From NCBI GenBank assembly GCA_022826965.1, contig JAJDTU010000013.1, forward strand, positions 434,001 to 498,000: DNA of 64,000 nt. The letters are read 5' to 3'. The notes under the pieces are model-generated. The model did no database searches and had not been told where the DNA came from. It was given only the letters and a program-made list of their open reading frames with translations. Numbering within the stretch: the stretch's first letter is position 1; each line of letters opens with the position of its first letter. This stretch comes from Dehalococcoidia bacterium. GTDB lineage: Bacteria; Chloroflexota; Dehalococcoidia; Bin125. Positions 1-64,000 of this stretch are shown in pieces. Both the position numbers and the translations under genes were made by a program.

Positions 1-735
1 GCGCTGAACTGTCACTCGTTCGACGAGGTCGCACCCGCGCTCTCCGACCGTTTGCGCTGGTACGCGCTCGATCAGCGAGGACACGGTCGCTCCGATCGAG
101 CGAGCGAATTGTCGGATTACTCCCGCGATCACATGGCCGACGACATCCGGGGGTTCATCGATGCTCAAGATCTGGAGCGGCCGGTCGTTCTTGGTCATTC
201 GATGGGGGTCATGAACGCTATGACCTTCGCCGCGCAGCATCCCGATCGGCTCCGCGCGTTGGTGCTGATTGACGTCGGGCCGGGCGTGAGCGTGGATGGC
301 GTGCAGCAGGTTCGGCAGTTTGTGGCGGGGCCGTATGAGCTGGACTCGCTGGATGCGTGGGTCGAGATGACGCACAAGTACTATCCCTTCCGCTCAAAGG
401 AGGGGATTCGCAAGCGGCTCGAGGTTTCTCTTCGCGAGACTCCCGAGGGCAAGATGGCCAAGATGTTCGATGTGCGGTTCCGCGAGGCCGACTTCCGCGG
501 CGTCGCGGACGCGCGCAGCGGCATCTGGGAGACGGCCCGAGCGCTGAGCGTCCCAACCCTGCTGCTGCACGGCGAGAAGAGCCCCGTGCTCAAGCGAGAA
601 CAGGCCGAGGAGTTCGCCGACAGCGTTGACTGCGTGCGGCTGGTGACGATCGCGGAGGCAGGCCACTCCGTCGCCGGAGACCAGCCGGCGGCGTTCACCG
701 AGGCCGTACGCGAGTTCCTCGACGATGTCCTATAG
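1..735 (+). CDS. Alpha/beta hydrolase, 5' end cut by window
   Basis: The frame is open from base 1, so the true start lies upstream. The visible part gives most of an alpha/beta-hydrolase fold. The nucleophile elbow GHSMGV has its Ser codon at 199-201, an oxyanion/strand segment YALDQRGHGRSD precedes it, and the histidine is probably in EAGHSVAGDQP near the C-terminus. The usual acid position reads HGEKSPVL, so the aspartate of the triad is not obvious. This is a soluble hydrolase of small-molecule esters, epoxides or C-C bonds; the substrate cannot be told. Its stop overlaps the next gene by 11 bases, which suggests translational coupling. Confidence 0.85.
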   Translation, partial: ALNCHSFDEVAPALSDRLRWYALDQRGHGRSDRASELSDYSRDHMADDIRGFIDAQDLERPVVLGHSMGVMNAMTFAAQHPDRLRALVLIDVGPGVSVDGVQQVRQFVAGPYELDSLDAWVEMTHKYYPFRSKEGIRKRLEVSLRETPEGKMAKMFDVRFREADFRGVADARSGIWETARALSVPTLLLHGEKSPVLKREQAEEFADSVDCVRLVTIAEAGHSVAGDQPAAFTEAVREFLDDVL

Positions 736-1315
736 ACGCGGTTCAGGGCGGCGCTCCGGCGATACGCGCGCGCGCCGTTCATCGTCGCTGCTGATCCCGA
801 TCGTCGGAGCGATCATCGGCTTCATCGCCGCGCTGTTCCTGCTCCGCGAACTCGACATCTTCGAGGGCGATCCCGCGCCGGTGGGGCCGATCGTCAATGG
901 ATCCTGCGATTACCCAAGCGGCAGCTACTTCGATCAGCTGTGCAACCTCGTCGCCCGAGCCACCGTGGAGATCCAGACGGTCATTACCCCGGAGGTCGCG
1001 GAAGCCTGCGTCGAGCAGAACAGCGATTGCCGCACGCATCGGGAGAACCTGCGTCAGGGCCTGCCGACGATCGAACGCTTCCGCGACGCGCTGTTCGAGC
1101 TCGAACCACCTGAACAGGCCGAGGACTGGCACGGGCGGTATCTGACCGCAGTCGCACAGCTACACAGCGGCTACAACGCCCAGTTCCGTGCCCTGCAAGC
1201 AGGTGAGCGAGGGGAATTCCTCGAGGCGCACGACCGCACGACCGGCGCCGCAGAGGAAGCCGGAGCGTTGTTCGACGATTTTCAGGTCGCCTTCACCGAC
1301 GAGCGCAATCCCTAG
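725..1315 (+). CDS. Small membrane-anchored protein, unknown function
   Basis: This is a 196-residue protein with a basic N-terminus (about 20 residues rich in Arg/Ser), one hydrophobic segment at about residues 23-42, and a C-terminal domain predicted to lie outside the membrane. The outer part has four cysteines (in NGSCDYP, QLCNLV, EACVEQ and SDCRTH) that could form two disulfides, followed by an acidic helical region. I recognise no family. The gene starts inside the end of the hydrolase gene, so the two are probably co-expressed. Its stop codon shares the bases CTAG with the stop of the convergent gene. Confidence 0.7.
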   Translation: MSYRRGSGRRSGDTRARRSSSLLIPIVGAIIGFIAALFLLRELDIFEGDPAPVGPIVNGSCDYPSGSYFDQLCNLVARATVEIQTVITPEVAEACVEQNSDCRTHRENLRQGLPTIERFRDALFELEPPEQAEDWHGRYLTAVAQLHSGYNAQFRALQAGERGEFLEAHDRTTGAAEEAGALFDDFQVAFTDERNP

Positions 1316-1773
1316 GCGCCACTCGACTCGAGGATCGCCTTGAGCTGTCCCAGCTCTTTCTTCATCTGGCGGCTCATCATCAGCTTCGTCAGCGGCCGAA
1401 ACACGGTGAACATGATCGAGGTGAAGATGTGATCGCTGCCGGCCTGCATCGAGTTGGTCACGGTTGTTGAGGGACCTGAGCGCTGGAGGGTCAGCGTGCC
1501 GCTGAAGGGGAACGGGCCCTCGGAGGCGTTGATTGAGAGTTGCCGGCCCTCTCGAACCTCGGTGATCGTCATGAGCACGGGCGCCGAGCCTCCGCCATAC
1601 GTGTAGGTGCCGCGAATCTGCGTGCCACGCCCGATTGGTCCGTCGCCGAGCACTTCGGACTCGGACATGCCGTCGACCCAGTGGTCCTGGTTGGTCACGT
1701 CGGCAACGTAGGCCCAGACCTCGGCGGGATCGCGCTCAATCTCGATCGTCGCGCTGGCGGAGAGACTGACCAT
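1312..1773 (-). CDS. SRPBCC-family protein (CoxG/polyketide cyclase-like), copy 1
   Basis: This 153-residue protein belongs to the START/Bet v1-like SRPBCC superfamily, whose members bind hydrophobic ligands in a deep cavity. It starts ATIEIERDPAEVWAYVADVTNQ, the usual first strand and helix of the family, and has the DHWVDGMSESEV segment shared with its neighbour. The chosen ATG overlaps the stop of the upstream gene as TGATG, so it is translated by coupling. A longer in-frame extension upstream exists but overlaps the neighbour and looks like shadow sequence. It is a tandem paralog of 1773-2228 and may bind a hydrophobic metabolite; the ligand is unknown. Confidence 0.8.
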   Translation of the reverse strand: MVSLSASATIEIERDPAEVWAYVADVTNQDHWVDGMSESEVLGDGPIGRGTQIRGTYTYGGGSAPVLMTITEVREGRQLSINASEGPFPFSGTLTLQRSGPSTTVTNSMQAGSDHIFTSIMFTVFRPLTKLMMSRQMKKELGQLKAILESSGA

Positions 1774-2228
1774 CAGCTTCCCAGTCCCAGGGCGCGGCGC
1801 AGCAGTGCGATCTCGTCCCTGAGCATCTTGTTGGCGATGATGCGGCCCAACGGTCGGAGTGGACCCATTACGACCTTCATCATCAGCGCCTTGGGAAAGA
1901 GGGTGACCTCGTATGTCATTCGGGAGGTCGTCTCGTCGCCCGAGCAGGTGATCACGGTAACGAACGGCGTATGCCCGTCGCTGTTCTCCCATGAGATCCG
2001 CGATGGCGGGTCGTACTCTTTCACGACCATCGTGACGCGAAGCGACTTGCCCTGTTCGGTTGAGGTGCCGACGACCTCGGTCCCGACGCCTATTTCTACT
2101 CCGCCGACGACCTCGGAGTCGGACATGCCGAACACCCAGTGATCCTGGTTCGGCACGTGCGAGACGAACGACCAGAGATGATCGAGGGAGCAGTCGAAGT
2201 CGGCTTCGATGCTGAACGCAGCAGCCAC
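1773..2228 (-). CDS. SRPBCC-family protein, copy 2
   Basis: A 151-residue SRPBCC-fold protein, paralogous to the gene just downstream; the shared block is NQDHWVFGMSDSEVVGG. It begins at a GTG preceded by AGGA seven bases upstream. The pair lies immediately downstream of cofE and npdG on the same strand, 19 bases after cofE, so all four genes may form one operon. In this context the proteins could carry or protect a hydrophobic or flavin-like ligand, but that is inference only. Sequence alone does not separate cyclase, carrier and CoxG-type roles. Confidence 0.8.
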   Translation of the reverse strand: MAAAFSIEADFDCSLDHLWSFVSHVPNQDHWVFGMSDSEVVGGVEIGVGTEVVGTSTEQGKSLRVTMVVKEYDPPSRISWENSDGHTPFVTVITCSGDETTSRMTYEVTLFPKALMMKVVMGPLRPLGRIIANKMLRDEIALLRRALGLGS

Positions 2229-2247
2229 TATCTGTTCCTGTCTGGTC

Positions 2248-3009
2248 CTATCTGAAGAGGTCCATCTCGGCCGGACGCACGAGCGTTGAATGGTCGTATT
2301 CCTCGATGGGGATGCTCAATCCTCGAACGACTGCGACCGGCACAGCGTCGAGCTTGTTCATCACCGGCTCGGCGGCCGAGGCCAACTCATCGACGATCGC
2401 CATTTCGGTCACGCGCAGGTCGTAGCCCTCCGCATCGACCTCACCGACGTAGGAGCGAATCGGATTCATTCCGCTGACTCCGATGGCGACGTTGGTGAGG
2501 CCGTTGCGCCACGGTCGGCCGAACGTGTCCGAGACGATGACGGGCGCGTCCACCTGACCCCGTTCGACCAGGCCCTGGCGAATGGCCAGCGCCGATGCGG
2601 ATGAGTCGATCGGCAAGAGCGCAACGGCGTCTCCGCCGCCGACGTTGGACTGATCGACGCCGGCGTTGGCGCACACCCAGCCGTGGCGCGTTTCGGACAG
2701 GATCAGGCCGCGCGTCATGCGCACGATTCGCTTGGACTCCTGCAGCACGAGCTCCACCGCGCGCGGGTCTTTCTCCCAGTCCTTTGCCCAATCCTCGGCG
2801 AACAGACCTGCGGTGACGTCGTCGAGCGGGATGACCCGGCCCTCAGCTTTGGACACGATCTTCTGGGTGACGACGAGGACATCACCCGCTTCGAGCAGCG
2901 TGTCCTGGGCGACCAGCGCGTCGTGAATCAACTCGGCGAGGTCGTCGCCCTCGGCGACCTCGGGGATGCCGCCGACCGCGAAGACCCGGTACTCCGATGG
3001 CGGGGCCAT
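2248..3009 (-). CDS. cofE: Coenzyme F420:L-glutamate ligase
   Basis: CofE adds L-glutamate residues to F420-0 using GTP, making the polyglutamate tail of the deazaflavin cofactor F420. The 253-residue length is normal for stand-alone CofE. Family motifs are visible: GDVLVVTQKIVSKAEGR near residues 42-58, then SDTFGRPWRNG and AIGVSGMNPIRSYVG in the second half. There is no fused nitroreductase-like domain as in actinobacterial FbiB. The start ATG overlaps the stop of npdG as TGATG, so F420 synthesis and use are coupled. The other F420 genes (cofC, cofD, cofG/H) are not in the window. Confidence 0.93.
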   Translation of the reverse strand: MAPPSEYRVFAVGGIPEVAEGDDLAELIHDALVAQDTLLEAGDVLVVTQKIVSKAEGRVIPLDDVTAGLFAEDWAKDWEKDPRAVELVLQESKRIVRMTRGLILSETRHGWVCANAGVDQSNVGGGDAVALLPIDSSASALAIRQGLVERGQVDAPVIVSDTFGRPWRNGLTNVAIGVSGMNPIRSYVGEVDAEGYDLRVTEMAIVDELASAAEPVMNKLDAVPVAVVRGLSIPIEEYDHSTLVRPAEMDLFR

Positions 3010-3674
3010 CAGTCAATCCCAACCATCCGGACGGCTGCCTGGGTCTTGTAACGCATATTCATGCCGATGATCAGTGCGGTCAGATCCTCGACGAACCTCG
3101 ACATCGAGAGCGGTCCTGCATCGATCGGCCGCAGGTCCGGCATCTTGCCGACCAGGTCGATGACTTGCTGCTTGGCGTCGGCGTCGTCGGCCGTGATCAG
3201 GACGTCGCCTTCCATCGGGTCGGAGAGTTTCTGCAGCTTGCGCGCGCTGAGGTTGTGGAACGCGCCCACGACCCGAGCATCCGGCAAGAGCGCCTGCGCC
3301 TGCTCGGTCGCTGAGCCATGCTCAACGTCAGAGATACCCGGCACCCGGTTTTCCATCGTCAACGGCACGGCGGCGTCAATGACCAGCTTGTCTCCGATTG
3401 TGTCGCGCAGGTCGTTCAGGGTCGCTTCATGCCCGTCGAACGGCACCACGACGATGACTACGTCCGACTGCTCGACCACGTCTCGGTTGACGCCGCCGCC
3501 GGCGTCGGCGGTCCCGCCGGCCTCGGTGACGGCCTCACGCACCGTCTGCGCTGCGTCTTCCGCGCGCTCGATGCGTCGTGAGCCGATCAGCACCCGCTCG
3601 CCCGCGATCGCGAGCCGCATCGCCAGTCCCAACCCCTCAGGCCCGGTGCCGCCGATAAAGCCAATGGTCGCCAT
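3009..3674 (-). CDS. npdG: NADPH-dependent F420 reductase
   Basis: Npd/Fno transfers hydride between NADP(H) and F420. The 221-residue protein opens with a Rossmann dinucleotide motif GFIGGTGPEGLGLAMRLA, followed by VLIGSRR, where the arginines fit the 2'-phosphate of NADP. The later block DAAVPLTMENRVPG and the segment VVGAFHNLSA are typical of the family. I chose the ATG preceded by GGGAG about five bases upstream; an upstream extension lacks a ribosome site. It is the first gene of the npdG-cofE-SRPBCC-SRPBCC group. It could supply F420H2 to luciferase-like oxidoreductases such as the one at 36372-37544. Confidence 0.93.
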   Translation of the reverse strand: MATIGFIGGTGPEGLGLAMRLAIAGERVLIGSRRIERAEDAAQTVREAVTEAGGTADAGGGVNRDVVEQSDVVIVVVPFDGHEATLNDLRDTIGDKLVIDAAVPLTMENRVPGISDVEHGSATEQAQALLPDARVVGAFHNLSARKLQKLSDPMEGDVLITADDADAKQQVIDLVGKMPDLRPIDAGPLSMSRFVEDLTALIIGMNMRYKTQAAVRMVGID

Positions 3675-3746
3675 ACCCACTCCCGATCTACGCCTAAACT
3701 GAAACTCGTTCGCGCACATGACGCGAGAAGCACGCGTTCTAGGCTA

Positions 3747-4649
3747 ATGCCACCCGGTACAAACGCCGTGACCACATCGACGTCCCAGAGCAACCCGTCG
3801 GCGCCGCTGGTCATCAAGCATCCGATCGAACCGGATGCCGAGCCGGCGGTGCGCCTGCGCGAGGCGCGGCTGACCTACCAAACCAAGGAAGGCAATCCGC
3901 TGGAAGCTGTCAGCCCGACGACGCTGACGATTCGCGCCGGCGAGTTCACCGCACTGGTCGGACCCTCGGGCTGCGGCAAGACCTCGCTGCTGCGCATGAT
4001 CGGTGGTCTGATACCGGTCTCCGGAGGCGACGTGCAGGTCTTCGGCGAAACGCCCAAGGATGCTCAGCGACACAAGCGCCTCGGCCTGGTCTTCCAGGAA
4101 CCGGCCCTCCTGGCCTGGAGAAGCGTCGAGGACAACGTGCGGCTTGGTCTGCAACTGAACCCACGGGAGACTCACTCGTCGACCGATGTCCACGAACTGA
4201 TCGACATAGTTGGGCTGACCGCGTTCCGCCGCTACCGACCGGCCGAACTCTCGGGCGGGATGCAACAGCGAGTTGCCCTGGCTCGCGCTCTGGCGATTGA
4301 CCCGCCGTTGCTCCTGCTGGATGAGCCGTTTGCCGCGCTCGACGAAATCACGCGGGAACAGATGCGTTACGAAGTGCAGCGGTTGTGGGGGATCTCCCAC
4401 GATCCGACGGACCCGCCTCGCTCGGCCATCTTTGTCACTCACTCCGTTCCGGAAGCCGTGGCCGTCGCGGACCGGGTGCTGGTGATGTCGCCTCGACCGG
4501 GACGGATCATCGCCGACATACCGATCACCGCGCCTCGACCGCGGCAACCCGAGCATGAGCACTCGGACCGGTTTGTCAACGACACCGCGATTGTCCGCGC
4601 TGCGCTTCGCTCTCCGACCACGCCAGCCGTCCCACTCGACGCCGCCTGA
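3747..4649 (+). CDS. ABC transporter ATP-binding protein (SsuB/TauB type)
   Basis: This is the ATPase of an importer for sulfonate-, nitrate- or pyrimidine-like substrates. Walker A GPSGCGKT lies at residues 72-79, the Q-loop at about 117, signature LSGGMQQRVALARAL at about 168-182, Walker B LLLLDEPFAALD at about 188-199, and the switch motif VTHS near 231. The N-terminal 35 residues are a low-complexity leader not needed for the fold. A TAGGCT -10-like box ends one base before the annotated ATG, so the true start may be a little downstream, for example a GTG at 3768. It is followed after 8 bases by the permease gene. Confidence 0.9.
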   Translation: MPPGTNAVTTSTSQSNPSAPLVIKHPIEPDAEPAVRLREARLTYQTKEGNPLEAVSPTTLTIRAGEFTALVGPSGCGKTSLLRMIGGLIPVSGGDVQVFGETPKDAQRHKRLGLVFQEPALLAWRSVEDNVRLGLQLNPRETHSSTDVHELIDIVGLTAFRRYRPAELSGGMQQRVALARALAIDPPLLLLDEPFAALDEITREQMRYEVQRLWGISHDPTDPPRSAIFVTHSVPEAVAVADRVLVMSPRPGRIIADIPITAPRPRQPEHEHSDRFVNDTAIVRAALRSPTTPAVPLDAA

Positions 4650-4657
4650 ACACGATC

Positions 4658-5506
4658 ATGGTCTCCGAACCCCTCCGAGAACTGGACCACCTGGACGCGC
4701 AAGCGAGGCGTGGTATTCCGCTCGCCCCGCCCGACGTTCGCCCGATGCTGGCCTGGGTGCTGCCGCCGCTGATCGCGCTGTTGCTACTGGCTGTGGCCGT
4801 TGAGATCTGGGTACGAGTCGCGGACGTCTCGATCTGGGTGATGCCTCGACCTACGACCGTGATCGAGAACTTCTTCAGCGATTTCGGGCTGTACTTCTCC
4901 GAAGGCCTGAAAACGCTCGGCGTATCGCTGGGCGGTCTGGCGATCGGAACGGCGGCGGCGACGCTGCTGGCGGCGGGCGTCGCCCATTCAAACATCCTCG
5001 AGCGCGCCGTCCTGCCGATCGCGATCATGGTCAAGGTCACACCGGTCGTGGCGTTGATTCCGCTGTTCATCATCTGGCTCGGCCACGGCTGGAATCCGAA
5101 GATTGCGATCGCCGCGCTGATCACGTACTTTCCCGTGTTGATCAACGCGATCGCCGGATTTCGCGACATCGATCCGCGCATGCATGACTTCTTTCGCTCG
5201 GTTGATGCCTCGACCTGGGAGATCTTCCGCCACCTGCGACTCCCGGCGGCCATTCCCTACCTGTTCGCGTCGCTGAAGATCTCGGTCACCCTGTCGTTGA
5301 TCGGCGCCGTGGTCGCCGAGTTCTTCCTCTCCGGACACGGCGGACTCGGCGCGGTGATCTGGATCGAACAGAACAATCTGCGGCTGGAGAAGGTCTTCGC
5401 GGCCGTCTTGATGCTGACCCTGATCGGCGTCACGCTGTCGACGGCGGTCGTACTGGCTGAGCGCCTGTTCTCCTGGCGTCTCGACCAGCCCGTCGCTGCG
5501 GCCTAG
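4658..5506 (+). CDS. ABC transporter permease (SsuC/TauC type)
   Basis: A 282-residue inner-membrane permease with about six hydrophobic segments, the first at residues 29-50. The cytoplasmic coupling (EAA) loop is visible as DASTWEIFRHLRLPAAIP, which contacts the ATPase encoded just upstream. It belongs to the binding-protein-dependent transport family used for nitrate, taurine, alkanesulfonates and thiamine precursors. With the ATPase (3747-4649) and the NMT1-like lipoprotein (5955-6995) it makes a complete importer. The substrate cannot be read from sequence, and no riboswitch was seen upstream that would indicate a thiamine precursor. Confidence 0.9.
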   Translation: MVSEPLRELDHLDAQARRGIPLAPPDVRPMLAWVLPPLIALLLLAVAVEIWVRVADVSIWVMPRPTTVIENFFSDFGLYFSEGLKTLGVSLGGLAIGTAAATLLAAGVAHSNILERAVLPIAIMVKVTPVVALIPLFIIWLGHGWNPKIAIAALITYFPVLINAIAGFRDIDPRMHDFFRSVDASTWEIFRHLRLPAAIPYLFASLKISVTLSLIGAVVAEFFLSGHGGLGAVIWIEQNNLRLEKVFAAVLMLTLIGVTLSTAVVLAERLFSWRLDQPVAAA

Positions 5507-5526
5507 GCTCAGTACAGGGAGCAGTC

Positions 5527-5790
5527 ATGACCACGTCCGACGAGTCCGAGCGCACCGACTACCGCCTGCCCGAACGTCAGGCGCCGCAACAGGCCGACGC
5601 CGTCGTGATCAAGTTTTCCAACGACGGACTCATCCTCGAACTCGAGGGCGACGACGTAGACCTCGGGACCGACCTGAAGGTTCGACGCGAGCATCGCCTG
5701 ATTGCCGAGTTCCGGCGCGACGCGGTCGACGGGTGGTGGTTCAAGTCCGCGGTGTTGAGCGACCCCACACGGCTGCAGGGCGACGAGTAG
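5527..5790 (+). CDS. Conserved-looking small acidic protein, unknown
   Basis: An 87-residue soluble protein, ATG preceded by GGGAG six bases upstream, so it is very likely translated. The N-terminal 25 residues are polar and probably disordered. The rest reads as a small beta-rich domain (AVVIKFSNDGLILELEGDD, then LIAEFRRDAVDGWWFKS). It sits between the permease and the binding protein of an ABC importer, on the same strand and 20 bases after the permease. I do not recognise a family. Its position suggests a role linked to the transporter or its substrate, but nothing in the sequence proves it. Confidence 0.6.
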   Translation: MTTSDESERTDYRLPERQAPQQADAVVIKFSNDGLILELEGDDVDLGTDLKVRREHRLIAEFRRDAVDGWWFKSAVLSDPTRLQGDE

Positions 5791-5954
5791 CCACGGGGGC
5801 GAGTTGCGCTTGCCCCATACCTGCCTGATTCATACGCTGACGACGGTCGCTATCGCCGTGGCAACCCCATGGAAGCGGCTCCGGCTAGCCGGCCCGGCCC
5901 AGTAGAACACAATGAAACGCCCGGCGTCCGACCAGCCCTAGGAGCCTGGGACCA

Positions 5955-6995
5955 ATGCCTCTGTTTTCTGTTTCCCTTCGCCGACCGTTGTTGATCGTGC
6001 TCGTTGCCGTGGCTGCGCTGGCCGCGGGACTCGGGGTCGCCTGTTCCAGCGACGATTCCGACGAGGTCCTATCGATGACGTACATGGGCGGCTTCGTCGC
6101 TCAAGCGAACCTGCCATTCGTCGCCGTCTACGTGGCAGAAGAGCAAGGGTTCTTTGCCGACGAGAACCTTGAAGTCGACATCCAGCACGCCGGTTTCACC
6201 GGCAGCCACAAGAGTCTGTTGCTGGCGGGCGAGGTCGACATCACCACCCTGCCGGCATCTGAGATGTTGCAGATCCGTGCCAACTCGGGAGCTCCGTATG
6301 TAGCGGTCATGCTCTTCGGACAGCGCGGCGACTTCGGCTACGCGGTGCTGAATTCGTCGGGCATTGAGTCGCCCGCCGATTTCGCCGGGCGCGATGTCGG
6401 CTTCAAGGGCATCGTGCAGGCCGAATTCCACGCGATGCTGGCCGCTCATGGCCTGACGACCGACGACATGAACATGATCGACGTGGGATTCAACCCGGTG
6501 GTCCTGGTCGAGCAGCAAGTCGAGGTGTACCCGGTCTTCCTCTCGAACGAACCCGACACGCTGACGCGCAATCTGAACCAGCAGATCACGGTCTTTGAAG
6601 CAGCGGACGACGGCGTACCTACACTCGGGGTCGTCTACCTGGTCACCGAGGAATTCCTCGAGGATGAGCTGAACCGCGAAAAACTCGAGCGGTTCCTGCG
6701 CGCGACGGTGCGGGCGTTCGAATTCGCCGTCGAGAATCCTGAAGCGGCGATCGAAGACACCGCGACCTTCATCGGCGAGGAACGCGAACCGGATCTCGTC
6801 CACGAACGCTTCATCCTCGACACGGAGATTGAAAACGCGATCAGCGATCTGACCCGGGCCAACGGGGTTGGCTGGTTCACACAGCAGCAATTCCGCGCAC
6901 TGACCGACGTGTTGCTCGAGTACGGAGCGCTGGAGAATGACGTGGACGTCGAGCGTGCGATTGATCGGTCGTTCCTCGAAGCGATCCATCGGTAG
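5955..6995 (+). CDS. ABC transporter substrate-binding lipoprotein (NMT1/THI5-like)
   Basis: A 346-residue exported lipoprotein. A basic start, a hydrophobic stretch and a lipobox LGVAC place the lipidated cysteine at residue 30. The mature part starts with the SBP_bac/NMT1 pattern: FVAVYVAEEQGFFADENLEVD, the segment that contacts substrate in thiamine-precursor, nitrate and sulfonate binders. It would deliver substrate to the permease and ATPase encoded upstream. It lies 164 bases beyond the 87-residue gene, so it could have its own promoter; AGGAG ten bases before the ATG is the likely ribosome site. Confidence 0.88.
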   Translation: MPLFSVSLRRPLLIVLVAVAALAAGLGVACSSDDSDEVLSMTYMGGFVAQANLPFVAVYVAEEQGFFADENLEVDIQHAGFTGSHKSLLLAGEVDITTLPASEMLQIRANSGAPYVAVMLFGQRGDFGYAVLNSSGIESPADFAGRDVGFKGIVQAEFHAMLAAHGLTTDDMNMIDVGFNPVVLVEQQVEVYPVFLSNEPDTLTRNLNQQITVFEAADDGVPTLGVVYLVTEEFLEDELNREKLERFLRATVRAFEFAVENPEAAIEDTATFIGEEREPDLVHERFILDTEIENAISDLTRANGVGWFTQQQFRALTDVLLEYGALENDVDVERAIDRSFLEAIHR

Positions 6996-7047
6996 GTCGG
7001 GTTACCCAAGACAGAGACTGAGGCGGGCTCGGCGCACGTGCCCGCTG

Positions 7048-7096
7048 CCCCCCCTCTGCCTTCGGCATCTCCCCCCGCGCGAGCGGGGGGAGAGGG
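7048..7096 (+). repeat. Structured palindromic repeat A, copy 1
   Basis: An intergenic element of about 50 bases that can fold as a three-way structure. Outer arms CCCTCT and AGAGGG enclose hairpin 1 (TGCC-ttc-GGCA) and hairpin 2 (CCCCCCGC-gcga-GCGGGGGG). Two further copies with the same layout and orientation occur at 31997-32051 and 34102-34150, with compensating base changes in the stems. It lies between the transporter lipoprotein and the convergent ferredoxin gene. The rest of 6996-7207 shows no gene. Confidence 0.75.
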
Positions 7097-7207
7097 AAAT
7101 CCAGGAGCACGGACGCGACTCGTCGGCTACGTTCCGGCTGAGCGCACAGAGATAGCCGGGGCAGCCGCGAGTATGGCGCAGTCATTCCGGAGCGGGGCGG
7201 GAAACCC

Positions 7208-7705
7208 TTAGGCGCGGCTGCGGAGGAACTTCTCCTGGCCGGGTGTTGGTTTGTCGTCCGGGTAGTGCAGCTTTTTGAGCATCGGTCGGCGGGGGAAAAT
7301 GTGGACGGCGTCCCAGCCGCAGGACTGTTCGCAGAGTCGGCAGCCGGTGCAGTTCTTCTCGATCACGACCGCCTGACCGAAGAAGTCGGAGGCAGCGTCG
7401 GTGAAGTCGAGCTCGAGCGCGTCGAAGGGGCAGACATTGATGCAGATCTCGCAGCCGGAGCCGATGCATTTGTCGGCGTCGACTTCGGCCTTGGGCCATT
7501 CCTTCTTGGCGAACTTGCGGCAGATATCGCCGTCTTCATCGAGGATGCATTCGACCGGGCAGACGGCGCCGCAGGCGCCGCAATCGATGCACAGCGCCGG
7601 GTCGATGTAGTGAATCGTGTTGCGCTCGCCCCAGATAGCGTTGGTCGGACAACGATTCGTACAGGCCGTACAGCCGATACAGGTCTCGACGATGTCGTAC
7701 GCCAT
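7208..7705 (-). CDS. Four-cluster 4Fe-4S ferredoxin-like electron carrier
   Basis: A 165-residue soluble iron-sulfur protein. Cysteines fall in four groups that can each hold a [4Fe-4S] cluster: C9/C12/C15/C19, C39/C42/C45/C49, C80/C85/C88/C92 (wider first spacing) and C119/C122/C125/C129. The start MAYDIVETCIGC has GGAGGAG eight bases upstream, which favours it over a Met seven residues earlier. Such polyferredoxins pass electrons between an oxidoreductase and its partner. No partner subunit is adjacent; the nearest redox enzyme is the GltD-like flavoprotein at 9767-11302, also on the minus strand but separated by two plus-strand genes. Confidence 0.9.
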   Translation of the reverse strand: MAYDIVETCIGCTACTNRCPTNAIWGERNTIHYIDPALCIDCGACGAVCPVECILDEDGDICRKFAKKEWPKAEVDADKCIGSGCEICINVCPFDALELDFTDAASDFFGQAVVIEKNCTGCRLCEQSCGWDAVHIFPRRPMLKKLHYPDDKPTPGQEKFLRSRA

Positions 7706-7849
7706 GGGCTGCTCCTCCGTCGTCAATGAAGACGCTGTACCAAGTATATCGGCGCGATCGATCTGCGTTCAATCACGTCAACAACCGAACGCCGCGCACA
7801 GTCATTGCTCGTATAGTGGACCTGAGGCGGCCGGGAGTAGGAACTCCGT

Positions 7850-9214
7850 ATGTTGTCAGATTCTGAGCGCGTCCCTCGTACCGCTGCCGCGCTTGCTCTT
7901 TTGATTTTGCTGATTGCCTCGATTTCCCTGTTCGCGGTGGCTTGCGGTGATGACGCGCCGGAGGAGGCTGAGCAGCAACAGGAGCAGATATCGGCGGCGC
8001 AGGCCGAGGAGCAGGATGCTCAGCCGATCGACGCGGCCGAGCGGGACGCCCAGACACAACCTCAGGAGCAAGAGGTTGAGGGCGCCGCTGAGCCAGAACC
8101 CGCGGCTCAAGAGCAACAGGCGCAGCCCCAACCGACCCAAGAACAAACGACTCAACAGGCCGAGCAGACGGACGAACCGGTCAGCGACCCCGACCGCGAG
8201 GTTCTGATTGAGGGCGAGCTGTTCGCCTCCTCGATCAGTCCCGATCAGACCGAGCGCACGTTCCGCTTCGAGGCGGCGACCGGCGCCTGGCTTCGAATAT
8301 TCGTCGATGGCAAGGCGGGCATGGATCCGGTGGTGACATGGCTTCAGCCCGATGGCACCGAAGTCGCTGTGAACGACGACCTTTCGACCACTAACCGGGA
8401 TTCGCTGATCATCGCGCAGGTGCCGGTCGAGGGACTTCAGTTCATCCGCGTCCAGCCGTTCGATTCGAATAGCCTCGGCGATTTCATCATTCAGGTGCAG
8501 ACGCTGACCATCGGCGCGGACGATGACAACGCCGTCATCACGCTGGGCAGCAGCGCCGACGGCCGCCTCGACCTGCCGGGCGATGTGGACGTGTTCGAGT
8601 TCCAGGCGGAGGCAGGCCAGCAGATCTTCGTGCTCGTGGACGGCGATACCGGAGTTGACGTGTTCGCCCAGGTGTTCCGGCCGGACGGCAACCTCCTGCA
8701 GATCGATGACGACGGCGGCCACGGACTCGACGCCGAGGTGTATTTCACGGCCGACGAAGCGGGATTGTGGCGAGTCGAAGTCTGGCCCGCGTCCAACAAG
8801 GCAGGGCAGCGCCAATTGATCGGCGCGTACCGGATCACCGCGGAGGAAGGCCTGCCGACCAGCGCGGTCAATGAAGCGGTCGCCTCGGACCTTGCCGCGG
8901 CGGCGCTGACGTTCCTGCAGGCGCTGCGCGAGGGTGACTCCGCGACCATCCTCGCGCTGGCGGGACCGGAGGCCCTGACGATCTGGGGATGGGACGATTC
9001 CGGTGACGTCGGTCGCGACATCCAGAAGATCCAGTCGATTGACCTGGGCGGCGAAATCCTCCAGTCAGTGTCATACGGGGATGTGCTGCACCCTGCCCGC
9101 GGACGGGTCTACTTCCAGCTCTCGGAAAGCGACTGGTTGCGATTCGAGCTGATTCAACTCGCCGGCCATTGGCTGGTGGATGACTGGGCTCACAGCATCG
9201 GCCCGCCCAGTTGA
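7850..9214 (+). CDS. Lipoprotein with Q/E-rich linker and two PPC-like domains
   Basis: A 454-residue exported lipoprotein. Lipobox LFAVAC puts the lipidated Cys at residue 32. Residues about 36-118 are a low-complexity linker rich in Gln, Glu, Pro and Ala. Two beta-sandwich repeats of the bacterial pre-peptidase C-terminal (PPC) type follow at about 120-215 and 225-335, each with a LQPDG/FRPDG turn and an acidic loop. The last 110 residues look like an NTF2-like domain. The gene is divergent from the ferredoxin gene; a TATAGT -10 box lies at 7812-7817 and GGGAG precedes the ATG. Likely role: surface binding; the ligand is unknown. Confidence 0.8.
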   Translation: MLSDSERVPRTAAALALLILLIASISLFAVACGDDAPEEAEQQQEQISAAQAEEQDAQPIDAAERDAQTQPQEQEVEGAAEPEPAAQEQQAQPQPTQEQTTQQAEQTDEPVSDPDREVLIEGELFASSISPDQTERTFRFEAATGAWLRIFVDGKAGMDPVVTWLQPDGTEVAVNDDLSTTNRDSLIIAQVPVEGLQFIRVQPFDSNSLGDFIIQVQTLTIGADDDNAVITLGSSADGRLDLPGDVDVFEFQAEAGQQIFVLVDGDTGVDVFAQVFRPDGNLLQIDDDGGHGLDAEVYFTADEAGLWRVEVWPASNKAGQRQLIGAYRITAEEGLPTSAVNEAVASDLAAAALTFLQALREGDSATILALAGPEALTIWGWDDSGDVGRDIQKIQSIDLGGEILQSVSYGDVLHPARGRVYFQLSESDWLRFELIQLAGHWLVDDWAHSIGPPS

Positions 9215-9311
9215 TGTCCGTTCGGCCCACTCGGCGAAGCCGAATCGCAACCTGCTGATATCGTCAGTCTCGATCTGGCTGGGCTGAACCGATTCCTGTG
9301 TGGAGGACGGT

Positions 9312-9758
9312 ATGACGGAGCAACAAGCCGAGACCGAGGGGCCGCTGGACGGCGTCATTGTGATGACCAACGGGGCCGAGGCCGATTGGTCGGATCACCG
9401 CTCCGGCATGGCAATTCAGTTCGGCGTCTCGGGAGACCTTTCGGGATCCGAAGAGGTCTTCATGACCCGGCAGAAGATTCCCCCCGGGATGTATTCGACG
9501 CCGCACTGGCACGTTAACTGCGAGACGGCCATGTACATCCTGCAGGGACCGATCGTGATGTCTTACGGCGAACAGCTGGAGCACGTTCACGAGGTCGAGA
9601 CGGGCGACTTTCTCTATGTCCCGCCCCGTGCCATCCACCAGATCAGCAACCCGCGCGACGATCGAGATGCTGAGGTCGTCCTCTGCCGCAACGCAGCCGA
9701 AGAGATCGTTGCGGAGGTGGACATTCCCGGAGCACCAGGGTGCTCGCCGGCTGAATAG
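9312..9758 (+). CDS. Cupin-domain protein
   Basis: A 148-residue single-domain cupin. The first cupin motif is STPHWHVNCETAMYILQG, with HWH as likely metal ligands, and the second is GDFLYVPPRAIHQISN with its histidine. The ATG follows GGAGG by five bases; a GTG twelve bases earlier would place this ribosome site inside the gene, so the ATG is preferred. Cupins of this size include dioxygenases, isomerases and regulatory binders; none can be chosen here. It converges on the GltD-like gene. Confidence 0.85.
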   Translation: MTEQQAETEGPLDGVIVMTNGAEADWSDHRSGMAIQFGVSGDLSGSEEVFMTRQKIPPGMYSTPHWHVNCETAMYILQGPIVMSYGEQLEHVHEVETGDFLYVPPRAIHQISNPRDDRDAEVVLCRNAAEEIVAEVDIPGAPGCSPAE

Positions 9759-9766
9759 CGCGCCGG

Positions 9767-11302
9767 CTAGCCGGCCGCCATCGAGAACGCGCGCTCGGCT
9801 TGCAACTCTTCCAAGTAGGAGAGCATGCCCGGAATCGCTGCGTGCGCACCCTGTAACGCGGTCACGACGAGATCGGCGCCAATCACGTTGTCGCCGCCGG
9901 CGAAGACGCCTGGTCGCGAGGTTCGTCCCTGTTCGTCGACCAGCACTTCGCCCCAGTCGTTGACGTCGATACCCGAGTCGCCGTAGACGTCACGCCCAAC
10001 GTCATAGCCGACGGCCACCACGAACGAGTCGCAGTCGATCACGAACTCGGAGCCCGGCACGGGCTGCGGGCGCCGACGCCCGCTCTCGTCAGGTTCTCCC
10101 AGGCTCATCCGCACGCACTCGACCCCGACGACCCTGCCGTCCTCGCGGATCAGGCTGACCGGCGTCGTCAAGTACTCGAAGATCACGCCTTCCTCGCGCG
10201 CGTGACGGCGTTCCTCTTCGCGGCCCATCATCTCGTTCTCGGTTCTGCGGTAGAGCAGCCGCACCTCGTCGGCGCCCAGGCGCACGGCAGAACGGACGCA
10301 GTCCATTGAGGTGTCGCCGCCGCCGACCACCACGACCTTGCGGCCGATGTCGGGCGTGCTACGCAGCGCCGCAGGCAGCATCTCGTCGTCCAGGTTGGCC
10401 CGCACCAGGAACTCGGTGGCGCTGTAGACCCGAGCCAGGCGTTCTCCGTCGAGCCCGAGTTGTTTGCCGACGCTCGCTCCGTGGGCCAAGAACACCGCAT
10501 CCCACTTCGTGAGTTCGCTCCAGCCGATGTCGACCCCGGCTCGTGTTTCGAAGCGGAACTCGACGCCGGCCGCCTGCAGGGCCTCGGTCTTCTCGTCGAC
10601 GATGTGTTTCGCCGACTTGAAGTTGGGGATCCCGTAGCGCAGCACGCCGCCGGCCGAGGGCCAGGCCTCGAACACCGTCACTTCATGACCGGCCTTGCGC
10701 ATCTGCTCGGCGACGGCCAGGCCTGAGGGTCCGGCGCCGACGACTGCTATTCGCTGACCGGTTTCAATCTCGGGCCGGGGAATCGGGAAGCCTCCGCGCT
10801 GCTGCCGATCCCAGTCGCCGAGGAACGCCTCGAGCTTGCCGATTGCGACCGGCTTGGCGTTCTTGCCCACCACGCAAACGCCTTCGCAGAGCGCCTCCTG
10901 GGGGCAGAGGCGGCCGCAGAGTTCGGGCATCTCGGACGTCCGGCGGAACACCGCCGCCGCATCGGCGAGCTTGCCGATCTCCAGGTAGGCCAGCGCGCCC
11001 GGAATGTCGTTGTCGATTGGACAGGCCACGGTACATGGAGCAGCCGGACACTGGATGCAGCGCTGTGCCTCGAACATCGCGGGACCGGCGGTGTAGCCGT
11101 AGTAGACCTCGTCCCAGTTACGGACGCGGTCGTGCGGAGTCTGTTTGGTGACGTGATGCGGTGGAATCCGCAGTCGCTGGCGGCGGTCAATCGGCTGTCC
11201 CGCGCGCGTCAGTTGTGGTGTTCTGGCGCGGCGCTTGGCAGCCGATCGTTTCGGCTTGCCGGGGTCGGGATCAGACGTTTCTTCAGCCATTTCAGCCAAC
11301 AC
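9767..11302 (-). CDS. GltD-like NAD(P)H-dependent FAD oxidoreductase
   Basis: This 511-residue enzyme has the layout of the glutamate synthase small subunit and related electron-transfer flavoproteins. An N-terminal iron-sulfur region (CIQCPAAPCTVACP and LCGRLCPQEALCEGVC), an FAD Rossmann motif VGAGPSGLAVAE, and an NAD(P) motif VVVGGGDTSMDC are visible. The first 45 residues are basic and extra. No glutamate synthase large subunit is nearby, so it may serve another acceptor, for example a ferredoxin or a dihydropyrimidine dehydrogenase-like partner. The start is uncertain: GTG at 11302, TTG at 11299 or ATG at 11290, with GAGGAG just upstream. Confidence 0.9.
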   Translation of the reverse strand: MLAEMAEETSDPDPGKPKRSAAKRRARTPQLTRAGQPIDRRQRLRIPPHHVTKQTPHDRVRNWDEVYYGYTAGPAMFEAQRCIQCPAAPCTVACPIDNDIPGALAYLEIGKLADAAAVFRRTSEMPELCGRLCPQEALCEGVCVVGKNAKPVAIGKLEAFLGDWDRQQRGGFPIPRPEIETGQRIAVVGAGPSGLAVAEQMRKAGHEVTVFEAWPSAGGVLRYGIPNFKSAKHIVDEKTEALQAAGVEFRFETRAGVDIGWSELTKWDAVFLAHGASVGKQLGLDGERLARVYSATEFLVRANLDDEMLPAALRSTPDIGRKVVVVGGGDTSMDCVRSAVRLGADEVRLLYRRTENEMMGREEERRHAREEGVIFEYLTTPVSLIREDGRVVGVECVRMSLGEPDESGRRRPQPVPGSEFVIDCDSFVVAVGYDVGRDVYGDSGIDVNDWGEVLVDEQGRTSRPGVFAGGDNVIGADLVVTALQGAHAAIPGMLSYLEELQAERAFSMAAG

Positions 11303-11366
11303 GCTCCTCGCTCTGAACCGTGTGACCTACGGTCATCATAGGTCTTCGAGGGCGTCTCTTGCCTGT

Positions 11367-11372
11367 TAGCCT
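11367..11372 (+). promoter_or_regulatory. Leaderless -10 box TAGCCT
   Basis: TAGCCT ends six bases before the ATG of the SirB1-like gene (cgattc between). No Shine-Dalgarno sequence is present. Transcription starting at the usual distance would begin at or next to the ATG. This is one of six units with the pattern TANNCT-N6-ATG. Confidence 0.6.
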
Positions 11373-11378
11373 CGATTC

Positions 11379-12251
11379 ATGGATGAGGATGTAACGCAAC
11401 GTTTCGTAAAACTTGACAGCATCACCCTGGCGCGCCAGTTTGGCACCCTTGCCCGAGGTAATGAGCGCGCCGTTCGGCTGGATCTCTGCTGCTTTCTGAT
11501 TGGTCGGATCGTTGAACCGGACTTTGATCAGCTGTCCGCTCTGCGGCGGCTCGACGAGCTCGCCGATGCGGCTCGCGGCGACGGGCCCAGTCGTGAAGCG
11601 GAACAGGTGGAACGGCTCTGCCGCGTGCTGTTCGAAGAGCAGCGGTTTCGGGGCGACACCGACACGTACTATGACCCGCTGAACTGTTGCCTGCACTCGG
11701 CGCTCGAGACCGAGCGCGGCATGCCGATCACTCTCGCGGTCGTGATGATCGAAGTGGCGCGACGCATCGGCCTCGAACTGCACGGCGTCGGCGCACCGTT
11801 CCACTTTCTGATCAAGTACGTGGATGCCGAATCGCAGGTCGAGCACTTCCTCGATCCGTTCCACGCCGGACGCGAGATCGACCGTCAAGCGCTCAGCGAG
11901 CGATTGCGGGCGACGAATCAGGGCGCAGGACCAAACCCGGAGTCATTCCTGGCGTCGGTGACGAAGCGGCAAATCCTGCAGCGCATCCTGACCAACCTCA
12001 AGGGCGCTGGCGTGCGCAAGCGCGATTATGTCTCCGCGATTGCGGCCACCGACTTCCTGCTGGCGCTCTCTCCATGGTCGCTTGAGGATCGACGCGATCG
12101 CGGGCTGCTGTGTTACCAGACCGGGCAGTACATCGAGGCGCTTGACGACCTCCAGCAGTACCACGAGCACGCCGGGAATGCTCCGGATGCGGACCGAGTA
12201 GCCGATTTCATCGAGCGGGTGCGCACACGGATCGCCCAAGGGACGGGATAG
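11379..12251 (+). CDS. SirB1-family transglutaminase-like protein with TPR tail
   Basis: A 290-residue cytoplasmic protein of the SirB1 family. The core motif is YDPLNCCLHSALETERGMPI, followed by TLAVVMIEVARRIGL and GVGAPFHFLIKY, the usual SirB1 block with its histidine. The C-terminal 90 residues form helical TPR-like pairs (DFLLALSPWSLEDRRDRG, YQTGQYIEALDDLQQY). Family members are widespread; their biochemical role is poorly defined, and most are annotated as transglutaminase-like without proven catalysis. It is the first gene after a divergent promoter region and appears leaderless. Confidence 0.85.
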   Translation: MDEDVTQRFVKLDSITLARQFGTLARGNERAVRLDLCCFLIGRIVEPDFDQLSALRRLDELADAARGDGPSREAEQVERLCRVLFEEQRFRGDTDTYYDPLNCCLHSALETERGMPITLAVVMIEVARRIGLELHGVGAPFHFLIKYVDAESQVEHFLDPFHAGREIDRQALSERLRATNQGAGPNPESFLASVTKRQILQRILTNLKGAGVRKRDYVSAIAATDFLLALSPWSLEDRRDRGLLCYQTGQYIEALDDLQQYHEHAGNAPDADRVADFIERVRTRIAQGTG

Positions 12252-12419
12252 GCGGGCGGCTTCGACTGGCGCTTGCGTGCGCGGAATGTTCCGGACTCGA
12301 CCAGAGGCGGCCGCGATCCGCTATATTCACACATGGCGGCCGTCGGGAATGCTGCAACTGTCGGCGCCGGATTCATTTCTGACATTCGATCATCTCGCAG
12401 CCTGAGAAACCAAAGGGGA

Positions 12420-12941
12420 ATGGCCAACGCGACAGCCCTGCGCAGTGTCAACGGGGCTGTGACGAATAGCGCAGTGCCTGCCAACGCCTTCCGTCACGTA
12501 CACGACGAACTCGCCTACCGAACCGAGGACGGCCCGTCGTTTCGTGACATCACCGAAGAGGTGCGAGCAATCGTCAGCCGCTCCGGTGTGGGCTTCGGAC
12601 AGGTCTCGGTGTTCTCGCAGCACACGACCGCTGCCATCATCTTGCAGGAGCACGAACCACTGCTCCTCGAGGACCTCCGTGATCGGTTGATTTCGTGGGG
12701 TCCGCCGGGCATCTACTACCGGCACAACGACTTCGAGATCCGCACCGTCAACATGCACGAGAACGAGCCCGAGAACGGCCACTCGCACGTCCAGCACATG
12801 ATGCTCGGCACGTCGGAGACCATTCCCGTGCTCAGCGGTGAGCTGCACATCGGCGAGTTTCAGTCCATCTTCCTGGTCGAGCTCGACGAGTCGCGCGACC
12901 GCCGTATCAGCGTGACGGTGCTCGGAGTCCCGGGAGAGTAG
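12420..12941 (+). CDS. YjbQ / UPF0047 family protein
   Basis: A protein of about 173 residues matching the UPF0047 (YjbQ) family, small trimeric proteins reported to have weak thiamine-phosphate-synthase-like activity. Characteristic parts are FRDITEEVRAIV, SVFSQHTTAAIILQEHEP, the NGHSHVQHMMLGTSE block and the end GEFQSIFLVELDESRDRRI. The conserved region begins at about residue 25 of this start. The AGGGG before the ATG is only one or two bases away, so the true start may differ; GTG codons at 12459 and 12474 are alternatives. It ends just before a strong terminator. Confidence 0.85.
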   Translation: MANATALRSVNGAVTNSAVPANAFRHVHDELAYRTEDGPSFRDITEEVRAIVSRSGVGFGQVSVFSQHTTAAIILQEHEPLLLEDLRDRLISWGPPGIYYRHNDFEIRTVNMHENEPENGHSHVQHMMLGTSETIPVLSGELHIGEFQSIFLVELDESRDRRISVTVLGVPGE

Positions 12942-12970
12942 CTCGAGCGCTACAATCCGGTCCCAACCAG

Positions 12971-13005
12971 CGACCGCCCCGGCGATGACCGGGGCGGTCG
13001 TTTCT
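12971..13005 (+). terminator. Rho-independent terminator after yjbQ-like gene
   Basis: A perfect 12-bp GC-rich stem (12971-12982 with 12989-13000), a six-base loop and a short T run (TTTCT). It would end transcription of the YjbQ-like gene. Its T run merges directly into the -10 box of the next gene. Confidence 0.85.
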
Positions 13006-13010
13006 ATACT
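13005..13010 (+). promoter_or_regulatory. Leaderless -10 box TATACT for midA
   Basis: TATACT lies six bases before the ATG at 13017 with no ribosome site between. It abuts the terminator of the upstream gene; the region where a -35 box would lie is the terminator stem. The predicted transcript starts at the ATG. Confidence 0.65.
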
Positions 13011-13016
13011 GCAGTC

Positions 13017-14180
13017 ATGACGCGGAGCGGCCCCAGCACCTTCGATCCACTCGCCGCGGCTCAGACCACGCTCGACACTCCACTCGCCCGGATCCTCGCC
13101 GATCGCATCCGGCAAGGCGGTCCGATGACGTTCCAGGAGTGGATGAAGACCTGCCTCTACCAACCCGAACTCGGTTACTACCGACGCGGACGACCCACTG
13201 TCGGGCGAGACGGCGATTTCCTCACCAGCCCTGAAGTCCATCCGCTGTTCGGAGCCGCGGTCGGGCACGTCGCCATCGAGCTCTGGCGCCAGTTGGACGG
13301 TCCGGCTACGTTTCGCGTCGCCGAGGTGGGGCCTGGAACGGGCTCGCTCGCCGAATCGATGCTGCGCCACATTCGCGCCGTAGCACCCAGACTCGCCGAG
13401 GCGATCCAATACACGACGGTCGAACCTGACGACCACGCGGCTCAGGCGCTGGACAGCCGCCTGAGAGTTATCCACCGCGTCAACAGAGTCCACAGCATCA
13501 ACCAGCTCTCCGGTTGCCAGCATCTCGTTGTCGCTAACGAGCTGTTGGATGCGCTTCCAGTCCACCGCCTGCAGTTCATCGACGGCGCGTGGCGAGAGCT
13601 TCGCGTGAACCACTCAACGGTCGACGGCTTTCATGACGCCGTCGGCGCGGTGAGTGAACCATCGCTGCTCGAGCCGCTAGGCGAAATCACGCCCGGTGAG
13701 GGCCAGATTGTGGAAGTCGCGCCCGACCGAGGTGCGATCACCACATCGCTGGCGAGGTGCGTTGACGATCGCGGCCTGCTTCTGTTGTTCGACTACGGCT
13801 ATTCGCGTGACCGGCTGTACGCGTCCTGGCGTCGCGATGGCACGCTGATGACCTTCCGCAACCACGTGCCGGGCGACGATCCCTACGCCCATCCTGGAGA
13901 GCAGGACCTCACCACCCACGTCGACATCGATCAGGCAGAGGCGGCGGCGCAAGCGTCCGACCTGGCGCCACTACCACGACTCAGTCAGTCGGAGTGGTTG
14001 CATCAGCTCGGCGCGGCGGTGCTGCCGGGAGTCGCCGAATCGGTCGCAGACACGAACACATATCTCTCCGCCCGCCGTGCGAGCGAGACACTGACCGATC
14101 CGGCCGGCCTCGGTCGGATTGCCGTAATGGGATTCACCAAGGGCGCGATCAAGCCCTTGCCGGGATGGATGCCATCGTGA
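13017..14180 (+). CDS. midA: MidA/NDUFAF7-family SAM-dependent methyltransferase
   Basis: A 387-residue class I methyltransferase of the MidA family; the human homolog NDUFAF7 methylates an arginine of complex I subunit NDUFS2. The family N-terminus is clear (MTFQEWMKTCLYQPELGYY, then GRDGDFLTSPEVHPLFGAAVG). The SAM-binding loop is FRVAEVGPGTGSLAE, followed by VVANELLDALPVHR. In bacteria a role in respiratory complex I assembly is likely but less well proven. It heads a three-gene unit with peroxiredoxin and peptidase, joined by base overlaps, and appears to be leaderless. Confidence 0.88.
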   Translation: MTRSGPSTFDPLAAAQTTLDTPLARILADRIRQGGPMTFQEWMKTCLYQPELGYYRRGRPTVGRDGDFLTSPEVHPLFGAAVGHVAIELWRQLDGPATFRVAEVGPGTGSLAESMLRHIRAVAPRLAEAIQYTTVEPDDHAAQALDSRLRVIHRVNRVHSINQLSGCQHLVVANELLDALPVHRLQFIDGAWRELRVNHSTVDGFHDAVGAVSEPSLLEPLGEITPGEGQIVEVAPDRGAITTSLARCVDDRGLLLLFDYGYSRDRLYASWRRDGTLMTFRNHVPGDDPYAHPGEQDLTTHVDIDQAEAAAQASDLAPLPRLSQSEWLHQLGAAVLPGVAESVADTNTYLSARRASETLTDPAGLGRIAVMGFTKGAIKPLPGWMPS

Positions 14181-14608
14181 TCGAGCCGGGCGACGAGCTC
14201 CCCGATACCGATCTCCACTTGCGCGAGTATCTCGGTGACGGACCGCTGCTGATCCTCTTCTACACCGAGGCGAACACGCCGTTGTGCACGCAGCAACTGT
14301 GCAGCTTTCGCGACGACGAGGAGATGCTCAACGAACTGCAGGCGTCGGTCGTGGCAATCTCGGCCGACCCCCTGGATGAGCTGCTGCGCTTCGACCAGGA
14401 ACACCTCTTCCCGTTCCCGCTCGTCACCGATACCGAGCTGAGCGCGGCCGAAGCATTCGGCGTCGTTGACGAGACGGGCCAACGCGCTCAGCGCGCGGCC
14501 TTTGTCGCCGATCCGAGCGGCGCGATTACGCTTGCGATTCCGTTCTATCAGCCCAACGACCTCAATCAGTATCAGCGGGTCTTCGAGGCGCTCGGTCTGG
14601 ACATCTGA
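14177..14608 (+). CDS. Peroxiredoxin, BCP/AhpC-TSA family
   Basis: A thiol peroxidase of about 143 residues. The peroxidatic cysteine lies in TPLCTQQLCSFRD, with the second cysteine five residues later, the pattern of bacterioferritin-comigratory (BCP) type peroxiredoxins. It reduces hydroperoxides using thioredoxin; trxA is present at 37668-37994. I chose GTG at 14177, which overlaps the midA stop as GTGA and matches the family start (VIEPGDELPDTDL); an ATG at 14165 is possible. Its stop overlaps the next gene as TGATG. Confidence 0.85.
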   Translation: MIEPGDELPDTDLHLREYLGDGPLLILFYTEANTPLCTQQLCSFRDDEEMLNELQASVVAISADPLDELLRFDQEHLFPFPLVTDTELSAAEAFGVVDETGQRAQRAAFVADPSGAITLAIPFYQPNDLNQYQRVFEALGLDI

Positions 14609-15795
14609 TGCTCCACTCTTTTGATTCGCTTGAGCACGAGATCCTGGAGGAGCAGATCAGGCTCTGCGAAATCGCCGCGCCAACAGGCAGCGAGCGCCTT
14701 CGTGCGGACTACGTCGCCGCTGCGTTCGAGACGCTCGGCTTCCGAACGCGGCGAGACGATGTGGGCAACGTCATTGCTCGCCATCCAAACTCGACAGGTC
14801 AGCCGGTTGTGCTGAGCGCCCATCTCGACACGGTGTTCGGGCCCGACCAGGCGGTGGTCGTCGCCCGTCCCGGCGAACGAAACCCGTATCGGTCGCACGA
14901 AGTCGTCGCCGAGGGAGAGTTCCACGCTCCGGGCATCACCGATGCGGCGGCCGGGCTGGCAGCGATGTTGGCGATCGCCGGGACTCTCGCGGACACGCCC
15001 GCCGCGGCACACCTGCTGTTCCTGGCGACGGTCGGCGAGGAGGGTCGCGGCGACCTGCGGGGCGCGCGACACTTCTTCGACTCCGAGCCGGGCCGCTCGG
15101 CGCGAGCCTTCATCACCATCGACCACTCGGACCCCGCGGCGATCGTCCATCGCGGCATCGGGTCACGCCGCTACAACGTGAGCTACCGTAGCAGCGGCGG
15201 CCATAGTTGGGCTCATTTTGGTCGATACAACCCGGCCTTCGCGCTCGCCGCAGCCGCTGATCGTCTGGGTGACATCCGCACTCCGCGCAGTCCGCGCACG
15301 ACGTACAACGTCGGCGTGGTTCGGGGCGGAGAGACGGTCAACGCCATACCCGAGCTCGCGCAGATGGACATCGATCTGCGCAGCGAGTCTCACTCGCAAC
15401 TCGAGCAACTGGACAGCGACCTGCAGGAGATCATCCGTTTCGGCCACCAGAAGGAGATGCGGCGCCGTGGCGCAGGCGCCGAGGAACCGCTCGTCACCCA
15501 GATCGGCGATCGGCCGGCCGGCGTTACGCCGATTGAGTCCGATCTTGTCCAGGCTGCTGTTCGCGCGCTGGAGGCTGAGACGTTTCAGCCGCGCCTGATC
15601 GCCGCTTCGACCGACGCCAACGCCGCCATCGCGGCCGGCGTTCCGGGCATCGCGATAAGCTGGGGCGGCAGATCCGACAATCAGCACAGCGTGCGCGAGT
15701 GGTTCAATCCGAACGATCGAAGCCGTTCATTGCGCGTCATCGCGAGGCTGCTGATCGACCTGGCTCAGAGCAGTCCTGGTCGCCCGCCTGATTAG
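14608..15795 (+). CDS. M20-family metallopeptidase
   Basis: A 395-residue zinc peptidase or deacylase of the M20/M25/M40 group. Metal and catalytic motifs are SAHLDTVFGP (first His and Asp), GITDAAAGLAAML (bridging Asp), ATVGEEGRGDLRGARHF (catalytic and metal Glu pair) and SSGGHSWAHFG in the lid domain. Family members remove N-terminal residues from short peptides or acyl groups from amino acids. The start overlaps the peroxiredoxin stop as TGATG. The substrate is not known. Confidence 0.88.
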   Translation: MLHSFDSLEHEILEEQIRLCEIAAPTGSERLRADYVAAAFETLGFRTRRDDVGNVIARHPNSTGQPVVLSAHLDTVFGPDQAVVVARPGERNPYRSHEVVAEGEFHAPGITDAAAGLAAMLAIAGTLADTPAAAHLLFLATVGEEGRGDLRGARHFFDSEPGRSARAFITIDHSDPAAIVHRGIGSRRYNVSYRSSGGHSWAHFGRYNPAFALAAAADRLGDIRTPRSPRTTYNVGVVRGGETVNAIPELAQMDIDLRSESHSQLEQLDSDLQEIIRFGHQKEMRRRGAGAEEPLVTQIGDRPAGVTPIESDLVQAAVRALEAETFQPRLIAASTDANAAIAAGVPGIAISWGGRSDNQHSVREWFNPNDRSRSLRVIARLLIDLAQSSPGRPPD

Positions 15796-15798
15796 ACT
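15793..15798 (+). promoter_or_regulatory. Leaderless -10 box TAGACT
   Basis: TAGACT followed by six bases (gagtcc) and the ATG of the NifU-like gene; no ribosome site. It lies in the nine bases between the peptidase stop and the next start, so the second half of this gene string has its own promoter. Confidence 0.65.
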
Positions 15799-15804
15799 GA
15801 GTCC

Positions 15805-16209
15805 ATGCCAATCGCAGACCTGCACGCCTACAGCGACATTGTTGTCGACCACTTCCAACACCCGCGCAACGCCGGTGAGCTCAGCGACGCCAACGCGGTC
15901 GGTGAAGATCGCAACCCGGTCTGCGGCGACCACATGAAGCTGATGCTTCGGATTGAGAACGATGCGATCGCCGAAGCCCGCTTCCAGACTCGCGGCTGTC
16001 CCGCCGCGATCGCGACCAGCAGCATGGCAACTGTGGTGCTCACAGGGATGCCGGTCGAAGAGGCGGCGCAACTCAAGCGGCAGGACTTTGTCGATGCGGT
16101 TGGCGGCTTGCCCAAGGCGAAAGTCCATTGCTCGGTGCTCGCCGCAGCGGCGCTGAAGAAGGCGCTGGCGAACTATTCCAACCCAACCCCCGTAGGCCGC
16201 TCCGCGTGA
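15805..16209 (+). CDS. NifU/IscU-like Fe-S cluster scaffold
   Basis: A 134-residue protein of the NifU N-terminal (IscU/SufU) family, on which iron-sulfur clusters are built before transfer. Three conserved cysteines are present: C40 in NPVCGDHM, C65 in TRGCPAAIATSS, and C109 in KVHCSVLA. The third ligand region is shorter than in SufU, which has an extra insert. No cysteine desulfurase is adjacent. The following CoxM-like and MobA-like genes suggest a link with a molybdenum hydroxylase, which also needs Fe-S clusters; this is inference. It starts at a leaderless promoter. Confidence 0.88.
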   Translation: MPIADLHAYSDIVVDHFQHPRNAGELSDANAVGEDRNPVCGDHMKLMLRIENDAIAEARFQTRGCPAAIATSSMATVVLTGMPVEEAAQLKRQDFVDAVGGLPKAKVHCSVLAAAALKKALANYSNPTPVGRSA

Positions 16210-16856
16210 ACGAACGTCGGTTTCCGCTGCATCAGACAGTGCTCGATTTGCAGGCGAAGGGCGAGAACGCACTCAACGACTGGTTTCCGATCGGCGATTC
16301 TGTGTCGACGATCCGCATCTGCCTCGAGGATCCGCGACACAATGCCCTGGCCGCCGCGCTGATCGTGCTGGATACGCAACTCGCCCTCGAGGATGGCGGG
16401 ACGGAGCGCGTCGACCAACGCCTGCTGGGCGACGGGGGCGTCGATGTCGAGGGGCGCGAAGGCGCTCCGCCGGCCGTCGAGCTTCGGATCCCCAGGATGC
16501 CGCTCGGAGCGCACTCCGCGATGGCCGCCGCCAAGTCGGATCGCGCCTACAGCGCAGCTGCCCGGCTTTCGCTCAACGGCGATGCGGCAGTGATGCTGGT
16601 CGGCATCGCGCCGTACCCGATCCGGGCGCGACAGATAGAGTCTGTCGTGCGCGGCCGCACCTTGAACGACCGCATCATCGATCTCGCCGCACAGACCGCT
16701 CGCTCGGAGGCACAGCCCTACGGCGTCGGCGACCTCACCGACGGCGTCGCTGTCAATCAGATCGAGGACGCGGTACGACGACTGTTCCGACGCCTACGCG
16801 ACCGTTTACAAGATGCCCAACCGCATGCCAGCCGCCATTCTGCTCGCCGCCGGTGA
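16206..16856 (+). CDS. Short CoxM-like protein (FAD-subunit C-terminal part)
   Basis: A 216-residue protein starting at GTG, which overlaps the NifU-like stop as GTGA. Its second half (SDRAYSAAARLSLNGDAAVM, VGIAPYPIRARQIE, RGRTLNDR) matches the C-terminal domain of the FAD subunit of CO-dehydrogenase-type molybdenum hydroxylases. The first part resembles only the second half of the FAD-binding domain; the usual AGGTDL-type and GGN motifs are missing. Normal CoxM is about 290 residues, so this is a shortened or diverged form. No CoxL or CoxS is adjacent. It overlaps the next gene by 44 bases. Confidence 0.6.
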   Translation: MNERRFPLHQTVLDLQAKGENALNDWFPIGDSVSTIRICLEDPRHNALAAALIVLDTQLALEDGGTERVDQRLLGDGGVDVEGREGAPPAVELRIPRMPLGAHSAMAAAKSDRAYSAAARLSLNGDAAVMLVGIAPYPIRARQIESVVRGRTLNDRIIDLAAQTARSEAQPYGVGDLTDGVAVNQIEDAVRRLFRRLRDRLQDAQPHASRHSARRR

Positions 16857-17415
16857 ATCCACGCGCATGGTCGAACCCAAGCAGCTGCTTGACTGGCAGG
16901 GTCAAACGCTGGTGGCCGCGCAGGTCGAGACGTTGCTCGAGGCGCAGTGCCGCCCGGTGATCGTCGTGCTGGGCGCACACGCCAACCGCGTTCGCCAGGC
17001 CATAGCGGGTCGCGCCGAGGTGCAGATTACGACCAACCAGCAGTGGCGCCGCGGACGCGCCTCGTCGATCAGGGCCGGAGCACGCGCCGTTCCGCCCGCC
17101 GTCGACGCCGTCGCGGTCGTGTCGGTGGATCAGCCGACCAGAGCGGAGGTCGTCGCCTGGCTGGCCAAGGAGCTGGTGTTGTCCACGGATGCGTTGATCG
17201 CCGTGCCGAGGCGCGAGGGACGAAACGGACATCCACCAGTCTTTCGCGCCCAACTGCTTCCCGAACTGCAAGATGTAACGGAACGCGAGGAAGGTCTTCG
17301 ACAAATCAGACGCCGGCACGCGGATCGCACTATCTTCTTGGAGATGAACGATCCGCTGGTGACGCTCAACCTCAACACGCCCGAGGCGTATCGTCGTGCG
17401 ATCGAGCTCTTGTAA
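16813..17415 (+). CDS. MobA-like nucleotidyltransferase (MocA type)
   Basis: A 200-residue NTP-transferase. The nucleotide-binding signature is LLAAGESTRMVEPKQLL at residues 10-26, with SVDQPT as the metal-binding region and GRNGHPPVF as the substrate loop. The GHP motif and overall size fit molybdopterin cytidylyltransferase (MocA), which prepares cofactor for CoxL/XdhA-type enzymes. This agrees with the CoxM-like gene just upstream. A second ATG at 16825 could also be the start. No molybdenum hydroxylase large subunit is in the window. Confidence 0.85.
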   Translation: MPNRMPAAILLAAGESTRMVEPKQLLDWQGQTLVAAQVETLLEAQCRPVIVVLGAHANRVRQAIAGRAEVQITTNQQWRRGRASSIRAGARAVPPAVDAVAVVSVDQPTRAEVVAWLAKELVLSTDALIAVPRREGRNGHPPVFRAQLLPELQDVTEREEGLRQIRRRHADRTIFLEMNDPLVTLNLNTPEAYRRAIELL

Positions 17416-17523
17416 ACTGCAGCAGGTGCAAGAATCCTGCGCGACGCATACGAAGCGCCGCCAAGTCGGGATAGGCGCCTTCGCGGGAACAGCAAATCTC
17501 TCGCCAGATAGAGTGGACAACTG

Positions 17524-18531
17524 ATGGCCACACCGTTACGACAGACCATCCAGGTTGGCAAGTACGTCGTTGGACAGCAGCTTCGCCGGACGGAGCGCTA
17601 CCCGCTCGTGCTGATGCTCGAGCCGCTGCTGCAGTGCAATCTCGAATGCGCCGGTTGCGGCAAGATCCAACATCCGACGGACATCCTGCGCCGGCGTCTT
17701 TCGCCGCAGCAGTGCTGGGACGCCGTCGAAGAGTGCGGCGCTCCGGTCGTTGCCATCGCCGGTGGCGAGCCGTTGATCCACAAGGACATCGTCGAGATCG
17801 CCAAGGGATTCACCGAGCGCAAGAAATTCGTTTACCTCTGCACCAATGCGATCCTGCTCGAGCGGAAGCTGCAGGACTTCGAGCCTGATCCCTACCTGAC
17901 GTTCTCCGTCCATGTCGACGGGTACGAGCAGGACCACGACGACTCAGTTTGTCGGGACGGCATCTGGGATGTCGCGATCCGCGCGATCGAGGCGGCCAAG
18001 GAGCGCGGCTTCCGGGTGACGACGAACAGCACCTTCTTCCTGGGCGCCAAGCCCGACCGGATCCGGATGATGTTCGACAAGCTGATGGAGATTGGCGTCG
18101 ACGGGCTGATGATCTCGCCGGGTTACCCCTACGAGAAGGCTCCGGACCAGGAGCATTTCCTGGCTCGCAACCAGACCAAGGAACTGTTCCGCGACATCCT
18201 CGACGATCCGCCCAGGCACTGGAAGTTCAACCACTCCGAGCTGTTCCTTGACTTCCTCAAAGGGGAGATTGAGTACGACTGCACACCCTGGGGTAACCCG
18301 ACGTACACCGTGTTCGGCTGGCAGAAGCCCTGTTACTTGATGGATGAGGGCTACGCTGACAGCTTCAGGGAACTGATCGAAGAGACGGAATGGGAGAAGT
18401 ACGGCGTCGCCTCGGGCAACCCGAAGTGCGTCGACTGCATGGTTCACTCCGGCTACGAGGCGTCGGCGGTGATCGACGCCACGACCAACCTCAAGGCCGG
18501 CCTGCGTAGCTTCGTTGGTTCGATCCGCTAG
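17524..18531 (+). CDS. hpnH: Adenosyl-hopene transferase (radical SAM)
   Basis: HpnH joins the 5'-deoxyadenosyl group of SAM to diploptene, the first step in building the C35 hopanoid side chain. The 335-residue protein has the radical SAM triad C38/C42/C45 (CNLECAGC), the SAM-binding AGGEPL, and the family C-terminal block TPWGNPTYTVFGWQKPCYL plus cysteines in NPKCVDCMVHSGYE. A TAGAGT box ends nine bases before the ATG, so the mRNA may have an extremely short leader. hpnG-like and hpnA genes follow 1.7 kb downstream. The squalene-hopene cyclase gene is not in the window. Confidence 0.93.
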   Translation: MATPLRQTIQVGKYVVGQQLRRTERYPLVLMLEPLLQCNLECAGCGKIQHPTDILRRRLSPQQCWDAVEECGAPVVAIAGGEPLIHKDIVEIAKGFTERKKFVYLCTNAILLERKLQDFEPDPYLTFSVHVDGYEQDHDDSVCRDGIWDVAIRAIEAAKERGFRVTTNSTFFLGAKPDRIRMMFDKLMEIGVDGLMISPGYPYEKAPDQEHFLARNQTKELFRDILDDPPRHWKFNHSELFLDFLKGEIEYDCTPWGNPTYTVFGWQKPCYLMDEGYADSFRELIEETEWEKYGVASGNPKCVDCMVHSGYEASAVIDATTNLKAGLRSFVGSIR

Positions 18532-19295
18532 ACGAGCTTGAAGCGGACGCCGCAGAGCATCACGACCGACTCGTCCTCCGACACCTCAAGGTCATGATGG
18601 CGCGCCGTCGAAACGACGTGCCCTCGATCGATCGTCGCCACTTCGAGGCCGCCCAGACCTTCTCCCCGGCCGTCCGACGCCTCCACGAACCGAAGCGTCG
18701 CGTCATCCAGCGCGACGGTCGGGTGACCGTCATCATCTGAGCCGGTCGGGACTTCCAGCACTTCCGACCAGCGAGCCGCCATTGCCGATGGGTCGTCGCT
18801 CTGTAGCTCCGCCGCTGTCATCGCGGTGATCACGTGCTCACGCTTGGCCGGCAGCCAGTGGTCGCCGGCGGGATTCCAGGGACCGTCGAGCTGGTCGTCG
18901 CCGGTGTTCCAGCGCAACTCCGCGATCGCTCCGGGGACATCCTTGGGGTGGAGCTGGATCCCGTCGGTCTGATCGTTGCCAGAGTCCGTGATCAAGCGGA
19001 TGCTGAGGTTGGCAACGTGCTCGCGTCTCGCGGCAATGTCGCTGCACTGCATGATGACCATGTAGCCGCCGTCGCCTCCGCGCCGTCGCAGGTAGCGCCC
19101 GCCGGCGGTGCCGGGCATCATCGGTGAGACGACTTCGAGGAACGAGTTGCCGATCGGCATGAGGAAGTTGTGCAGGCCGAACCGGCCCACGCCGGGGTCG
19201 CGGTGACAGACCTCCAGCCCGAAGACGCCTCGCAGGTGCGCCTCGATCATGTCCAGATCTTCCGCGACGAGACAGATCTGCCGCATCCGCAACAT
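18528..19295 (-). CDS. VOC/glyoxalase-like protein
   Basis: A 255-residue protein of the vicinal-oxygen-chelate superfamily. The N-terminus (RMRQICLVAEDLDMIEAHL, RGVFGLEV) is the first beta-alpha-beta module, and the second half repeats a similar module (AELQSDDPSAMAARWSEVLE). The ATG is preceded by GAGAGAGG seven bases upstream; an upstream extension is not supported. It is convergent to hpnH, and the two stop codons share CTAG. It may be co-transcribed with the enoyl-CoA hydratase gene upstream (43 bases apart). Substrate unknown; dioxygenase or lyase activity is possible. Confidence 0.8.
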   Translation of the reverse strand: MLRMRQICLVAEDLDMIEAHLRGVFGLEVCHRDPGVGRFGLHNFLMPIGNSFLEVVSPMMPGTAGGRYLRRRGGDGGYMVIMQCSDIAARREHVANLSIRLITDSGNDQTDGIQLHPKDVPGAIAELRWNTGDDQLDGPWNPAGDHWLPAKREHVITAMTAAELQSDDPSAMAARWSEVLEVPTGSDDDGHPTVALDDATLRFVEASDGRGEGLGGLEVATIDRGHVVSTARHHDLEVSEDESVVMLCGVRFKLV

Positions 19296-19338
19296 GGCGC
19301 ACCTCTCTCCGACTGTCGGCCCTTGCGGGCCGTTCAAC

Positions 19339-20124
19339 TCACCTGCCCTTGAACACGGGACGCCGTTTCTCAACGAACGCCCGTCGTGCCTCGATCGAAT
19401 CCTCACTCTCGCCCACGCGGCGCATCCGGTCCGCCTCGCGCCGAACAGCTTCGGAGAGAGGAATCGTGAAGGCGTCGTTGAGGTTGTTCTTGATCTGTGC
19501 GATCGCGCCGGGATGCGAGTCGCGCAACTGCGCCGCGACCTGCAGGACGTTGGGCATCAGCTCTTCCGGGTCGTAGACGCCGTTGGCCAGACCGAGCGAC
19601 AGCGCCTCTTCCGGGTGCACACGGTCGGGCAGCAGGTACATCTCGCGCGCCTTGCCCATGCCCACCAGTCGCGGCAGCGTCCAGGTGCCGCCGAAGTCGC
19701 CCGAGAATCCGACCTTGAGGAAGGCGGTGTAGAGATACGCCGTGGTCGACATGTAGCGCAGATCGCAGGCGAGGGTGATCGAGCAGCCCGCGCCGGCTGC
19801 GCCGCCGTTGATCGCGGCGATGGTCGGCTTGGGCATCTGGTGCAGCAGGATCGATGTGCGCTCCGAATGAGTCAGGTTGTAGATGCTCTGCTCAAGGTTG
19901 CGGATGTCGCCGCGCCCCGTGTCCTTGAGGTCGCCGCCAGCGCAGAACAAGCGCCCGGCGCCGGTCAGGATCACGACACGGACGTCGTTGTCAGCGGCGG
20001 CCTGCTCACAGGCCAGGGGCAGCTCCGTCAGCATCGTCCCATTGAGCGCGTTGAGCGACTCGGGGCGATTCAAAGTGATGGTGCAAATGCCGTCTTCCAG
20101 GTCGTAGAGGAGCGTTTCGTACAT
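19339..20124 (-). CDS. Enoyl-CoA hydratase/isomerase family protein
   Basis: A 261-residue crotonase-fold enzyme. The acyl-CoA site is seen in FCAGGDLKD (oxyanion hole glycines) and PTIAAINGGAAGAGCSITLA, then FLKVGFSGDFGGTWTLPRLVG. The residue pair used by hydratases (Glu/Glu) is not clearly kept: the second position reads SGDFG, so isomerase or another crotonase activity is possible. The ATG at 20124 is assumed; a GTG three codons earlier is an alternative and the ribosome site is weak. It is divergent from the hpnG-like gene, with 91 bases between them. Confidence 0.85.
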   Translation of the reverse strand: MYETLLYDLEDGICTITLNRPESLNALNGTMLTELPLACEQAAADNDVRVVILTGAGRLFCAGGDLKDTGRGDIRNLEQSIYNLTHSERTSILLHQMPKPTIAAINGGAAGAGCSITLACDLRYMSTTAYLYTAFLKVGFSGDFGGTWTLPRLVGMGKAREMYLLPDRVHPEEALSLGLANGVYDPEELMPNVLQVAAQLRDSHPGAIAQIKNNLNDAFTIPLSEAVRREADRMRRVGESEDSIEARRAFVEKRRPVFKGR

Positions 20125-20203
20125 CGTCTGCACTCTCAGGGGTTCACCGGGGCACTGGCTGATTCAGACAGTCTACGACTGCGACCAAACGGCGAATGTA
20201 TGC

Positions 20204-20209
20204 AACACT
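20204..20209 (+). promoter_or_regulatory. Possible leaderless -10 box AACACT
   Basis: AACACT lies six bases before the ATG of the hpnG-like gene. It keeps the A, C and T of the TANNCT pattern but not its first T. No ribosome site is seen. Confidence 0.35.
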
Positions 20210-20215
20210 CTGTTC

Positions 20216-20923
20216 ATGCTGATCGTCGCCACAGCACTGCCCTGGGAAGCGCAAACCGCTCGTGGCGGTGCAGCCATCGCCGGCCGCGGGCGTACACGCC
20301 TGATCACGAGTGGCATCGGGCCGGAGCGGGCGCGAGATACCGCCCAACAGGTGCTGGAAACGACCGATCCGGACAAGATCACCGCGATCCTGAGCGTGGG
20401 GGTGGCCGGAGGGCTGACCAACGACATGCGGCGTCCGGCCTTAACGCTGCCGCAGCAAGTTGTGCGACAGGCGGACGAAGCCAGATGGGAACTGGACGGC
20501 CCGCTCTATCGGCGCGCATCGCGGACACTCAACGAGGCCGATTTCTACTGGCGCCCGGCAATCAGCATCACCACCCCTCGCGTCCTGTTCACGCGCCCCG
20601 AGAAGCTGGCGGCGGCAGAGTCGGGCGCACAGATTGTGCAGATGGAAGACAGCGAGTGGGCGGAGTTGTGCGCCTCGGCCAGCGTGCCCTTTATCGCCCT
20701 CCGGGTCGTACTCGACGCGCTGGACGACGACATTCCGGTGGAGTTCGGTCAGTGGCGGCGGGACGTGCCGACCGCGATGGATATTACGCTCGGCGCAATT
20801 CGGCGGCCGAAACTGCTGCGCGAGCTGGCAGGGTTAGGTCTGCAACGACGCGCGGCGTTGCAAGAGCTGGAGCGAGCGCTGACTGTGCTGATTCCCGCCC
20901 TCGCGCCTGTTCAGGTCAACTAG
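20216..20923 (+). CDS. hpnG: HpnG-like nucleoside phosphorylase/nucleosidase
   Basis: A 235-residue member of the purine nucleoside phosphorylase fold. LITSGIGPERARDTAQ and ILSVGVAGGL are the phosphate/ribose-site loops, and IVQMEDSEWAELC stands for the usual VDMES active-site segment, here with Asp following Glu. HpnG removes adenine from adenosylhopane to give ribosylhopane. I assign HpnG from fold plus position: it is 20 bases upstream of hpnA and near hpnH. A general methylthioadenosine nucleosidase is less likely because mtnP is present elsewhere. Confidence 0.75.
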   Translation: MLIVATALPWEAQTARGGAAIAGRGRTRLITSGIGPERARDTAQQVLETTDPDKITAILSVGVAGGLTNDMRRPALTLPQQVVRQADEARWELDGPLYRRASRTLNEADFYWRPAISITTPRVLFTRPEKLAAAESGAQIVQMEDSEWAELCASASVPFIALRVVLDALDDDIPVEFGQWRRDVPTAMDITLGAIRRPKLLRELAGLGLQRRAALQELERALTVLIPALAPVQVN

Positions 20924-20943
20924 ACAACGACCGCTGAGTCGCA

Positions 20944-21945
20944 GTGAAACGCGCCCTGGTCACCGGAGCCAACGGCTTCATCGGGGCTCACGTGGTGCGC
21001 GCAGCGCTCGACGCTGGCGTGGAGGTCCGGGCGATGGTTCGTCCGGACAGCGACCAGCGCAGCCTGGACGGCCTCGACGTCGAGAGGGTTTACGGAGATC
21101 TGACCGACTCGGGTTCACTGGCGGAGGCTGTTGTGGGAGTCGACACTCTATTCAACGTCGCAGCGCGCTACGACTTGAGCCGGCGGGCGCGTCGCGACGC
21201 CTATCGCGCCAACGTCGAAGGCACCCGGGAACTCATGCTGGCCGCGCTTCGGGCGCAGGTCGACCGGATCGTGCACACATCGTCGGTGGCCGCGGTCGGT
21301 CCGCCGCGCGATCCGGCGCGTCCGGCGGATGAGTCGCAATGGGCCACCGTCGAACACGCTCCGGGACCCTATGAAGAGACCAAGATTCTGAGCGAGCGAC
21401 TTGTCCACGACCTGGTCAAGACTGAGTCGTTACCCGCCGTCTGCGTGCTGCCAACCGCGCCAATCGGACCGCTCGATCTGAAACCCACCCCCACTGGTCG
21501 GCTGATACGAGATGCGGCGAGTGGGTCGATGCCGGCTTACATCCGCACAGCGGGTCTGAACATCGTGCACGTCTCGGATATTGCGGTTGGGCATGTCAAG
21601 GCGGCCATGATGGGGCACGTGGGCGAGCGCTACATTCTCGGCCACCAGCGAGGCAATCTGACGCTGCGCCAGATCATCGAACGTGCCGCGGTGTTCGGTG
21701 GCTCGCCGCAGCCCCGGGTTGCAATCCCGTCAACCGTCGCGCTCGCGGCTGCAGTCGTCGACGAATTCCTGATCAGCGCTTTGACCGGACACCAGCCACG
21801 GGCGACCATTGCCGGTGTCAGGCTGGCTCGCCAACGGCAGTACTTCGATTGCCGCAAAGCGATTGAGGTACTGCAGATGCCGCAGACCGATCTGGACGCC
21901 ACGTTCAGCGACGCAGTGGCGTGGTTTCACAGGGAGGATCGATGA
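20944..21945 (+). CDS. hpnA: Hopanoid-associated NAD-dependent epimerase
   Basis: A 333-residue extended short-chain dehydrogenase. The N-terminal motif TGANGFIGAHV binds NAD(P); the stretch VRPDSDQRSLDGLDVERVYGD is typical of HpnA. The family signature PIGPLDLKPTPTGRLI, then SGSMPAYIR and GLNIVHVSDIAVGH, is present. HpnA acts on hopanoid side chains, probably on the sugar-derived part; its exact reaction is not settled. It starts with GTG 20 bases after the hpnG-like gene and its stop overlaps the next SDR gene as ATGA, so all three are likely one operon. Confidence 0.88.
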   Translation: MKRALVTGANGFIGAHVVRAALDAGVEVRAMVRPDSDQRSLDGLDVERVYGDLTDSGSLAEAVVGVDTLFNVAARYDLSRRARRDAYRANVEGTRELMLAALRAQVDRIVHTSSVAAVGPPRDPARPADESQWATVEHAPGPYEETKILSERLVHDLVKTESLPAVCVLPTAPIGPLDLKPTPTGRLIRDAASGSMPAYIRTAGLNIVHVSDIAVGHVKAAMMGHVGERYILGHQRGNLTLRQIIERAAVFGGSPQPRVAIPSTVALAAAVVDEFLISALTGHQPRATIAGVRLARQRQYFDCRKAIEVLQMPQTDLDATFSDAVAWFHREDR

Positions 21946-22808
21946 GTACTCAATCAACCCCGCCCGTGGTACTGATCACCGGAGCCAACAGCGGCATCGG
22001 CCAAGCCGCCGCCACCGAGCTGGCGCGGCGCGGCTGGCACGTGTTCGCCGCCGCCCGTTCGGTCGAGCGAGGACAGGCCGCCGTCTCCCAGATCCAGAAG
22101 GACAGTGGCTCGATCGCCGTTGAACTGCTGGAACTGGATCTTGCCGCGTTTGCCTCCGTCCGACGCGCAGCCGATGAACTGTTGGGGCGTACTGAGCGGC
22201 TCGACGTGCTGGTCAACAACGCTGGTCTGACCCTCAACGAGCGACGGGTCACCAGCGACGGCCTCGAGACGATGATGCAGACGAATCACTTCTCGCACGT
22301 CCTGCTCACCTCGCTGCTGCTGCCGACGCTGCTCGAGTCGGACGATGCACGCGTCGTCAACGTCAGCTCGCGCGTCTACGAGCGCGTTGAGGCGATGCCG
22401 CTGGACGACCTCAACTTCGAGCACTATTGGGGCGGAATCCGGCCCTACTGCGCGACCAAGCTGGCCAACATCCTGTTCACCAACGAACTGCATCGACGCA
22501 GGCACGACCGTGGACTGGCCGCCTTCTCCGTCCATCCCGGCGTCGTGGCGACCAGTTTCATGCGGAACTTCCCTGCTCCCATGCGCGCGGCGCTCCGCGT
22601 CGCGCGACCACTGCTTCGAAGTCCTGAGCAGGGGGCGGCGCCGGTCGTCGAGCTCGTCACCGACCGGGCGAGACGCGCAGACGCCGGCGAGTACTTCGAC
22701 CGCCACACCCGCACGCAGCAGCAACCGCAAGCCAGCGACCGCCAGGCCGCCGAGCGCCTCTGGGACGCAAGCAACGAAATCACCGGCGCCGACTGGAGCC
22801 TGTCCTAA
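21942..22808 (+). CDS. Short-chain dehydrogenase, retinol-dehydrogenase-like, copy 1
   Basis: A 288-residue classical SDR. Cofactor motif TGANSGIG at 13-20, NNAG at 92-95, catalytic Ser about 142, and Y169/K173 in YCATK. The ATG overlaps the hpnA stop as ATGA and has GGGAGG just upstream, so translation is coupled to hpnA. It is about the same length as, and aligns without gaps through the catalytic lysine with, the next gene (22893-23765). The substrate may be a lipid alcohol or ketone; its link to hopanoid synthesis is inferred only from position. Confidence 0.88.
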   Translation: MSTQSTPPVVLITGANSGIGQAAATELARRGWHVFAAARSVERGQAAVSQIQKDSGSIAVELLELDLAAFASVRRAADELLGRTERLDVLVNNAGLTLNERRVTSDGLETMMQTNHFSHVLLTSLLLPTLLESDDARVVNVSSRVYERVEAMPLDDLNFEHYWGGIRPYCATKLANILFTNELHRRRHDRGLAAFSVHPGVVATSFMRNFPAPMRAALRVARPLLRSPEQGAAPVVELVTDRARRADAGEYFDRHTRTQQQPQASDRQAAERLWDASNEITGADWSLS

Positions 22809-22880
22809 CTCCCGGCCTTGAGCGTGAGCCGCAACGACCCGAGTGTGGCGCCTGGCAGCGGGCGCCCTCAAAGGGTTTCT

Positions 22881-22886
22881 TACACT
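22881..22886 (+). promoter_or_regulatory. Leaderless -10 box TACACT
   Basis: TACACT followed by six bases (tgacgg) and the ATG of the second SDR gene. No convincing -35 box or ribosome site. It lies in the 84-base gap between the two SDR paralogs and would let the second copy be expressed independently. Confidence 0.6.
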
Positions 22887-22892
22887 TGACGG

Positions 22893-23765
22893 ATGAACAA
22901 CCCAGCCAAACCGCCTGTCGCATTGATCACTGGAGCCAACAGCGGGATTGGCCAGGCCGCCGCGACCGAACTGGCACGCCGCGGGTGGCATGTCTTCGCC
23001 ACTGCTCGTTCACCCGAGCGAGGGCAGGCAGCCGTCTCGCAGATCCAGAAGGACAGCGGTTCGAGCGCCGTCGAACTGCTCGACCTCGACCTCGCCTCAT
23101 TCACGTCGGTGCGACGGGCGGCGGCTGAACTGCTCGAGCGGACCGAGCATCTCGACGTCCTCGTCAACAATGCCGGCGTCAACCTGAATAGCCGCAGCCT
23201 GACGGAGGACGGGCTTGAGACGACGATGCAGGTCAACCATTTCGGCCACTTCCTGCTCGCGTCCTTGTTGTTCTCGCGGCTGATGGAATCGGAAGACGCG
23301 CGAATCGTCAACGTCTCCTCCACGCTCTACAAGCGTGCCGGCGCGATGCCGCTCGACGATCTCCAGCTCGAACGCAACGGGGGTGGTTTCAAGCCGTACT
23401 CGATCTCCAAGCTGGCCAATGTCCTCTTCACGCGCGGGCTGCATCGGCGATATCACGCGGCGGGACTCGCATCGTTCGCGGTACACCCGGGTGGGGTCCG
23501 CACTCAACTTGGGGCCGATGGAGACTTGCGGGGGCCGATGCGAGTGGGCTGGCGCATGGTCCAACCGTTTCTGCTCAGCGCCGAGAAGGGCGCGGCGCCG
23601 GTTGTCGATGTGGTGAGCGACGCAGACAAGCGAAATGATGCCGGCGCCTACTTCCACCGGCACAAGATTCAGCAGCTGAACCAACACGGCGCGGACGCTT
23701 CGGCCGCAGACGCGCTCTGGCAGGCCTCTATCGAACTCACGCAAGCGGAATGGCCCGAGGCATGA
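22893..23765 (+). CDS. Short-chain dehydrogenase, copy 2
   Basis: A 290-residue SDR paralogous to the preceding gene; the first 55 residues are nearly identical in sequence. Motifs: TGANSGIG at 13-20, NNAG at 92-95, Ser about 142, Y169/K173 in YSISK. The two differ mainly in the substrate-loop region (residues 150-165 and the C-terminal third), so substrate preference has probably diverged. It has its own leaderless promoter, unlike copy 1. Its stop overlaps the DinB-like gene as ATGA. Confidence 0.88.
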   Translation: MNNPAKPPVALITGANSGIGQAAATELARRGWHVFATARSPERGQAAVSQIQKDSGSSAVELLDLDLASFTSVRRAAAELLERTEHLDVLVNNAGVNLNSRSLTEDGLETTMQVNHFGHFLLASLLFSRLMESEDARIVNVSSTLYKRAGAMPLDDLQLERNGGGFKPYSISKLANVLFTRGLHRRYHAAGLASFAVHPGGVRTQLGADGDLRGPMRVGWRMVQPFLLSAEKGAAPVVDVVSDADKRNDAGAYFHRHKIQQLNQHGADASAADALWQASIELTQAEWPEA

Positions 23766-24259
23766 CGATTTCCAACCGCGAAGAACTAATTGCCGAACTC
23801 CAACAAGACAGCGAGGAGTTCCAGGAAGCGGTCGCGCAACTGCCCGATGAGGCGTTCGAGCGCGGCGTCTACGAGCAGGGCTGGAATGCGCGTCAGTTGC
23901 TGGCCCACATCGCCGCGATCGAGTGGACATATCCGCGACTGATCGAGCGCGCCGAGCAGCGGGCGTCGGGCGAGGTTGTCCCGCAGGGCGGCGGGGCCGG
24001 TTTCGACATGGACGCCTACAACGCGAAGCAGGTCGCGCGCCGAGACGATCAGCCGGTCGAGCAACTGTTGACCGAGTTCCGGCGCAATCGGGCGGAGACG
24101 ATCGACGCCATTCGAGCAGCGGATGAGGAACTGCTTAAGCAGCCGACCCGGTCAGCAGGTGGGGTTGAGGGCACACTGCTGGACGTTCTTGAGGGCGTGG
24201 CGGTCGGCCATGTTCGTGAGCACGTCAACGACTTGCTCAAGGGAGCGCGTTCGGAGTAG
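23762..24259 (+). CDS. DinB/maleylpyruvate-isomerase-fold protein
   Basis: A 165-residue four-helix-bundle protein of the DinB/YfiT/MDMPI group. QGWNARQLLAHIAAIEWTYP and GHVREHVNDLL carry the histidines expected to bind a divalent metal. Family members are thiol-dependent transferases (mycothiol, bacillithiol) or of unknown function. The start overlaps the SDR stop as ATGA, so the two proteins are co-expressed. The gene ends just before a strong hairpin. Confidence 0.82.
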   Translation: MTISNREELIAELQQDSEEFQEAVAQLPDEAFERGVYEQGWNARQLLAHIAAIEWTYPRLIERAEQRASGEVVPQGGGAGFDMDAYNAKQVARRDDQPVEQLLTEFRRNRAETIDAIRAADEELLKQPTRSAGGVEGTLLDVLEGVAVGHVREHVNDLLKGARSE

Positions 24260-24267
24260 CTGGAGAT

Positions 24268-24298
24268 CACAGCAGCGGCCTCTTCGGGGCCGCTGCTG
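24268..24298. terminator. Hairpin between convergent genes
   Basis: A perfect 12-bp stem (24268-24279 with 24287-24298) and a seven-base loop containing TTCG. It lies between the convergent DinB-like and acyl-CoA dehydrogenase genes and could end transcription from both sides. There is no clear T run on either side, so intrinsic termination is not certain. Confidence 0.55.
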
Positions 24299-24323
24299 TC
24301 CGTGCCTCTTCGCGAACGAAGGA

Positions 24324-25505
24324 CTACTGCCTCGGAAGCTGCAGGCCTCGGGTGGCGATGATGTTGCGCTGAATCTCGGACGTGCCGGCCGCGATCGTGC
24401 TGGGGACGGACGACATGTAGGAGCGGCCGATTCGGGCGGCGAGCGGGGCGTCGGGATCGTCGGGGTCGATCCGCTGACTGTGCAGGCCCATCATGTTGAC
24501 GCCGAAGCGAGAGACGCGCTGGCCCAGCTCGGAGCCGAACATCTTCGACATTGACGCCTCGTGATTCGGGACGAGTTCTTGCGACTGCATCCAGACAACC
24601 CGGTAAGAGATCAGTTTGGCAATCTCCGACTCGATCATCAGGTTGGCGAGTCCGTTGCGGACGCCCGGATCGTCGATCAGCTTGGCGCCGCCGCGCCGGC
24701 CCGGCTTCTCGGCCGCGTACTCGGACATCAGCTCGACGCTCTTGCGGGAGGTCGCCGACCATGCGACGCCGGAGCGCTCGAAGTCGAGCAACGTGGCGGC
24801 AACGTACCAGCCGCGGTTGTACTCGCCCATCATGTTCGCCGCCGGCACGCGCACATCGGTGAAGTAGACCTCGTTGAAGCCGTGTTCGCCGAGCATGTTG
24901 ATCAATGGCCGCACCTCGATGCCCGGCGTGTTCATGTCGAGCAGGAAGTAGGAGATACCCCGGTGCTTGGGCGCTTCGGGGTCGGTGCGGGTAAGCACGT
25001 GGATCCAGTCGGCGTAGTGTGCGCCCGATGTCCAGATCTTCTGCCCGTTGATCACGAAGTCGTCGCCGTCGCGGACGGCGCGGGTCTGCAGGCCAGCGAG
25101 GTCGGAGCCGTTGCCGGGCTCGGAGAAGCCCTGGGCCCAGTAGGACTCGGCGTTTGCGATCCGCGGCAGGTGCTCCTGACGCTGCTCCTCGGTGCCGTGC
25201 AACATCAGACAGGGGCCGACCATCGAAATGCCCTGACCGCCCGAACCGGGCGCGCCGCGATAGGCGGCTTCTTCGCGATAGATCATCTGCTGGATGTGGC
25301 TGGCTCCACGGCCGCCGTACTCCTCCGGCCAGGCCATGGTCAGCCAGCCCTTGGATGCCGCCCGCTTCTCGAATGCGCGCTCGGCTATGAAATGAGAGTC
25401 ATCGCCCTCGACTTCCGGGCCGGAGGCCGGCACCCAGTTGTTGTCGATGAAGTCCACCACCTCGCTGCGAAACGCATTGTCGGCTTCCGTGAATTGATAG
25501 TCCAT
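24324..25505 (-). CDS. Acyl-CoA dehydrogenase
   Basis: A 393-residue flavoprotein that oxidises an acyl-CoA thioester at the alpha-beta bond and passes electrons to electron-transfer flavoprotein. The FAD/substrate segments are YWAQGFSEPGNGSDLAGLQT, FVINGQKIWTSGAHYADW and the C-terminal TIAAGTSEIQRNIIATRGL, which is the usual nucleotide-contact end. The ATG has GAGGAG six bases upstream. It is divergent from the flavoprotein gene at 25595, with 89 bases between them. Chain-length preference cannot be told. Confidence 0.9.
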   Translation of the reverse strand: MDYQFTEADNAFRSEVVDFIDNNWVPASGPEVEGDDSHFIAERAFEKRAASKGWLTMAWPEEYGGRGASHIQQMIYREEAAYRGAPGSGGQGISMVGPCLMLHGTEEQRQEHLPRIANAESYWAQGFSEPGNGSDLAGLQTRAVRDGDDFVINGQKIWTSGAHYADWIHVLTRTDPEAPKHRGISYFLLDMNTPGIEVRPLINMLGEHGFNEVYFTDVRVPAANMMGEYNRGWYVAATLLDFERSGVAWSATSRKSVELMSEYAAEKPGRRGGAKLIDDPGVRNGLANLMIESEIAKLISYRVVWMQSQELVPNHEASMSKMFGSELGQRVSRFGVNMMGLHSQRIDPDDPDAPLAARIGRSYMSSVPSTIAAGTSEIQRNIIATRGLQLPRQ

Positions 25506-25594
25506 GCTTGGCTCCTCGGGTCTCTGCACACCATCCCGCGACCTGCTCGCAGGCGCACAAAGTATAACCAACCCTCCCGATACGCTGATCAACC

Positions 25595-26761
25595 ATGACG
25601 AGGAACGGTCAGCCGGTTTGGGATGCGGTGGTGATTGGAGCCGGCCCTGCCGGCGCGACGGCCGCCCGACGGCTGAGCGACGCCGGGGCGTCGACCCTGC
25701 TGCTGGAGAAGCGATTGCTGCCCCGTTACAAGGCTTGCGGCGGTGGAGTCCCGGCCAGAACGCTGCAACTCCTGGATGACCTCGACATCTCGCTGGTCAG
25801 CGAGGGCTGTGTCGACACGATCGATGTCTCGCGTTTCGGGAGTCATCAGTTTCGCAAGACGTCGGCGCGGCCGCTTGCGTGGATGGTGATGCGCGACCGC
25901 TTTGACCAGTTCCTGACCGATCTCGCCTCCGCATCGGGCGCAACGGTGCGCGACGCGACTTCGGTTCAGTCAATCTCAGAATTAGATGGCTCTTATGACA
26001 TCGAAACTCCATCGGGAGCGGTGAAGGCGCGATACATCCTCGCGGCCGACGGGGCCACGGGTCCGACCTCACGTTGGCTGGGTATCGACGCTGCACCGAC
26101 TCGCAGCGCCGCATACGAAGTCGAAGTGGCCGCGCCTACTGCGGCGCTTGAACACTGGCATCAGGCCGCCAACGTTGATGTCGGCTACCGACCATGGGGC
26201 TACGGCTGGGTATTCCCCAAGGACGGCAAGCTTTCCGTCGGTGTTGTTGCCGCCCCCAGGCGAGGCCGCTCGATTCGCAAGCAGACCGACCGCTACCTCG
26301 GGCGGCTTGGACTCGAAGAGGCCGACGTGATCAATGTGCAAGGGCACCCGATTCGGTATCGGCGCTCGATCCTCGAACCGGTCGCCGCGGAGCGCGCGCT
26401 GCTGCTCGGGGATGCCGCCGGTCTGGCCGACGAGTTCACGGCTGAGGGGATCGCTTACGCCGTCCACTCCGCTAACCTCGCCGCTCAGGCGGTGTTGACC
26501 GCCGACGATCTTGCCGGTGCCTACACCAGGTCGGTCAACCGCGAGATTCAGCCCGAACTGGACGCCGCTCGGACCATTTCTCGGCTCTACTACTGGTGCG
26601 TCACGACCTGGCCCTGGTTGGCGCTGACGGCTTCGAAGCACGTCAACTACCTCTGGCGAGCGTTCTTTCGCGTCATGCGCGGCGAGAGCACTTACGAAGA
26701 TGAGCTGTCGGTGTTGCCGTTCAACGCGCGCCTAGCTTGTGCGCTGAGCGGAGGTGCCTGA
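25595..26761 (+). CDS. Geranylgeranyl-reductase-family FAD oxidoreductase
   Basis: A 388-residue flavoprotein of the GGR/ChlP family, which saturates double bonds in isoprenoid chains. FAD motif VIGAGPAGATAARRL at 13-27; the family hallmark RYKACGGGVPARTL follows; the second FAD segment is LLGDAAGLADEFTAEGI, and KDGKLSVGVVA is also conserved. In a hopanoid-making bacterium likely substrates are polyprenyl lipids or quinone side chains. TACGCT lies eight bases before the ATG, so the mRNA is nearly leaderless. The nth gene follows with a TGATG overlap. Confidence 0.85.
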   Translation: MTRNGQPVWDAVVIGAGPAGATAARRLSDAGASTLLLEKRLLPRYKACGGGVPARTLQLLDDLDISLVSEGCVDTIDVSRFGSHQFRKTSARPLAWMVMRDRFDQFLTDLASASGATVRDATSVQSISELDGSYDIETPSGAVKARYILAADGATGPTSRWLGIDAAPTRSAAYEVEVAAPTAALEHWHQAANVDVGYRPWGYGWVFPKDGKLSVGVVAAPRRGRSIRKQTDRYLGRLGLEEADVINVQGHPIRYRRSILEPVAAERALLLGDAAGLADEFTAEGIAYAVHSANLAAQAVLTADDLAGAYTRSVNREIQPELDAARTISRLYYWCVTTWPWLALTASKHVNYLWRAFFRVMRGESTYEDELSVLPFNARLACALSGGA

Positions 26762-27450
26762 TGCCTCGCCGACGCCGTACTCCCAGGCCTCTGCGGCCGA
26801 CCGCGATTATCAACCGGTTGATCCGGGAGGCCCCGCTGACGCCCTGGCGGGCGACGAATGATCCGGTGACTGAGTTGGTGCTGACCCTGCTCTCGCAGAA
26901 CACCTCCGACACCAACTCCGGGCGGGCTTTCCAGCAGCTTCTGAAGCGCTATCCCGACTGGGATGCCGTCCTCGAAGCGCCGGTCGAGGAGTTGGAGGAG
27001 ACGATCCGTCCCGGTGGTCTGGCGCGGACCAAGGCGCCGAGGATGCAGGCGCTGCTGGCCATGCTGCGGGATCGATTGGGGGGCGATTGGGACGCCTCGC
27101 GGCTGGAGGACATGCCGATTGATGAGGCGAAGGCGTGGCTGACCGAGCTGCCCGGGGTGGGACCCAAGACGGCCGCCTGCGTGCTGCTGTTCTCGCTCGG
27201 CCGACCAGCTCTGCCCGTGGATACTCACGTCCACCGTGTTGCCCAGCGGCTTGGTCTGATTGGCTCCAAGGTTGCTGCGGTTGCCGCGCACGACATGCTT
27301 GAGGCGCAGCTCCCGCCCGACAAGTACTACGACTTCCACGTCACGCTGATCCGCCACGGTCGCCGGGTTTGTCACAAGCAGCGACCCAGGTGCGGCGAAT
27401 GCGTATTGATCGATCGCTGTCCGGGCGCCGACGACTTCATCTACGCCTGA
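26761..27450 (+). CDS. nth: Endonuclease III (DNA glycosylase/AP lyase)
   Basis: A 229-residue base-excision repair enzyme that removes oxidised pyrimidines and cuts at abasic sites. The helix-hairpin-helix LPGVGPKTAACVL has the catalytic lysine at 136, and the catalytic Asp is at 154 in LPVDTHVHRV. The [4Fe-4S] site is C204-x6-C211-x2-C214-x5-C220. The ATG follows GGAGGTG by five bases and overlaps the preceding stop as TGATG. The residue count and all key residues are normal. Confidence 0.95.
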   Translation: MPRRRRTPRPLRPTAIINRLIREAPLTPWRATNDPVTELVLTLLSQNTSDTNSGRAFQQLLKRYPDWDAVLEAPVEELEETIRPGGLARTKAPRMQALLAMLRDRLGGDWDASRLEDMPIDEAKAWLTELPGVGPKTAACVLLFSLGRPALPVDTHVHRVAQRLGLIGSKVAAVAAHDMLEAQLPPDKYYDFHVTLIRHGRRVCHKQRPRCGECVLIDRCPGADDFIYA

Positions 27451-27501
27451 CTCCAAAGATGTAGCCTCACTTAGTTTCAACACCGACGAAGGAGACGAAC
27501 A

Positions 27502-29028
27502 ATGAGCGCCATCGCGCAAACCACTGCCGGAACGATCGAGGGATCGGAAGAGAACGGACTCTGCGTGTTCCGCGGTGTCCCATTCGCCGCGCCGCCGGTT
27601 GGCGAGCTTCGCTTCAAAGCGCCGCAACCAGTCGAATCCTGGGAGGGCGTGCGCGAGGCCAAGTCGTTCGGCCCAATCTCGCTGCAGGCGCCGAACGAGA
27701 TGCTGGAGGCTCTGCTGCCGGTGTCCGACCCGCCGCAGCCGCAGAGCGAGGACTGCCTCTACCTCAACGTCTGGACGCCCGGTCTGGACGGCGCGCGGCC
27801 GGTCATGGTCTGGATCCACGGGGGCGCGTTCACGATCGGCTCGGGCAGCGAGGACTACTACGACGGCGCCAACCTCGCGTCGCGCGGGGACGTGGTGATC
27901 GTGACGATCAACTACCGACTCGGCGCGCTCGGCTTCCTGAACCTGCCTGCGCTCGGCGAGACCAACTTCGGGATGCGCGACCAGGTCGCGGCGCTGAAGT
28001 GGGTGCAGCAGAACATCGCCAACTTCGGCGGGGACCCGGGCAACGTGACGATCTTCGGCGAGTCGGCGGGCGGGATGAGCGTCGCCTCGCTGATGGCCTC
28101 GCCCGAGGCGGCCGGGCTGTTCCAGAAGGCGATCCCGCAGAGCGGCGCCGGGCACAATGCGCTCAGCGTTGAGGAGACCAACGGCACTGCGTTCAAGTTC
28201 TGCGCGGCGCTCGGCGTGGAGCCGGAGGATGTCGACGCGTTGATGGCGGCGGACGCTTCCGACATCCTGGCGGCGTCGGTCGCCGTTGACCCCCTCGCGA
28301 GCGCAGAATCCGCAGCCGACATGGCGGACGCCGGCGCATCGGCCACACCGCAGATGCCGTTCCAGCCCGTGATCGATGGCGTGTTTCTCTCGCAACTGCC
28401 GATCGACCACATCCGCAGCGGCTCGGCCGACGGCGTGGCGACGCTGGTCGGATCGCTCGATGAAGAGATGAAACTGCTGCTCGCGGCGGGACCGACGGAA
28501 CCGATGACCGACGAGGCCGCAACCGCGATGTTCGGGATGATGCATCCGGAACCGGAGTCGGCCTATGGCACGTATCGAGCAGCCAGGCGCGAGCGTGGCG
28601 AGGACGACTCGGCCGACGAGATCTTCGTGGCCGCGATCGGAGACATCATGCTGCGCGTCCCGGGTCTCCGGCTCGCCGACGCGCAGACCTCGCGTGCTCC
28701 GACGTATGCCTACCTGTTCGACTGGAAGTCTCCGGGCATGAACGGGGCGCTGGGTTCCTGCCATGCGCTCGAGCTGCCCTTCGTCTTCGGGACGCACGAC
28801 GCCGCACCCGAGTTTTGCGGAAGCGGACCTGTCGCCGACGCGTTCTCTGAGTTGACGATGGACACGTGGCTCAACTTCGCCAAGACCGGCAACCCCGCCG
28901 GTGCCGGCGTCGACGCCCCCGCCTGGGACGCCGGCGCCAAACCGATCCAGGTGCTCGGCGACAATCCGCGGGTCGAGCACGACTGGCGCGGGCCCGAAGT
29001 CGGCGTCTGGGACGACGTCGTTTCCTAG
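27502..29028 (+). CDS. Type B carboxylesterase
   Basis: A 508-residue serine hydrolase of the carboxylesterase/cholinesterase family. Oxyanion motif HGGAF near 106-110; nucleophile S188 in FGESAGGMS; the histidine is probably in GSCHALELPFVF. Disulfide/EDC motif SEDCLYLNVW is present. There is no signal peptide, so it is cytoplasmic. The ATG has GGAG eight bases upstream. It is followed 14 bases later by two SMP-30-like lactonase genes, suggesting a string of ester and lactone hydrolysis enzymes. Confidence 0.92.
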   Translation: MSAIAQTTAGTIEGSEENGLCVFRGVPFAAPPVGELRFKAPQPVESWEGVREAKSFGPISLQAPNEMLEALLPVSDPPQPQSEDCLYLNVWTPGLDGARPVMVWIHGGAFTIGSGSEDYYDGANLASRGDVVIVTINYRLGALGFLNLPALGETNFGMRDQVAALKWVQQNIANFGGDPGNVTIFGESAGGMSVASLMASPEAAGLFQKAIPQSGAGHNALSVEETNGTAFKFCAALGVEPEDVDALMAADASDILAASVAVDPLASAESAADMADAGASATPQMPFQPVIDGVFLSQLPIDHIRSGSADGVATLVGSLDEEMKLLLAAGPTEPMTDEAATAMFGMMHPEPESAYGTYRAARRERGEDDSADEIFVAAIGDIMLRVPGLRLADAQTSRAPTYAYLFDWKSPGMNGALGSCHALELPFVFGTHDAAPEFCGSGPVADAFSELTMDTWLNFAKTGNPAGAGVDAPAWDAGAKPIQVLGDNPRVEHDWRGPEVGVWDDVVS

Positions 29029-29042
29029 ACAGGATCAACCAC

Positions 29043-29993
29043 ATGCCCCTCACCCCAATCCGCAAGGACCAACTGACCAAGGTCGGCGTCGGCGCCCAAC
29101 GACCCGAAGATGTCGTCGTCTCCCGAGACGGACGCGTCTGGCTCGCCGACCCCGAGTCGGCCGTCGTCGAGGCGCTGCCCGATGGCACGCTGAACCGAGT
29201 CGGCAATGCCGGCGGCACGCCCAACGGGATCAACATGGACGCCGAAGGCCGGATCGTCATTGCCAATGTCGGCGGACTCGAGACGCCGGGCGGCAGAGGT
29301 CCGGTCCAGCGCCTTGATGTGGAGAGCGGCGAGATCGAAGTCCTCGCCGACCAGATCGACGGGATCCCGCTGGTCTCGTCCAATTACCCGCACGTCGACT
29401 CGCAGGGGCGCATCTGGGTGACGCACTCGACGTCGCAGTCGGGTGCCGACGCATTCTCCGGCGAGCCTGACGGCTTCCTCTTCCGCATCGAGACCGACGG
29501 TTCGCTGACGATGCTCGCGACTGAAATCTTGTTCGCCAACGGCATCACGCTCGACCCACAGGAAGAGAACGCCTACGTCTGCTCGACGTTGGGTTGCCAC
29601 GTGCTGCGCTTCCCGATCAACGAGGACGGCTCGCTCGGCGAGCGCGAGGTCTACGGACCTCAACTGGGTAAGACGGTCGCGGACCTGGCCGCCATGCGCC
29701 CGTTGTCGGCTGAGCAGCGCGGCGAACTGGGCCTGACCGATGGCTGCGGTTTCGACCAGGAAGGCAACCTCTGGGTCACCCTGCCCATGTCCAACAAGGT
29801 CGTCGCGATCACGCCGCAGTTCGAGGTCGTCACGATGATCGAGGATCTCGAGGGAGAGATCATGCAGGCGCCGACCAACGTCAGCTGGGGCGGCAACGAC
29901 ATGAGCGACCTGTACATCGGCTCAATCCGCAGCAACTACGTTGTCCACGCCCGCGCGCCGATTCCCGGGGAGCCGCTGGTCCATCAGCGCTAA
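29043..29993 (+). CDS. SMP-30/gluconolactonase-like beta-propeller, copy 1
   Basis: A 316-residue protein of the SMP-30/LRE/strictosidine-synthase-like six-bladed beta-propeller group. Repeated blades show VSRDGRVWLAD, MDAEGRIVIANVGG, VDSQGRIWVTHS and FDQEGNLWVTL, and the calcium-site-like Asn in FANGITLDPQEENAYV. Likely a lactonase or hydrolase of small cyclic esters. It begins MPLTPIRKDQL, the same as its paralog at 30169; the ribosome site is weak. It closely follows the carboxylesterase. Confidence 0.85.
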   Translation: MPLTPIRKDQLTKVGVGAQRPEDVVVSRDGRVWLADPESAVVEALPDGTLNRVGNAGGTPNGINMDAEGRIVIANVGGLETPGGRGPVQRLDVESGEIEVLADQIDGIPLVSSNYPHVDSQGRIWVTHSTSQSGADAFSGEPDGFLFRIETDGSLTMLATEILFANGITLDPQEENAYVCSTLGCHVLRFPINEDGSLGEREVYGPQLGKTVADLAAMRPLSAEQRGELGLTDGCGFDQEGNLWVTLPMSNKVVAITPQFEVVTMIEDLEGEIMQAPTNVSWGGNDMSDLYIGSIRSNYVVHARAPIPGEPLVHQR

Positions 29994-30168
29994 CGGCCAT
30001 ACCTGTCGGTCATTCGGCATGGACGGCCCGTCGGCCAGCACGGACGTCGCGCTGCCTGCCGTGCGCGCTGCGCAATCGTTGCTTGAGTACAACCGACTTC
30101 CTCCCCGTCAGCTAGACTCTCGCCGCGTGAGTTTGCGCAACGAGACAGGCTGCAACCTAGAAACCACC

Positions 30169-31122
30169 ATGCCCCTCACACCAATCCGCAAGGACCAACT
30201 CAGCAAAGTCGGCGTCGGCGTCCAGCGACCGGAGGATGTCGTCGTCTCGCCCGACGGCCGCGTCTGGATAGCCGACCAGGCCTCGGCAGCCGCCGAGGCC
30301 CTGCCCGATGGCACGCTCAACCGCGTCGGCAACGCGGGCGGGTTGCCCAACGGCAACAACATGGACCTCGAAGGCCGGATCATCATCGCCAACGTCGGCG
30401 GACTCGACGGCGGCGGCGCGAGCGGCCCGGTGCAGCGGCTCGACGTCGACACCGGCGAGGTTGAAGTCCTCGCCGATGAGATCGACGGCATCCCGCTGGT
30501 CATGTCCAACTATCCCCACGTCGATTCTCAGGGCCGTATCTGGGTCACGCACTCGACTTCGCGCACGGGAGACGCCGCGCTCGCCGCCGGCGGTCCCGAC
30601 GGCCTCCTCTTCCGGATCGAGACGGACGGCTCGCTGACCATGCTCGCGACCGAGGTCGAGTTTCCCAACGGAATCACGCTCGACCCGCGCGAAGAGAACG
30701 CCTACGTTTGCTCCACGAGCGGCTGCCATGTACTGCGCTTCCCGATCCACGCCGACGGCACGCTCGGCGAGTCCGAGGTCTACGGCCCGCAGCTGGGCAA
30801 GTCGATCGCCCTTGCCGACGCCATGCAGCCTCTCTCGCCCGAAGTGCGCGGTGAGCTCGGCCTCACCGACGGCTGCGGCTTCGACCAGGAGGGCAATCTC
30901 TGGGTGACGCTGGTGATGTCGAACAAGGTCGTTGCAATCACACCGCAGCTCGAGGTGGTGACGATGATCGAAGACCTCGACGGCGAGATCATGCAGAACC
31001 CGACCAACGTCAGTTGGGGCGGCGACGACATGCGCGACCTCTACGTCGGTTCGATTACCACTGACTACGTCCTGCACGCCCGTTCGCCCATCCCCGGCGA
31101 GCCCCTGGTCCACCAGCGCTAG
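30169..31122 (+). CDS. SMP-30/gluconolactonase-like beta-propeller, copy 2
   Basis: A 317-residue tandem paralog of the preceding gene, very similar along the whole length with scattered substitutions, so it is an old duplication and not an assembly repeat. The same blade motifs are present (VSPDGRVWIAD, VDSQGRIWVTHS, FPNGITLDPREENAYV). The ATG shown matches copy 1. A TAGACT box at 30113-30118 followed after eight bases by an in-frame GTG (30127) would allow a 14-residue longer, nearly leaderless product. The 175-base gap before it holds only this possible promoter. Confidence 0.85.
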   Translation: MPLTPIRKDQLSKVGVGVQRPEDVVVSPDGRVWIADQASAAAEALPDGTLNRVGNAGGLPNGNNMDLEGRIIIANVGGLDGGGASGPVQRLDVDTGEVEVLADEIDGIPLVMSNYPHVDSQGRIWVTHSTSRTGDAALAAGGPDGLLFRIETDGSLTMLATEVEFPNGITLDPREENAYVCSTSGCHVLRFPIHADGTLGESEVYGPQLGKSIALADAMQPLSPEVRGELGLTDGCGFDQEGNLWVTLVMSNKVVAITPQLEVVTMIEDLDGEIMQNPTNVSWGGDDMRDLYVGSITTDYVLHARSPIPGEPLVHQR

Positions 31123-31126
31123 CGGC

Positions 31127-31483
31127 ATGTCCGGACTGCGTCGCCGCCTGTGGCAGCGCGATCGGTTGGCGATTGCGCTGCTGCTGTACGCCATCTGGAT
31201 TCCTCTGATCGTTGTGGCGATCAACTACGTCGAGTCCTCGACGGGTTCCAACTCGACGGCCGAGGTGTCATCGGATGCGGACGGGCCGGCCGATTTCGCC
31301 GATACGGTCGGTTGGACCTGGGGTGTGCTCTGGGTTGGCTACGCGGCGCTGGCGGCCTGGCTGGCGGCGGTCAAGGGGAGAAGTCCGGTGCGCTGGGGTC
31401 TGGCCAGCTTGCTCACGTTCATCGCTCTCTTCCCCTTCCTGGCCGTTGCTCCCGAGCGGGGGCGCGACGGGGCCGGGGGATGA
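31127..31483 (+). CDS. Small three-helix membrane protein, unknown
   Basis: A 118-residue protein with hydrophobic segments at about 14-33, 63-82 and 88-107, separated by a polar loop rich in Ser, Thr and Asp. I see no family signature. It starts four bases after the stop of the second SMP-30-like gene and is probably co-transcribed with it. It ends in a short basic, Gly-rich tail. Function unknown. Confidence 0.6.
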   Translation: MSGLRRRLWQRDRLAIALLLYAIWIPLIVVAINYVESSTGSNSTAEVSSDADGPADFADTVGWTWGVLWVGYAALAAWLAAVKGRSPVRWGLASLLTFIALFPFLAVAPERGRDGAGG

Positions 31484-31535
31484 TGTATCCCCGTCAGGAA
31501 AAAAACGCGCGGGAAAATAGAGATGAGGTTGGCGG

Positions 31536-31907
31536 TTACAAGGGGTCGTCGTCTTCGTCGGGAGGCTCGTCTTCCTGGGGTCGGGCCCCCGCCTTCGCGG
31601 GGGCGACTCTGAGATCGGCGGGGGCGAGCTCGAGTTGTGCGGGGGAACCCTCACCCCGGCCCTCTCCCAGAGGGAGAGGGAGCAGCAGGGAGGTGTGGTC
31701 ATGGAGGTGGCGGAGTTTGTGTTGGGCGACTTCGAAGGGGTCGGTGGCGAGGTACATCTTGACGTTTTGGCGGGCTCGGTCGGTGGGGCGGTAGAGTTCC
31801 CGGGCGACGGTGTCGAGGGCCTTGAGCCGGATGTAGCCGGGGAGGGAGCTGTTGGCTCGGCGCCAGAGTCGGTCGATGCGGGCTCGGAGGTGGTAGGGGT
31901 TGGGCAT
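31536..31907 (-). CDS. Small basic protein with repeat-derived C-terminal tail
   Basis: A 123-residue protein. ATG at 31907 is preceded by GAGGAG eight bases upstream, which supports real translation. Residues 1-73 are a basic, helical domain (YHLRARIDRLWRRANSSLPG and later TDRARQNVKMYLATDPFEVA) of no family I know. Residues about 75-87 are encoded by repeat B and 98-109 by repeat C (RVAPAKAGAR), giving a Pro/Gly/Glu-rich, probably disordered tail. A LexA-like site and a TACAAT -10 box lie upstream. It may be a DNA-damage-inducible small protein; that is inference. Confidence 0.6.
   Translation of the reverse strand: MPNPYHLRARIDRLWRRANSSLPGYIRLKALDTVARELYRPTDRARQNVKMYLATDPFEVAQHKLRHLHDHTSLLLPLPLGEGRGEGSPAQLELAPADLRVAPAKAGARPQEDEPPDEDDDPL
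31581..31682. repeat. Repeats C1 and B1 inside the small gene
   Basis: C1 (31581-31615) contains the palindrome GCCCCCGC-ctt-GCGGGGGC; B1 (31647-31682) contains CCCTCTCCC-aga-GGGAGAGGG. B1 is identical over 36 bases to B2 at 32065-32100, and C1 shares about 29 bases with C2 at 32124-32158. Both copies here lie in the coding frame of 31536-31907 on the minus strand. Short palindromic repeats of this general kind are common in GC-rich genomes. Confidence 0.8.
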
Positions 31908-31931
31908 GGTTGGGGCTCCTCGTGTCATAGG

Positions 31932-31945
31932 TGTACGTATGTTCT
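31932..31945. promoter_or_regulatory. LexA-box-like site upstream of small gene
   Basis: TGTACGTATGTTCT contains GTAC-N4-GTTC, the core of the cyanobacterial-type LexA box (RGTACNNNDGTWCB); only the first base differs from that consensus. It lies 25-38 bases upstream of the ATG at 31907. On the minus strand TACAAT (31952-31947), a good -10 box, is just upstream, so the site would cover the transcription start. A second such site is at 34338-34351. Confidence 0.5.
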
Positions 31946-31996
31946 GATTGTAGTGGGGTTTGGGGCGGATGGGAGATGCCCTTGGGGTGCGGCGTG

Positions 31997-32158
31997 CCCC
32001 CCTCTGTCACTACGTGACATCTCCCCCCGCCTGACGGCGGGGGGAGAGGGGAGCGGGGGAAGGGACCCTCACCCCGGCCCTCTCCCAGAGGGAGAGGGAG
32101 TAAGAGGGGACGTGGGCGTAGGGGGCGGCCCCCGCCTGCGCGGGGGCGACTTTGAGTT
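31997..32158 (+). repeat. Repeat cluster A2-B2-C2
   Basis: Three palindromic elements in a row. A2 (31997-32051) has outer arms CCCCTCT/AGAGGGG, hairpin 1 TGTCAC-tac-GTGACA and hairpin 2 CCCCCCGCC-tgac-GGCGGGGGG. B2 (32065-32100) is identical to B1. C2 (32124-32158) has GCCCCCGC-ctgc-GCGGGGGC. Together with the G-rich tract that follows they fill the 402-base gap 31908-32309, in which I see no gene. Confidence 0.8.
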
Positions 32159-32252
32159 GGGCGAGGGCGGCGTCGGTGGGGGGAGAGGGGGTACGAGGGG
32201 ATGAGGGAGGGGCGGTGTTGGTGGAGGGGGTGGGAGCGGGAGTGGGGGCTGC
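32159..32252 (+). other. G-rich, purine-skewed tract
   Basis: The plus strand here is a run of short G tracts separated by one or two A or T bases, with hardly any C. It could form G-quadruplexes or R-loops. It lies directly upstream of a CATACT -10-like box and the deacylase gene. Confidence 0.6.
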
Positions 32253-32309
32253 GTGATCTGGCATACTGTGCCTACCGCGACCCGTATCCCGCAATCTGAA
32301 GGAACCACC

Positions 32310-34019
32310 ATGCACGATCTTGTGATTCGCAACGGCCTCGTTGTTGACGGCACCGGCGCTGCGGCGCGCCAGGCCGATATTGCCATTGACGACGGCGTTG
32401 TGGCCGCCATTGGCGAAGTGAACGACCTGGGGCGCGAGGAAATCGACGCCGAGGGGTTGCTGGTTACGCCCGGCTTCGTCGACATTCACACCCACTTCGA
32501 CGGGCAGATCACCTGGGACCCGCTGCTGACTCCGTCGTTCTGGCACGGCGTGACGACGGTCGTGTTCGGCAACTGCGGGGTTGGGTTTGCGCCGGCCGCG
32601 CCCAACAGGCGCGACTGGCTGATCGGGCTGATGGAGGGGGTGGAGGACATCCCCGGGTCGGCGCTGGCCGAGGGGATGCAGTGGGGCTGGGAATCGTTCC
32701 CCGAGTACCTCGACTTCCTTGACACGCTGCCCAAGGCGATCGATATCGGCACGCAGGTGCCGCACGGGGCGGTCCGGGCCTACGTGATGGGCGACCGCGG
32801 GGCGCGCAATGAGGACGCGAACCCGGAAGACATCCAGGAGATGGCGTCGATCGTCAAGGAAGGTCTGCAGGCCGGCGCACTGGGCTTCACGACCTCGCGG
32901 ACGCTGGCGCACCGGGCGATCGACGGCGAGCCGGTGCCCGGCACGTTTGCCGCCGAGGACGAGCTGTTCGGGATCGGTCAGGCGCTCAAAGAACTCGGCA
33001 CCGGGATCTACGAGGTGGCTCCGGCCGGAGTGACCGGCGACGACGCCAACGCGCCCGAGCTGGAGATCGCCTGGATGCGGAAGCTCTCGGCGGAGATCGA
33101 GCGACCGGTCAGCTTCGCGATGGTCCAGTTCGACAACGAGCCGGAGGCGTGGCGCGATGCGCTCGACCGCTCGCTCGAGGCGCTGGAGGACGGCGCCGAA
33201 CTGTATCCGCAGGTGGCGGCGCGCGGCATCTCGATCCTGCTGACGCTGCGGGGACGGCACCCGTTCATCCACTCGGCCAGCTACCGCGAGCTGGACGAGC
33301 TCGACTGGGCGGGGCGTGCGGAGGCGATGCGGGATCCGCAGCGCAAGGAGAAGATCCTCGCCGAGGTCGAGGCACCGGATGCGGCGCTCGGGTTTGTGAT
33401 GTGGAACAAGCTCTACCCGATGACCGACCCGCCCAACTACGAGCCGACCGCGGACGAGTCGGTCGCGGCGCGCTCGGAGGCGGCCGGCCAGACGGCGCTG
33501 GAGTTCGCGTACGACTTCCTGAGCGAGGGCGACGGCGAGAATGTGCTGTTCGCGCCGCTGTTCAACTACGCGCACAACAACCTCGACGCGACGCGCGAGA
33601 TGATGATGCACCCGCGCGTGGCGATGGGACTGTCGGACGGCGGCGCGCACTGTGGCGTGATCTGCGACGCGTCGATGCCGACGTTCATGCTGACTCACTG
33701 GTCGCGCGACCGCAGCCGCGGCGAGAAGCTGCCGCTGGAGTGGGTGGTCAAGCGGATGACCAATGACACGGCGGAGCTGTATGGCCTGGGCGACCGAGGC
33801 ACGCTTGAGGTCGGCAAGAAGGGCGACGTCAACGTGATTGACTACGAAGCCCTGCAGTTGGAGCCGCCCCAGGCGGTTCATGATCTGCCGACCGAGGCGA
33901 TGCGTCTGATCCAGAAGTCGCGCGGGTACGTGGCGACGATCGTGAGCGGTGAGGTGATCAGCCGGCACGGTGAGGAGACGGGTGCGCGTCCGGGTCAGCT
34001 GATTCGGGGCGCTCGGTAG
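32310..34019 (+). CDS. N-acyl-D-amino-acid deacylase (D-aminoacylase-like amidohydrolase)
   Basis: A 569-residue zinc amidohydrolase that would split an N-acyl group from a D-amino acid. The metal motif FVDIHTHFDG has His60 and His62; GNCG with Cys89 is the D-aminoacylase hallmark. The C-terminal HGGAHC-type region is GLSDGGAHCGVICDAS, followed by RGTLEVGKKGDVNVID. The ATG has GAAGGA six bases upstream; a CATACT -10 box lies near 32262. The gene stands alone, with palindromic repeats on both sides (A2 upstream, A3 downstream). Substrates may be D-amino-acid residues from peptidoglycan or environmental peptides. Confidence 0.9.
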   Translation: MHDLVIRNGLVVDGTGAAARQADIAIDDGVVAAIGEVNDLGREEIDAEGLLVTPGFVDIHTHFDGQITWDPLLTPSFWHGVTTVVFGNCGVGFAPAAPNRRDWLIGLMEGVEDIPGSALAEGMQWGWESFPEYLDFLDTLPKAIDIGTQVPHGAVRAYVMGDRGARNEDANPEDIQEMASIVKEGLQAGALGFTTSRTLAHRAIDGEPVPGTFAAEDELFGIGQALKELGTGIYEVAPAGVTGDDANAPELEIAWMRKLSAEIERPVSFAMVQFDNEPEAWRDALDRSLEALEDGAELYPQVAARGISILLTLRGRHPFIHSASYRELDELDWAGRAEAMRDPQRKEKILAEVEAPDAALGFVMWNKLYPMTDPPNYEPTADESVAARSEAAGQTALEFAYDFLSEGDGENVLFAPLFNYAHNNLDATREMMMHPRVAMGLSDGGAHCGVICDASMPTFMLTHWSRDRSRGEKLPLEWVVKRMTNDTAELYGLGDRGTLEVGKKGDVNVIDYEALQLEPPQAVHDLPTEAMRLIQKSRGYVATIVSGEVISRHGEETGARPGQLIRGAR

Positions 34020-34042
34020 TCACGCGTACGGCACCCCTTGCT

Positions 34043-34072
34043 CGACGACCCTCCCGTTTGGGAGGGTCGTCG
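34043..34072 (+). terminator. Terminator-like hairpin after deacylase
   Basis: A perfect 13-bp stem (34043-34055 with 34060-34072) and GTTT loop, 23 bases after the stop codon. Only a weak T content follows (gcgtcgtta), so efficiency is unknown. It probably ends the deacylase transcript. The following 34073-34324 holds repeat A3 and degenerate repeat sequence, no gene. Confidence 0.65.
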
Positions 34073-34101
34073 CGTCGTTAGCGGTTCACATCTGGCGGGA
34101 G

Positions 34102-34150
34102 CCCCCCTCTGCCTGCGGCATCTTCCCCCGCTCGCGCGGGGGGAGAGGGG
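34102..34150 (+). repeat. Structured palindromic repeat A, copy 3
   Basis: Outer arms CCCCTCT/AGAGGGG, hairpin 1 TGCC-tgc-GGCA, hairpin 2 CCCCCGC-tcgc-GCGGGGG. Same orientation as copies 1 and 2. A degenerate copy of repeat C appears to follow near 34251-34274 (GGCCC and GGGCC arms around gtcttcgc). Confidence 0.75.
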
Positions 34151-34324
34151 AATGGGCTGACCTGCAGGGGTCCAGGGTGAATGGGAGAGCGGAGCGTCGG
34201 CGGGGGCGCCACCGCGATTTCGGTGCTGTCCGGCCCAGCCTGCGCTGTCCGGCCCGTCTTCGCGGGGCCGACCTTGTTGGGGCATGTACATAGTTCAAGA
34301 GCGGACGGCGAAACACATATGTTC

Positions 34325-34353
34325 TTGACTGAGATAGAGAACATGTGTACTCT
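34325..34353 (+). promoter_or_regulatory. Leaderless promoter with LexA-like operator for radical SAM gene
   Basis: A -35 box TTGACT (34325-34330), a 17-base spacer and a -10 box TACTCT (34348-34353), then six bases to the ATG at 34360: the best promoter in the window. The sequence 34338-34351, read on the minus strand as AGTACACATGTTCT, matches the cyanobacterial LexA consensus RGTACNNNDGTWCB fully and overlaps the -10 box. A degenerate second site (AACACATATGTTCT, 34312-34325) touches the -35 box. A repressor here would block transcription. Confidence 0.6.
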
Positions 34354-34359
34354 ATTGTC

Positions 34360-35199
34360 ATGTTGCAGCTATCTCTCTTTGACCCGAACCCCGCGCCTGC
34401 CAGACCACGAACTCAGGGGACTGCCGATGTCATCTATGCGGATTCATCGGCGATTCTTGCGCGGCCGACCGGACGGCTGGCCGACCTGGATTTCGTGATC
34501 AATCCTTACCAGGGCTGCACGTTCGCCTGCACGTACTGCTATGCGGCGTTCTTTGTGGCGGAGGAGGAGCAGCGGGAGCGCTGGGGACAGTGGGTTCGGG
34601 TTAAGACGAATGCGATCGCCAAGCTGCGCAACTCGCGTCAGAACCTGCATGGCAAGACTGTGCTGATGAGCAGCGCGACGGATCCGTATCAGCCGATTGA
34701 AGCGCGACTGGAGCTGACTCGCTCGCTGCTGCCGATCCTCGCTCAGCGCGGGGCGCGCCTGGCGGTGCTGTCGCGCAGTCCGCTGGTGACGCGCGACATC
34801 GACCTGTTCGAGACGTTCGAGCACCTCAACATCACGATGAGCATCACGACCGACTCAGACGAGGTGCGCAAGCTGTTCGAACCGCAATGCGCCAGTATTG
34901 ATCGTCGGTTCGAGGCGATCAGTCGGTTGTCGCGGGAGGGCTTCAAGACGCGGATCAACGTGTCGCCGCTGCTGCCGTTGAACGACGCCGGTGCGTTCGC
35001 CGAGCGGATCCTCGAGACCGGAGTCTCCCGAGTGCACATCAACACGTTTCACGAAGCATCCGGGCCGTTCGCCTCGGGCACGCGTCAACCGGCGCTCAAG
35101 ATCGCCAGGGAGATGGGTTGGACGGAGGGGCGGCGCGAGCAGGTGCTGGCGGAGTTGCGCGGATACCTGAACCAGGGAGGGCGGCAGCTCGCGGCCTGA
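34360..35199 (+). CDS. SplB-like / Rv2578c-family radical SAM protein
   Basis: A 279-residue radical SAM enzyme. The cluster motif is C53-x3-C57-x2-C60 within NPYQGCTFACTYCYA, the pattern of the spore-photoproduct-lyase-like group that includes mycobacterial Rv2578c. MSSATDPYQPIEARLELTR and INVSPLLPLNDAGAFAE are other family parts. Spore photoproduct lyase itself repairs a thymine dimer; this group lacks its full substrate motif, so DNA repair is possible but unproven. A longer start at GTG 34345 is excluded if the leaderless promoter is right. The promoter carries a LexA-like box. Confidence 0.88.
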   Translation: MLQLSLFDPNPAPARPRTQGTADVIYADSSAILARPTGRLADLDFVINPYQGCTFACTYCYAAFFVAEEEQRERWGQWVRVKTNAIAKLRNSRQNLHGKTVLMSSATDPYQPIEARLELTRSLLPILAQRGARLAVLSRSPLVTRDIDLFETFEHLNITMSITTDSDEVRKLFEPQCASIDRRFEAISRLSREGFKTRINVSPLLPLNDAGAFAERILETGVSRVHINTFHEASGPFASGTRQPALKIAREMGWTEGRREQVLAELRGYLNQGGRQLAA

Positions 35200-35209
35200 A
35201 GGTCGAGCG

Positions 35210-36367
35210 CTAGAGGCTCGAGTAGACCGCGTCGATCATTGGTTTCCAGCGCGGATCGGCGCCGAGGCCGGCCGACATCTGGTTCATCACGTAGCCGAAG
35301 CCGATCTGGGCGTCGGGGTCGGCGAAGCCGAGCGAACCGCCTGCGCCGGAGTGTCCGAATGTGCTGGGATTGGGTCCCCACTCGTAGCGGCCGCCGGCGG
35401 TGCTGAGGATGAAGCCGAGGGAGCGTCGGACGAGGAATCCGAGGACCATATCCTCGCAGGCAGCGTGCTCGGTTGCGGCGCAGGCGTCGATTGCTTGACT
35501 CGAGAGCAACCCAGCGCCGCCCTGCGCGAGCGCGGAGTAGATCGCGGCCAGCGAGCGGCCGTTGCCGTGGCCGTTTGCGGCCGGCAGTTCGGCGGCGCGC
35601 CACTCGCGGGAGTTGACAGCGCCCGCGAGTCGAGGCGCGGCGAGGCCGAGCGCCCGCGTGGCCAGGTTGTCCTGCGTGCTGACGCCGATCGGGGCGGCGC
35701 CGGGAGCGGGGAGGAGGTCTGCGGTGCGCACGTCCTCGAACTCGGGCAGGCCGATGAAGAAGTCGACACCGAGCGGTCGGGCGATTTCGTCGCGGACGAA
35801 CTCGCCGCAGGTGCGGCCGTCGATCCGGCGGATTACCTCTCCGACCAGCCAGCCGTAGGTGATGGCGTGGTAGCCCATGGCTTCGCCGGGGGTCCACATT
35901 GGCGGCTGGCGTTCGAGCGCGCCGATCATGTGGTCCCAGTCGAGCACGGCGCCGTCGGGTAGCTCTTCGTCCACGCCGGCGAGGCCCGCCTCGTGCGTGA
36001 GCAGGTGACGGACCTTGATCTCGGACTTGCCGGCCTGGCCAGACTGGCCGAACTCGGGCCAGTAGTCAACGACCGGCCGCTCGACATCGAGTTGACCGCG
36101 ATCGACGAGGATCGCCGCGGCGGCGGCCGCGATGCCCTTGGTCGAGGAGTAGACGTTGGCGATCGTGTCGCGCTGCCAAGCGCGGCCGCGTTCGGCGTCG
36201 GCGTGTCCGCCCCAGAGGTCGACGACGGTCTCTCCACCGACGATTACGCAGAGCGATGCTCCGACTTCGTCGTGGTCGGTCCAGTTGGCCTCAAACGCGG
36301 CGCGAACCGCGCCGAAGCGCGGTTCGCATGTGCCTTGCAGGTCGACTGGCAGCTCGACTGCGGACAT
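35210..36367 (-). CDS. Serine hydrolase, beta-lactamase/EstB family
   Basis: A 385-residue protein with the class C beta-lactamase fold. The SxxK nucleophile is S75-S-T-K78 in VYSSTKGIAAA. The second element reads YHAITYGWLVGEVI, typical of EstB-type esterases in place of YxN, and the third is HSGAGGSLGFADP. There is no signal peptide, which argues for an intracellular esterase, not a penicillin-degrading enzyme. It lies five bases downstream of the luciferase-like gene on the same strand? No: it is transcribed first, and its start is followed by that gene's end upstream; both read leftward and are four bases apart. Confidence 0.85.
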   Translation of the reverse strand: MSAVELPVDLQGTCEPRFGAVRAAFEANWTDHDEVGASLCVIVGGETVVDLWGGHADAERGRAWQRDTIANVYSSTKGIAAAAAAILVDRGQLDVERPVVDYWPEFGQSGQAGKSEIKVRHLLTHEAGLAGVDEELPDGAVLDWDHMIGALERQPPMWTPGEAMGYHAITYGWLVGEVIRRIDGRTCGEFVRDEIARPLGVDFFIGLPEFEDVRTADLLPAPGAAPIGVSTQDNLATRALGLAAPRLAGAVNSREWRAAELPAANGHGNGRSLAAIYSALAQGGAGLLSSQAIDACAATEHAACEDMVLGFLVRRSLGFILSTAGGRYEWGPNPSTFGHSGAGGSLGFADPDAQIGFGYVMNQMSAGLGADPRWKPMIDAVYSSL

Positions 36368-36371
36368 GTGG

Positions 36372-37544
36372 CTAGTCGGCCGGGACCGGCTCGGCGGCGG
36401 TGCGACCCGAAAGTTCCTCAGGCATGGTGCCCTTGAGCTCGTGGATCGCCGGCAGCACGTCGGAGGCGAAGAGGCGCATGCTGCGCTCGGCGGTCTCGGC
36501 GGGCATGCCGCCGGAGATGCGGAAGTTCATGATCAGCTCCTCCGCGGCGGTCACCTGCTGGATGTGCTTGAGCTTCTCGATGACCTGGTCGGGCGTGCCC
36601 CAGGCCTGCGGCATGGCCGCGAACTGGGCGCGCTGCTCGGGGGTTGTCTTCTCGTTGGTCTTGCCGAACTCGGCGTAGTACTTGTAGCCCTTGGTCGCGG
36701 CGAAGCGTGCGGATTCGGAGAAGTGGTAGTGGCGCTCGACGCTCTCCTGGAACTTGCCGGTGTGCTCAAGAATGACCGACCAGGCTTCGTCCTCGGTGTC
36801 GAAGCAGGCGACGTTGGCGACGACGGTGGGCTGCTTCGGTTCCCAGCCCTGGGAGACGCGAATCTCGTTGAACCGCTTGACGTCGGCCTGGTACTCGTCC
36901 CACTTCTTCGAGTTGGTGAAGAGCATGCCGAGGCCGGCGTTTGCGGCGATCTCGAGCGTCTCGGGAGAAATCCAGGCGACGCGCATCGAGTCGAGCAGGG
37001 CCTGCGGGTTGCGCGGGCGGGGGCGGATGGTGGTCTCGGGAATGGTGTAGAAGTCGCCCTCGTGGGAGAAGAATTCCTGGGTCAGGCCCTTGCGCACGAC
37101 CTCGAGCGACTCCATGAAGCGGTCGCGAGATTCGCCCATCGGCGAGCGGAAGGCTTCAAACTCGCGCTTGGCTGCGCCACGGCCGAGCCCGAGCGTGAGC
37201 TTGCGGCCCTGGAGCATGTTGTCGAGCACGGTGATCTGCTCGGTGATGGCGACGGGGTCGTACCAGGGGAGGACGATCACCATCGTGCCGAAGTCGATGC
37301 GCTCGGTCTTACCGGCGAAGTAGGTCAGATTTTGCATCGCGCCCGAGGTCATGATGTAGGGCGAGAAGTGGTGGTCGATACACCAGTAGGAGTCGAAGCC
37401 CAGCGGCTCAACGAGGCCGCCGAGGTGGATTTCCTCCTCGTAGACCTGCTGGTCGCTGACCTGCGGCTTGTCGGAGACGGCCTGGGCCTCGAATCGGTCC
37501 CAGTCGCTGTAGTTCTGGTAGTTGAAGTGAACGCCGACCTTCAT
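36372..37544 (-). CDS. Luciferase-like (LLM) flavin/F420-dependent oxidoreductase
   Basis: A 390-residue TIM-barrel enzyme of the bacterial luciferase-like monooxygenase family. Visible family parts: MKVGVHFNYQNYSDW, EPLGFDSYWCIDHHFSPY, GTMVIVLPWYDPVAITEQI and TLGLGRGAAKREFEAF. Members use FMNH2 or F420H2; F420 is plausible because cofE and npdG are in the window, but the sequence read by eye does not settle it. GAGAGG precedes the ATG by eight bases. The serine hydrolase gene follows four bases downstream, so the two probably form an operon. Confidence 0.88.
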   Translation of the reverse strand: MKVGVHFNYQNYSDWDRFEAQAVSDKPQVSDQQVYEEEIHLGGLVEPLGFDSYWCIDHHFSPYIMTSGAMQNLTYFAGKTERIDFGTMVIVLPWYDPVAITEQITVLDNMLQGRKLTLGLGRGAAKREFEAFRSPMGESRDRFMESLEVVRKGLTQEFFSHEGDFYTIPETTIRPRPRNPQALLDSMRVAWISPETLEIAANAGLGMLFTNSKKWDEYQADVKRFNEIRVSQGWEPKQPTVVANVACFDTEDEAWSVILEHTGKFQESVERHYHFSESARFAATKGYKYYAEFGKTNEKTTPEQRAQFAAMPQAWGTPDQVIEKLKHIQQVTAAEELIMNFRISGGMPAETAERSMRLFASDVLPAIHELKGTMPEELSGRTAAEPVPAD

Positions 37545-37667
37545 GTGAATCGCCTCTCGTGGGGATGTAACGGGCGCAGGATACGCGAAACGGTCCGACG
37601 GCGCTGTTGGTTGCGCGGTCGGACCCGTTCGTGGGAGTGGTTGTGTGGATCGCGGGTTTGTCGCGGA

Positions 37668-37994
37668 TCAGGCGAGGACTTCGTCGAGTCGCTTGGCGAG
37701 GTCGCTCTTGGGGCGGAAGCCGACGATCTGACCGGCCACTTCGCCGTCCTTGAAGACGAGCAGGGTGGGGATGCTGCGGATCCCGTACTCGGTGGCGATG
37801 CCCGGGTTTTCGTCGGTGTTCAGCTTGTAGAACGCGACGCGGCCGTCGTATTCGTCGGAGAGTTCGTCGACGATCGGCGCAACCATGCGGCAGGGACCGC
37901 ACCAGGGCGCCCAGAAATCCACGAGCACCGGCAGGTCGTTGTCCTTGACGTCTGCCTGGAAGCTGCCGTCCGTCACTTCCTGGGGCTTTGCCAT
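37668..37994 (-). CDS. trxA: Thioredoxin
   Basis: A 108-residue thioredoxin with the redox site WCGPC at residues 31-35 and the cis-proline in RSIPTLLVF. It reduces disulfides in enzymes such as the BCP-type peroxiredoxin. The ATG has GGAGG six bases upstream; a longer frame upstream is not supported. A TATACG/TACATC region lies 15-25 bases before the gene and may be its promoter. The 123 bases between its stop and the luciferase-like gene hold nothing recognisable. Confidence 0.95.
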   Translation of the reverse strand: MAKPQEVTDGSFQADVKDNDLPVLVDFWAPWCGPCRMVAPIVDELSDEYDGRVAFYKLNTDENPGIATEYGIRSIPTLLVFKDGEVAGQIVGFRPKSDLAKRLDEVLA

Positions 37995-38075
37995 CTCTGT
38001 CCTCCAAGCGATGTACGTATATGTCCGGGGGGAACCCATCAAATGTATCGCATCGCGTTGGACTCAGGTGGAGGT

Positions 38076-39179
38076 TCAGCGGCGCTCGTAGCGCCAAGTG
38101 TCGCTCACCTGACCGTCGCTGCGTTCGGGGGGCGACGGTTCGAAATCGTCATCGACGGGCGCGGTCCCGGCGACGGCGTCGCGGATGGCGTCGACGACGC
38201 CGGATTCGACGACGCTGCGGGCCGACTTGATCCCGCTGGCCACCGCTTCGGCGTTGGCGCGGCCGTGGCCGACCAGTACCGCTCCATCAATCCCGAACAG
38301 TGGCGCCGAGCCGACCTTGGCGTAGTCCCAGTGTGCTCGCAGTCCCTGGAACGCGCCGCGCATGAGCCAGGCGCCGGCCATGTGCAGCATGCTCGACTGG
38401 ATGCTGCGCTTGAGTTCGCCGAAGAGTTGTTCGGCCACTCCCTCGGTCAGTTTCACGGCGACGTTTCCGGTGAAGCCGTCCGAGACGATCACGTCGGCTG
38501 CGCCGGCGACCATCCGATTGGCCTCGATGTTGCCGACGAAGTTCGCTTCCTGGCGTTCGAGCAGGCGGTAGGTCTCCTGGTGCAGGCTGGTGCCCTTGAG
38601 TTCCTCTTCGCCGACGTTCAAGAGGCCCACGCTGGGGTTGCGATGACGCAGGACTCGTTCTACGTAGGCTCGACCCATTGTTGCGAACTGGCAGAGATAC
38701 TGGGGCCGCGCCTCGACGTTCGCTCCGACGTCCAACAGCAGCGAGGTTGTGCCACGACCGTTTCGGAACAGAGCGCCGAGCGCCGGTCTTGCGACTCCGG
38801 GCACGCGGCCGAGCGAGAAGAGCGAACCGGCCATCACTGCGCCGGTGTTGCCGAAGGACAGGAACGCGTCGGCCTCGCCGTCGGCGAGCAGGCCGAGTCC
38901 GACCATGATGGAGGAGTCTCGCATCCGCCGTACCGCGGTGGGCGGCGCGTCCATGGCGATCGCTTCGGACGCCTCGTGAATCCTGAGATTGCGTTGGGCC
39001 GCGGGCAGCAAGCTGCGGATCTCCCGGCCGCGTCCGACCAGGATGATATCCACGTCGACATCACGGGCCGCGCTTAGCGCGCCGCGAACGATGGTGGCAG
39101 GCGCGTTGTCTCCGCCCATCGCATCGAGGGCGACGGTGATCGGTCGCGGGCTGGTTCCTCGCTGCGCCGATCGCTGCAT
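38076..39179 (-). CDS. plsX: Phosphate acyltransferase PlsX
   Basis: PlsX makes acyl-phosphate from acyl-ACP, the first committed step of phospholipid synthesis with PlsY. The 367-residue length is slightly above normal. Family blocks: TVALDAMGGDNAPATIVRGA, SFGNTGAVMAGSLFSLGRV, LLDVGANVEARPQYL, NVGEEELKGTSLHQETYRLL and VSDGFTGNVAVKLTEGV. I chose the ATG with GGAG eight bases upstream; the first 15 residues are extra. The gene lies 13 bases after the lipoprotein gene, which is probably co-transcribed. Confidence 0.93.
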   Translation of the reverse strand: MQRSAQRGTSPRPITVALDAMGGDNAPATIVRGALSAARDVDVDIILVGRGREIRSLLPAAQRNLRIHEASEAIAMDAPPTAVRRMRDSSIMVGLGLLADGEADAFLSFGNTGAVMAGSLFSLGRVPGVARPALGALFRNGRGTTSLLLDVGANVEARPQYLCQFATMGRAYVERVLRHRNPSVGLLNVGEEELKGTSLHQETYRLLERQEANFVGNIEANRMVAGAADVIVSDGFTGNVAVKLTEGVAEQLFGELKRSIQSSMLHMAGAWLMRGAFQGLRAHWDYAKVGSAPLFGIDGAVLVGHGRANAEAVASGIKSARSVVESGVVDAIRDAVAGTAPVDDDFEPSPPERSDGQVSDTWRYERR

Positions 39180-39192
39180 CAACGTTGCTCCG

Positions 39193-40473
39193 CTATTCCG
39201 CGTCCTCGGCCGCTTCCTGGACACCCTCGGTCGTGCAGCGGAAGCTCTCAATCAACGGTAATGCTACGGATTCCGGATCGTCCGGGTCGAGGACGTGGAG
39301 TACGAACTCGCGACCACCGTCTCGGCAGTACCAGGCGAATGAGCGGATCATCATTGTGCCTTCGCCGAACTGTGTTTCGGTCTCGCCTGTGCGGGCGGGC
39401 GTGCCATCTACGTCGGCTGCGTCGCGGAAGCCAGAGACGTTCTCGATGCCGAGGGCGTCTCGCAACGACTGGGAGATGGCCGTGTCGCCGTCGTAGAAGG
39501 CCTCGCCGAGCACCTGCCAGGTCAGGACGGCCTTCAGCGCCGTGGTCGTCTGCAGGACGAAGATTCCCGCCTCGTTGCTGGGCGGGGCATTGGTCGGTTG
39601 ACCGAACTCCTGGGCGAAGTCAGCGGTGTCGTAGGAGATGGTGAAGTCGAATCGCTCGTAGCGTCCGGGGCGGCCTTCGATCTCGAGCGGCAGGATGAAC
39701 GATTCGATCGCCCGCTCGAGCGCGAAGACCACGCCGTCGTAGTCCTCCATGACGGAGCCGGCGCGCAGCACGATCGCCAGATCATCGACACGAATCAGCA
39801 TCGCGTGCCAGCGAACGTGGAACCCACCGGTGGCACGACGGTCTTCCTCCCAGCCGAATCGCTCGGCCGGTTCTCCGGTGATCGTTGCGGTCTCTTCGAA
39901 CTCGGTGAATTCGACGTTGTCGCCGAGCGAGAGGGCGGACCTGAGGAATTCCGCGGATTCGGTTCCGTCGTCCTCGAAGACCTCGACGCTGATCAGCGCG
40001 CGTCCGCTCTCGGAGCGGAACATCACGCGGTCGATGCCGGTGGAACTGGCATCGCAGAAGGGGGAGCAGATCAACTCGAGCGAGTAGCCGTAGGTCGGGC
40101 TGGCGTAGCGTCGGACGACGTCTTCGGAGGTCTCGAGCGGGGCTGCGTCCTGCTCAGCCTGAGCTTCGTCGTCCGCTTGGCCGGGCTGGTCAGCGGATTC
40201 CTCGTCCTGGTCGGACTGCTGGTCGGACCGGCCTTCGGATGCAGCCTCCTGCTGGTCGTCCTGGCCCTGTTCTTGCCGCTGGGTTCGCTGGCGCTGCTGC
40301 TGTGGGTCGTCGGCCTGCTGCGAATCGGCGGCCGCCTGCTGCTGTTGATCAGCCGCTGCCGGGCGGAAGTACTCGTTTGACTGGACATGCTCGTTCGGAT
40401 TTGATCCGCACGCGACGACCAGGCCCGCGAACGAGATGACGGCGAAGGCTAGCACGAACTTCCAGAGCTTCAT
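39193..40473 (-). CDS. Lipoprotein with long Q/D/E-rich linker, unknown
   Basis: A 426-residue exported lipoprotein. Signal and lipobox FAGLVVAC give a lipidated Cys at residue 22. Residues about 35-115 are almost only Gln, Asp, Glu, Ala and Ser, a disordered tether. The folded part (from about 120) is beta-rich with two similar halves, each starting near YGYSLELICSPFC and FDFTISYDTADFAQEFG. ATG has GGAGG seven bases upstream. The start overlaps the stop of the methyltransferase as ATGA. Family and function are unknown; the architecture resembles the lipoprotein at 7850-9214. Confidence 0.75.
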   Translation of the reverse strand: MKLWKFVLAFAVISFAGLVVACGSNPNEHVQSNEYFRPAAADQQQQAAADSQQADDPQQQRQRTQRQEQGQDDQQEAASEGRSDQQSDQDEESADQPGQADDEAQAEQDAAPLETSEDVVRRYASPTYGYSLELICSPFCDASSTGIDRVMFRSESGRALISVEVFEDDGTESAEFLRSALSLGDNVEFTEFEETATITGEPAERFGWEEDRRATGGFHVRWHAMLIRVDDLAIVLRAGSVMEDYDGVVFALERAIESFILPLEIEGRPGRYERFDFTISYDTADFAQEFGQPTNAPPSNEAGIFVLQTTTALKAVLTWQVLGEAFYDGDTAISQSLRDALGIENVSGFRDAADVDGTPARTGETETQFGEGTMMIRSFAWYCRDGGREFVLHVLDPDDPESVALPLIESFRCTTEGVQEAAEDAE

Positions 40474-41294
40474 CCGGCCGCCTCCGCCAGGACGATCAGC
40501 CGATCTCCATCGCCGACCTCTTCGAGCTGCCAGGAGCCAAACCACTGAATCGGCGTCAGACCTGACTGATTCAGCAGTCCGGCCATCTCAGCTGCGGTGA
40601 GGTTGACGCGCAGGGGGAAGCGAGCGAGCGAGCGGCGCAGCAGTCCCGATTCGTTCACTGCGTCGTACTGGTAGGTGATCCAGGCGATCGCGAGGGCGCG
40701 GTCGAGTGCGCTGCCGCAGGAGCGATAGAGGGCCAGCTCCTGCGCTGCGCTCTTGGTGACCAGCTCGCCCGTCGACGCCTCGCGCAGCCACTCGAGCTGC
40801 ATGGTGGACGGGGTGGGATCCAGATCGTCAGGACGGGGCGCGGTCCAGTCGATCAACAGGCGGCCGTTGTCGGCGAGGTGTCGTCGGGCCGATTGCAGGG
40901 CAGCGAGCTGATCGGTGCGCCGGAGGAGATGCTGGAAGGTCGATAGACCGAAGCAGACGAGGTCGAACGCCCCACCGATTGACAGGTCACGCATGTCGCT
41001 GCGGATTACGTCGACGCCGGCATCACGCATACGGGCTTCTCCGACCGCAAGCATCGCTTCGGATGAATCGATCGCCGTCACTCGGCAGCCGGCCGCCGCC
41101 AGCGGCACGGCGATTCGTCCGTTGCCCGCGCCCAGTTCCAGGACCCGTTCTGCATGGGAACCGAGTTCGAGGACCATCTCTACGTCGTCGGTGAGCGAAC
41201 CGAAATCGAGGTCGTACCAGGGGGCGATGGCGCGCAGCGCACGCTCCTGGTCGTCGTCCGTCCAGTTCAGGGGATCGTCCAAAACGGACTCCAC
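40470..41294 (-). CDS. Class I SAM-dependent methyltransferase
   Basis: A 274-residue methyltransferase. The SAM-binding motif is RVLELGAGNGRIAVPLA, followed by VTAIDSSEAML and VIRSDMRDLSIGGAFDLVCF, the normal order of motifs I, II and III/IV. It starts with GTG with GAGG four bases upstream; a TAGTCT -10 box lies about 25 bases before. It is divergent from apt and first in a unit with the lipoprotein and plsX. Substrate unknown; a C-terminal region of 90 residues (VNLTAAEMAGLLNQSGL) is the usual lid. Confidence 0.85.
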   Translation of the reverse strand: MESVLDDPLNWTDDDQERALRAIAPWYDLDFGSLTDDVEMVLELGSHAERVLELGAGNGRIAVPLAAAGCRVTAIDSSEAMLAVGEARMRDAGVDVIRSDMRDLSIGGAFDLVCFGLSTFQHLLRRTDQLAALQSARRHLADNGRLLIDWTAPRPDDLDPTPSTMQLEWLREASTGELVTKSAAQELALYRSCGSALDRALAIAWITYQYDAVNESGLLRRSLARFPLRVNLTAAEMAGLLNQSGLTPIQWFGSWQLEEVGDGDRLIVLAEAAG

Positions 41295-41392
41295 TCGGCC
41301 TCAGCACCGCTTCGGCTCAGACTATCAGCGAATCGGCGATGCACGGGGATGTGGGGAGATGCTGAAGGGCGACTCACGACAGCGGTCGCTTG

Positions 41393-41398
41393 TACGCT
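41393..41398 (+). promoter_or_regulatory. Leaderless -10 box TACGCT for apt operon
   Basis: TACGCT, six bases (gaatcc), then ATG of apt; no ribosome site. It would drive the whole apt-mtnP-pfkB-GNAT-ahcY-metK string. A divergent TAGTCT box for the methyltransferase gene is at 41324-41319. Confidence 0.65.
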
Positions 41399-41404
41399 GA
41401 ATCC

Positions 41405-41935
41405 ATGACCGACACGCCCACCGCCAGCGACCTGGTGGCGCAGTACATTCGCGCCGTACCGGACTTCCCGGAGCCGGGCATCCTGTTTCGCGACATCACA
41501 CCATTGCTGGCTGAACCTACGGCGTTTGCGCAGGCGCTGGACTGGGTGACCGAACATTGCCGGGACGCTGACGCGATCGTCGGGATCGAGTCGCGCGGGT
41601 TCATCATCGGTGCGCCGATCGCGCAACGTCTGAACCTGCCGTTTGTCCCGATCCGCAAGGCGGGCAAGCTGCCGGCCGACACGATCTCGCGCTCCTACGA
41701 CCTCGAGTACGGGTCCGCGACGATCGAGATGCATTCGGACGCGATCGTGGCCGGATCGCGCATCGCCCTGGTCGACGATCTGCTCGCGACCGGCGGCACC
41801 GCCGAGGCCGCGATACAGCTCGTCGTTCACGCGCAGGCAGAGATCGCCAAGATTGCCTTCCTGATGGAACTTGAAGCGCTAAACGGGCGCGACCGGCTGG
41901 AGCCGCACTCCGTCGAGTCAATGCTCATCTACTGA
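41405..41935 (+). CDS. apt: Adenine phosphoribosyltransferase
   Basis: Apt converts adenine and PRPP to AMP. The 176-residue length is normal. The PRPP loop is IALVDDLLATGGTAEA; FPEPGILFRDITPLL and VGIESRGFIIGAPIA are family blocks. In this operon adenine would come from the methylthioadenosine phosphorylase encoded next. The ATG at 41405 fits the leaderless promoter; an upstream in-frame start is not needed. Confidence 0.95.
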   Translation: MTDTPTASDLVAQYIRAVPDFPEPGILFRDITPLLAEPTAFAQALDWVTEHCRDADAIVGIESRGFIIGAPIAQRLNLPFVPIRKAGKLPADTISRSYDLEYGSATIEMHSDAIVAGSRIALVDDLLATGGTAEAAIQLVVHAQAEIAKIAFLMELEALNGRDRLEPHSVESMLIY

Positions 41936-41954
41936 GCTCAGCGAGGGTTGCCAT

Positions 41955-42833
41955 ATGCCCAGCGAACGTCCAACCGCTCTCCTGGCCGTGATCGGCGGTT
42001 CCGGCTTCTACAAGATGTCCGGCCTGGAAGATGTCGAGCGCTGGCAGCCGGACACTCCGTTTGGACCGAGCTCCGACGAGATCGTGATTGGCTCGCTGCA
42101 CGGCAAGCGGGTCGCGTTCCTGCCTCGGCACGGCGTCGGCCATCGGCTGATGCCGCACGAGATCCCGGTGCGCGCCAACATCTGGGCGCTGAAAGCGCTG
42201 GGCGTTCAGGGCATCCTCGCCGTCTCGGCGGTCGGTTCGCTCAAGCAGGAGATCGTACCGGGACACATGGTCGTTCCGGATCAGATCATCGACCGCACGC
42301 GGGGCGGTCGGCCGACGACCTTTTTCGGCGACGGGATCGTTGTGCACGTCGGCTTCGCCGATCCGTTCTGTGCCGACCTCAGCGCGCGACTCGTGGACAG
42401 CGCCGGCCGCGTCGGCCAGACGGTTCACGCCGGCGGCGCGTACATCGCGATGGAGGGTCCGCTGTTCAGCACGAGGGCGGAGTCACACATGTATCGCTCG
42501 TGGGACGCATCGATCATCGGCATGACGGCCGTGCCGGAGGCGAAACTCGCTCGCGAGGCGGAGATCGCTTACGCGATGCTCGCGACGGCCACGGATTATG
42601 ACGTCTGGCACGAGTCGGAAGCCGACGTGAGCGCCGCCGCCGTGGCCGAGATCGTCGCCCAGAACGTGCAGTCCGCTCAGCGGATCGTCGCCGACGTGGC
42701 GCTCAATCTTCCCGGCGACTGGACGTCGACGGCTGAGGGCGCGCTGTTCGGGGCGATCATGACCGACTCGCGGCGAATCCCCGAGGAGATCCTGGAGCGC
42801 TACTCGCTGCTGATCGAGGGCCGACTGTCGTGA
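41955..42833 (+). CDS. mtnP: 5'-methylthioadenosine phosphorylase
   Basis: MtnP splits methylthioadenosine, the by-product of polyamine and other SAM-dependent reactions, into adenine and methylthioribose-1-phosphate. The 292 residues show AVIGGSGFYKM, LPRHGVGHRLMPHEIPVRAN, GPLFSTRAESHMYRSWDA and GMTAVPEAKLAREAEIAY, all characteristic. The ATG has GAGG eight bases upstream. Its stop overlaps the next gene as GTGA. No mtnA or other methionine-salvage genes are adjacent. Confidence 0.94.
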   Translation: MPSERPTALLAVIGGSGFYKMSGLEDVERWQPDTPFGPSSDEIVIGSLHGKRVAFLPRHGVGHRLMPHEIPVRANIWALKALGVQGILAVSAVGSLKQEIVPGHMVVPDQIIDRTRGGRPTTFFGDGIVVHVGFADPFCADLSARLVDSAGRVGQTVHAGGAYIAMEGPLFSTRAESHMYRSWDASIIGMTAVPEAKLAREAEIAYAMLATATDYDVWHESEADVSAAAVAEIVAQNVQSAQRIVADVALNLPGDWTSTAEGALFGAIMTDSRRIPEEILERYSLLIEGRLS

Positions 42834-43768
42834 CGGTCGACCTGGCTGTTGTGGGGGCGATCGCGCTGGATGAGATTCACAGCCAGGCGGGGGACATCGA
42901 CCAGTTGCTGGGCGGCTCGGCCGTCTACGCGAGTCTGGCGGCATCGTTGCTCGCCGAGGTTGCTCCGATCTCCGTGATCGGTGACGACTTTGACGCGGCG
43001 CTCCTGGAACCGTTGATTGAGCGGGGAGTTCGCCTCGACGGGGTGGTCCACGCGACTGGACCCAACTTTCGCTGGGGTTGCCGCTACTCGCCCGACGGCG
43101 ATTTCCGCGAGACGTTGTACACGCGAGCGGGCGTCTACGACACCCATCCGATCGTCGTGGCCGAGCCGATTCGGGAGGCCCGCTTTGTCTTGCTGACGGC
43201 GGGCAACCCGGAGCAGAACCGGCGCGCGATCGAGCAGATGGCGGCACCGGAACTGGTGGCCATCGACACGATCGAGCGCGAGGTGGCCGAGCGCCGTGAT
43301 GAGTTTCGCGAGCAGGTCCGGGCGGCCGACCTGGTCTCGATCAACACGCTCGAGGCGGCGCACCTGATCGAGTGGAACGGTGATCAGGATGACCCCGAAC
43401 TTCCGCCGGCTGCCTGGCGGGAGATCCAGGCGTTGGGACCGTCGATCTTCATTCTCAAGAAGGCGTCGCGGGGCGTCGAGATCTTCGAGCGAGGCCGCCG
43501 TACGAGGATCGGGGCAGCGCCGAACGTACGGGCCACCGATCCGACCGGCGCCGGAGACACGTTCGCGGGCGCGCTGCTGAGCGCGCTGGCGCGCGGGCAC
43601 GACCTGATTGAGGCTGCGGTCTGGGGCTGCGCCTGCGCATCGTTCGCGATCGAGGCCTTCGGCATCAACGGCATCCTGCGATCGACGCCCGATCTGATTC
43701 GGGAACGAGTCCCCCAGATAACAATCGATGAACCGGGGCTGTCGACGCGGCTCCCGCAAAGCCGTTAA
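42830..43768 (+). CDS. PfkB-family kinase, candidate adenosine kinase
   Basis: A 312-residue ribokinase-fold enzyme. N-terminal substrate motif GGSAVYASLAASLL; catalytic and anion-hole motif ATDPTGAGDTFAGALLSAL with the base Asp; FILKKASRGVEIFERG precedes it. Start is GTG, overlapping the mtnP stop. PfkB kinases act on sugars or nucleosides. Because the operon makes adenosine (AhcY) and also holds apt and mtnP, adenosine is a reasonable substrate, but this is inference from context and the sugar-kinase alternative stays open. Confidence 0.85.
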   Translation: MTVDLAVVGAIALDEIHSQAGDIDQLLGGSAVYASLAASLLAEVAPISVIGDDFDAALLEPLIERGVRLDGVVHATGPNFRWGCRYSPDGDFRETLYTRAGVYDTHPIVVAEPIREARFVLLTAGNPEQNRRAIEQMAAPELVAIDTIEREVAERRDEFREQVRAADLVSINTLEAAHLIEWNGDQDDPELPPAAWREIQALGPSIFILKKASRGVEIFERGRRTRIGAAPNVRATDPTGAGDTFAGALLSALARGHDLIEAAVWGCACASFAIEAFGINGILRSTPDLIRERVPQITIDEPGLSTRLPQSR

Positions 43769-43778
43769 CGTTGCCGCC

Positions 43779-47166
<3,388 letters not shown>

Positions 47167-47235
47167 CGCCGCCGTCCTGGAGGGTCGAACGAGCGCCCAA
47201 TCGAGTCGGGCACGGCATCGGCAAGCGTCAGGGGT

Positions 47236-47637
47236 CTAGCGCTTCGTGTACTGGGGGGCCTTGCGAGCTCGCTTGAGACCGGGCTTCTTGCGTTCCTTGG
47301 CTCGCGGATCTCGGGTCAGCATGCCGGCCTGGCGCAGCGGTCGACGCAACGATTCATCGCTGGCCAGCAAGGCGCGGGCAATGCCGAGTCGGATCGCACC
47401 AGCCCAACCGTTTATGCCACCGCCGGTGCAGCGGACCACCGCAGAGAAGCTGTTTTGCATACCGGTGTGTCGCAGCGGCTCCTCGATCAGGCGGCGCTGC
47501 TCGGGGCGAGTGAACAGTTCATCGGCGTTCTTGCCGTTGATCGTGATCTGGCCGTTGCCGGGGTAGAGCCTGACCCGCGCAATCGATGTCTTGCGGCGGC
47601 CGAGGCCGTAGTAGTAGTGGCCTGCTGTGGTGGTCAT
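47236..47637 (-). CDS. rpsI: 30S ribosomal protein S9
   Basis: A 133-residue S9. It starts YYYGLGRRKTSIARVRLYPG and ends with the conserved basic tail KKPGLKRARKAPQYTKR, which reaches the P-site tRNA. Slightly longer than usual at the N-terminus only. It lies three bases downstream of rplM, the usual pairing. It is the last gene of the minus-strand ribosomal cluster. Confidence 0.97.
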   Translation of the reverse strand: MTTTAGHYYYGLGRRKTSIARVRLYPGNGQITINGKNADELFTRPEQRRLIEEPLRHTGMQNSFSAVVRCTGGGINGWAGAIRLGIARALLASDESLRRPLRQAGMLTRDPRAKERKKPGLKRARKAPQYTKR

Positions 47638-47640
47638 CGG

Positions 47641-48078
47641 TTACTCCGCTCCCTCAGCGGCGACTGCCGCCAGCTGGCCCGCGTGCGGATGGTCGGGACC
47701 GGCGTAGACGCGGAGGTGTCGATACTGCGTGCGTCCGAGCCGGTTCTTGGGCAACATCCCGCGGACTGCGTGCTCGATCACGCGCTCGGGTCGCTTGGCG
47801 AGCATCGCCTTGAGCGAGGTCTCCTTGAGCCCGCCCAAGTAGCCCGAGTGCCGGTAGTAGATCTTCTGCTCAAGTTTGCGTCCGGTGACGGCGACCTTGC
47901 TCGCATTGACAACGACCACGTAATCGCCGACGTCTTGCGACGGATGGAACGCCGGCTTGTGCTTGCCTCGCAGCAGCGTCGCGATTTCGGTTGCCACGCG
48001 TCCCAGGGGGCGGTCGGCGGCGTCGATCACGTGCCACTCCTTGGGGACCTGATGCGATCCGAGAACGGTTGTCGACAT
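47641..48078 (-). CDS. rplM: 50S ribosomal protein L13
   Basis: A 145-residue L13. Typical parts: [49 protein letters not shown] and [11 protein letters not shown]. Length is normal. The gene begins three bases after the truA stop, in the common order truA-rplM-rpsI. Confidence 0.97.
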
Positions 48079-48081
48079 GCT

Positions 48082-48897
48082 TCACACTCCCTCACGATCC
48101 CGATGGCAGGATGGTTGGTTGGTTGATTGAACAGCTCGTTTGAACAGTGGGGGCAGGTATTCGACCTCGGACAAGGTCAGCCCGCAAGCGGGAGCGGTCG
48201 GCCCCATCGAGCCCGGCAGCGCGCGATCGAGCGATTGCCGGAATTCGTCGAGGCTGCGGCCGCGGGTCGCCAGCTCGACGACCGCGCCGACCATGCGCCG
48301 CACCTGGTGATGCAGGAAGGAGTCGGCGCGAAAGCGGAAGACCAGCGTGTCGCCGTCGGCCTGGAGCGTTGCTTCGCGCAGGGTGCGCAGGGTCGCACGA
48401 TCCTCGGTCGGCGGTGTGAACGGCGCGAAATCGCGGTTGCCGACCAGTTCCTGCAGCCCACGTTGCGCGGTCTCGAGACAGAACGGAGGCGGGACGATCC
48501 AGGCCGTGGCCCGCCACAGCGGTTGACGCTGATTCGCGAGGCGAATCCGGTAGAGGTATGTGCGCGAACGCGCGTCGCGTCGTGGATCGAAGTCGTCCGC
48601 TACCGGCTCTGCGGCTTGCACCGCGACGCTCGACGGCAGGAAGTGATTGAGGCCGCGCACCCAGCGGTGCGCCGGCATCTGCTCGGGTGATTGCTCGCTG
48701 GCGAAGGAGGCGGTCTGACCCAGCGCGTGGACGCCGGCGTCGGTTCGGCCCGCGAACGTGACTGGCGATGTCGTCCCGGTGAGCTCGGCGAGCGCCGATT
48801 GCAGGGCACCCTGGACTGTTGGTTGGTTCGGCTGCCATTGCGACCCTGCGAACTCCGTGCCGTCGTATTGCAGTAAGAGCGCCCAACGCTGGCTCAT
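48082..48897 (-). CDS. truA: tRNA pseudouridine synthase A
   Basis: TruA isomerises uridines 38-40 in the anticodon arm of tRNA. The 271-residue protein has the catalytic aspartate D53 in FAGRTDAGVHALGQ, plus the opening LLLQYDGTEFAGSQ and FLHHQVRRMVGAVVELA near the C-terminus. It lies between rplQ and rplM as in many bacteria. The last 20 residues are variable and not part of the fold. Confidence 0.95.
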   Translation of the reverse strand: MSQRWALLLQYDGTEFAGSQWQPNQPTVQGALQSALAELTGTTSPVTFAGRTDAGVHALGQTASFASEQSPEQMPAHRWVRGLNHFLPSSVAVQAAEPVADDFDPRRDARSRTYLYRIRLANQRQPLWRATAWIVPPPFCLETAQRGLQELVGNRDFAPFTPPTEDRATLRTLREATLQADGDTLVFRFRADSFLHHQVRRMVGAVVELATRGRSLDEFRQSLDRALPGSMGPTAPACGLTLSEVEYLPPLFKRAVQSTNQPSCHRDREGV

Positions 48898-48926
48898 TGC
48901 CCTGGTCCGCCCCCATGCTTCCGCGA

Positions 48927-49331
48927 CTATTCTTCCGCTGCCTCGTCGTCGGCTTCCTCAGCGACCTCGGGAGCGGCCCGCTCGACGAGTTCGATGTGCG
49001 CCATCAGCGCGCCGTCGCCGCGACGCGGACCGAGCTTGATGATGCGCGTGTATCCGCCGTTGCGCTCGGAGAAGCGCGGGGCGATGTCGTCGAAGAGCGT
49101 GCGCAGCACCTTGCGGTCTGTGAGGACCGCACCAGCCTGCCGGCGGGCGTGCAGATCGCCGCGCTTACCCAACGTGATCATGCGCTCGGCGACCGGGCGG
49201 ATCGTCTTGGCTTTGGCTTCGGTCGTCACGATCGCTTCGTGACGAAGCAAGTCAGTGACCTGGTTGCGCACCAAGGCTGCACGGTGGGATCGGCTGCGGC
49301 TGAGTCCGCGCCCGCTCTTTCGATGCCGCAT
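48927..49331 (-). CDS. rplQ: 50S ribosomal protein L17
   Basis: A 134-residue L17. The start [17 protein letters not shown] and [19 protein letters not shown] are diagnostic. The fold ends at about residue 118; the last 15 residues ([12 protein letters not shown] at the end) are an acidic tail not found in E. coli L17. It follows rpoA by 47 bases, as in the alpha operon. Confidence 0.96.
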
Positions 49332-49378
49332 CGTCCACTCCTCCGAATTGGCCCGGCTATCGGCCGGGCCGCTGGCTT

Positions 49379-50554
49379 CTAACGTTCCTCTTCGACGCCA
49401 CTACCGGCCTCGCGCAGGGCCTCAAGCAAGGCGGCTCCAAGCGACCCGGTGATCTCGGGATCTTCGTCGCCGCCGCCGACTGCTTCGGCGTCTCCGGCCG
49501 GCGCCGAGCTCAATGAGGGCACGGGTGCCGCTTCCTCGGGCGCGGGCGGCAAGGTCGTGAGGACCTCTTCGCTGGCGGGAGCGAAGACGCCGTCCCGGGC
49601 GCGGCGGACGCGGGGGTCATCGTCGTCGATCAGGTTCAACTCAAGCAGCTTGTCGATCAGCTCGATGTACGACTTTTCGCCGAAGTTGCGCAAGGTGAGC
49701 AGTTCGTCGTCGCTCTTCTCGAGAATCTGACCGACGAGCATCAATCCGCTGCGCTTGAGGCAGTTGTGCGCTCGAACGGAAAGCTGCAGTTCTTCGATCG
49801 GCATGTCGTACTGTTCGGCGGTCACGCCGACTCGCGCGTGGGCCGGGAGTTGCCGTGCGGCGATGGGTTGGCCCATCGTCTCGAACAGTTCAAGCTCGGT
49901 TCGTAGCGAGCGGGCGGCGGCCTGGACTGCATCGACACCAGAAATGGTGCCGTCGGTCCAGACCTCGATCAGGAGCTGCTCGTAGTCACTGCCTCGACCG
50001 CCGGAGGCGGGCAAGACCTCATAGGACACCTTGCGCACCGGGGTGAAGACCGCGTCGAGCGGAATCACACCGAGGAGGTGCTCGCCGTTCTTGTTCTGTT
50101 CGGAGGGTCGGAAGCCGAACCCGGTCTCGACGTCCATGACGACGTCGAGCTTGCCTGTGTCACCGTCCAGTGTCGCGAGATAGAGTTCGGGATTGACGAT
50201 CTTGTAGTCGCCCGGGACCTGGATGTCGCCGGCCGTGATCTGGCCGGAGCCGTTCACGTTGAGGTGCATCTCGGCGGGTCGATCGGCGATCGCATGAATG
50301 CGGATCTCGCGCAGGTTGAGCAGGAACTCGGTCGTGTCCTCTTTCATTTCGGGAATCGTCGAGAACTCGTGCTGGACCTGGTCGATCCGCACGGCGGTGA
50401 TCGCCGCGCCGCGGATCCCGCTGAGCAACACGCGTCGGAGGGCATTGCCCTCGGTGTGCGCGAACCCTCGCGTGAGCGGCTCGACCGCGAGGCGGACGTA
50501 GTCGTCGCGTTCTTCCTCGATCGAGAGTTTGGGAGTTTCGGTAGCCAGGATCAC
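49379..50554 (-). CDS. rpoA: RNA polymerase alpha subunit
   Basis: A 391-residue alpha subunit that scaffolds RNA polymerase. N-terminal domain: [20 protein letters not shown] and [15 protein letters not shown]-terminal domain: [20 protein letters not shown] and [12 protein letters not shown], the region that contacts UP elements and activators. The domain ends near residue 315. About 75 further residues are Ala/Pro/Glu-rich and acidic, an extension beyond the usual 315-330 residues. It follows rpsD in the alpha operon. Confidence 0.96.
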
Positions 50555-50601
50555 GTTGTCGCGTCCCTCCCTGGGACTGTAGGGGGTGTGGCTCGCCGGA
50601 C

Positions 50602-51228
50602 TTATCGCGAGTAGTACTCGACGATGGCGTTCTCGTCGACTCGCATGTCTAGGTCTTCACGGGCGGGTACGGCAGTGAGTTCACCTTCCAGTTGAATCGG
50701 ATCGATCCGCAGCCAGCCGGGCACTTCGCGTGAACCCTGCCAGGTGCGTGCGTTTTCGTAGAACCTGGTCTTGCGGCCGCGGTCGGTCCAGCCAATGGTG
50801 TCGCCGATGCGCATCTCGATCGAGGGGATATCGGCTTTCTTGCCGTTCAAGGTGATGTGACCGTGACGCACGAGCTGGCGCGCCTGGGCACGCGACTCGG
50901 CGATGCCAAGGCGGTAGACGACATTGTCGAAACGCAGCTCGAGCATCTGCAGCAGGTTCTCGCCGGTTGCGCCGGGGCGGCGGTTGGCCTCGGCGAACAT
51001 GCGGCGGAACTGGCGCTCGAGCACGCCGTAGGTCTTGCGCACCTTCTGCTTCTCTTTGACCTGCTCGCCGTAGTCGGAGATCTTGCGGCGGCGCGGGGAG
51101 CGCTGACCGGGCGGTTGGTTGCGGCGCTCGATGGCGCACTTGGGGCCTACGCAACGTTCGCCCTTGAGCATCAGCTTCTCGCCGGCGCGACGGCAGATGC
51201 GGCAAACGGGTCCGGTGTATCGAGCCAT
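50602..51228 (-). CDS. rpsD: 30S ribosomal protein S4
   Basis: A 208-residue S4. The N-terminus holds a zinc-binding set C9-x2-C12...C26-x4-C31 (PVCRICRRAG, RCVGPKC), the C+ form of S4. The S4 RNA-binding domain is LELRFDNVVYRLGIAESRA and QARQLVRHGHITLNGKK. In several bacteria S4 regulates the alpha operon translationally; no such structure was checked here. It lies between rpsK and rpoA. Confidence 0.97.
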   Translation of the reverse strand: MARYTGPVCRICRRAGEKLMLKGERCVGPKCAIERRNQPPGQRSPRRRKISDYGEQVKEKQKVRKTYGVLERQFRRMFAEANRRPGATGENLLQMLELRFDNVVYRLGIAESRAQARQLVRHGHITLNGKKADIPSIEMRIGDTIGWTDRGRKTRFYENARTWQGSREVPGWLRIDPIQLEGELTAVPAREDLDMRVDENAIVEYYSR

Positions 51229-51279
51229 TGGCGGTTCTCTCTGTCGGTCGCGGGAGCGCGAGGGGCGGTGATGAAGGTC

Positions 51280-51681
51280 CTAGACGCGGCGTCGCTTGCG
51301 CGGCCGGCAGCCGTTGTGAGGAATGGGGGTGACGTCGCGGATGGAGAGCAGGGTGAGACCCTGGGCCTGCAACGCACGCACGGCCGACTCGCGGCCCTGG
51401 CCCGGCCCCTTGACGTAGACATCGACCTGTCGCATGCCGTGGCTCATCGCCTTTTGCGCGGCATCTTCTGCGGCGAGCTGGGCCGCAAACGGCGTGCCCT
51501 TGCGTGAACCGCGGGTCGCCGCGGTACTGCCTGCCGAGGCCCAGGCGACCGGATTGCCGGCCAGGTCGGTCATGGTGATGATCGTGTTGTTGTAGGTCGA
51601 CTGGATGTAGGCGCGACCGTGAGGCACGTTCTTGCGCTCGCGGCGGCGTCGGGCTCGTTCTCGTCGTTGACTACTGGCCAT
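51280..51681 (-). CDS. rpsK: 30S ribosomal protein S11
   Basis: A 133-residue S11. [18 protein letters not shown] is the family start, and the C-terminal [20 protein letters not shown] is the most conserved end, lining the 30S platform. The first 18 residues are basic, as in other GC-rich bacteria. Order rpsM-rpsK-rpsD is standard. Confidence 0.97.
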
Positions 51682-51728
51682 CCCGTTCCCCTCTGTACTG
51701 ACCCTCGAATGTGATCTTCACGGTTGAA

Positions 51729-52109
51729 CTAACGCTTGACTGCTCGTCGGCGACCGGCGACGGTCTTCTTGGCGCCGCGCCTGGTGCGGGCGTTGGTGCG
51801 GGTGCGCTGGCCGTGCATCGGCAGGTTGCGTCGATGCCGCTGGCCGCGGTAGCAGTTGATGTCGATCAGACGTTGGATGTTGCCGCGCACGACTCGACGC
51901 AGGTCACCTTCGACGAGGTAGTCGCGATCGACGACCTCGCGGATGCGCGACAGCTCGGTGTCAGACAGGTCACGGATGCGCTGTTCGGGGTCGATGTTGG
52001 CTTTGTCGACGATCTCCTGGGCGCGCGTGGCGCCGATCCCGTAGATGTATCGAAGCGCGTACGGCGCCTTCTTGTTGTCGGGAACATCAACACCGGAGAT
52101 TCTTGCCAT
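51729..52109 (-). CDS. rpsM: 30S ribosomal protein S13
   Basis: A 126-residue S13 that contacts the large subunit and t[37 protein letters not shown] and [20 protein letters not shown] are diagnostic. It normally follows rpmJ; here it follows infA directly, after a gap of only 69 bases that is too short for L36. Confidence 0.97.
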
Positions 52110-52178
52110 CCGTCGGTTCCTCTCGCCTCAGGTCGGGTAGCGGACCGGAGGTGCGATCTCTGCGGTTTGCCGTCCGCG

Positions 52179-52463
52179 TCAACTCTTGAATCGATAGACG
52201 ACGCGCCCGCGGGTCAGGTCGTACTCGGACAACTCGACCAGCACGCGGTCGCCGCGGAGCACGCGGATGTGATGCTGCCGCATCTTGCCCGCCAGGTGAG
52301 CGAGGACCTCGTGGCCGTTGGGCAACTCGACCCTGAAGGTGGCATTGGGCAGCAGTTCCTTGACCACGCCCTCGACTTCGATCTTGTCCTGCTTGGGAGG
52401 AGGCGAGGGGGCCGGCGTCCGCCGGTCTCGCCGCCCACCGCCGCTGTTTCGATTTCTCGCCAC
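52179..52463 (-). CDS. infA: Translation initiation factor IF-1
   Basis: A 94-residue IF-1. The OB fold runs from [20 protein letters not shown] to [12 protein letters not shown], complete. The first 25 residues (Asn/Arg/Pro-rich) are an extension; usual IF-1 is about 72 residues. Start is GTG preceded by GGGGG four to five bases upstream; no closer start fits the fold. It lies between map and rpsM. Confidence 0.95.
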
Positions 52464-52500
52464 CGAACCCCCGTAGTCTGCGCTCTCGTCGTGTGCTGTC

Positions 52501-53274
52501 TCAGGCCTGAGTCAAGATTTCCGCCGGTCCGTCTTCTCGGAGTGCGACGGTGTGCTCGAAGTGCGCCGACAGGCTGCCATCGGCTGTGACGACGGTCCAG
52601 CCGTCGTCCAACACGGCGGTGGCCGGATCGCCGACTGTCGCCATAGGCTCAAGCGCGACGACCATTCCGCGGCGCATGGTCATGCCGGAACCGGGACGAC
52701 CGTAGTTGGGCATACTCGGTGGTTCGTGCATGTCACGTCCCACGCCATGCCCGACGTAGCCGCGGACGACTCCGTAACCCGCTGATTCTATCACTTCCTG
52801 GATCGCTGCGCCGATATCGCCCTTGCGGACGCCGATGCGCGCGACCGATATTCCCGCCATGAGTGACTCGCGGGTGACATCCAGCAGCCGTTGCGCCTCC
52901 TCTGAGATGCTGCCGACGGCAAACGTCCTGGCCGAATCGCCGACCCAGCCATCGATGGTCGCGCCCAGGTCGATCGAGAGAATGTCCCCATCTTCCAACT
53001 GACGCTCGGTCGCGAACCCGTGCACGATCTCCTCGTTGACCGAAGCGCAGATCGTGTGCGGGAAGCCCTGGTAGCCAAGGAACGTGGGAATCACGTCGAG
53101 GCGCTTGAATTTATCGATCACGTACTGGTCGAGCTCCGATAGCTTACGGCCCGGCTTGACCATCTCCCGCAGTTCGTCCAGCGTCTCTCCGACCATCTGA
53201 CCGGCCGGTCGCATTTGTTCAATTTCGGCCGCGGTCTTGAGAATCACCTGGCGCGGTTGTCGTGTGCTCGACAT
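52501..53274 (-). CDS. map: Methionine aminopeptidase type I
   Basis: Map removes the initiator methionine from new proteins. The 257-residue protein has the five metal ligands in [15 protein letters not shown] (two Asp), [13 protein letters not shown] (His), ALEPMATVG (Glu) and [10 protein letters not shown] (Glu). Length is normal. It lies 14 bases after adk and before infA, the standard order. Confidence 0.96.
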
Positions 53275-53288
53275 CTCGTAGTCCGACT

Positions 53289-53963
53289 CTAGTTGGTCGC
53301 TGTCTCCAGCACTGATAGCAAATCGACGCCTACGGCGTCGGGAGGCTGTTCGCCGTTGACCGTCTTCAGTTTGCCTGCCTCGGTGTAGTACGCCACCAGC
53401 GGTTCCGTCTGGTCGGCGTAGACCTGCAGGCGGTTGGCGATCGCCTCGGGTTTGTCGTCGTCACGCTGGATCATGTCGATGGTGTCACAGCAGGGGTCGT
53501 CGAAATCAACCGGATTGAAGATCTTGTGGAACACGCTGCCGCAGGTGGCGCAGCTCACGCGGCCGCCGAGCCGACGTGTGATCTCGTCATTGGACACGTC
53601 GATCAGCACCGTCACCGCGATCTCGTTGCCCTGTTCGTTCAGCGCGAGATCCAGCGCTCTGGCCTGCTCGACGGTGCGCGGGAAGCCGTCGAAGAGGCAA
53701 CCGACCCTCGCGTCGTCGCGACCGATGCGCTCCAGCAGCATGCGGATGGTCACGTCGTCGGGGACCAGTTCGCCCTTGTCCATGTAGGTCTTGGCCAGGT
53801 TGCCGAGCTCGGTGCCGTTGCGCAGGTTCTCGCGGAACATGTCGCCGGTGGAGAGATGGAGCAATCCGGTGCGCTCGGCAGTCTGTACCGCTTGGGTGCC
53901 CTTGCCGGCTCCCGGCGGGCCGAGCAGGATGACGTACATGGTCTGGCCATCGGTGTCTGACAT
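53289..53963 (-). CDS. adk: Adenylate kinase
   Basis: Adk balances ATP, ADP and AMP. Walker A LLGPPGAGKGTQAV near residues 13-26; DGFPRTVEQARAL is the AMP-site block. The LID carries cysteines in CATCGSVFHKIF and DPCCD, so it probably binds zinc as in Gram-positive type enzymes. 224 residues. It starts two bases after the secY stop; a Met eight residues later is an alternative start. Confidence 0.96.
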   Translation of the reverse strand: MSDTDGQTMYVILLGPPGAGKGTQAVQTAERTGLLHLSTGDMFRENLRNGTELGNLAKTYMDKGELVPDDVTIRMLLERIGRDDARVGCLFDGFPRTVEQARALDLALNEQGNEIAVTVLIDVSNDEITRRLGGRVSCATCGSVFHKIFNPVDFDDPCCDTIDMIQRDDDKPEAIANRLQVYADQTEPLVAYYTEAGKLKTVNGEQPPDAVGVDLLSVLETATN

Positions 53964-53965
53964 GG

Positions 53966-55714
53966 CTAGCGAATGAACCCTTCGTAATTGCGCATCAAGA
54001 GCTGTGCTTCAATCTGACGCATCGTGTCGAGCGCGACGCCGACCACGATCAGCAAGCCCGTTGAGGAGATCGTGAGCGCCGTCGAGTCGGGAATGAACTC
54101 CGTGGCGAGGAACGGTACCACCGCGACAAAGCCGAGGAACAGCGCTCCCGCCCAGGTGATCCTCGCGAGCACCCGATTGATGTAGTCCTGGGTCGGCCGA
54201 CCGGGCCGAATGCCGGGGATGAAGCCACCCTGTTTCTGCAGGTTCTCGGCCAGGTTTTGCTGCTGGAAGGTCACGAAGGTGTAGAAGAAGGTGAAGCCGA
54301 CGACCAGCACGAACGAGAGCGCCCAATACGCGGGTCGTCCGGGCGACAGATTTAACTGGACCCAATCCGCCGCTCGAATGATCCAGCCGGGGCGTTCACC
54401 CAGGGTTTGGCCTTCGGCGATATCGGGGGTCAACGGATTGTCGACGGGATCCTCGTGCGTCTTGATCTCGGAGACGGCGATGAAGTTGCCCGCCCGGTCG
54501 GCCAGACGGATCGGATCCTCGGATATCTCGTTGGCGTCGATGCGCCAGGCGTAGAGGGTTTCGCCGGAGATGGGGTCAGCGGTGGTCTCGACCTGGGTCA
54601 GGACGTTGGAGTCGGAGTTGGAGTTGACCCGGTCGAGCACGTCCTGGAACGTGTCGTCCTCGCGGTTCCACTCGATGATGCCCTCGTTGACGACGAACTC
54701 GCCGGACGTGTCGAGGTCGGGGAACAGCGTGGCCAGGGGCTCGTCCACATCCTCACGCGTGAAGGGGACTTCGACCGCCACCTGGGTCTGCGCCTCTTCG
54801 CCCGCGGCACCGGTAATCCAACCGGCCAGCACCGAGGGGAAGATGATGATCGAGAAGGCGAAGATCAGCGGGATCATGCCCGCGGAGTTGACCCGCAGGG
54901 GAATGTAGGACTGACCGCTCTGGCGGTACATCCTCCCGCCTCTGAAGACCGATCGGGCATATTGAACGGGAATCCTCCGCTGCGCCTCCTGGAAGAACAC
55001 GATCAGGGCGACCAAGGCGATCGCAATCGCGATCACGACGGCGATGCCCGACCAGCCAATGTCGGACAGGCGCACGGAGTTGAACAGCGTGGGGAAACTG
55101 GCGACGATGCCGGCGAAGATGATCAGCGAGATGCCGTTGCCGACGCCCTTCTCGGTGATGAGCTCACCGAGCCAGATCAGGAACATGGTGCCGGCGGTCA
55201 TGGTGGCCAGGGCCGAGATCGTGGGGAGCCACTCGTCGGCGCCGAAGCCGATCCCGGTGATGGCGCGAGCGTTCTCCAGGAGGAGCAACTGACCGTAGCC
55301 CTGGACCAACGCCATCGGCACGGCCAGCCAGTAGGTGTAGAGCTGAATCTTGTTGCGGCCCGACTCGCCCTCCTGCGCCAGCGCCTGCAGCTTGGGGACC
55401 ATTGGCTGCATCAGGTTCATGACGATCGAGGCGGTGATGTAGGGATAGACGCCGAGGGCGACGATCGAGAGGTTGTCGAGTCCGCCGCCGGAGAAGAGGT
55501 TGAGGAAGCCGAGAACGGGGTTGTTGTCGAGCGCGTTCTCGAGCTGGGTCTTGTTGATGTCGGGAATGGGGACGTGCGCCACCAGCCGGAAGATGACCAG
55601 CATGGAGAGCGTAAACGCGAGCTTTTGGCGGACGTCCGGCTGTCGCCAGGCGTCGACCAACGCCTGCAGCAGCTTAGGCCTCGTCGGCCCCGCTGCTGTC
55701 TGCGTTCTCTGCAT
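53966..55714 (-). CDS. secY: Protein translocase subunit SecY with large extracytoplasmic insert
   Basis: SecY forms the channel for export and membrane insertion of proteins. This one has 582 residues against 443 in E. coli. Ten membrane segments are recognisable; typical parts are VPIPDINK, NLFSGGGLDNLSIVALGVYP, ITEKGVGNGISLIIFAGI, NSAGMIPLIFAFSIIIFP and GFIPGIRPGRPTQ. Between TM7 and TM8, in the outside loop P4, residues about 303-443 are an extra acidic segment. The ATG has GAGGT six bases upstream and overlaps the end of rplO by 41 bases. Confidence 0.95.
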   Translation of the reverse strand: MQRTQTAAGPTRPKLLQALVDAWRQPDVRQKLAFTLSMLVIFRLVAHVPIPDINKTQLENALDNNPVLGFLNLFSGGGLDNLSIVALGVYPYITASIVMNLMQPMVPKLQALAQEGESGRNKIQLYTYWLAVPMALVQGYGQLLLLENARAITGIGFGADEWLPTISALATMTAGTMFLIWLGELITEKGVGNGISLIIFAGIVASFPTLFNSVRLSDIGWSGIAVVIAIAIALVALIVFFQEAQRRIPVQYARSVFRGGRMYRQSGQSYIPLRVNSAGMIPLIFAFSIIIFPSVLAGWITGAAGEEAQTQVAVEVPFTREDVDEPLATLFPDLDTSGEFVVNEGIIEWNREDDTFQDVLDRVNSNSDSNVLTQVETTADPISGETLYAWRIDANEISEDPIRLADRAGNFIAVSEIKTHEDPVDNPLTPDIAEGQTLGERPGWIIRAADWVQLNLSPGRPAYWALSFVLVVGFTFFYTFVTFQQQNLAENLQKQGGFIPGIRPGRPTQDYINRVLARITWAGALFLGFVAVVPFLATEFIPDSTALTISSTGLLIVVGVALDTMRQIEAQLLMRNYEGFIR

Positions 55715-56165
55715 TGATGACCTCGACGCTGCCGCCCGCGGCAACGATCTTCGCTTCGGCGGCCGGAGAGATTCGCTCGACGCGCAGATGCAGTGCGCTG
55801 GCGAGTTCGCCGCCGGCCAGCACCTTGAACCGCTGGGTCGCACGCCGCAGCAGACCCGCAGCTACGAGCGCGTCTGCATCGACCGTATCACCGTCTGCGA
55901 ATCGGCGTTCCAGATCGACCACGTTGATCGGCTGCGCTTCGACACGGAACGGGGCCTTGAAGCCCTTTCGCCTGGGCAGCGTGCGCATGATCGACATCGC
56001 GCCGCCTTCGAAGACGGAGTTGTAGTCGCGGCCGGAACGTGAGAGTTGGCCCTTGAGCCCGCGTCCGGAGTAGGTGCCTTTGCCCGAAGCGTTACCCCGG
56101 CCGACGCGCTTTCGCCGTTTGCGTGAGCCGGGAGGCGGGCTCAGATCGTTCAAGCGCAGGACCAT
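55674..56165 (-). CDS. rplO: 50S ribosomal protein L15
   Basis: A 163-residue L15. LNDLSPPPGSRKRRKRVGRG and GNASGKGTYSGRGLKGQLSR open the protein; FKVLAGGELASALHLRVERI and SPAAEAKIVAAGGSVEVI close it. About 12 residues of acidic tail (ENADSSGADEA) follow. Its start overlaps the rpmD stop by one base and its end overlaps secY. Confidence 0.96.
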   Translation of the reverse strand: MVLRLNDLSPPPGSRKRRKRVGRGNASGKGTYSGRGLKGQLSRSGRDYNSVFEGGAMSIMRTLPRRKGFKAPFRVEAQPINVVDLERRFADGDTVDADALVAAGLLRRATQRFKVLAGGELASALHLRVERISPAAEAKIVAAGGSVEVINAENADSSGADEA

Positions 56166-56353
56166 TAGGCGTCCTCGATTTCAGTGACGGTGACGAGGTG
56201 GGACACCTTGTTGATCATCCCGCGCACGTCCGGTGTGTCTTCCTTGACCGTGCTCTGGCCCAGCTTGCGCAGGCCGAGCGAGCGGATGGTGTGGCCCTGG
56301 TCGGAGCGATAACCGATGGCCGATTTGCTGTAGGTGATCTTGAGCTGAGACAT
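56165..56353 (-). CDS. rpmD: 50S ribosomal protein L30
   Basis: A 62-residue L30: LKITYSKSAIGYRSDQGHTI, then RSLGLRKLGQSTVKEDTPDV and MINKVSHLVTV. Complete and of usual size. It lies between rpsE and rplO as in the spc operon. Confidence 0.95.
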   Translation of the reverse strand: MSQLKITYSKSAIGYRSDQGHTIRSLGLRKLGQSTVKEDTPDVRGMINKVSHLVTVTEIEDA

Positions 56354-56359
56354 GCGCCG

Positions 56360-56989
56360 CTACTCGTTCGTTCCGGCCGCGGCGAGTTCGGCTTCGCCCG
56401 CGTTTGGGGCTTCCGTTTCCACATCCGCGGCGGTCGGGGCTGCCGCGGGTTCGTCGGGAATCCGACCCGCGAGGCGCAGTCGCTCGCGGCGGACCTGGAC
56501 GGGGTCGCGCAGCTCCATCAATGCGCGGCGCGTGGCCTGGACCACGTTGACCACGTTGTTGGAGCCGAGCGACTTGGTGAGCACGTTGCGCAGGCCGACA
56601 GCTTCCAGCACGGCACGCGCACCGCCACCGGCGATCACACCGGTTCCGGGAGCGGCGGGCTTGAGCAACACCTGCGACGCACAGAATCGCGCCGTGATCG
56701 GGTGCGGGATCGTGCCGTTGCGAATCGGGACGCTGATCATCTCGCGTCGAGCGATGGTTGAGCCCTTGCGAATTGCATCGGGCACTTCGTTGGCTCGTCC
56801 GATGCCGATCCCGACGCGGCCGTTGCCGTCGCCGACGACCACCACGGAGGTAAAGGAGAATCGCCGTCCGCCCTTGACCACCTTGGCCACGCGAGAGACC
56901 GAGACGACCTTCTCGATGATGTCGTCCTGCGGTTCGTCGCGATCGCGGCGGCGGCCCCGCCCTCGTCCGCCGTCTCGTTGCTGCACCAT
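56360..56989 (-). CDS. rpsE: 30S ribosomal protein S5
   Basis: A 209-residue S5. Family blocks are [56 protein letters not shown] and [19 protein letters not shown]. The first 22 residues are Arg/Gly/Asp-rich. After the fold there is an Ala/Glu-rich tail of about 30 residues ([19 protein letters not shown]). Confidence 0.97.
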
Positions 56990-57019
56990 GCTTCGCTCCT
57001 GCTCCCGATGGCCGCGCTG

Positions 57020-57406
57020 CTAGAAGACCAGCCCGCCATCACGCGCGGCCTCGGCCAGCGCGCGAACGCGTCCGTGGTATTGGTATCCGGCGCGGTCGAA
57101 GACGACGGTCGAAATGCCGGCTTCCCGCGCGACCTGTGCGAGCTGTCGCCCGACGGCTCGCGCGCTCGCGCGCTTACCCGACCCGTCGTCCTCGGTCGTA
57201 GCAGCGGCGTTCGAGCCCAGATCAGACGCGCTGGCGAGGGTGACGCCGGCGTCGTCGTCGATGATCTGACCGTAGATGTGCCTGGCCGAGCGGAAGACGC
57301 AGAGTCGTGGACGCAGCGCGGTCCCGTGTACCCGTTTGCGCACTCGGAGATGCCGACGCTGACGCGCGGCCCGCGTGGTGCGCCGCTTGCGGCGAATCGT
57401 CGTCAT
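57020..57406 (-). CDS. rplR: 50S ribosomal protein L18
   Basis: A 128-residue L18, which binds 5S r[23 protein letters not shown] and [20 protein letters not shown] with GLVF at the end are diagnostic. A short insert rich in Ser/Asp ([12 protein letters not shown]) lies in the middle. The start [19 protein letters not shown] is supported by position after rplF. Confidence 0.95.
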
Positions 57407-57452
57407 CTCATCTTCTCCAGATCGACATGCGCTTACGTTCCAGGCCTCTGGC

Positions 57453-57989
57453 CTAGGCGATGGCGCTCTTGCCCTGCTTACGTCGGACCCACTCGCCGCG
57501 GTAGCGAATGCCCTTGCCCTTGTAGGGCTCGGGCGGGCGGACCGCGCGAATCTCGGCTGCCTGCTGACCGACCACCTGCTTGTTCGCTCCGCGCACGTGA
57601 ACGAGTTGGCCTTCGACGGCAAACTCAATCCCGTCGGGCGGATCCTTGCGCACCAGGTGCGAGTAGCCCACGCGCAGGACCAGCGTGTTGCCGTCCATCT
57701 CAGCGCGGTAACCCGTGCCCTGGATCTCCAGGGTCTTGGACCAGCCCTCAGAGACGCCGGTCACCATGTTCTGAATCAGTGCCCGCGCCAGTCCGTGCTG
57801 GGAACGGTGCTCGCGGCGGTCGCTGGGTCGCGTGACCACGACCTCGCCCTCGCCCAAGGCGATATGCAGGTCAGGGTGAACGTGCTGATCCAGCTCACCG
57901 CGCGGTCCCTTGACCGAGACATGGCCCTGCTCGATCGTGACATCAACCCCGGCCGGCAGCGGCACGGGCAGACGGCCGACTCGACTCAT
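57453..57989 (-). CDS. rplF: 50S ribosomal protein L6
   Basis: A 178-residue L6 with two similar domains. [20 protein letters not shown] and [16 protein letters not shown] start it; the conserved end is [20 protein letters not shown]. Complete and of normal length. Located between rpsH and rplR. Confidence 0.97.
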
Positions 57990-58020
57990 CGTCCCGCTCC
58001 AATCGTGTTCTCCTGGTTCG

Positions 58021-58425
58021 TTACCAAACGAAGCACAGCACTTCTCCGCCCACGTTCTCTCGTCGCGCCTGCGCGCCGGTCATGACACCGCGAGGCGTTG
58101 TGAGGATCGCCACGCCCAGGCCGCCGTAGGGCCGCGGTATCTCGCGCTTCTGCACGTAGACGCGCAGACCGGGACGTGAGACCCGCTTGAGACCGGTGAC
58201 GACGGACGCGCCGGCCTCGTCGTAGAGCAACTCGACATCGAGGTCGCGGCCGGCCCGTCCGGCGCGATCCTTGACCTGATAGGAGCGAATAAAGCCTTCC
58301 TCGGCCAAAACGTTGGCGATCGAAATCTTCATGTTCGACGCGGGGATTTCGACGCGGGGATGACCCGCGTGAATCGCGTTGCGAATGCGCGTCAGCATGT
58401 CGGCAACGGGGTCAGTCACTGGCAT
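58021..58425 (-). CDS. rpsH: 30S ribosomal protein S8
   Basis: A 134-residue S8. DPVADMLTRIRNAIHAGHP and the end LTTPRGVMTGAQARRENVGG are typical. S8 in E. coli represses the spc operon by binding its mRNA; this was not examined here. The gene normally follows rpsN, but only 72 bases separate it from rplE. Confidence 0.97.
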   Translation of the reverse strand: MPVTDPVADMLTRIRNAIHAGHPRVEIPASNMKISIANVLAEEGFIRSYQVKDRAGRAGRDLDVELLYDEAGASVVTGLKRVSRPGLRVYVQKREIPRPYGGLGVAILTTPRGVMTGAQARRENVGGEVLCFVW

Positions 58426-58497
58426 TGCGAATCCTGCCTGCTAGCACCGTTCCTGCTGTTCATGTCTTCTCTCACCGAGTCCGTCCACTGATTTCGC

Positions 58498-59076
58498 TCA
58501 CTGGTTTCGCTCGAAGGGAAACCCGAGCAGTTCGAGCAACCGTCTGCCTTCTGCGTCGGTCCGAGCCGTCGTGATGATGTTGACCTGCAGCCCGCGAACC
58601 TTGTCGACGCTGCCGTAGTCGATCTCGGGGTAGACAATCTGCTCGCGGATGCCGAGCGAGTAGTTGCCGCGTCCGTCGAAGGCGGTTCGCGACACGCCCT
58701 GGAAGTCGCGGATACGCGGCAGCGCTGCGTTGATCGTGCGGTCGAGGAACTCCCACATCCGCGCGCCGCGCAGCGTGCAGGACACGCCAACATTGTTGCC
58801 TTCGCGCAGCTTGAAGTTCGCGATTGACTTCCTGGCCTTGTTGACGACGGGCTTCTGCCCGCAGATCGTGGTCATGTCGGAGACGCAGTTTTCGAGGATC
58901 GCCGCGCCGCCCGGACCCAGGGACTCGCCCACGCCGGAGTTGACTACGACTTTCACCACGCGCGGAACCTGCATCACGTTGCCGTAGCTGAACTCCTCAA
59001 ACAGTCGAGGAGCGATCTCGTCGTTGAAACGCTGCTTCAGGCGCGGCGCCTGGGCGGTTGAACCATTGGTTGTCAT
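58498..59076 (-). CDS. rplE: 50S ribosomal protein L5
   Basis: A 192-residue L5, which holds 5S rRNA at the central protuberance. [40 protein letters not shown] and [20 protein letters not shown] are diagnostic. The ATG overlaps the rplX stop as TGATG. Usually rpsN follows it; here the next gene is rpsH. Confidence 0.97.
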
Positions 59077-59390
59077 CAGTCGATATCCCCATCGCACCTG
59101 CGGCAGACTCGCGTCTTGACACCGTCGGCGCGCTCACGGAATCCGACGCGAGACGGTCGGTCACAGATCGGGCAGACCACTGCGACCTTCGATTCGTGCA
59201 AGGGCGCCTCGCGCTCGATGATCCCCGCCGGAGCGCCCATCTGGGTGGGCTGCATGTGGCGTTTGACCATGTTGATCCCGGTCACGATGACGCGGTTATT
59301 CCTCGGGATTACCTGTCGAACCTGGCCGCGCCGTCCGCGATCCTTGCCGGCGCGAATCTCGACGAGGTCGTCGCGTTGCACTCGACGCAT
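59076..59390 (-). CDS. rplX: 50S ribosomal protein L24
   Basis: A 104-residue L24. The KOW motif is VEIRAGKDRGRRGQVRQVIP, followed by GINMVKRHMQPTQ. The end carries two cysteine pairs (CPICDRP and CRRCDGDID), a zinc-ribbon-like tail found in many bacterial L24. One base separates it from rplN. Confidence 0.96.
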   Translation of the reverse strand: MRRVQRDDLVEIRAGKDRGRRGQVRQVIPRNNRVIVTGINMVKRHMQPTQMGAPAGIIEREAPLHESKVAVVCPICDRPSRVGFRERADGVKTRVCRRCDGDID

Positions 59391-59762
59391 CTAGACCACC
59401 TCCGGAGCCAGCGACACGATGCGCATGAAGTCGCGCTCGCGCAGCTCGCGCGCGACCGGGCCGAGGATGCGGGTACCGGTCGGGTTTTGCCCATCAGCGG
59501 CCAAGATCACGGCCGCGTTGTCATCGAAGCGGATGTACGATCCGTCAACGCGGCGGTACTGCTTGGCCACGCGAACGATGACCGCTCGCACCACCTGTCC
59601 GGCGCGAATCTCGCGGCCCGGATCGGCCTGTTTGACCGTGGCGACGATCGTGTCGCCAACGGAGGCGTAGCGGCGCTTGGTGCCGCCGAGGACGCGGATG
59701 CACTTGATCACCCGGGCGCCCGAGTTGTCGGCGACGCGCAGCGAGGATTCCTGCTGGATCAC
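59391..59762 (-). CDS. rplN: 50S ribosomal protein L14
   Basis: A 123-residue L14. [40 protein letters not shown] and [20 protein letters not shown] are almost unchanged from other bacteria. Complete. Its start overlaps the end of rpsQ by four bases. Confidence 0.98.
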
Positions 59763-60079
59763 TCCGAATCCTCACCATCCGTGGATGCCTCGTCGAGCGA
59801 CGGGGCGCCAATCTCCTGTGGTTGAATGTCGGCGACCTCGCGCCGTTCGAGGATCTCGACCACGCGCCAGGACTTGCGCTTGGAGAGCGGACGGCATTCC
59901 TCGATCACGACCGAGTCGCCGATCCTGCAGTCGTTGCCCTCATCGTGGACCAGGTAGCGCTTGCGACGGCGCATGATTTTCTTGTAGAGCGGGTGGCGCA
60001 CCGTACGTTCGACGCGCACCGACACGGTCTTGTGGCGCGCATCGGCGACGGCGATTCCAACACGTCGTTTGCGTGCCAT
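59759..60079 (-). CDS. rpsQ: 30S ribosomal protein S17
   Basis: A 106-residue S17. [39 protein letters not shown] and [19 protein letters not shown] are diagnostic. The fold ends near residue 82. About 24 residues of acidic tail follow (ending [11 protein letters not shown]), which E. coli S17 lacks. Confidence 0.96.
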
Positions 60080-60082
60080 CGG

Positions 60083-60442
60083 CTACTCTTCCTCGCTCGC
60101 CGAGCCGTCTTCGGGCTCAACATTGTTGTCTGCTTCGTCGTGCTCGACTTCGTCGACCTCGGCGGGTGCGTCGGCCTCGTCGATGGCGTCTTCAACGGTG
60201 TCGACCACGCGGGCCAACGGCTCGATCGGGGCGCCGGCGGCCTCGGCCAACTGTCGTTCGCGCAGGATCGTGCGCAGCCGCGCGACCTGGCGCCTGGCCT
60301 GGCGCATCGCCATCGGATTCTGCAACTGCCGCGTGCCAATCTGGAATTGCAGATTGAAGACCTCGCGGTAGGCCTCGTTGATCGCCTCGCCCAGCTCGAC
60401 GTCGGTCATTGAGCGGGCTTCGTCGGCCAGAGGATTCGGCAT
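60083..60442 (-). CDS. rpmC: 50S ribosomal protein L29 with long acidic tail
   Basis: A 119-residue protein; usual L29 has about 65. Residues 10-66 are L29 ([20 protein letters not shown] and [19 protein letters not shown]). The last 50 residues are Ala/Glu/Asp-rich ([20 protein letters not shown] is part) and probably disordered. The ATG is the one after the rplP stop; the ribosome exit-site position of L29 would place this tail near the tunnel exit. Confidence 0.9.
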
Positions 60443-60444
60443 GC

Positions 60445-60863
60445 CTACACCACCTCGGCTTCGCGAACGACGACCCGGGTGCGAACCGGCAGCTTGTGGC
60501 TGGCGCGACGCAGCGCCTCGCGCGCGTCCGCCTCGGGCACGCCCGCGAGTTCGAATATCACACGGCCGGGCTTGACCACAGCGACCCACTTCTCGGGCGC
60601 GCCTTTGCCCTTGCCCATCCGGGTCTCGGCCGGCTTCTGGGTCACGGACTTGTCGGGGAAGACGCGGATCCAGACCTTGCCGCCACGCTTGACGTAGTGG
60701 GTGATCGCGCGGCGCGCCGCTTCGATCTGGCGACCGTCAATCCAGGCCGCCTCGAGCGATTGCAATCCGATCTCGCCGAAGGCAACGGAGTTGCCGGACT
60801 GCGCCATTCCGCGGCGTCGGCCGCGGTGGTGCTTGCGCCATTTGACTCGTCTGGGCTGAAGCA

Positions 60864-60864
<1 letters not shown>
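60445..60864 (-). CDS. rplP: 50S ribosomal protein L16
   Basis: A 139-residue L16. [20 protein letters not shown] opens it, and [40 protein letters not shown] are the conserved middle, which contacts tRNA at the A-site. Complete. One base overlaps the rpsC stop. Confidence 0.98.
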
Positions 60865-61574
<710 letters not shown>

Positions 61575-61578
61575 GGGG

Positions 61579-61929
61579 TTATCCGTCCTCTGCGTCCTGG
61601 CCGTCGGACACGACGACGGTGATATGCGCGGTGCGCTTGAGAATGCGGCCCACACGACCGCGCGCCTTGGCGCGGAAGCGCCGGAGGGTGCGACCGTCGC
61701 CGGCGTGAATCTCTTTGATGTGCAGGTCGCGAGCGTCGAGCCCGTAGTTGTTCTCGGCGTTGGCGACGGCGGAATCGAGCACCTTCGCGACGTCGCGGGC
61801 GATTGGCTTGGGCGTGAAGCGAAGCTGCAGCCGCGCATCCTCAACCGGCATCCCGCGCAGGCCCTGCATCACGAGGCGCACCTTGCGCGGTGACGTGCGA
61901 ACGAACTTGGCGCTGGCCTGGACTTGCAT
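61579..61929 (-). CDS. rplV: 50S ribosomal protein L22
   Basis: A 116-residue L22, whose long hairpin lines the exit tunnel. [39 protein letters not shown] and [20 protein letters not shown] are diagnostic. The end ([11 protein letters not shown]) is a short acidic tail. The ATG overlaps the rpsS stop as TGATG. Confidence 0.96.
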
Positions 61930-62213
61930 CAGTGCACCCGGGTTCCGCGATCGGAGCGGCCGATGTGGCCACGGAAGGTACGCGTGGGCGCGAACTCGCC
62001 CAGTTTGTGACCGACCATGTTCTCGGTCACGAAGACCGGCACGTGACGCCGGCCGTCGTGCACGGCGATCGTCAGGCCGACCATTTCGGGGACGATCGTC
62101 GAGGGCCGGGCCCAGGTCTGGATCACGGTGCGCGCGCCGGAGGCACGCACACGCTGCACCTTTTGCATCAATTTGTGGTCCACGTATGGACCCTTTTTCG
62201 TCGATCGAGACAT
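61929..62213 (-). CDS. rpsS: 30S ribosomal protein S19
   Basis: A 94-residue S19. [40 protein letters not shown] and [18 protein letters not shown] are conserved. Complete and of normal length. Lies 24 bases after rplB. Confidence 0.98.
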
Positions 62214-62237
62214 CGCGCAAACCCTCTGATCTCTGCC

Positions 62238-63074
62238 TTAGCGCCGTCGGCCGCGACGGCGAACGATGTACTTGTCGGATTGCTTCTTGCCACGCGTACG
62301 GCGGCCCAGCGTGTACCAGCCCCAGGGGGACTTCGGCCCGGGGAGACCGATCGGCGCCTTGCCCTCGCCGCCACCGTGCGGGTGGTCGACCGGGTTCATG
62401 ACCGAGCCGCGCACCTGCGGTCGCCGACCGCGATGCCGGTTGCGACCGGCTTTGCCGAGCTTGATGTTGGAGTGCTCGACGTTGCCGACCTGTCCGATCG
62501 TGGCGTAGCAGACCGAACGCACGCGCCGCATCTCGCCGGAGGGCAAGCGCAGCAGGGCGTAGTCGCCTTCCTTGGCCATAATCTGCGCCGAGGCGCCGGC
62601 CGAGCGCACCATCTGCGCCCCGCGGCCTTCGGTCAGTTCAACGTTGTGCACCTGCGTGCCGTTAGGGATCGCGGACATGGGCAGGGCGTTGCCGACGCGG
62701 ATCGGCGCCTCGGGCCCCGACATGACGCGGTCGTCCACCTGCAATCCGTTCGGCGCGATGATGTAGCGCTTCTCTCCATCGGTGTAGAAGATCAACGCGA
62801 TCCGCGCGGTGCGGTTGGGGTCGTACTCGATCGCCGCTACCCGGCCTTCGATGCCGATGCGGTCGCGGCGCTTCCAGTCGATGATCCGGTAACGGCGCTT
62901 GTGGCCGCCGCCGCGGTGCCGGACGGTGATGCGGCCCTTGTTGTTGCGGCCCGACTTCTTCTTCAGCGGGGCGAGCAGACTCTTCTCGGGCTTCTTCTTC
63001 GTGATCTCTTCGAACGTGTGTCCGGAGGAGTTGCGGCGTCCGGGGGAGGTTGGCTTGTAGTTCTTGATCGGCAC
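62238..63074 (-). CDS. rplB: 50S ribosomal protein L2
   Basis: A 278-residue L2 at the peptidyl-transferase centre. [20 protein letters not shown] starts it; the key C-terminal block is [20 protein letters not shown], with the functionally important histidine in HPHGGG. Start is GTG, one base after the rplW stop. An in-frame extension upstream overlaps rplW and is not supported. Confidence 0.97.
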
Positions 63075-63075
63075 G

Positions 63076-63375
63076 TCAGACCCCCTCGAACAGGCGAATC
63101 TCGTAGCCCTCGGCCAACGTGATGATCGCCTTCTTCCAGTCGCGCTCGCGACCCGGCCGCCCGCGACCGATTCGCCGCGTCGAGCCACGCACGTTGATCA
63201 CGTTGACCTTGCGCACCTGGACCGAGAACGCGATCTCGATCGCTTCGCGAATCTGCAGCTTGTTCGCGCGCGGGTCGACTTCGAACACGTACTTGCCCTG
63301 CTCGGCCAGTTCGGTCGATTTCTCCGTGATAATCGGTTGACGCACGACTGCGAACGGATGAATGTCCTTAGGCAT
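63076..63375 (-). CDS. rplW: 50S ribosomal protein L23
   Basis: A 99-residue L23 at the tunnel exit. [40 protein letters not shown] and [19 protein letters not shown] are typical. Complete. Overlaps the end of rplD by eight bases. Confidence 0.97.
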
Positions 63376-64000
63376 CGCCGTCCTCCTCGCCGCTGCCGTC
63401 CGCTGCGACCGCCCACAGCGCCTCGCAGCGACGCACGGCGGCTTCGGTCATGATCAGCTGGTCGTGCGTGAGAATCAGGTAGCTGCTGAGGGTCTGCGCG
63501 GGCATCGCCTGGACGTTGGGAAGATTGCGCGTGCCGAGGACCAGGTCTTGATCGACTCCGTCGGAGACCAGCAGGGCCTTGCGCTCGACACCGAGCGCGG
63601 AGCAGAGTTTCGACATGGCCGAGGCCTTCGGCGCGAACTCGACGTCCGAGGCGGCGACGACCACACCGCCCTCTGAGGCCCGCTGAGAGAGCATGGAGCG
63701 GATCGCCAGCCGACGCATCCGCTTCGGGAGTCGCTTGCGGTAGGAGCGCGGGTGTGGTCCGTGGGCCACGGCGCCGCCGATTCGCGTCGGCGAGGACGGC
63801 GTCCCCATGCGAGCCCGACCGCCACCCTTCTGGCGACCGGTCTTCTTCGACGCCTGGCGGATGGCGGAACGATCGAGCGTGGAGGCGTTGCCCTGCCGCG
63901 CATTCGCGCGTTGGGCCGTCACGGCCTGATGTACGACCGCGAGATTCGGCTCAATCCCGAAGACCGAGTCGTCTGCGTCAATCTCGCCGGCCGAGTTGCC
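63368..64000 (-). CDS. rplD: 50S ribosomal protein L4, N-terminus beyond window
   Basis: The frame is open to the window edge and reads SVFGIEPNLAVVHQAVTAQR, the normal L4 region upstream of the loop, so the gene continues past 64000 and the GTG at 63922 is internal. RQASKKTGRQKGGGRARMGT and the segment RKRLPKRMRRLAIRSMLSQR are the conserved loop and following helix. The C-terminus ends in a short acidic tail ([11 protein letters not shown]). rplC should lie just outside. Confidence 0.95.
   Translation of the reverse strand, partial: GNSAGEIDADDSVFGIEPNLAVVHQAVTAQRANARQGNASTLDRSAIRQASKKTGRQKGGGRARMGTPSSPTRIGGAVAHGPHPRSYRKRLPKRMRRLAIRSMLSQRASEGGVVVAASDVEFAPKASAMSKLCSALGVERKALLVSDGVDQDLVLGTRNLPNVQAMPAQTLSSYLILTHDQLIMTEAAVRRCEALWAVAADGSGEEDGDA

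What the first reader, a model, noticed from the sequence alone, without database searches (positions are those of the whole stretch)
17524..23765. Hopanoid side-chain genes without a cyclase, mixed with lipid-type enzymes
hpnH, an hpnG-like gene and hpnA lie within 4.5 kb, giving the adenosyl- and ribosyl-hopane steps plus HpnA. The squalene-hopene cyclase, hpnF and squalene synthesis genes are absent. Between and after them are a VOC protein, an enoyl-CoA-hydratase-like protein and two SDRs, the first SDR translationally coupled to hpnA. These four may act on hopanoid side chains or related lipids. A geranylgeranyl-reductase-like gene follows 2 kb later.
Basis: partly seen in the sequence, partly recalled or inferred. 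Interest (0 to 1): 0.5.

Follow-up and report, generated by a model that had tools for sequence, protein, structure and literature searches.

The report
Split hopanoid pathway, cyclase just outside
These are the side-chain genes of an ordinary bacterial hopanoid (sterol-like lipid) pathway; the supposedly missing cyclase sits just outside the stretch that was read, and the extra genes beside them are recent local additions of unproven role.

Summary
The genes are as described: hpnH, VOC, crotonase, hpnG-like, hpnA, two SDRs and a GGR-like gene, with an ATGA overlap between hpnA and the first SDR. The headline is a window-edge effect. Squalene-hopene cyclase, hpnC, hpnD, hpnE and a prenyl synthase lie 3-10 kb before the window, so the C35 hopanoid pathway is genetically complete. 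In other families of the class the two halves usually lie together; here about 20 kb of other genes separates them. The hpnA-SDR overlap holds in 13 of 15 genomes of the genus and in one sister genus. VOC, crotonase and SDR are absent from the hpn loci of three other family members. SDRs are not enriched beside hpn genes elsewhere in the phylum, and the SDR is tied more tightly to a DinB-type gene than to hpnA. Hopanoid roles for VOC and crotonase are unsupported; the SDR is a weak candidate for the unidentified enzyme making bacteriohopanetetrol. In passing: the genome also carries a sterol cluster of the kind already reported from sponge symbionts, with squalene epoxidase fused to oxidosqualene cyclase. 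hpnC and hpnD are its only squalene-synthase-family genes, so one squalene supply should feed both pathways.

The parts
17524..18531 (+). hpnH, adenosylhopane synthase (radical SAM)
   Evidence: TIGR03470 519 bits, cut-off 225; CxxxCxxC present in the sequence; 93-97% identical in the 11 genus loci counted
18528..19295 (-). VOC / Glyoxalase_3 protein, genus-level addition; not shown to belong to the pathway. Start set by homology (MLRMRQ), the open frame runs to 19406
   Evidence: PF13468 28.9 bits; lacks the histidines aligned in methylmalonyl-CoA epimerase; at the locus only in the genus and G017
19339..20133 (-). crotonase (enoyl-CoA hydratase/isomerase superfamily), genus-level addition; not shown to belong to the pathway
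   Evidence: PF00378 205 bits; 90-98% identical in the other 14 genus genomes, 73% in G017, others at most 52%
20216..20923 (+). hpnG-like nucleosidase/phosphorylase
   Evidence: TIGR03468 89.9 bits, below cut-off 187; catalytic Glu and Asp of MTA/SAH nucleosidases conserved
20944..21945 (+). hpnA, NAD-dependent epimerase/dehydratase-type SDR of unknown step
   Evidence: TIGR03466 360.4 bits, just under cut-off 367.65
21942..22808 (+). SDR1, overlaps hpnA by ATGA
   Evidence: PF00106 125 bits; overlap read; orthologue in 15 of 15 genus genomes
22893..23765 (+). SDR2, 64% identical tandem copy of SDR1
   Evidence: PF00106 129 bits; identity
23762..24259 (+). DinB-superfamily gene overlapping SDR2 by ATGA (alternative start 23750)
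   Evidence: PF12867 42.8 bits; overlap
24324..25505 (-). acyl-CoA dehydrogenase, neighbour; start set by homology, the open frame runs to 25592
   Evidence: PF00441, PF02770, PF02771
25595..26761 (+). geranylgeranyl-reductase-superfamily gene, neighbour
   Evidence: TIGR02032 207 bits, cut-off 158.8; in all 20 family genomes searched

Best explanation
The locus is the distal, side-chain half of a complete C35 hopanoid pathway in a Chloroflexota (Dehalococcoidia) bacterium. Squalene made by HpnC, HpnD and HpnE is cyclised by Shc; both sets of genes lie just upstream of the window. HpnH adds a 5'-deoxyadenosyl group to hopene; the HpnG-like enzyme removes adenine to give ribosylhopane; HpnA acts at a step not yet known. 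The two halves are usually adjacent in the class and are separated here by about 20 kb of other genes, a state shared by the genus and by at least one other genus of the family. A VOC-crotonase pair and SDR(s)-DinB genes were added beside the hpn genes in the lineage of this genus and one sister genus. The SDR and DinB genes are coupled behind hpnA but are not part of the conserved hopanoid machinery. Shown: genes, order, overlaps, conservation. Inferred from family knowledge: enzyme activities and the lipid product.
For: Shc 774 bits, HpnC 296, HpnE 389 over cut-off, HpnD 240 just under, together upstream of the window. HpnH over cut-off in 32 of 61 genomes, all 15 of the genus. Shc lies in the same fetched stretch as hpnH in 10 of 13 loci of other class families and 15 of 20 phylum loci, and in 0 of 18 of this family. 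The same genes fill the 20-kb gap in G003, G010, G011, G013 and, in large part, G019. VOC, crotonase and SDR absent from G016, G018 and G019 loci.
Against: HpnG-like, HpnA and HpnD score below their curated cut-offs. No lipid data exist for this organism. Several comparison loci are cut by contig ends, and one search's greedy gene picking missed some genes, so absences there are soft. The genome is an assembly of 14 contigs, 97% complete, 1.7% contaminated.
Confidence: 0.85

Rival explanations
1. SDR1, coupled to hpnA, is this lineage's ribosylhopane reductase: it reduces the open-chain aldehyde form of ribosylhopane to bacteriohopanetetrol, a step with no assigned enzyme.
For: Overlap with hpnA in 13 of 15 genus genomes and G017; SDR1 orthologues more conserved (median 86%) than hpnA (78%) or hpnG (59%); intact SDR motifs visible in the sequence; [quoted passage not shown]
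Against: Absent beside hpnA in three other family members and not enriched near hpn genes in the phylum; in G006 the SDR stays with DinB, away from hpnA; about 58 SDR matches in the genome, so a neighbour SDR is cheap; nearest solved relatives are uncharacterised or protochlorophyllide reductases.
Confidence: 0.08
2. VOC, crotonase, acyl-CoA dehydrogenase and perhaps the SDRs and DinB form a separate acyl-CoA or ring-compound breakdown module that merely settled among the hpn genes.
For: VOC and crotonase face the other way; crotonase and acyl-CoA dehydrogenase are the most conserved neighbours apart from hpnH (medians 95% and 94%); crotonase resembles PaaG-type enzymes; SDR and DinB stay together in G006 without hpnA.
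Against: The block has stayed next to hpnH-hpnG-hpnA in nearly all genus genomes and G017; no substrate can be named.
Confidence: 0.45
3. The locus serves the sterol pathway found elsewhere in the genome rather than hopanoids, for example HpnA as a sterol demethylase SDR and the GGR as a C-24 sterol reductase (Bsr).
For: A sterol cluster exists in the genome; HpnA is related to SdmB (209.9 bits); Bsr is a GGR-family protein (PMC12004948, passages).
Against: The locus is present in G001, G006, G012 and G017, in which no fused epoxidase-cyclase was found; HpnA scores 360 bits as HpnA and 210 as SdmB, and the sterol cluster has its own SdmB-like gene.
Confidence: 0.05

Closest known systems
Bacterial hpn (hopanoid) gene clusters, as described for Alphaproteobacteria in PMC12583986 (passages and section 26 read)
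   Same: Same core: hpnC, hpnD, hpnE, shc, hpnH, hpnG, with hpnA; that paper also shows fractured clusters
   Different: Split by about 20 kb in this genus; VOC-crotonase pair between hpnH and hpnG; SDR(s) and DinB coupled behind hpnA; no HpnR found
PRK06197-type classical SDRs (for SDR1 and SDR2)
   Same: Best NCBIfam match for both (224 and 200 bits)
   Different: Below the curated cut-off of 268; substrate unknown; coupled to hpnA
Clusters of steroid genes of sponge symbionts (Kelly et al. 2022, PMC9531527, passages read)
   Same: The cluster on contig C10 has the same core (ERG24, P450, cyclase) with a sterol methyltransferase on the other strand; Dehalococcoidia are among the reported hosts
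   Different: A separate locus from this finding; here the flanking genes match SdmB and SdmA, which that paper did not annotate, and the cyclase is fused to a squalene epoxidase

Membership tests
C35 hopanoid pathway | Squalene-hopene cyclase in the genome | tested here: met
   TIGR01507 774 bits, cut-off 431
C35 hopanoid pathway | Squalene supply (HpnC, HpnD, HpnE) | tested here: met
   HpnC and HpnE over cut-off; HpnD 240 against 279, best of its models, adjacent
C35 hopanoid pathway | HpnH | tested here: met
   519 bits, cut-off 225
C35 hopanoid pathway | HpnG | tested here: inconclusive
   89.9 bits against cut-off 187; position and catalytic Glu/Asp fit
C35 hopanoid pathway | Bacteriohopanepolyols made | not testable with these tools
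   Needs lipid analysis
HpnA (TIGR03466) | Score over the curated cut-off | tested here: inconclusive
   360.4 against 367.65, far above the next model SdmB at 209.9
Methylmalonyl-CoA epimerase (for the VOC gene) | Score over cut-off; histidines of the known enzyme kept | tested here: not met
   40.3 bits against 114.95; Q and M/V stand at the aligned histidines; that these histidines bind the metal is recalled
Bsr, C-24 sterol reductase (for the GGR gene) | Confined to sterol-pathway genomes (PMC12004948, passages) | tested here: not met
   Present in family genomes where no fused epoxidase-cyclase was found; no direct comparison with Bsr was made
Ribosylhopane reductase (for SDR1) | Activity on ribosylhopane | not testable with these tools
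   No known enzyme to compare with

The most novel reading that the evidence does not exclude
The hpnA-coupled SDR is the unassigned reductase that turns ribosylhopane into bacteriohopanetetrol, recruited in this genus and one sister genus and held in place by translational coupling to hpnA.
Probability: 0.08. Interest if true: 0.7.

Novelty: new member of a known kind. Interest (0 to 1): 0.3.

Why it matters
It removes a false puzzle (side-chain genes without a cyclase) and shows complete hopanoid genes in a clade of Chloroflexota whose named relatives come largely from sponge microbiome assemblies (titles; that these sample codes mean sponges is partly recalled, partly). In 12 of 15 genomes of the genus the fused sterol enzyme is present too. 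In the window's genome hpnC and hpnD are the only squalene-synthase-family genes, so one squalene supply should feed both triterpenoid routes, which bears on who makes which biomarker lipid in sponges. It also gives one small testable candidate for an unassigned hopanoid step.

Tried and rejected
Rejected: no cyclase in the genome. Rejected: the GGR as a dedicated sterol C-24 reductase. Rejected: SDR adjacency as a phylum-wide hopanoid trait. Rejected: the VOC as an ordinary methylmalonyl-CoA epimerase. HpnR was searched in the own genome, nothing at E <= 0.001; HpnB, HpnI, HpnJ, HpnK, HpnL, HpnM, HpnN, HpnO and HpnP were not searched. The sterol cluster first looked new; Kelly et al. 2022 (passages read) had already reported such clusters in ten phyla, Dehalococcoidia included, and Brown et al. 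2023 (sections 7 and 9 and passages read) mention fused SMO/OSC proteins. Literature searches were made, in open-licence PMC papers only; I saw no listed paper on an hpnA-coupled SDR, and of most hits I saw only the listing.
Full report
What is there. Searches confirm the genes. On the - strand, between hpnH and hpnG, are a VOC/Glyoxalase_3 gene and a crotonase. An acyl-CoA dehydrogenase (-) and a geranylgeranyl-reductase-like gene (+) follow. The hpnA stop and the SDR1 start share ATGA; the SDR2 stop and a DinB start share ATGA.

The cyclase is not missing. The window is C2:434001-498000 of a 3.0-Mb, 14-contig assembly, 97% complete. On the same contig, before the window, lie a polyprenyl synthase, squalene-hopene cyclase (774 bits, cut-off 431), hpnC (296, cut-off 250), hpnD (240, just under 279) and hpnE (389, cut-off 283). 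hpnE ends 2.8 kb before the window; hpnE and hpnH are 20.3 kb apart. No other squalene synthase was found: the only PF00494 matches in the genome are hpnC and hpnD.

Why it looked incomplete. One search covered 61 genomes (own plus 60 relatives) for HpnH: 32 have a match over the cut-off, among them all 15 of the genus. I fetched hpnH neighbourhoods (up to 20 kb) for 18 genomes of the family and 13 of other families of the class, and for 20 of the 60 HpnH-bearing genomes among 400 of the phylum (two of these 20 are of the same class). Shc lies in the same stretch in 10 of the 13 and 15 of the 20, and in none of the 18 of this family (contig ends cut several short). In three class loci (L026, L029, L030) hpnH directly follows shc-hpnC-hpnD-hpnE; in others (for example L031, L034, L035) the order is prenyl synthase, hpnH, hpnG, hpnA, shc. 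The genes filling the 20 kb in G000 recur in G003, G010, G011 and G013 and, in large part, in G019 of another genus, so the split is older than this genus. In G017 shc and hpnH lie about 250 kb apart on one contig.

The additions. VOC and crotonase sit between hpnH and hpnG in 12 of the 14 other genus loci; the contigs of the other two (G002, G004) end before that point, and their crotonase lies on another contig beside the SDR. The pair is also in G017. It is absent from the loci of G016, G018 and G019; G015's locus could not be read. Crotonase orthologues of 90-98% identity occur in the 14 other genus genomes and at 73% in G017; everything else over the threshold is at most 52%. SDR1 behaves alike: 15 of 15 in the genus, and G017; beyond these four weaker hits (38-44%) in three of the 61 genomes. 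The junction: 12 of 15 genus genomes have ATGA, G001 has TGATG, G008 has a 21-nt gap, and in G006 hpnA and the SDR lie on different contigs; in G017 the SDR starts 16 nt before the hpnA stop codon. In G006 hpnA is followed by a flavin-monooxygenase-like gene on the other strand. The last SDR overlaps DinB in all 15 junctions read (14 genus genomes and G017; G002 was left out because its contig ends). DinB, not hpnA, is thus the SDR's steadier partner, which counts against a hopanoid-only role.

Is SDR adjacency more than chance? This genome has 58 PF00106 matches in 3.0 Mb. The 36 hpn loci outside the genus and G017 (587 kb) gave four SDR hits at 27-33% identity, with looser profiles, marked two more. 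That is no enrichment, with the caveat that SDR density in those genomes was not measured. The coupling in this genus is best read as one event kept by descent.

Mechanism. HpnH, HpnG and Shc functions follow from the named families. PMC12583986 (passages; section 26) gives the HpnH and HpnG steps, says that the function of hpnA is not established, and that the enzyme making bacteriohopanetetrol from ribosylhopane 'has not yet been established'. The HpnG-like protein is below its family cut-off but keeps the Glu and Asp aligned with MTA/SAH nucleosidases in 16 of 16 sequences (their catalytic role is recalled). SDR1's nearest solved relatives are an SDR entry without a stated function and protochlorophyllide reductases, so its substrate cannot be told. 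The crotonase resembles enoyl-CoA hydratases and PaaG; the VOC lacks the epimerase histidines. I rate a hopanoid role as unlikely for VOC and crotonase, and as possible but unproven for the SDR.

Side finding. The second cyclase hit (contig C10) is a squalene epoxidase fused to an oxidosqualene cyclase (TIGR03463 753 bits, below its cut-off of 851; PF08491 84 bits). It is preceded by SdmB-like and SdmA-like genes (293 and 398 bits, both below cut-offs of 600), an ERG4/ERG24 reductase and a P450, and followed by a sterol methyltransferase on the other strand. Fused copies (74-91% identical) occur in 11 of the 14 other genus genomes, those of G002 and G007 partial, and in none of the five other family genomes. 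A scan of GTDB species genomes found 171 relatives and kept 80 loci; all 80 matches span the boundary between the two domains, on contigs titled as Chloroflexota, Nitrospira, Binatota, Acidimicrobiia, Gemmatimonadetes, Alpha- and Gammaproteobacteria and others. 57 of the 80 loci hold all five core genes and 79 of 80 show a DCTAE motif. Kelly et al. 2022 had already reported such clusters in 115 of 537 Ircinia MAGs across ten phyla, with horizontal transfer, so this is not new; a term search of that paper's main text found no 'hopanoid' and no 'fused'. Of 50 other carriers searched (50 of the 80 loci given), 49 have squalene-synthase-family genes.

Verdict. An ordinary hopanoid locus, split, seen through a window edge, with lineage-specific neighbours. 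Interest is modest.

Noticed in passing
L005:3623-12811 (contig C10 of the same genome, outside the window): Sterol gene cluster with squalene epoxidase fused to oxidosqualene cyclase; same kind as the clusters reported by Kelly et al. 2022, with SdmA- and SdmB-like genes that paper did not annotate. It shares the genome with a full hopanoid pathway and only one squalene-synthase pair.
   Followed up: yes
window 20216-20923: hpnG comes in two forms in the genus: those of G000 and G003 are 83% identical to each other but only 56-61% to the other 13, although hpnA of G000 and G003 are not each other's closest. This looks like a gene replacement confined to hpnG.
   Followed up: partly
L016:9134-10546: An MgtE-like transporter gene (named from the sequence alone) sits between hpnH and VOC; the same extra spacing of about 1.5 kb is seen in seven genus loci and is absent from the window.
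   Followed up: no
L012:12712-14328: In G006 a flavin-monooxygenase-like gene on the other strand follows hpnA, where other genus genomes have the SDR.
   Followed up: partly
L004:8791-9867: The prenyl synthase next to shc matches best the NCBIfam model for family 2 encapsulin cargo polyprenyl transferases (302 bits, below cut-off 450). No encapsulin was looked for.
   Followed up: no
L059: A contig titled Gemmatimonadetes carries a fused epoxidase-cyclase 74% identical to this one, as close as the Dehalococcoidia copy L055 from the same sample series: recent transfer or a binning error.
   Followed up: no
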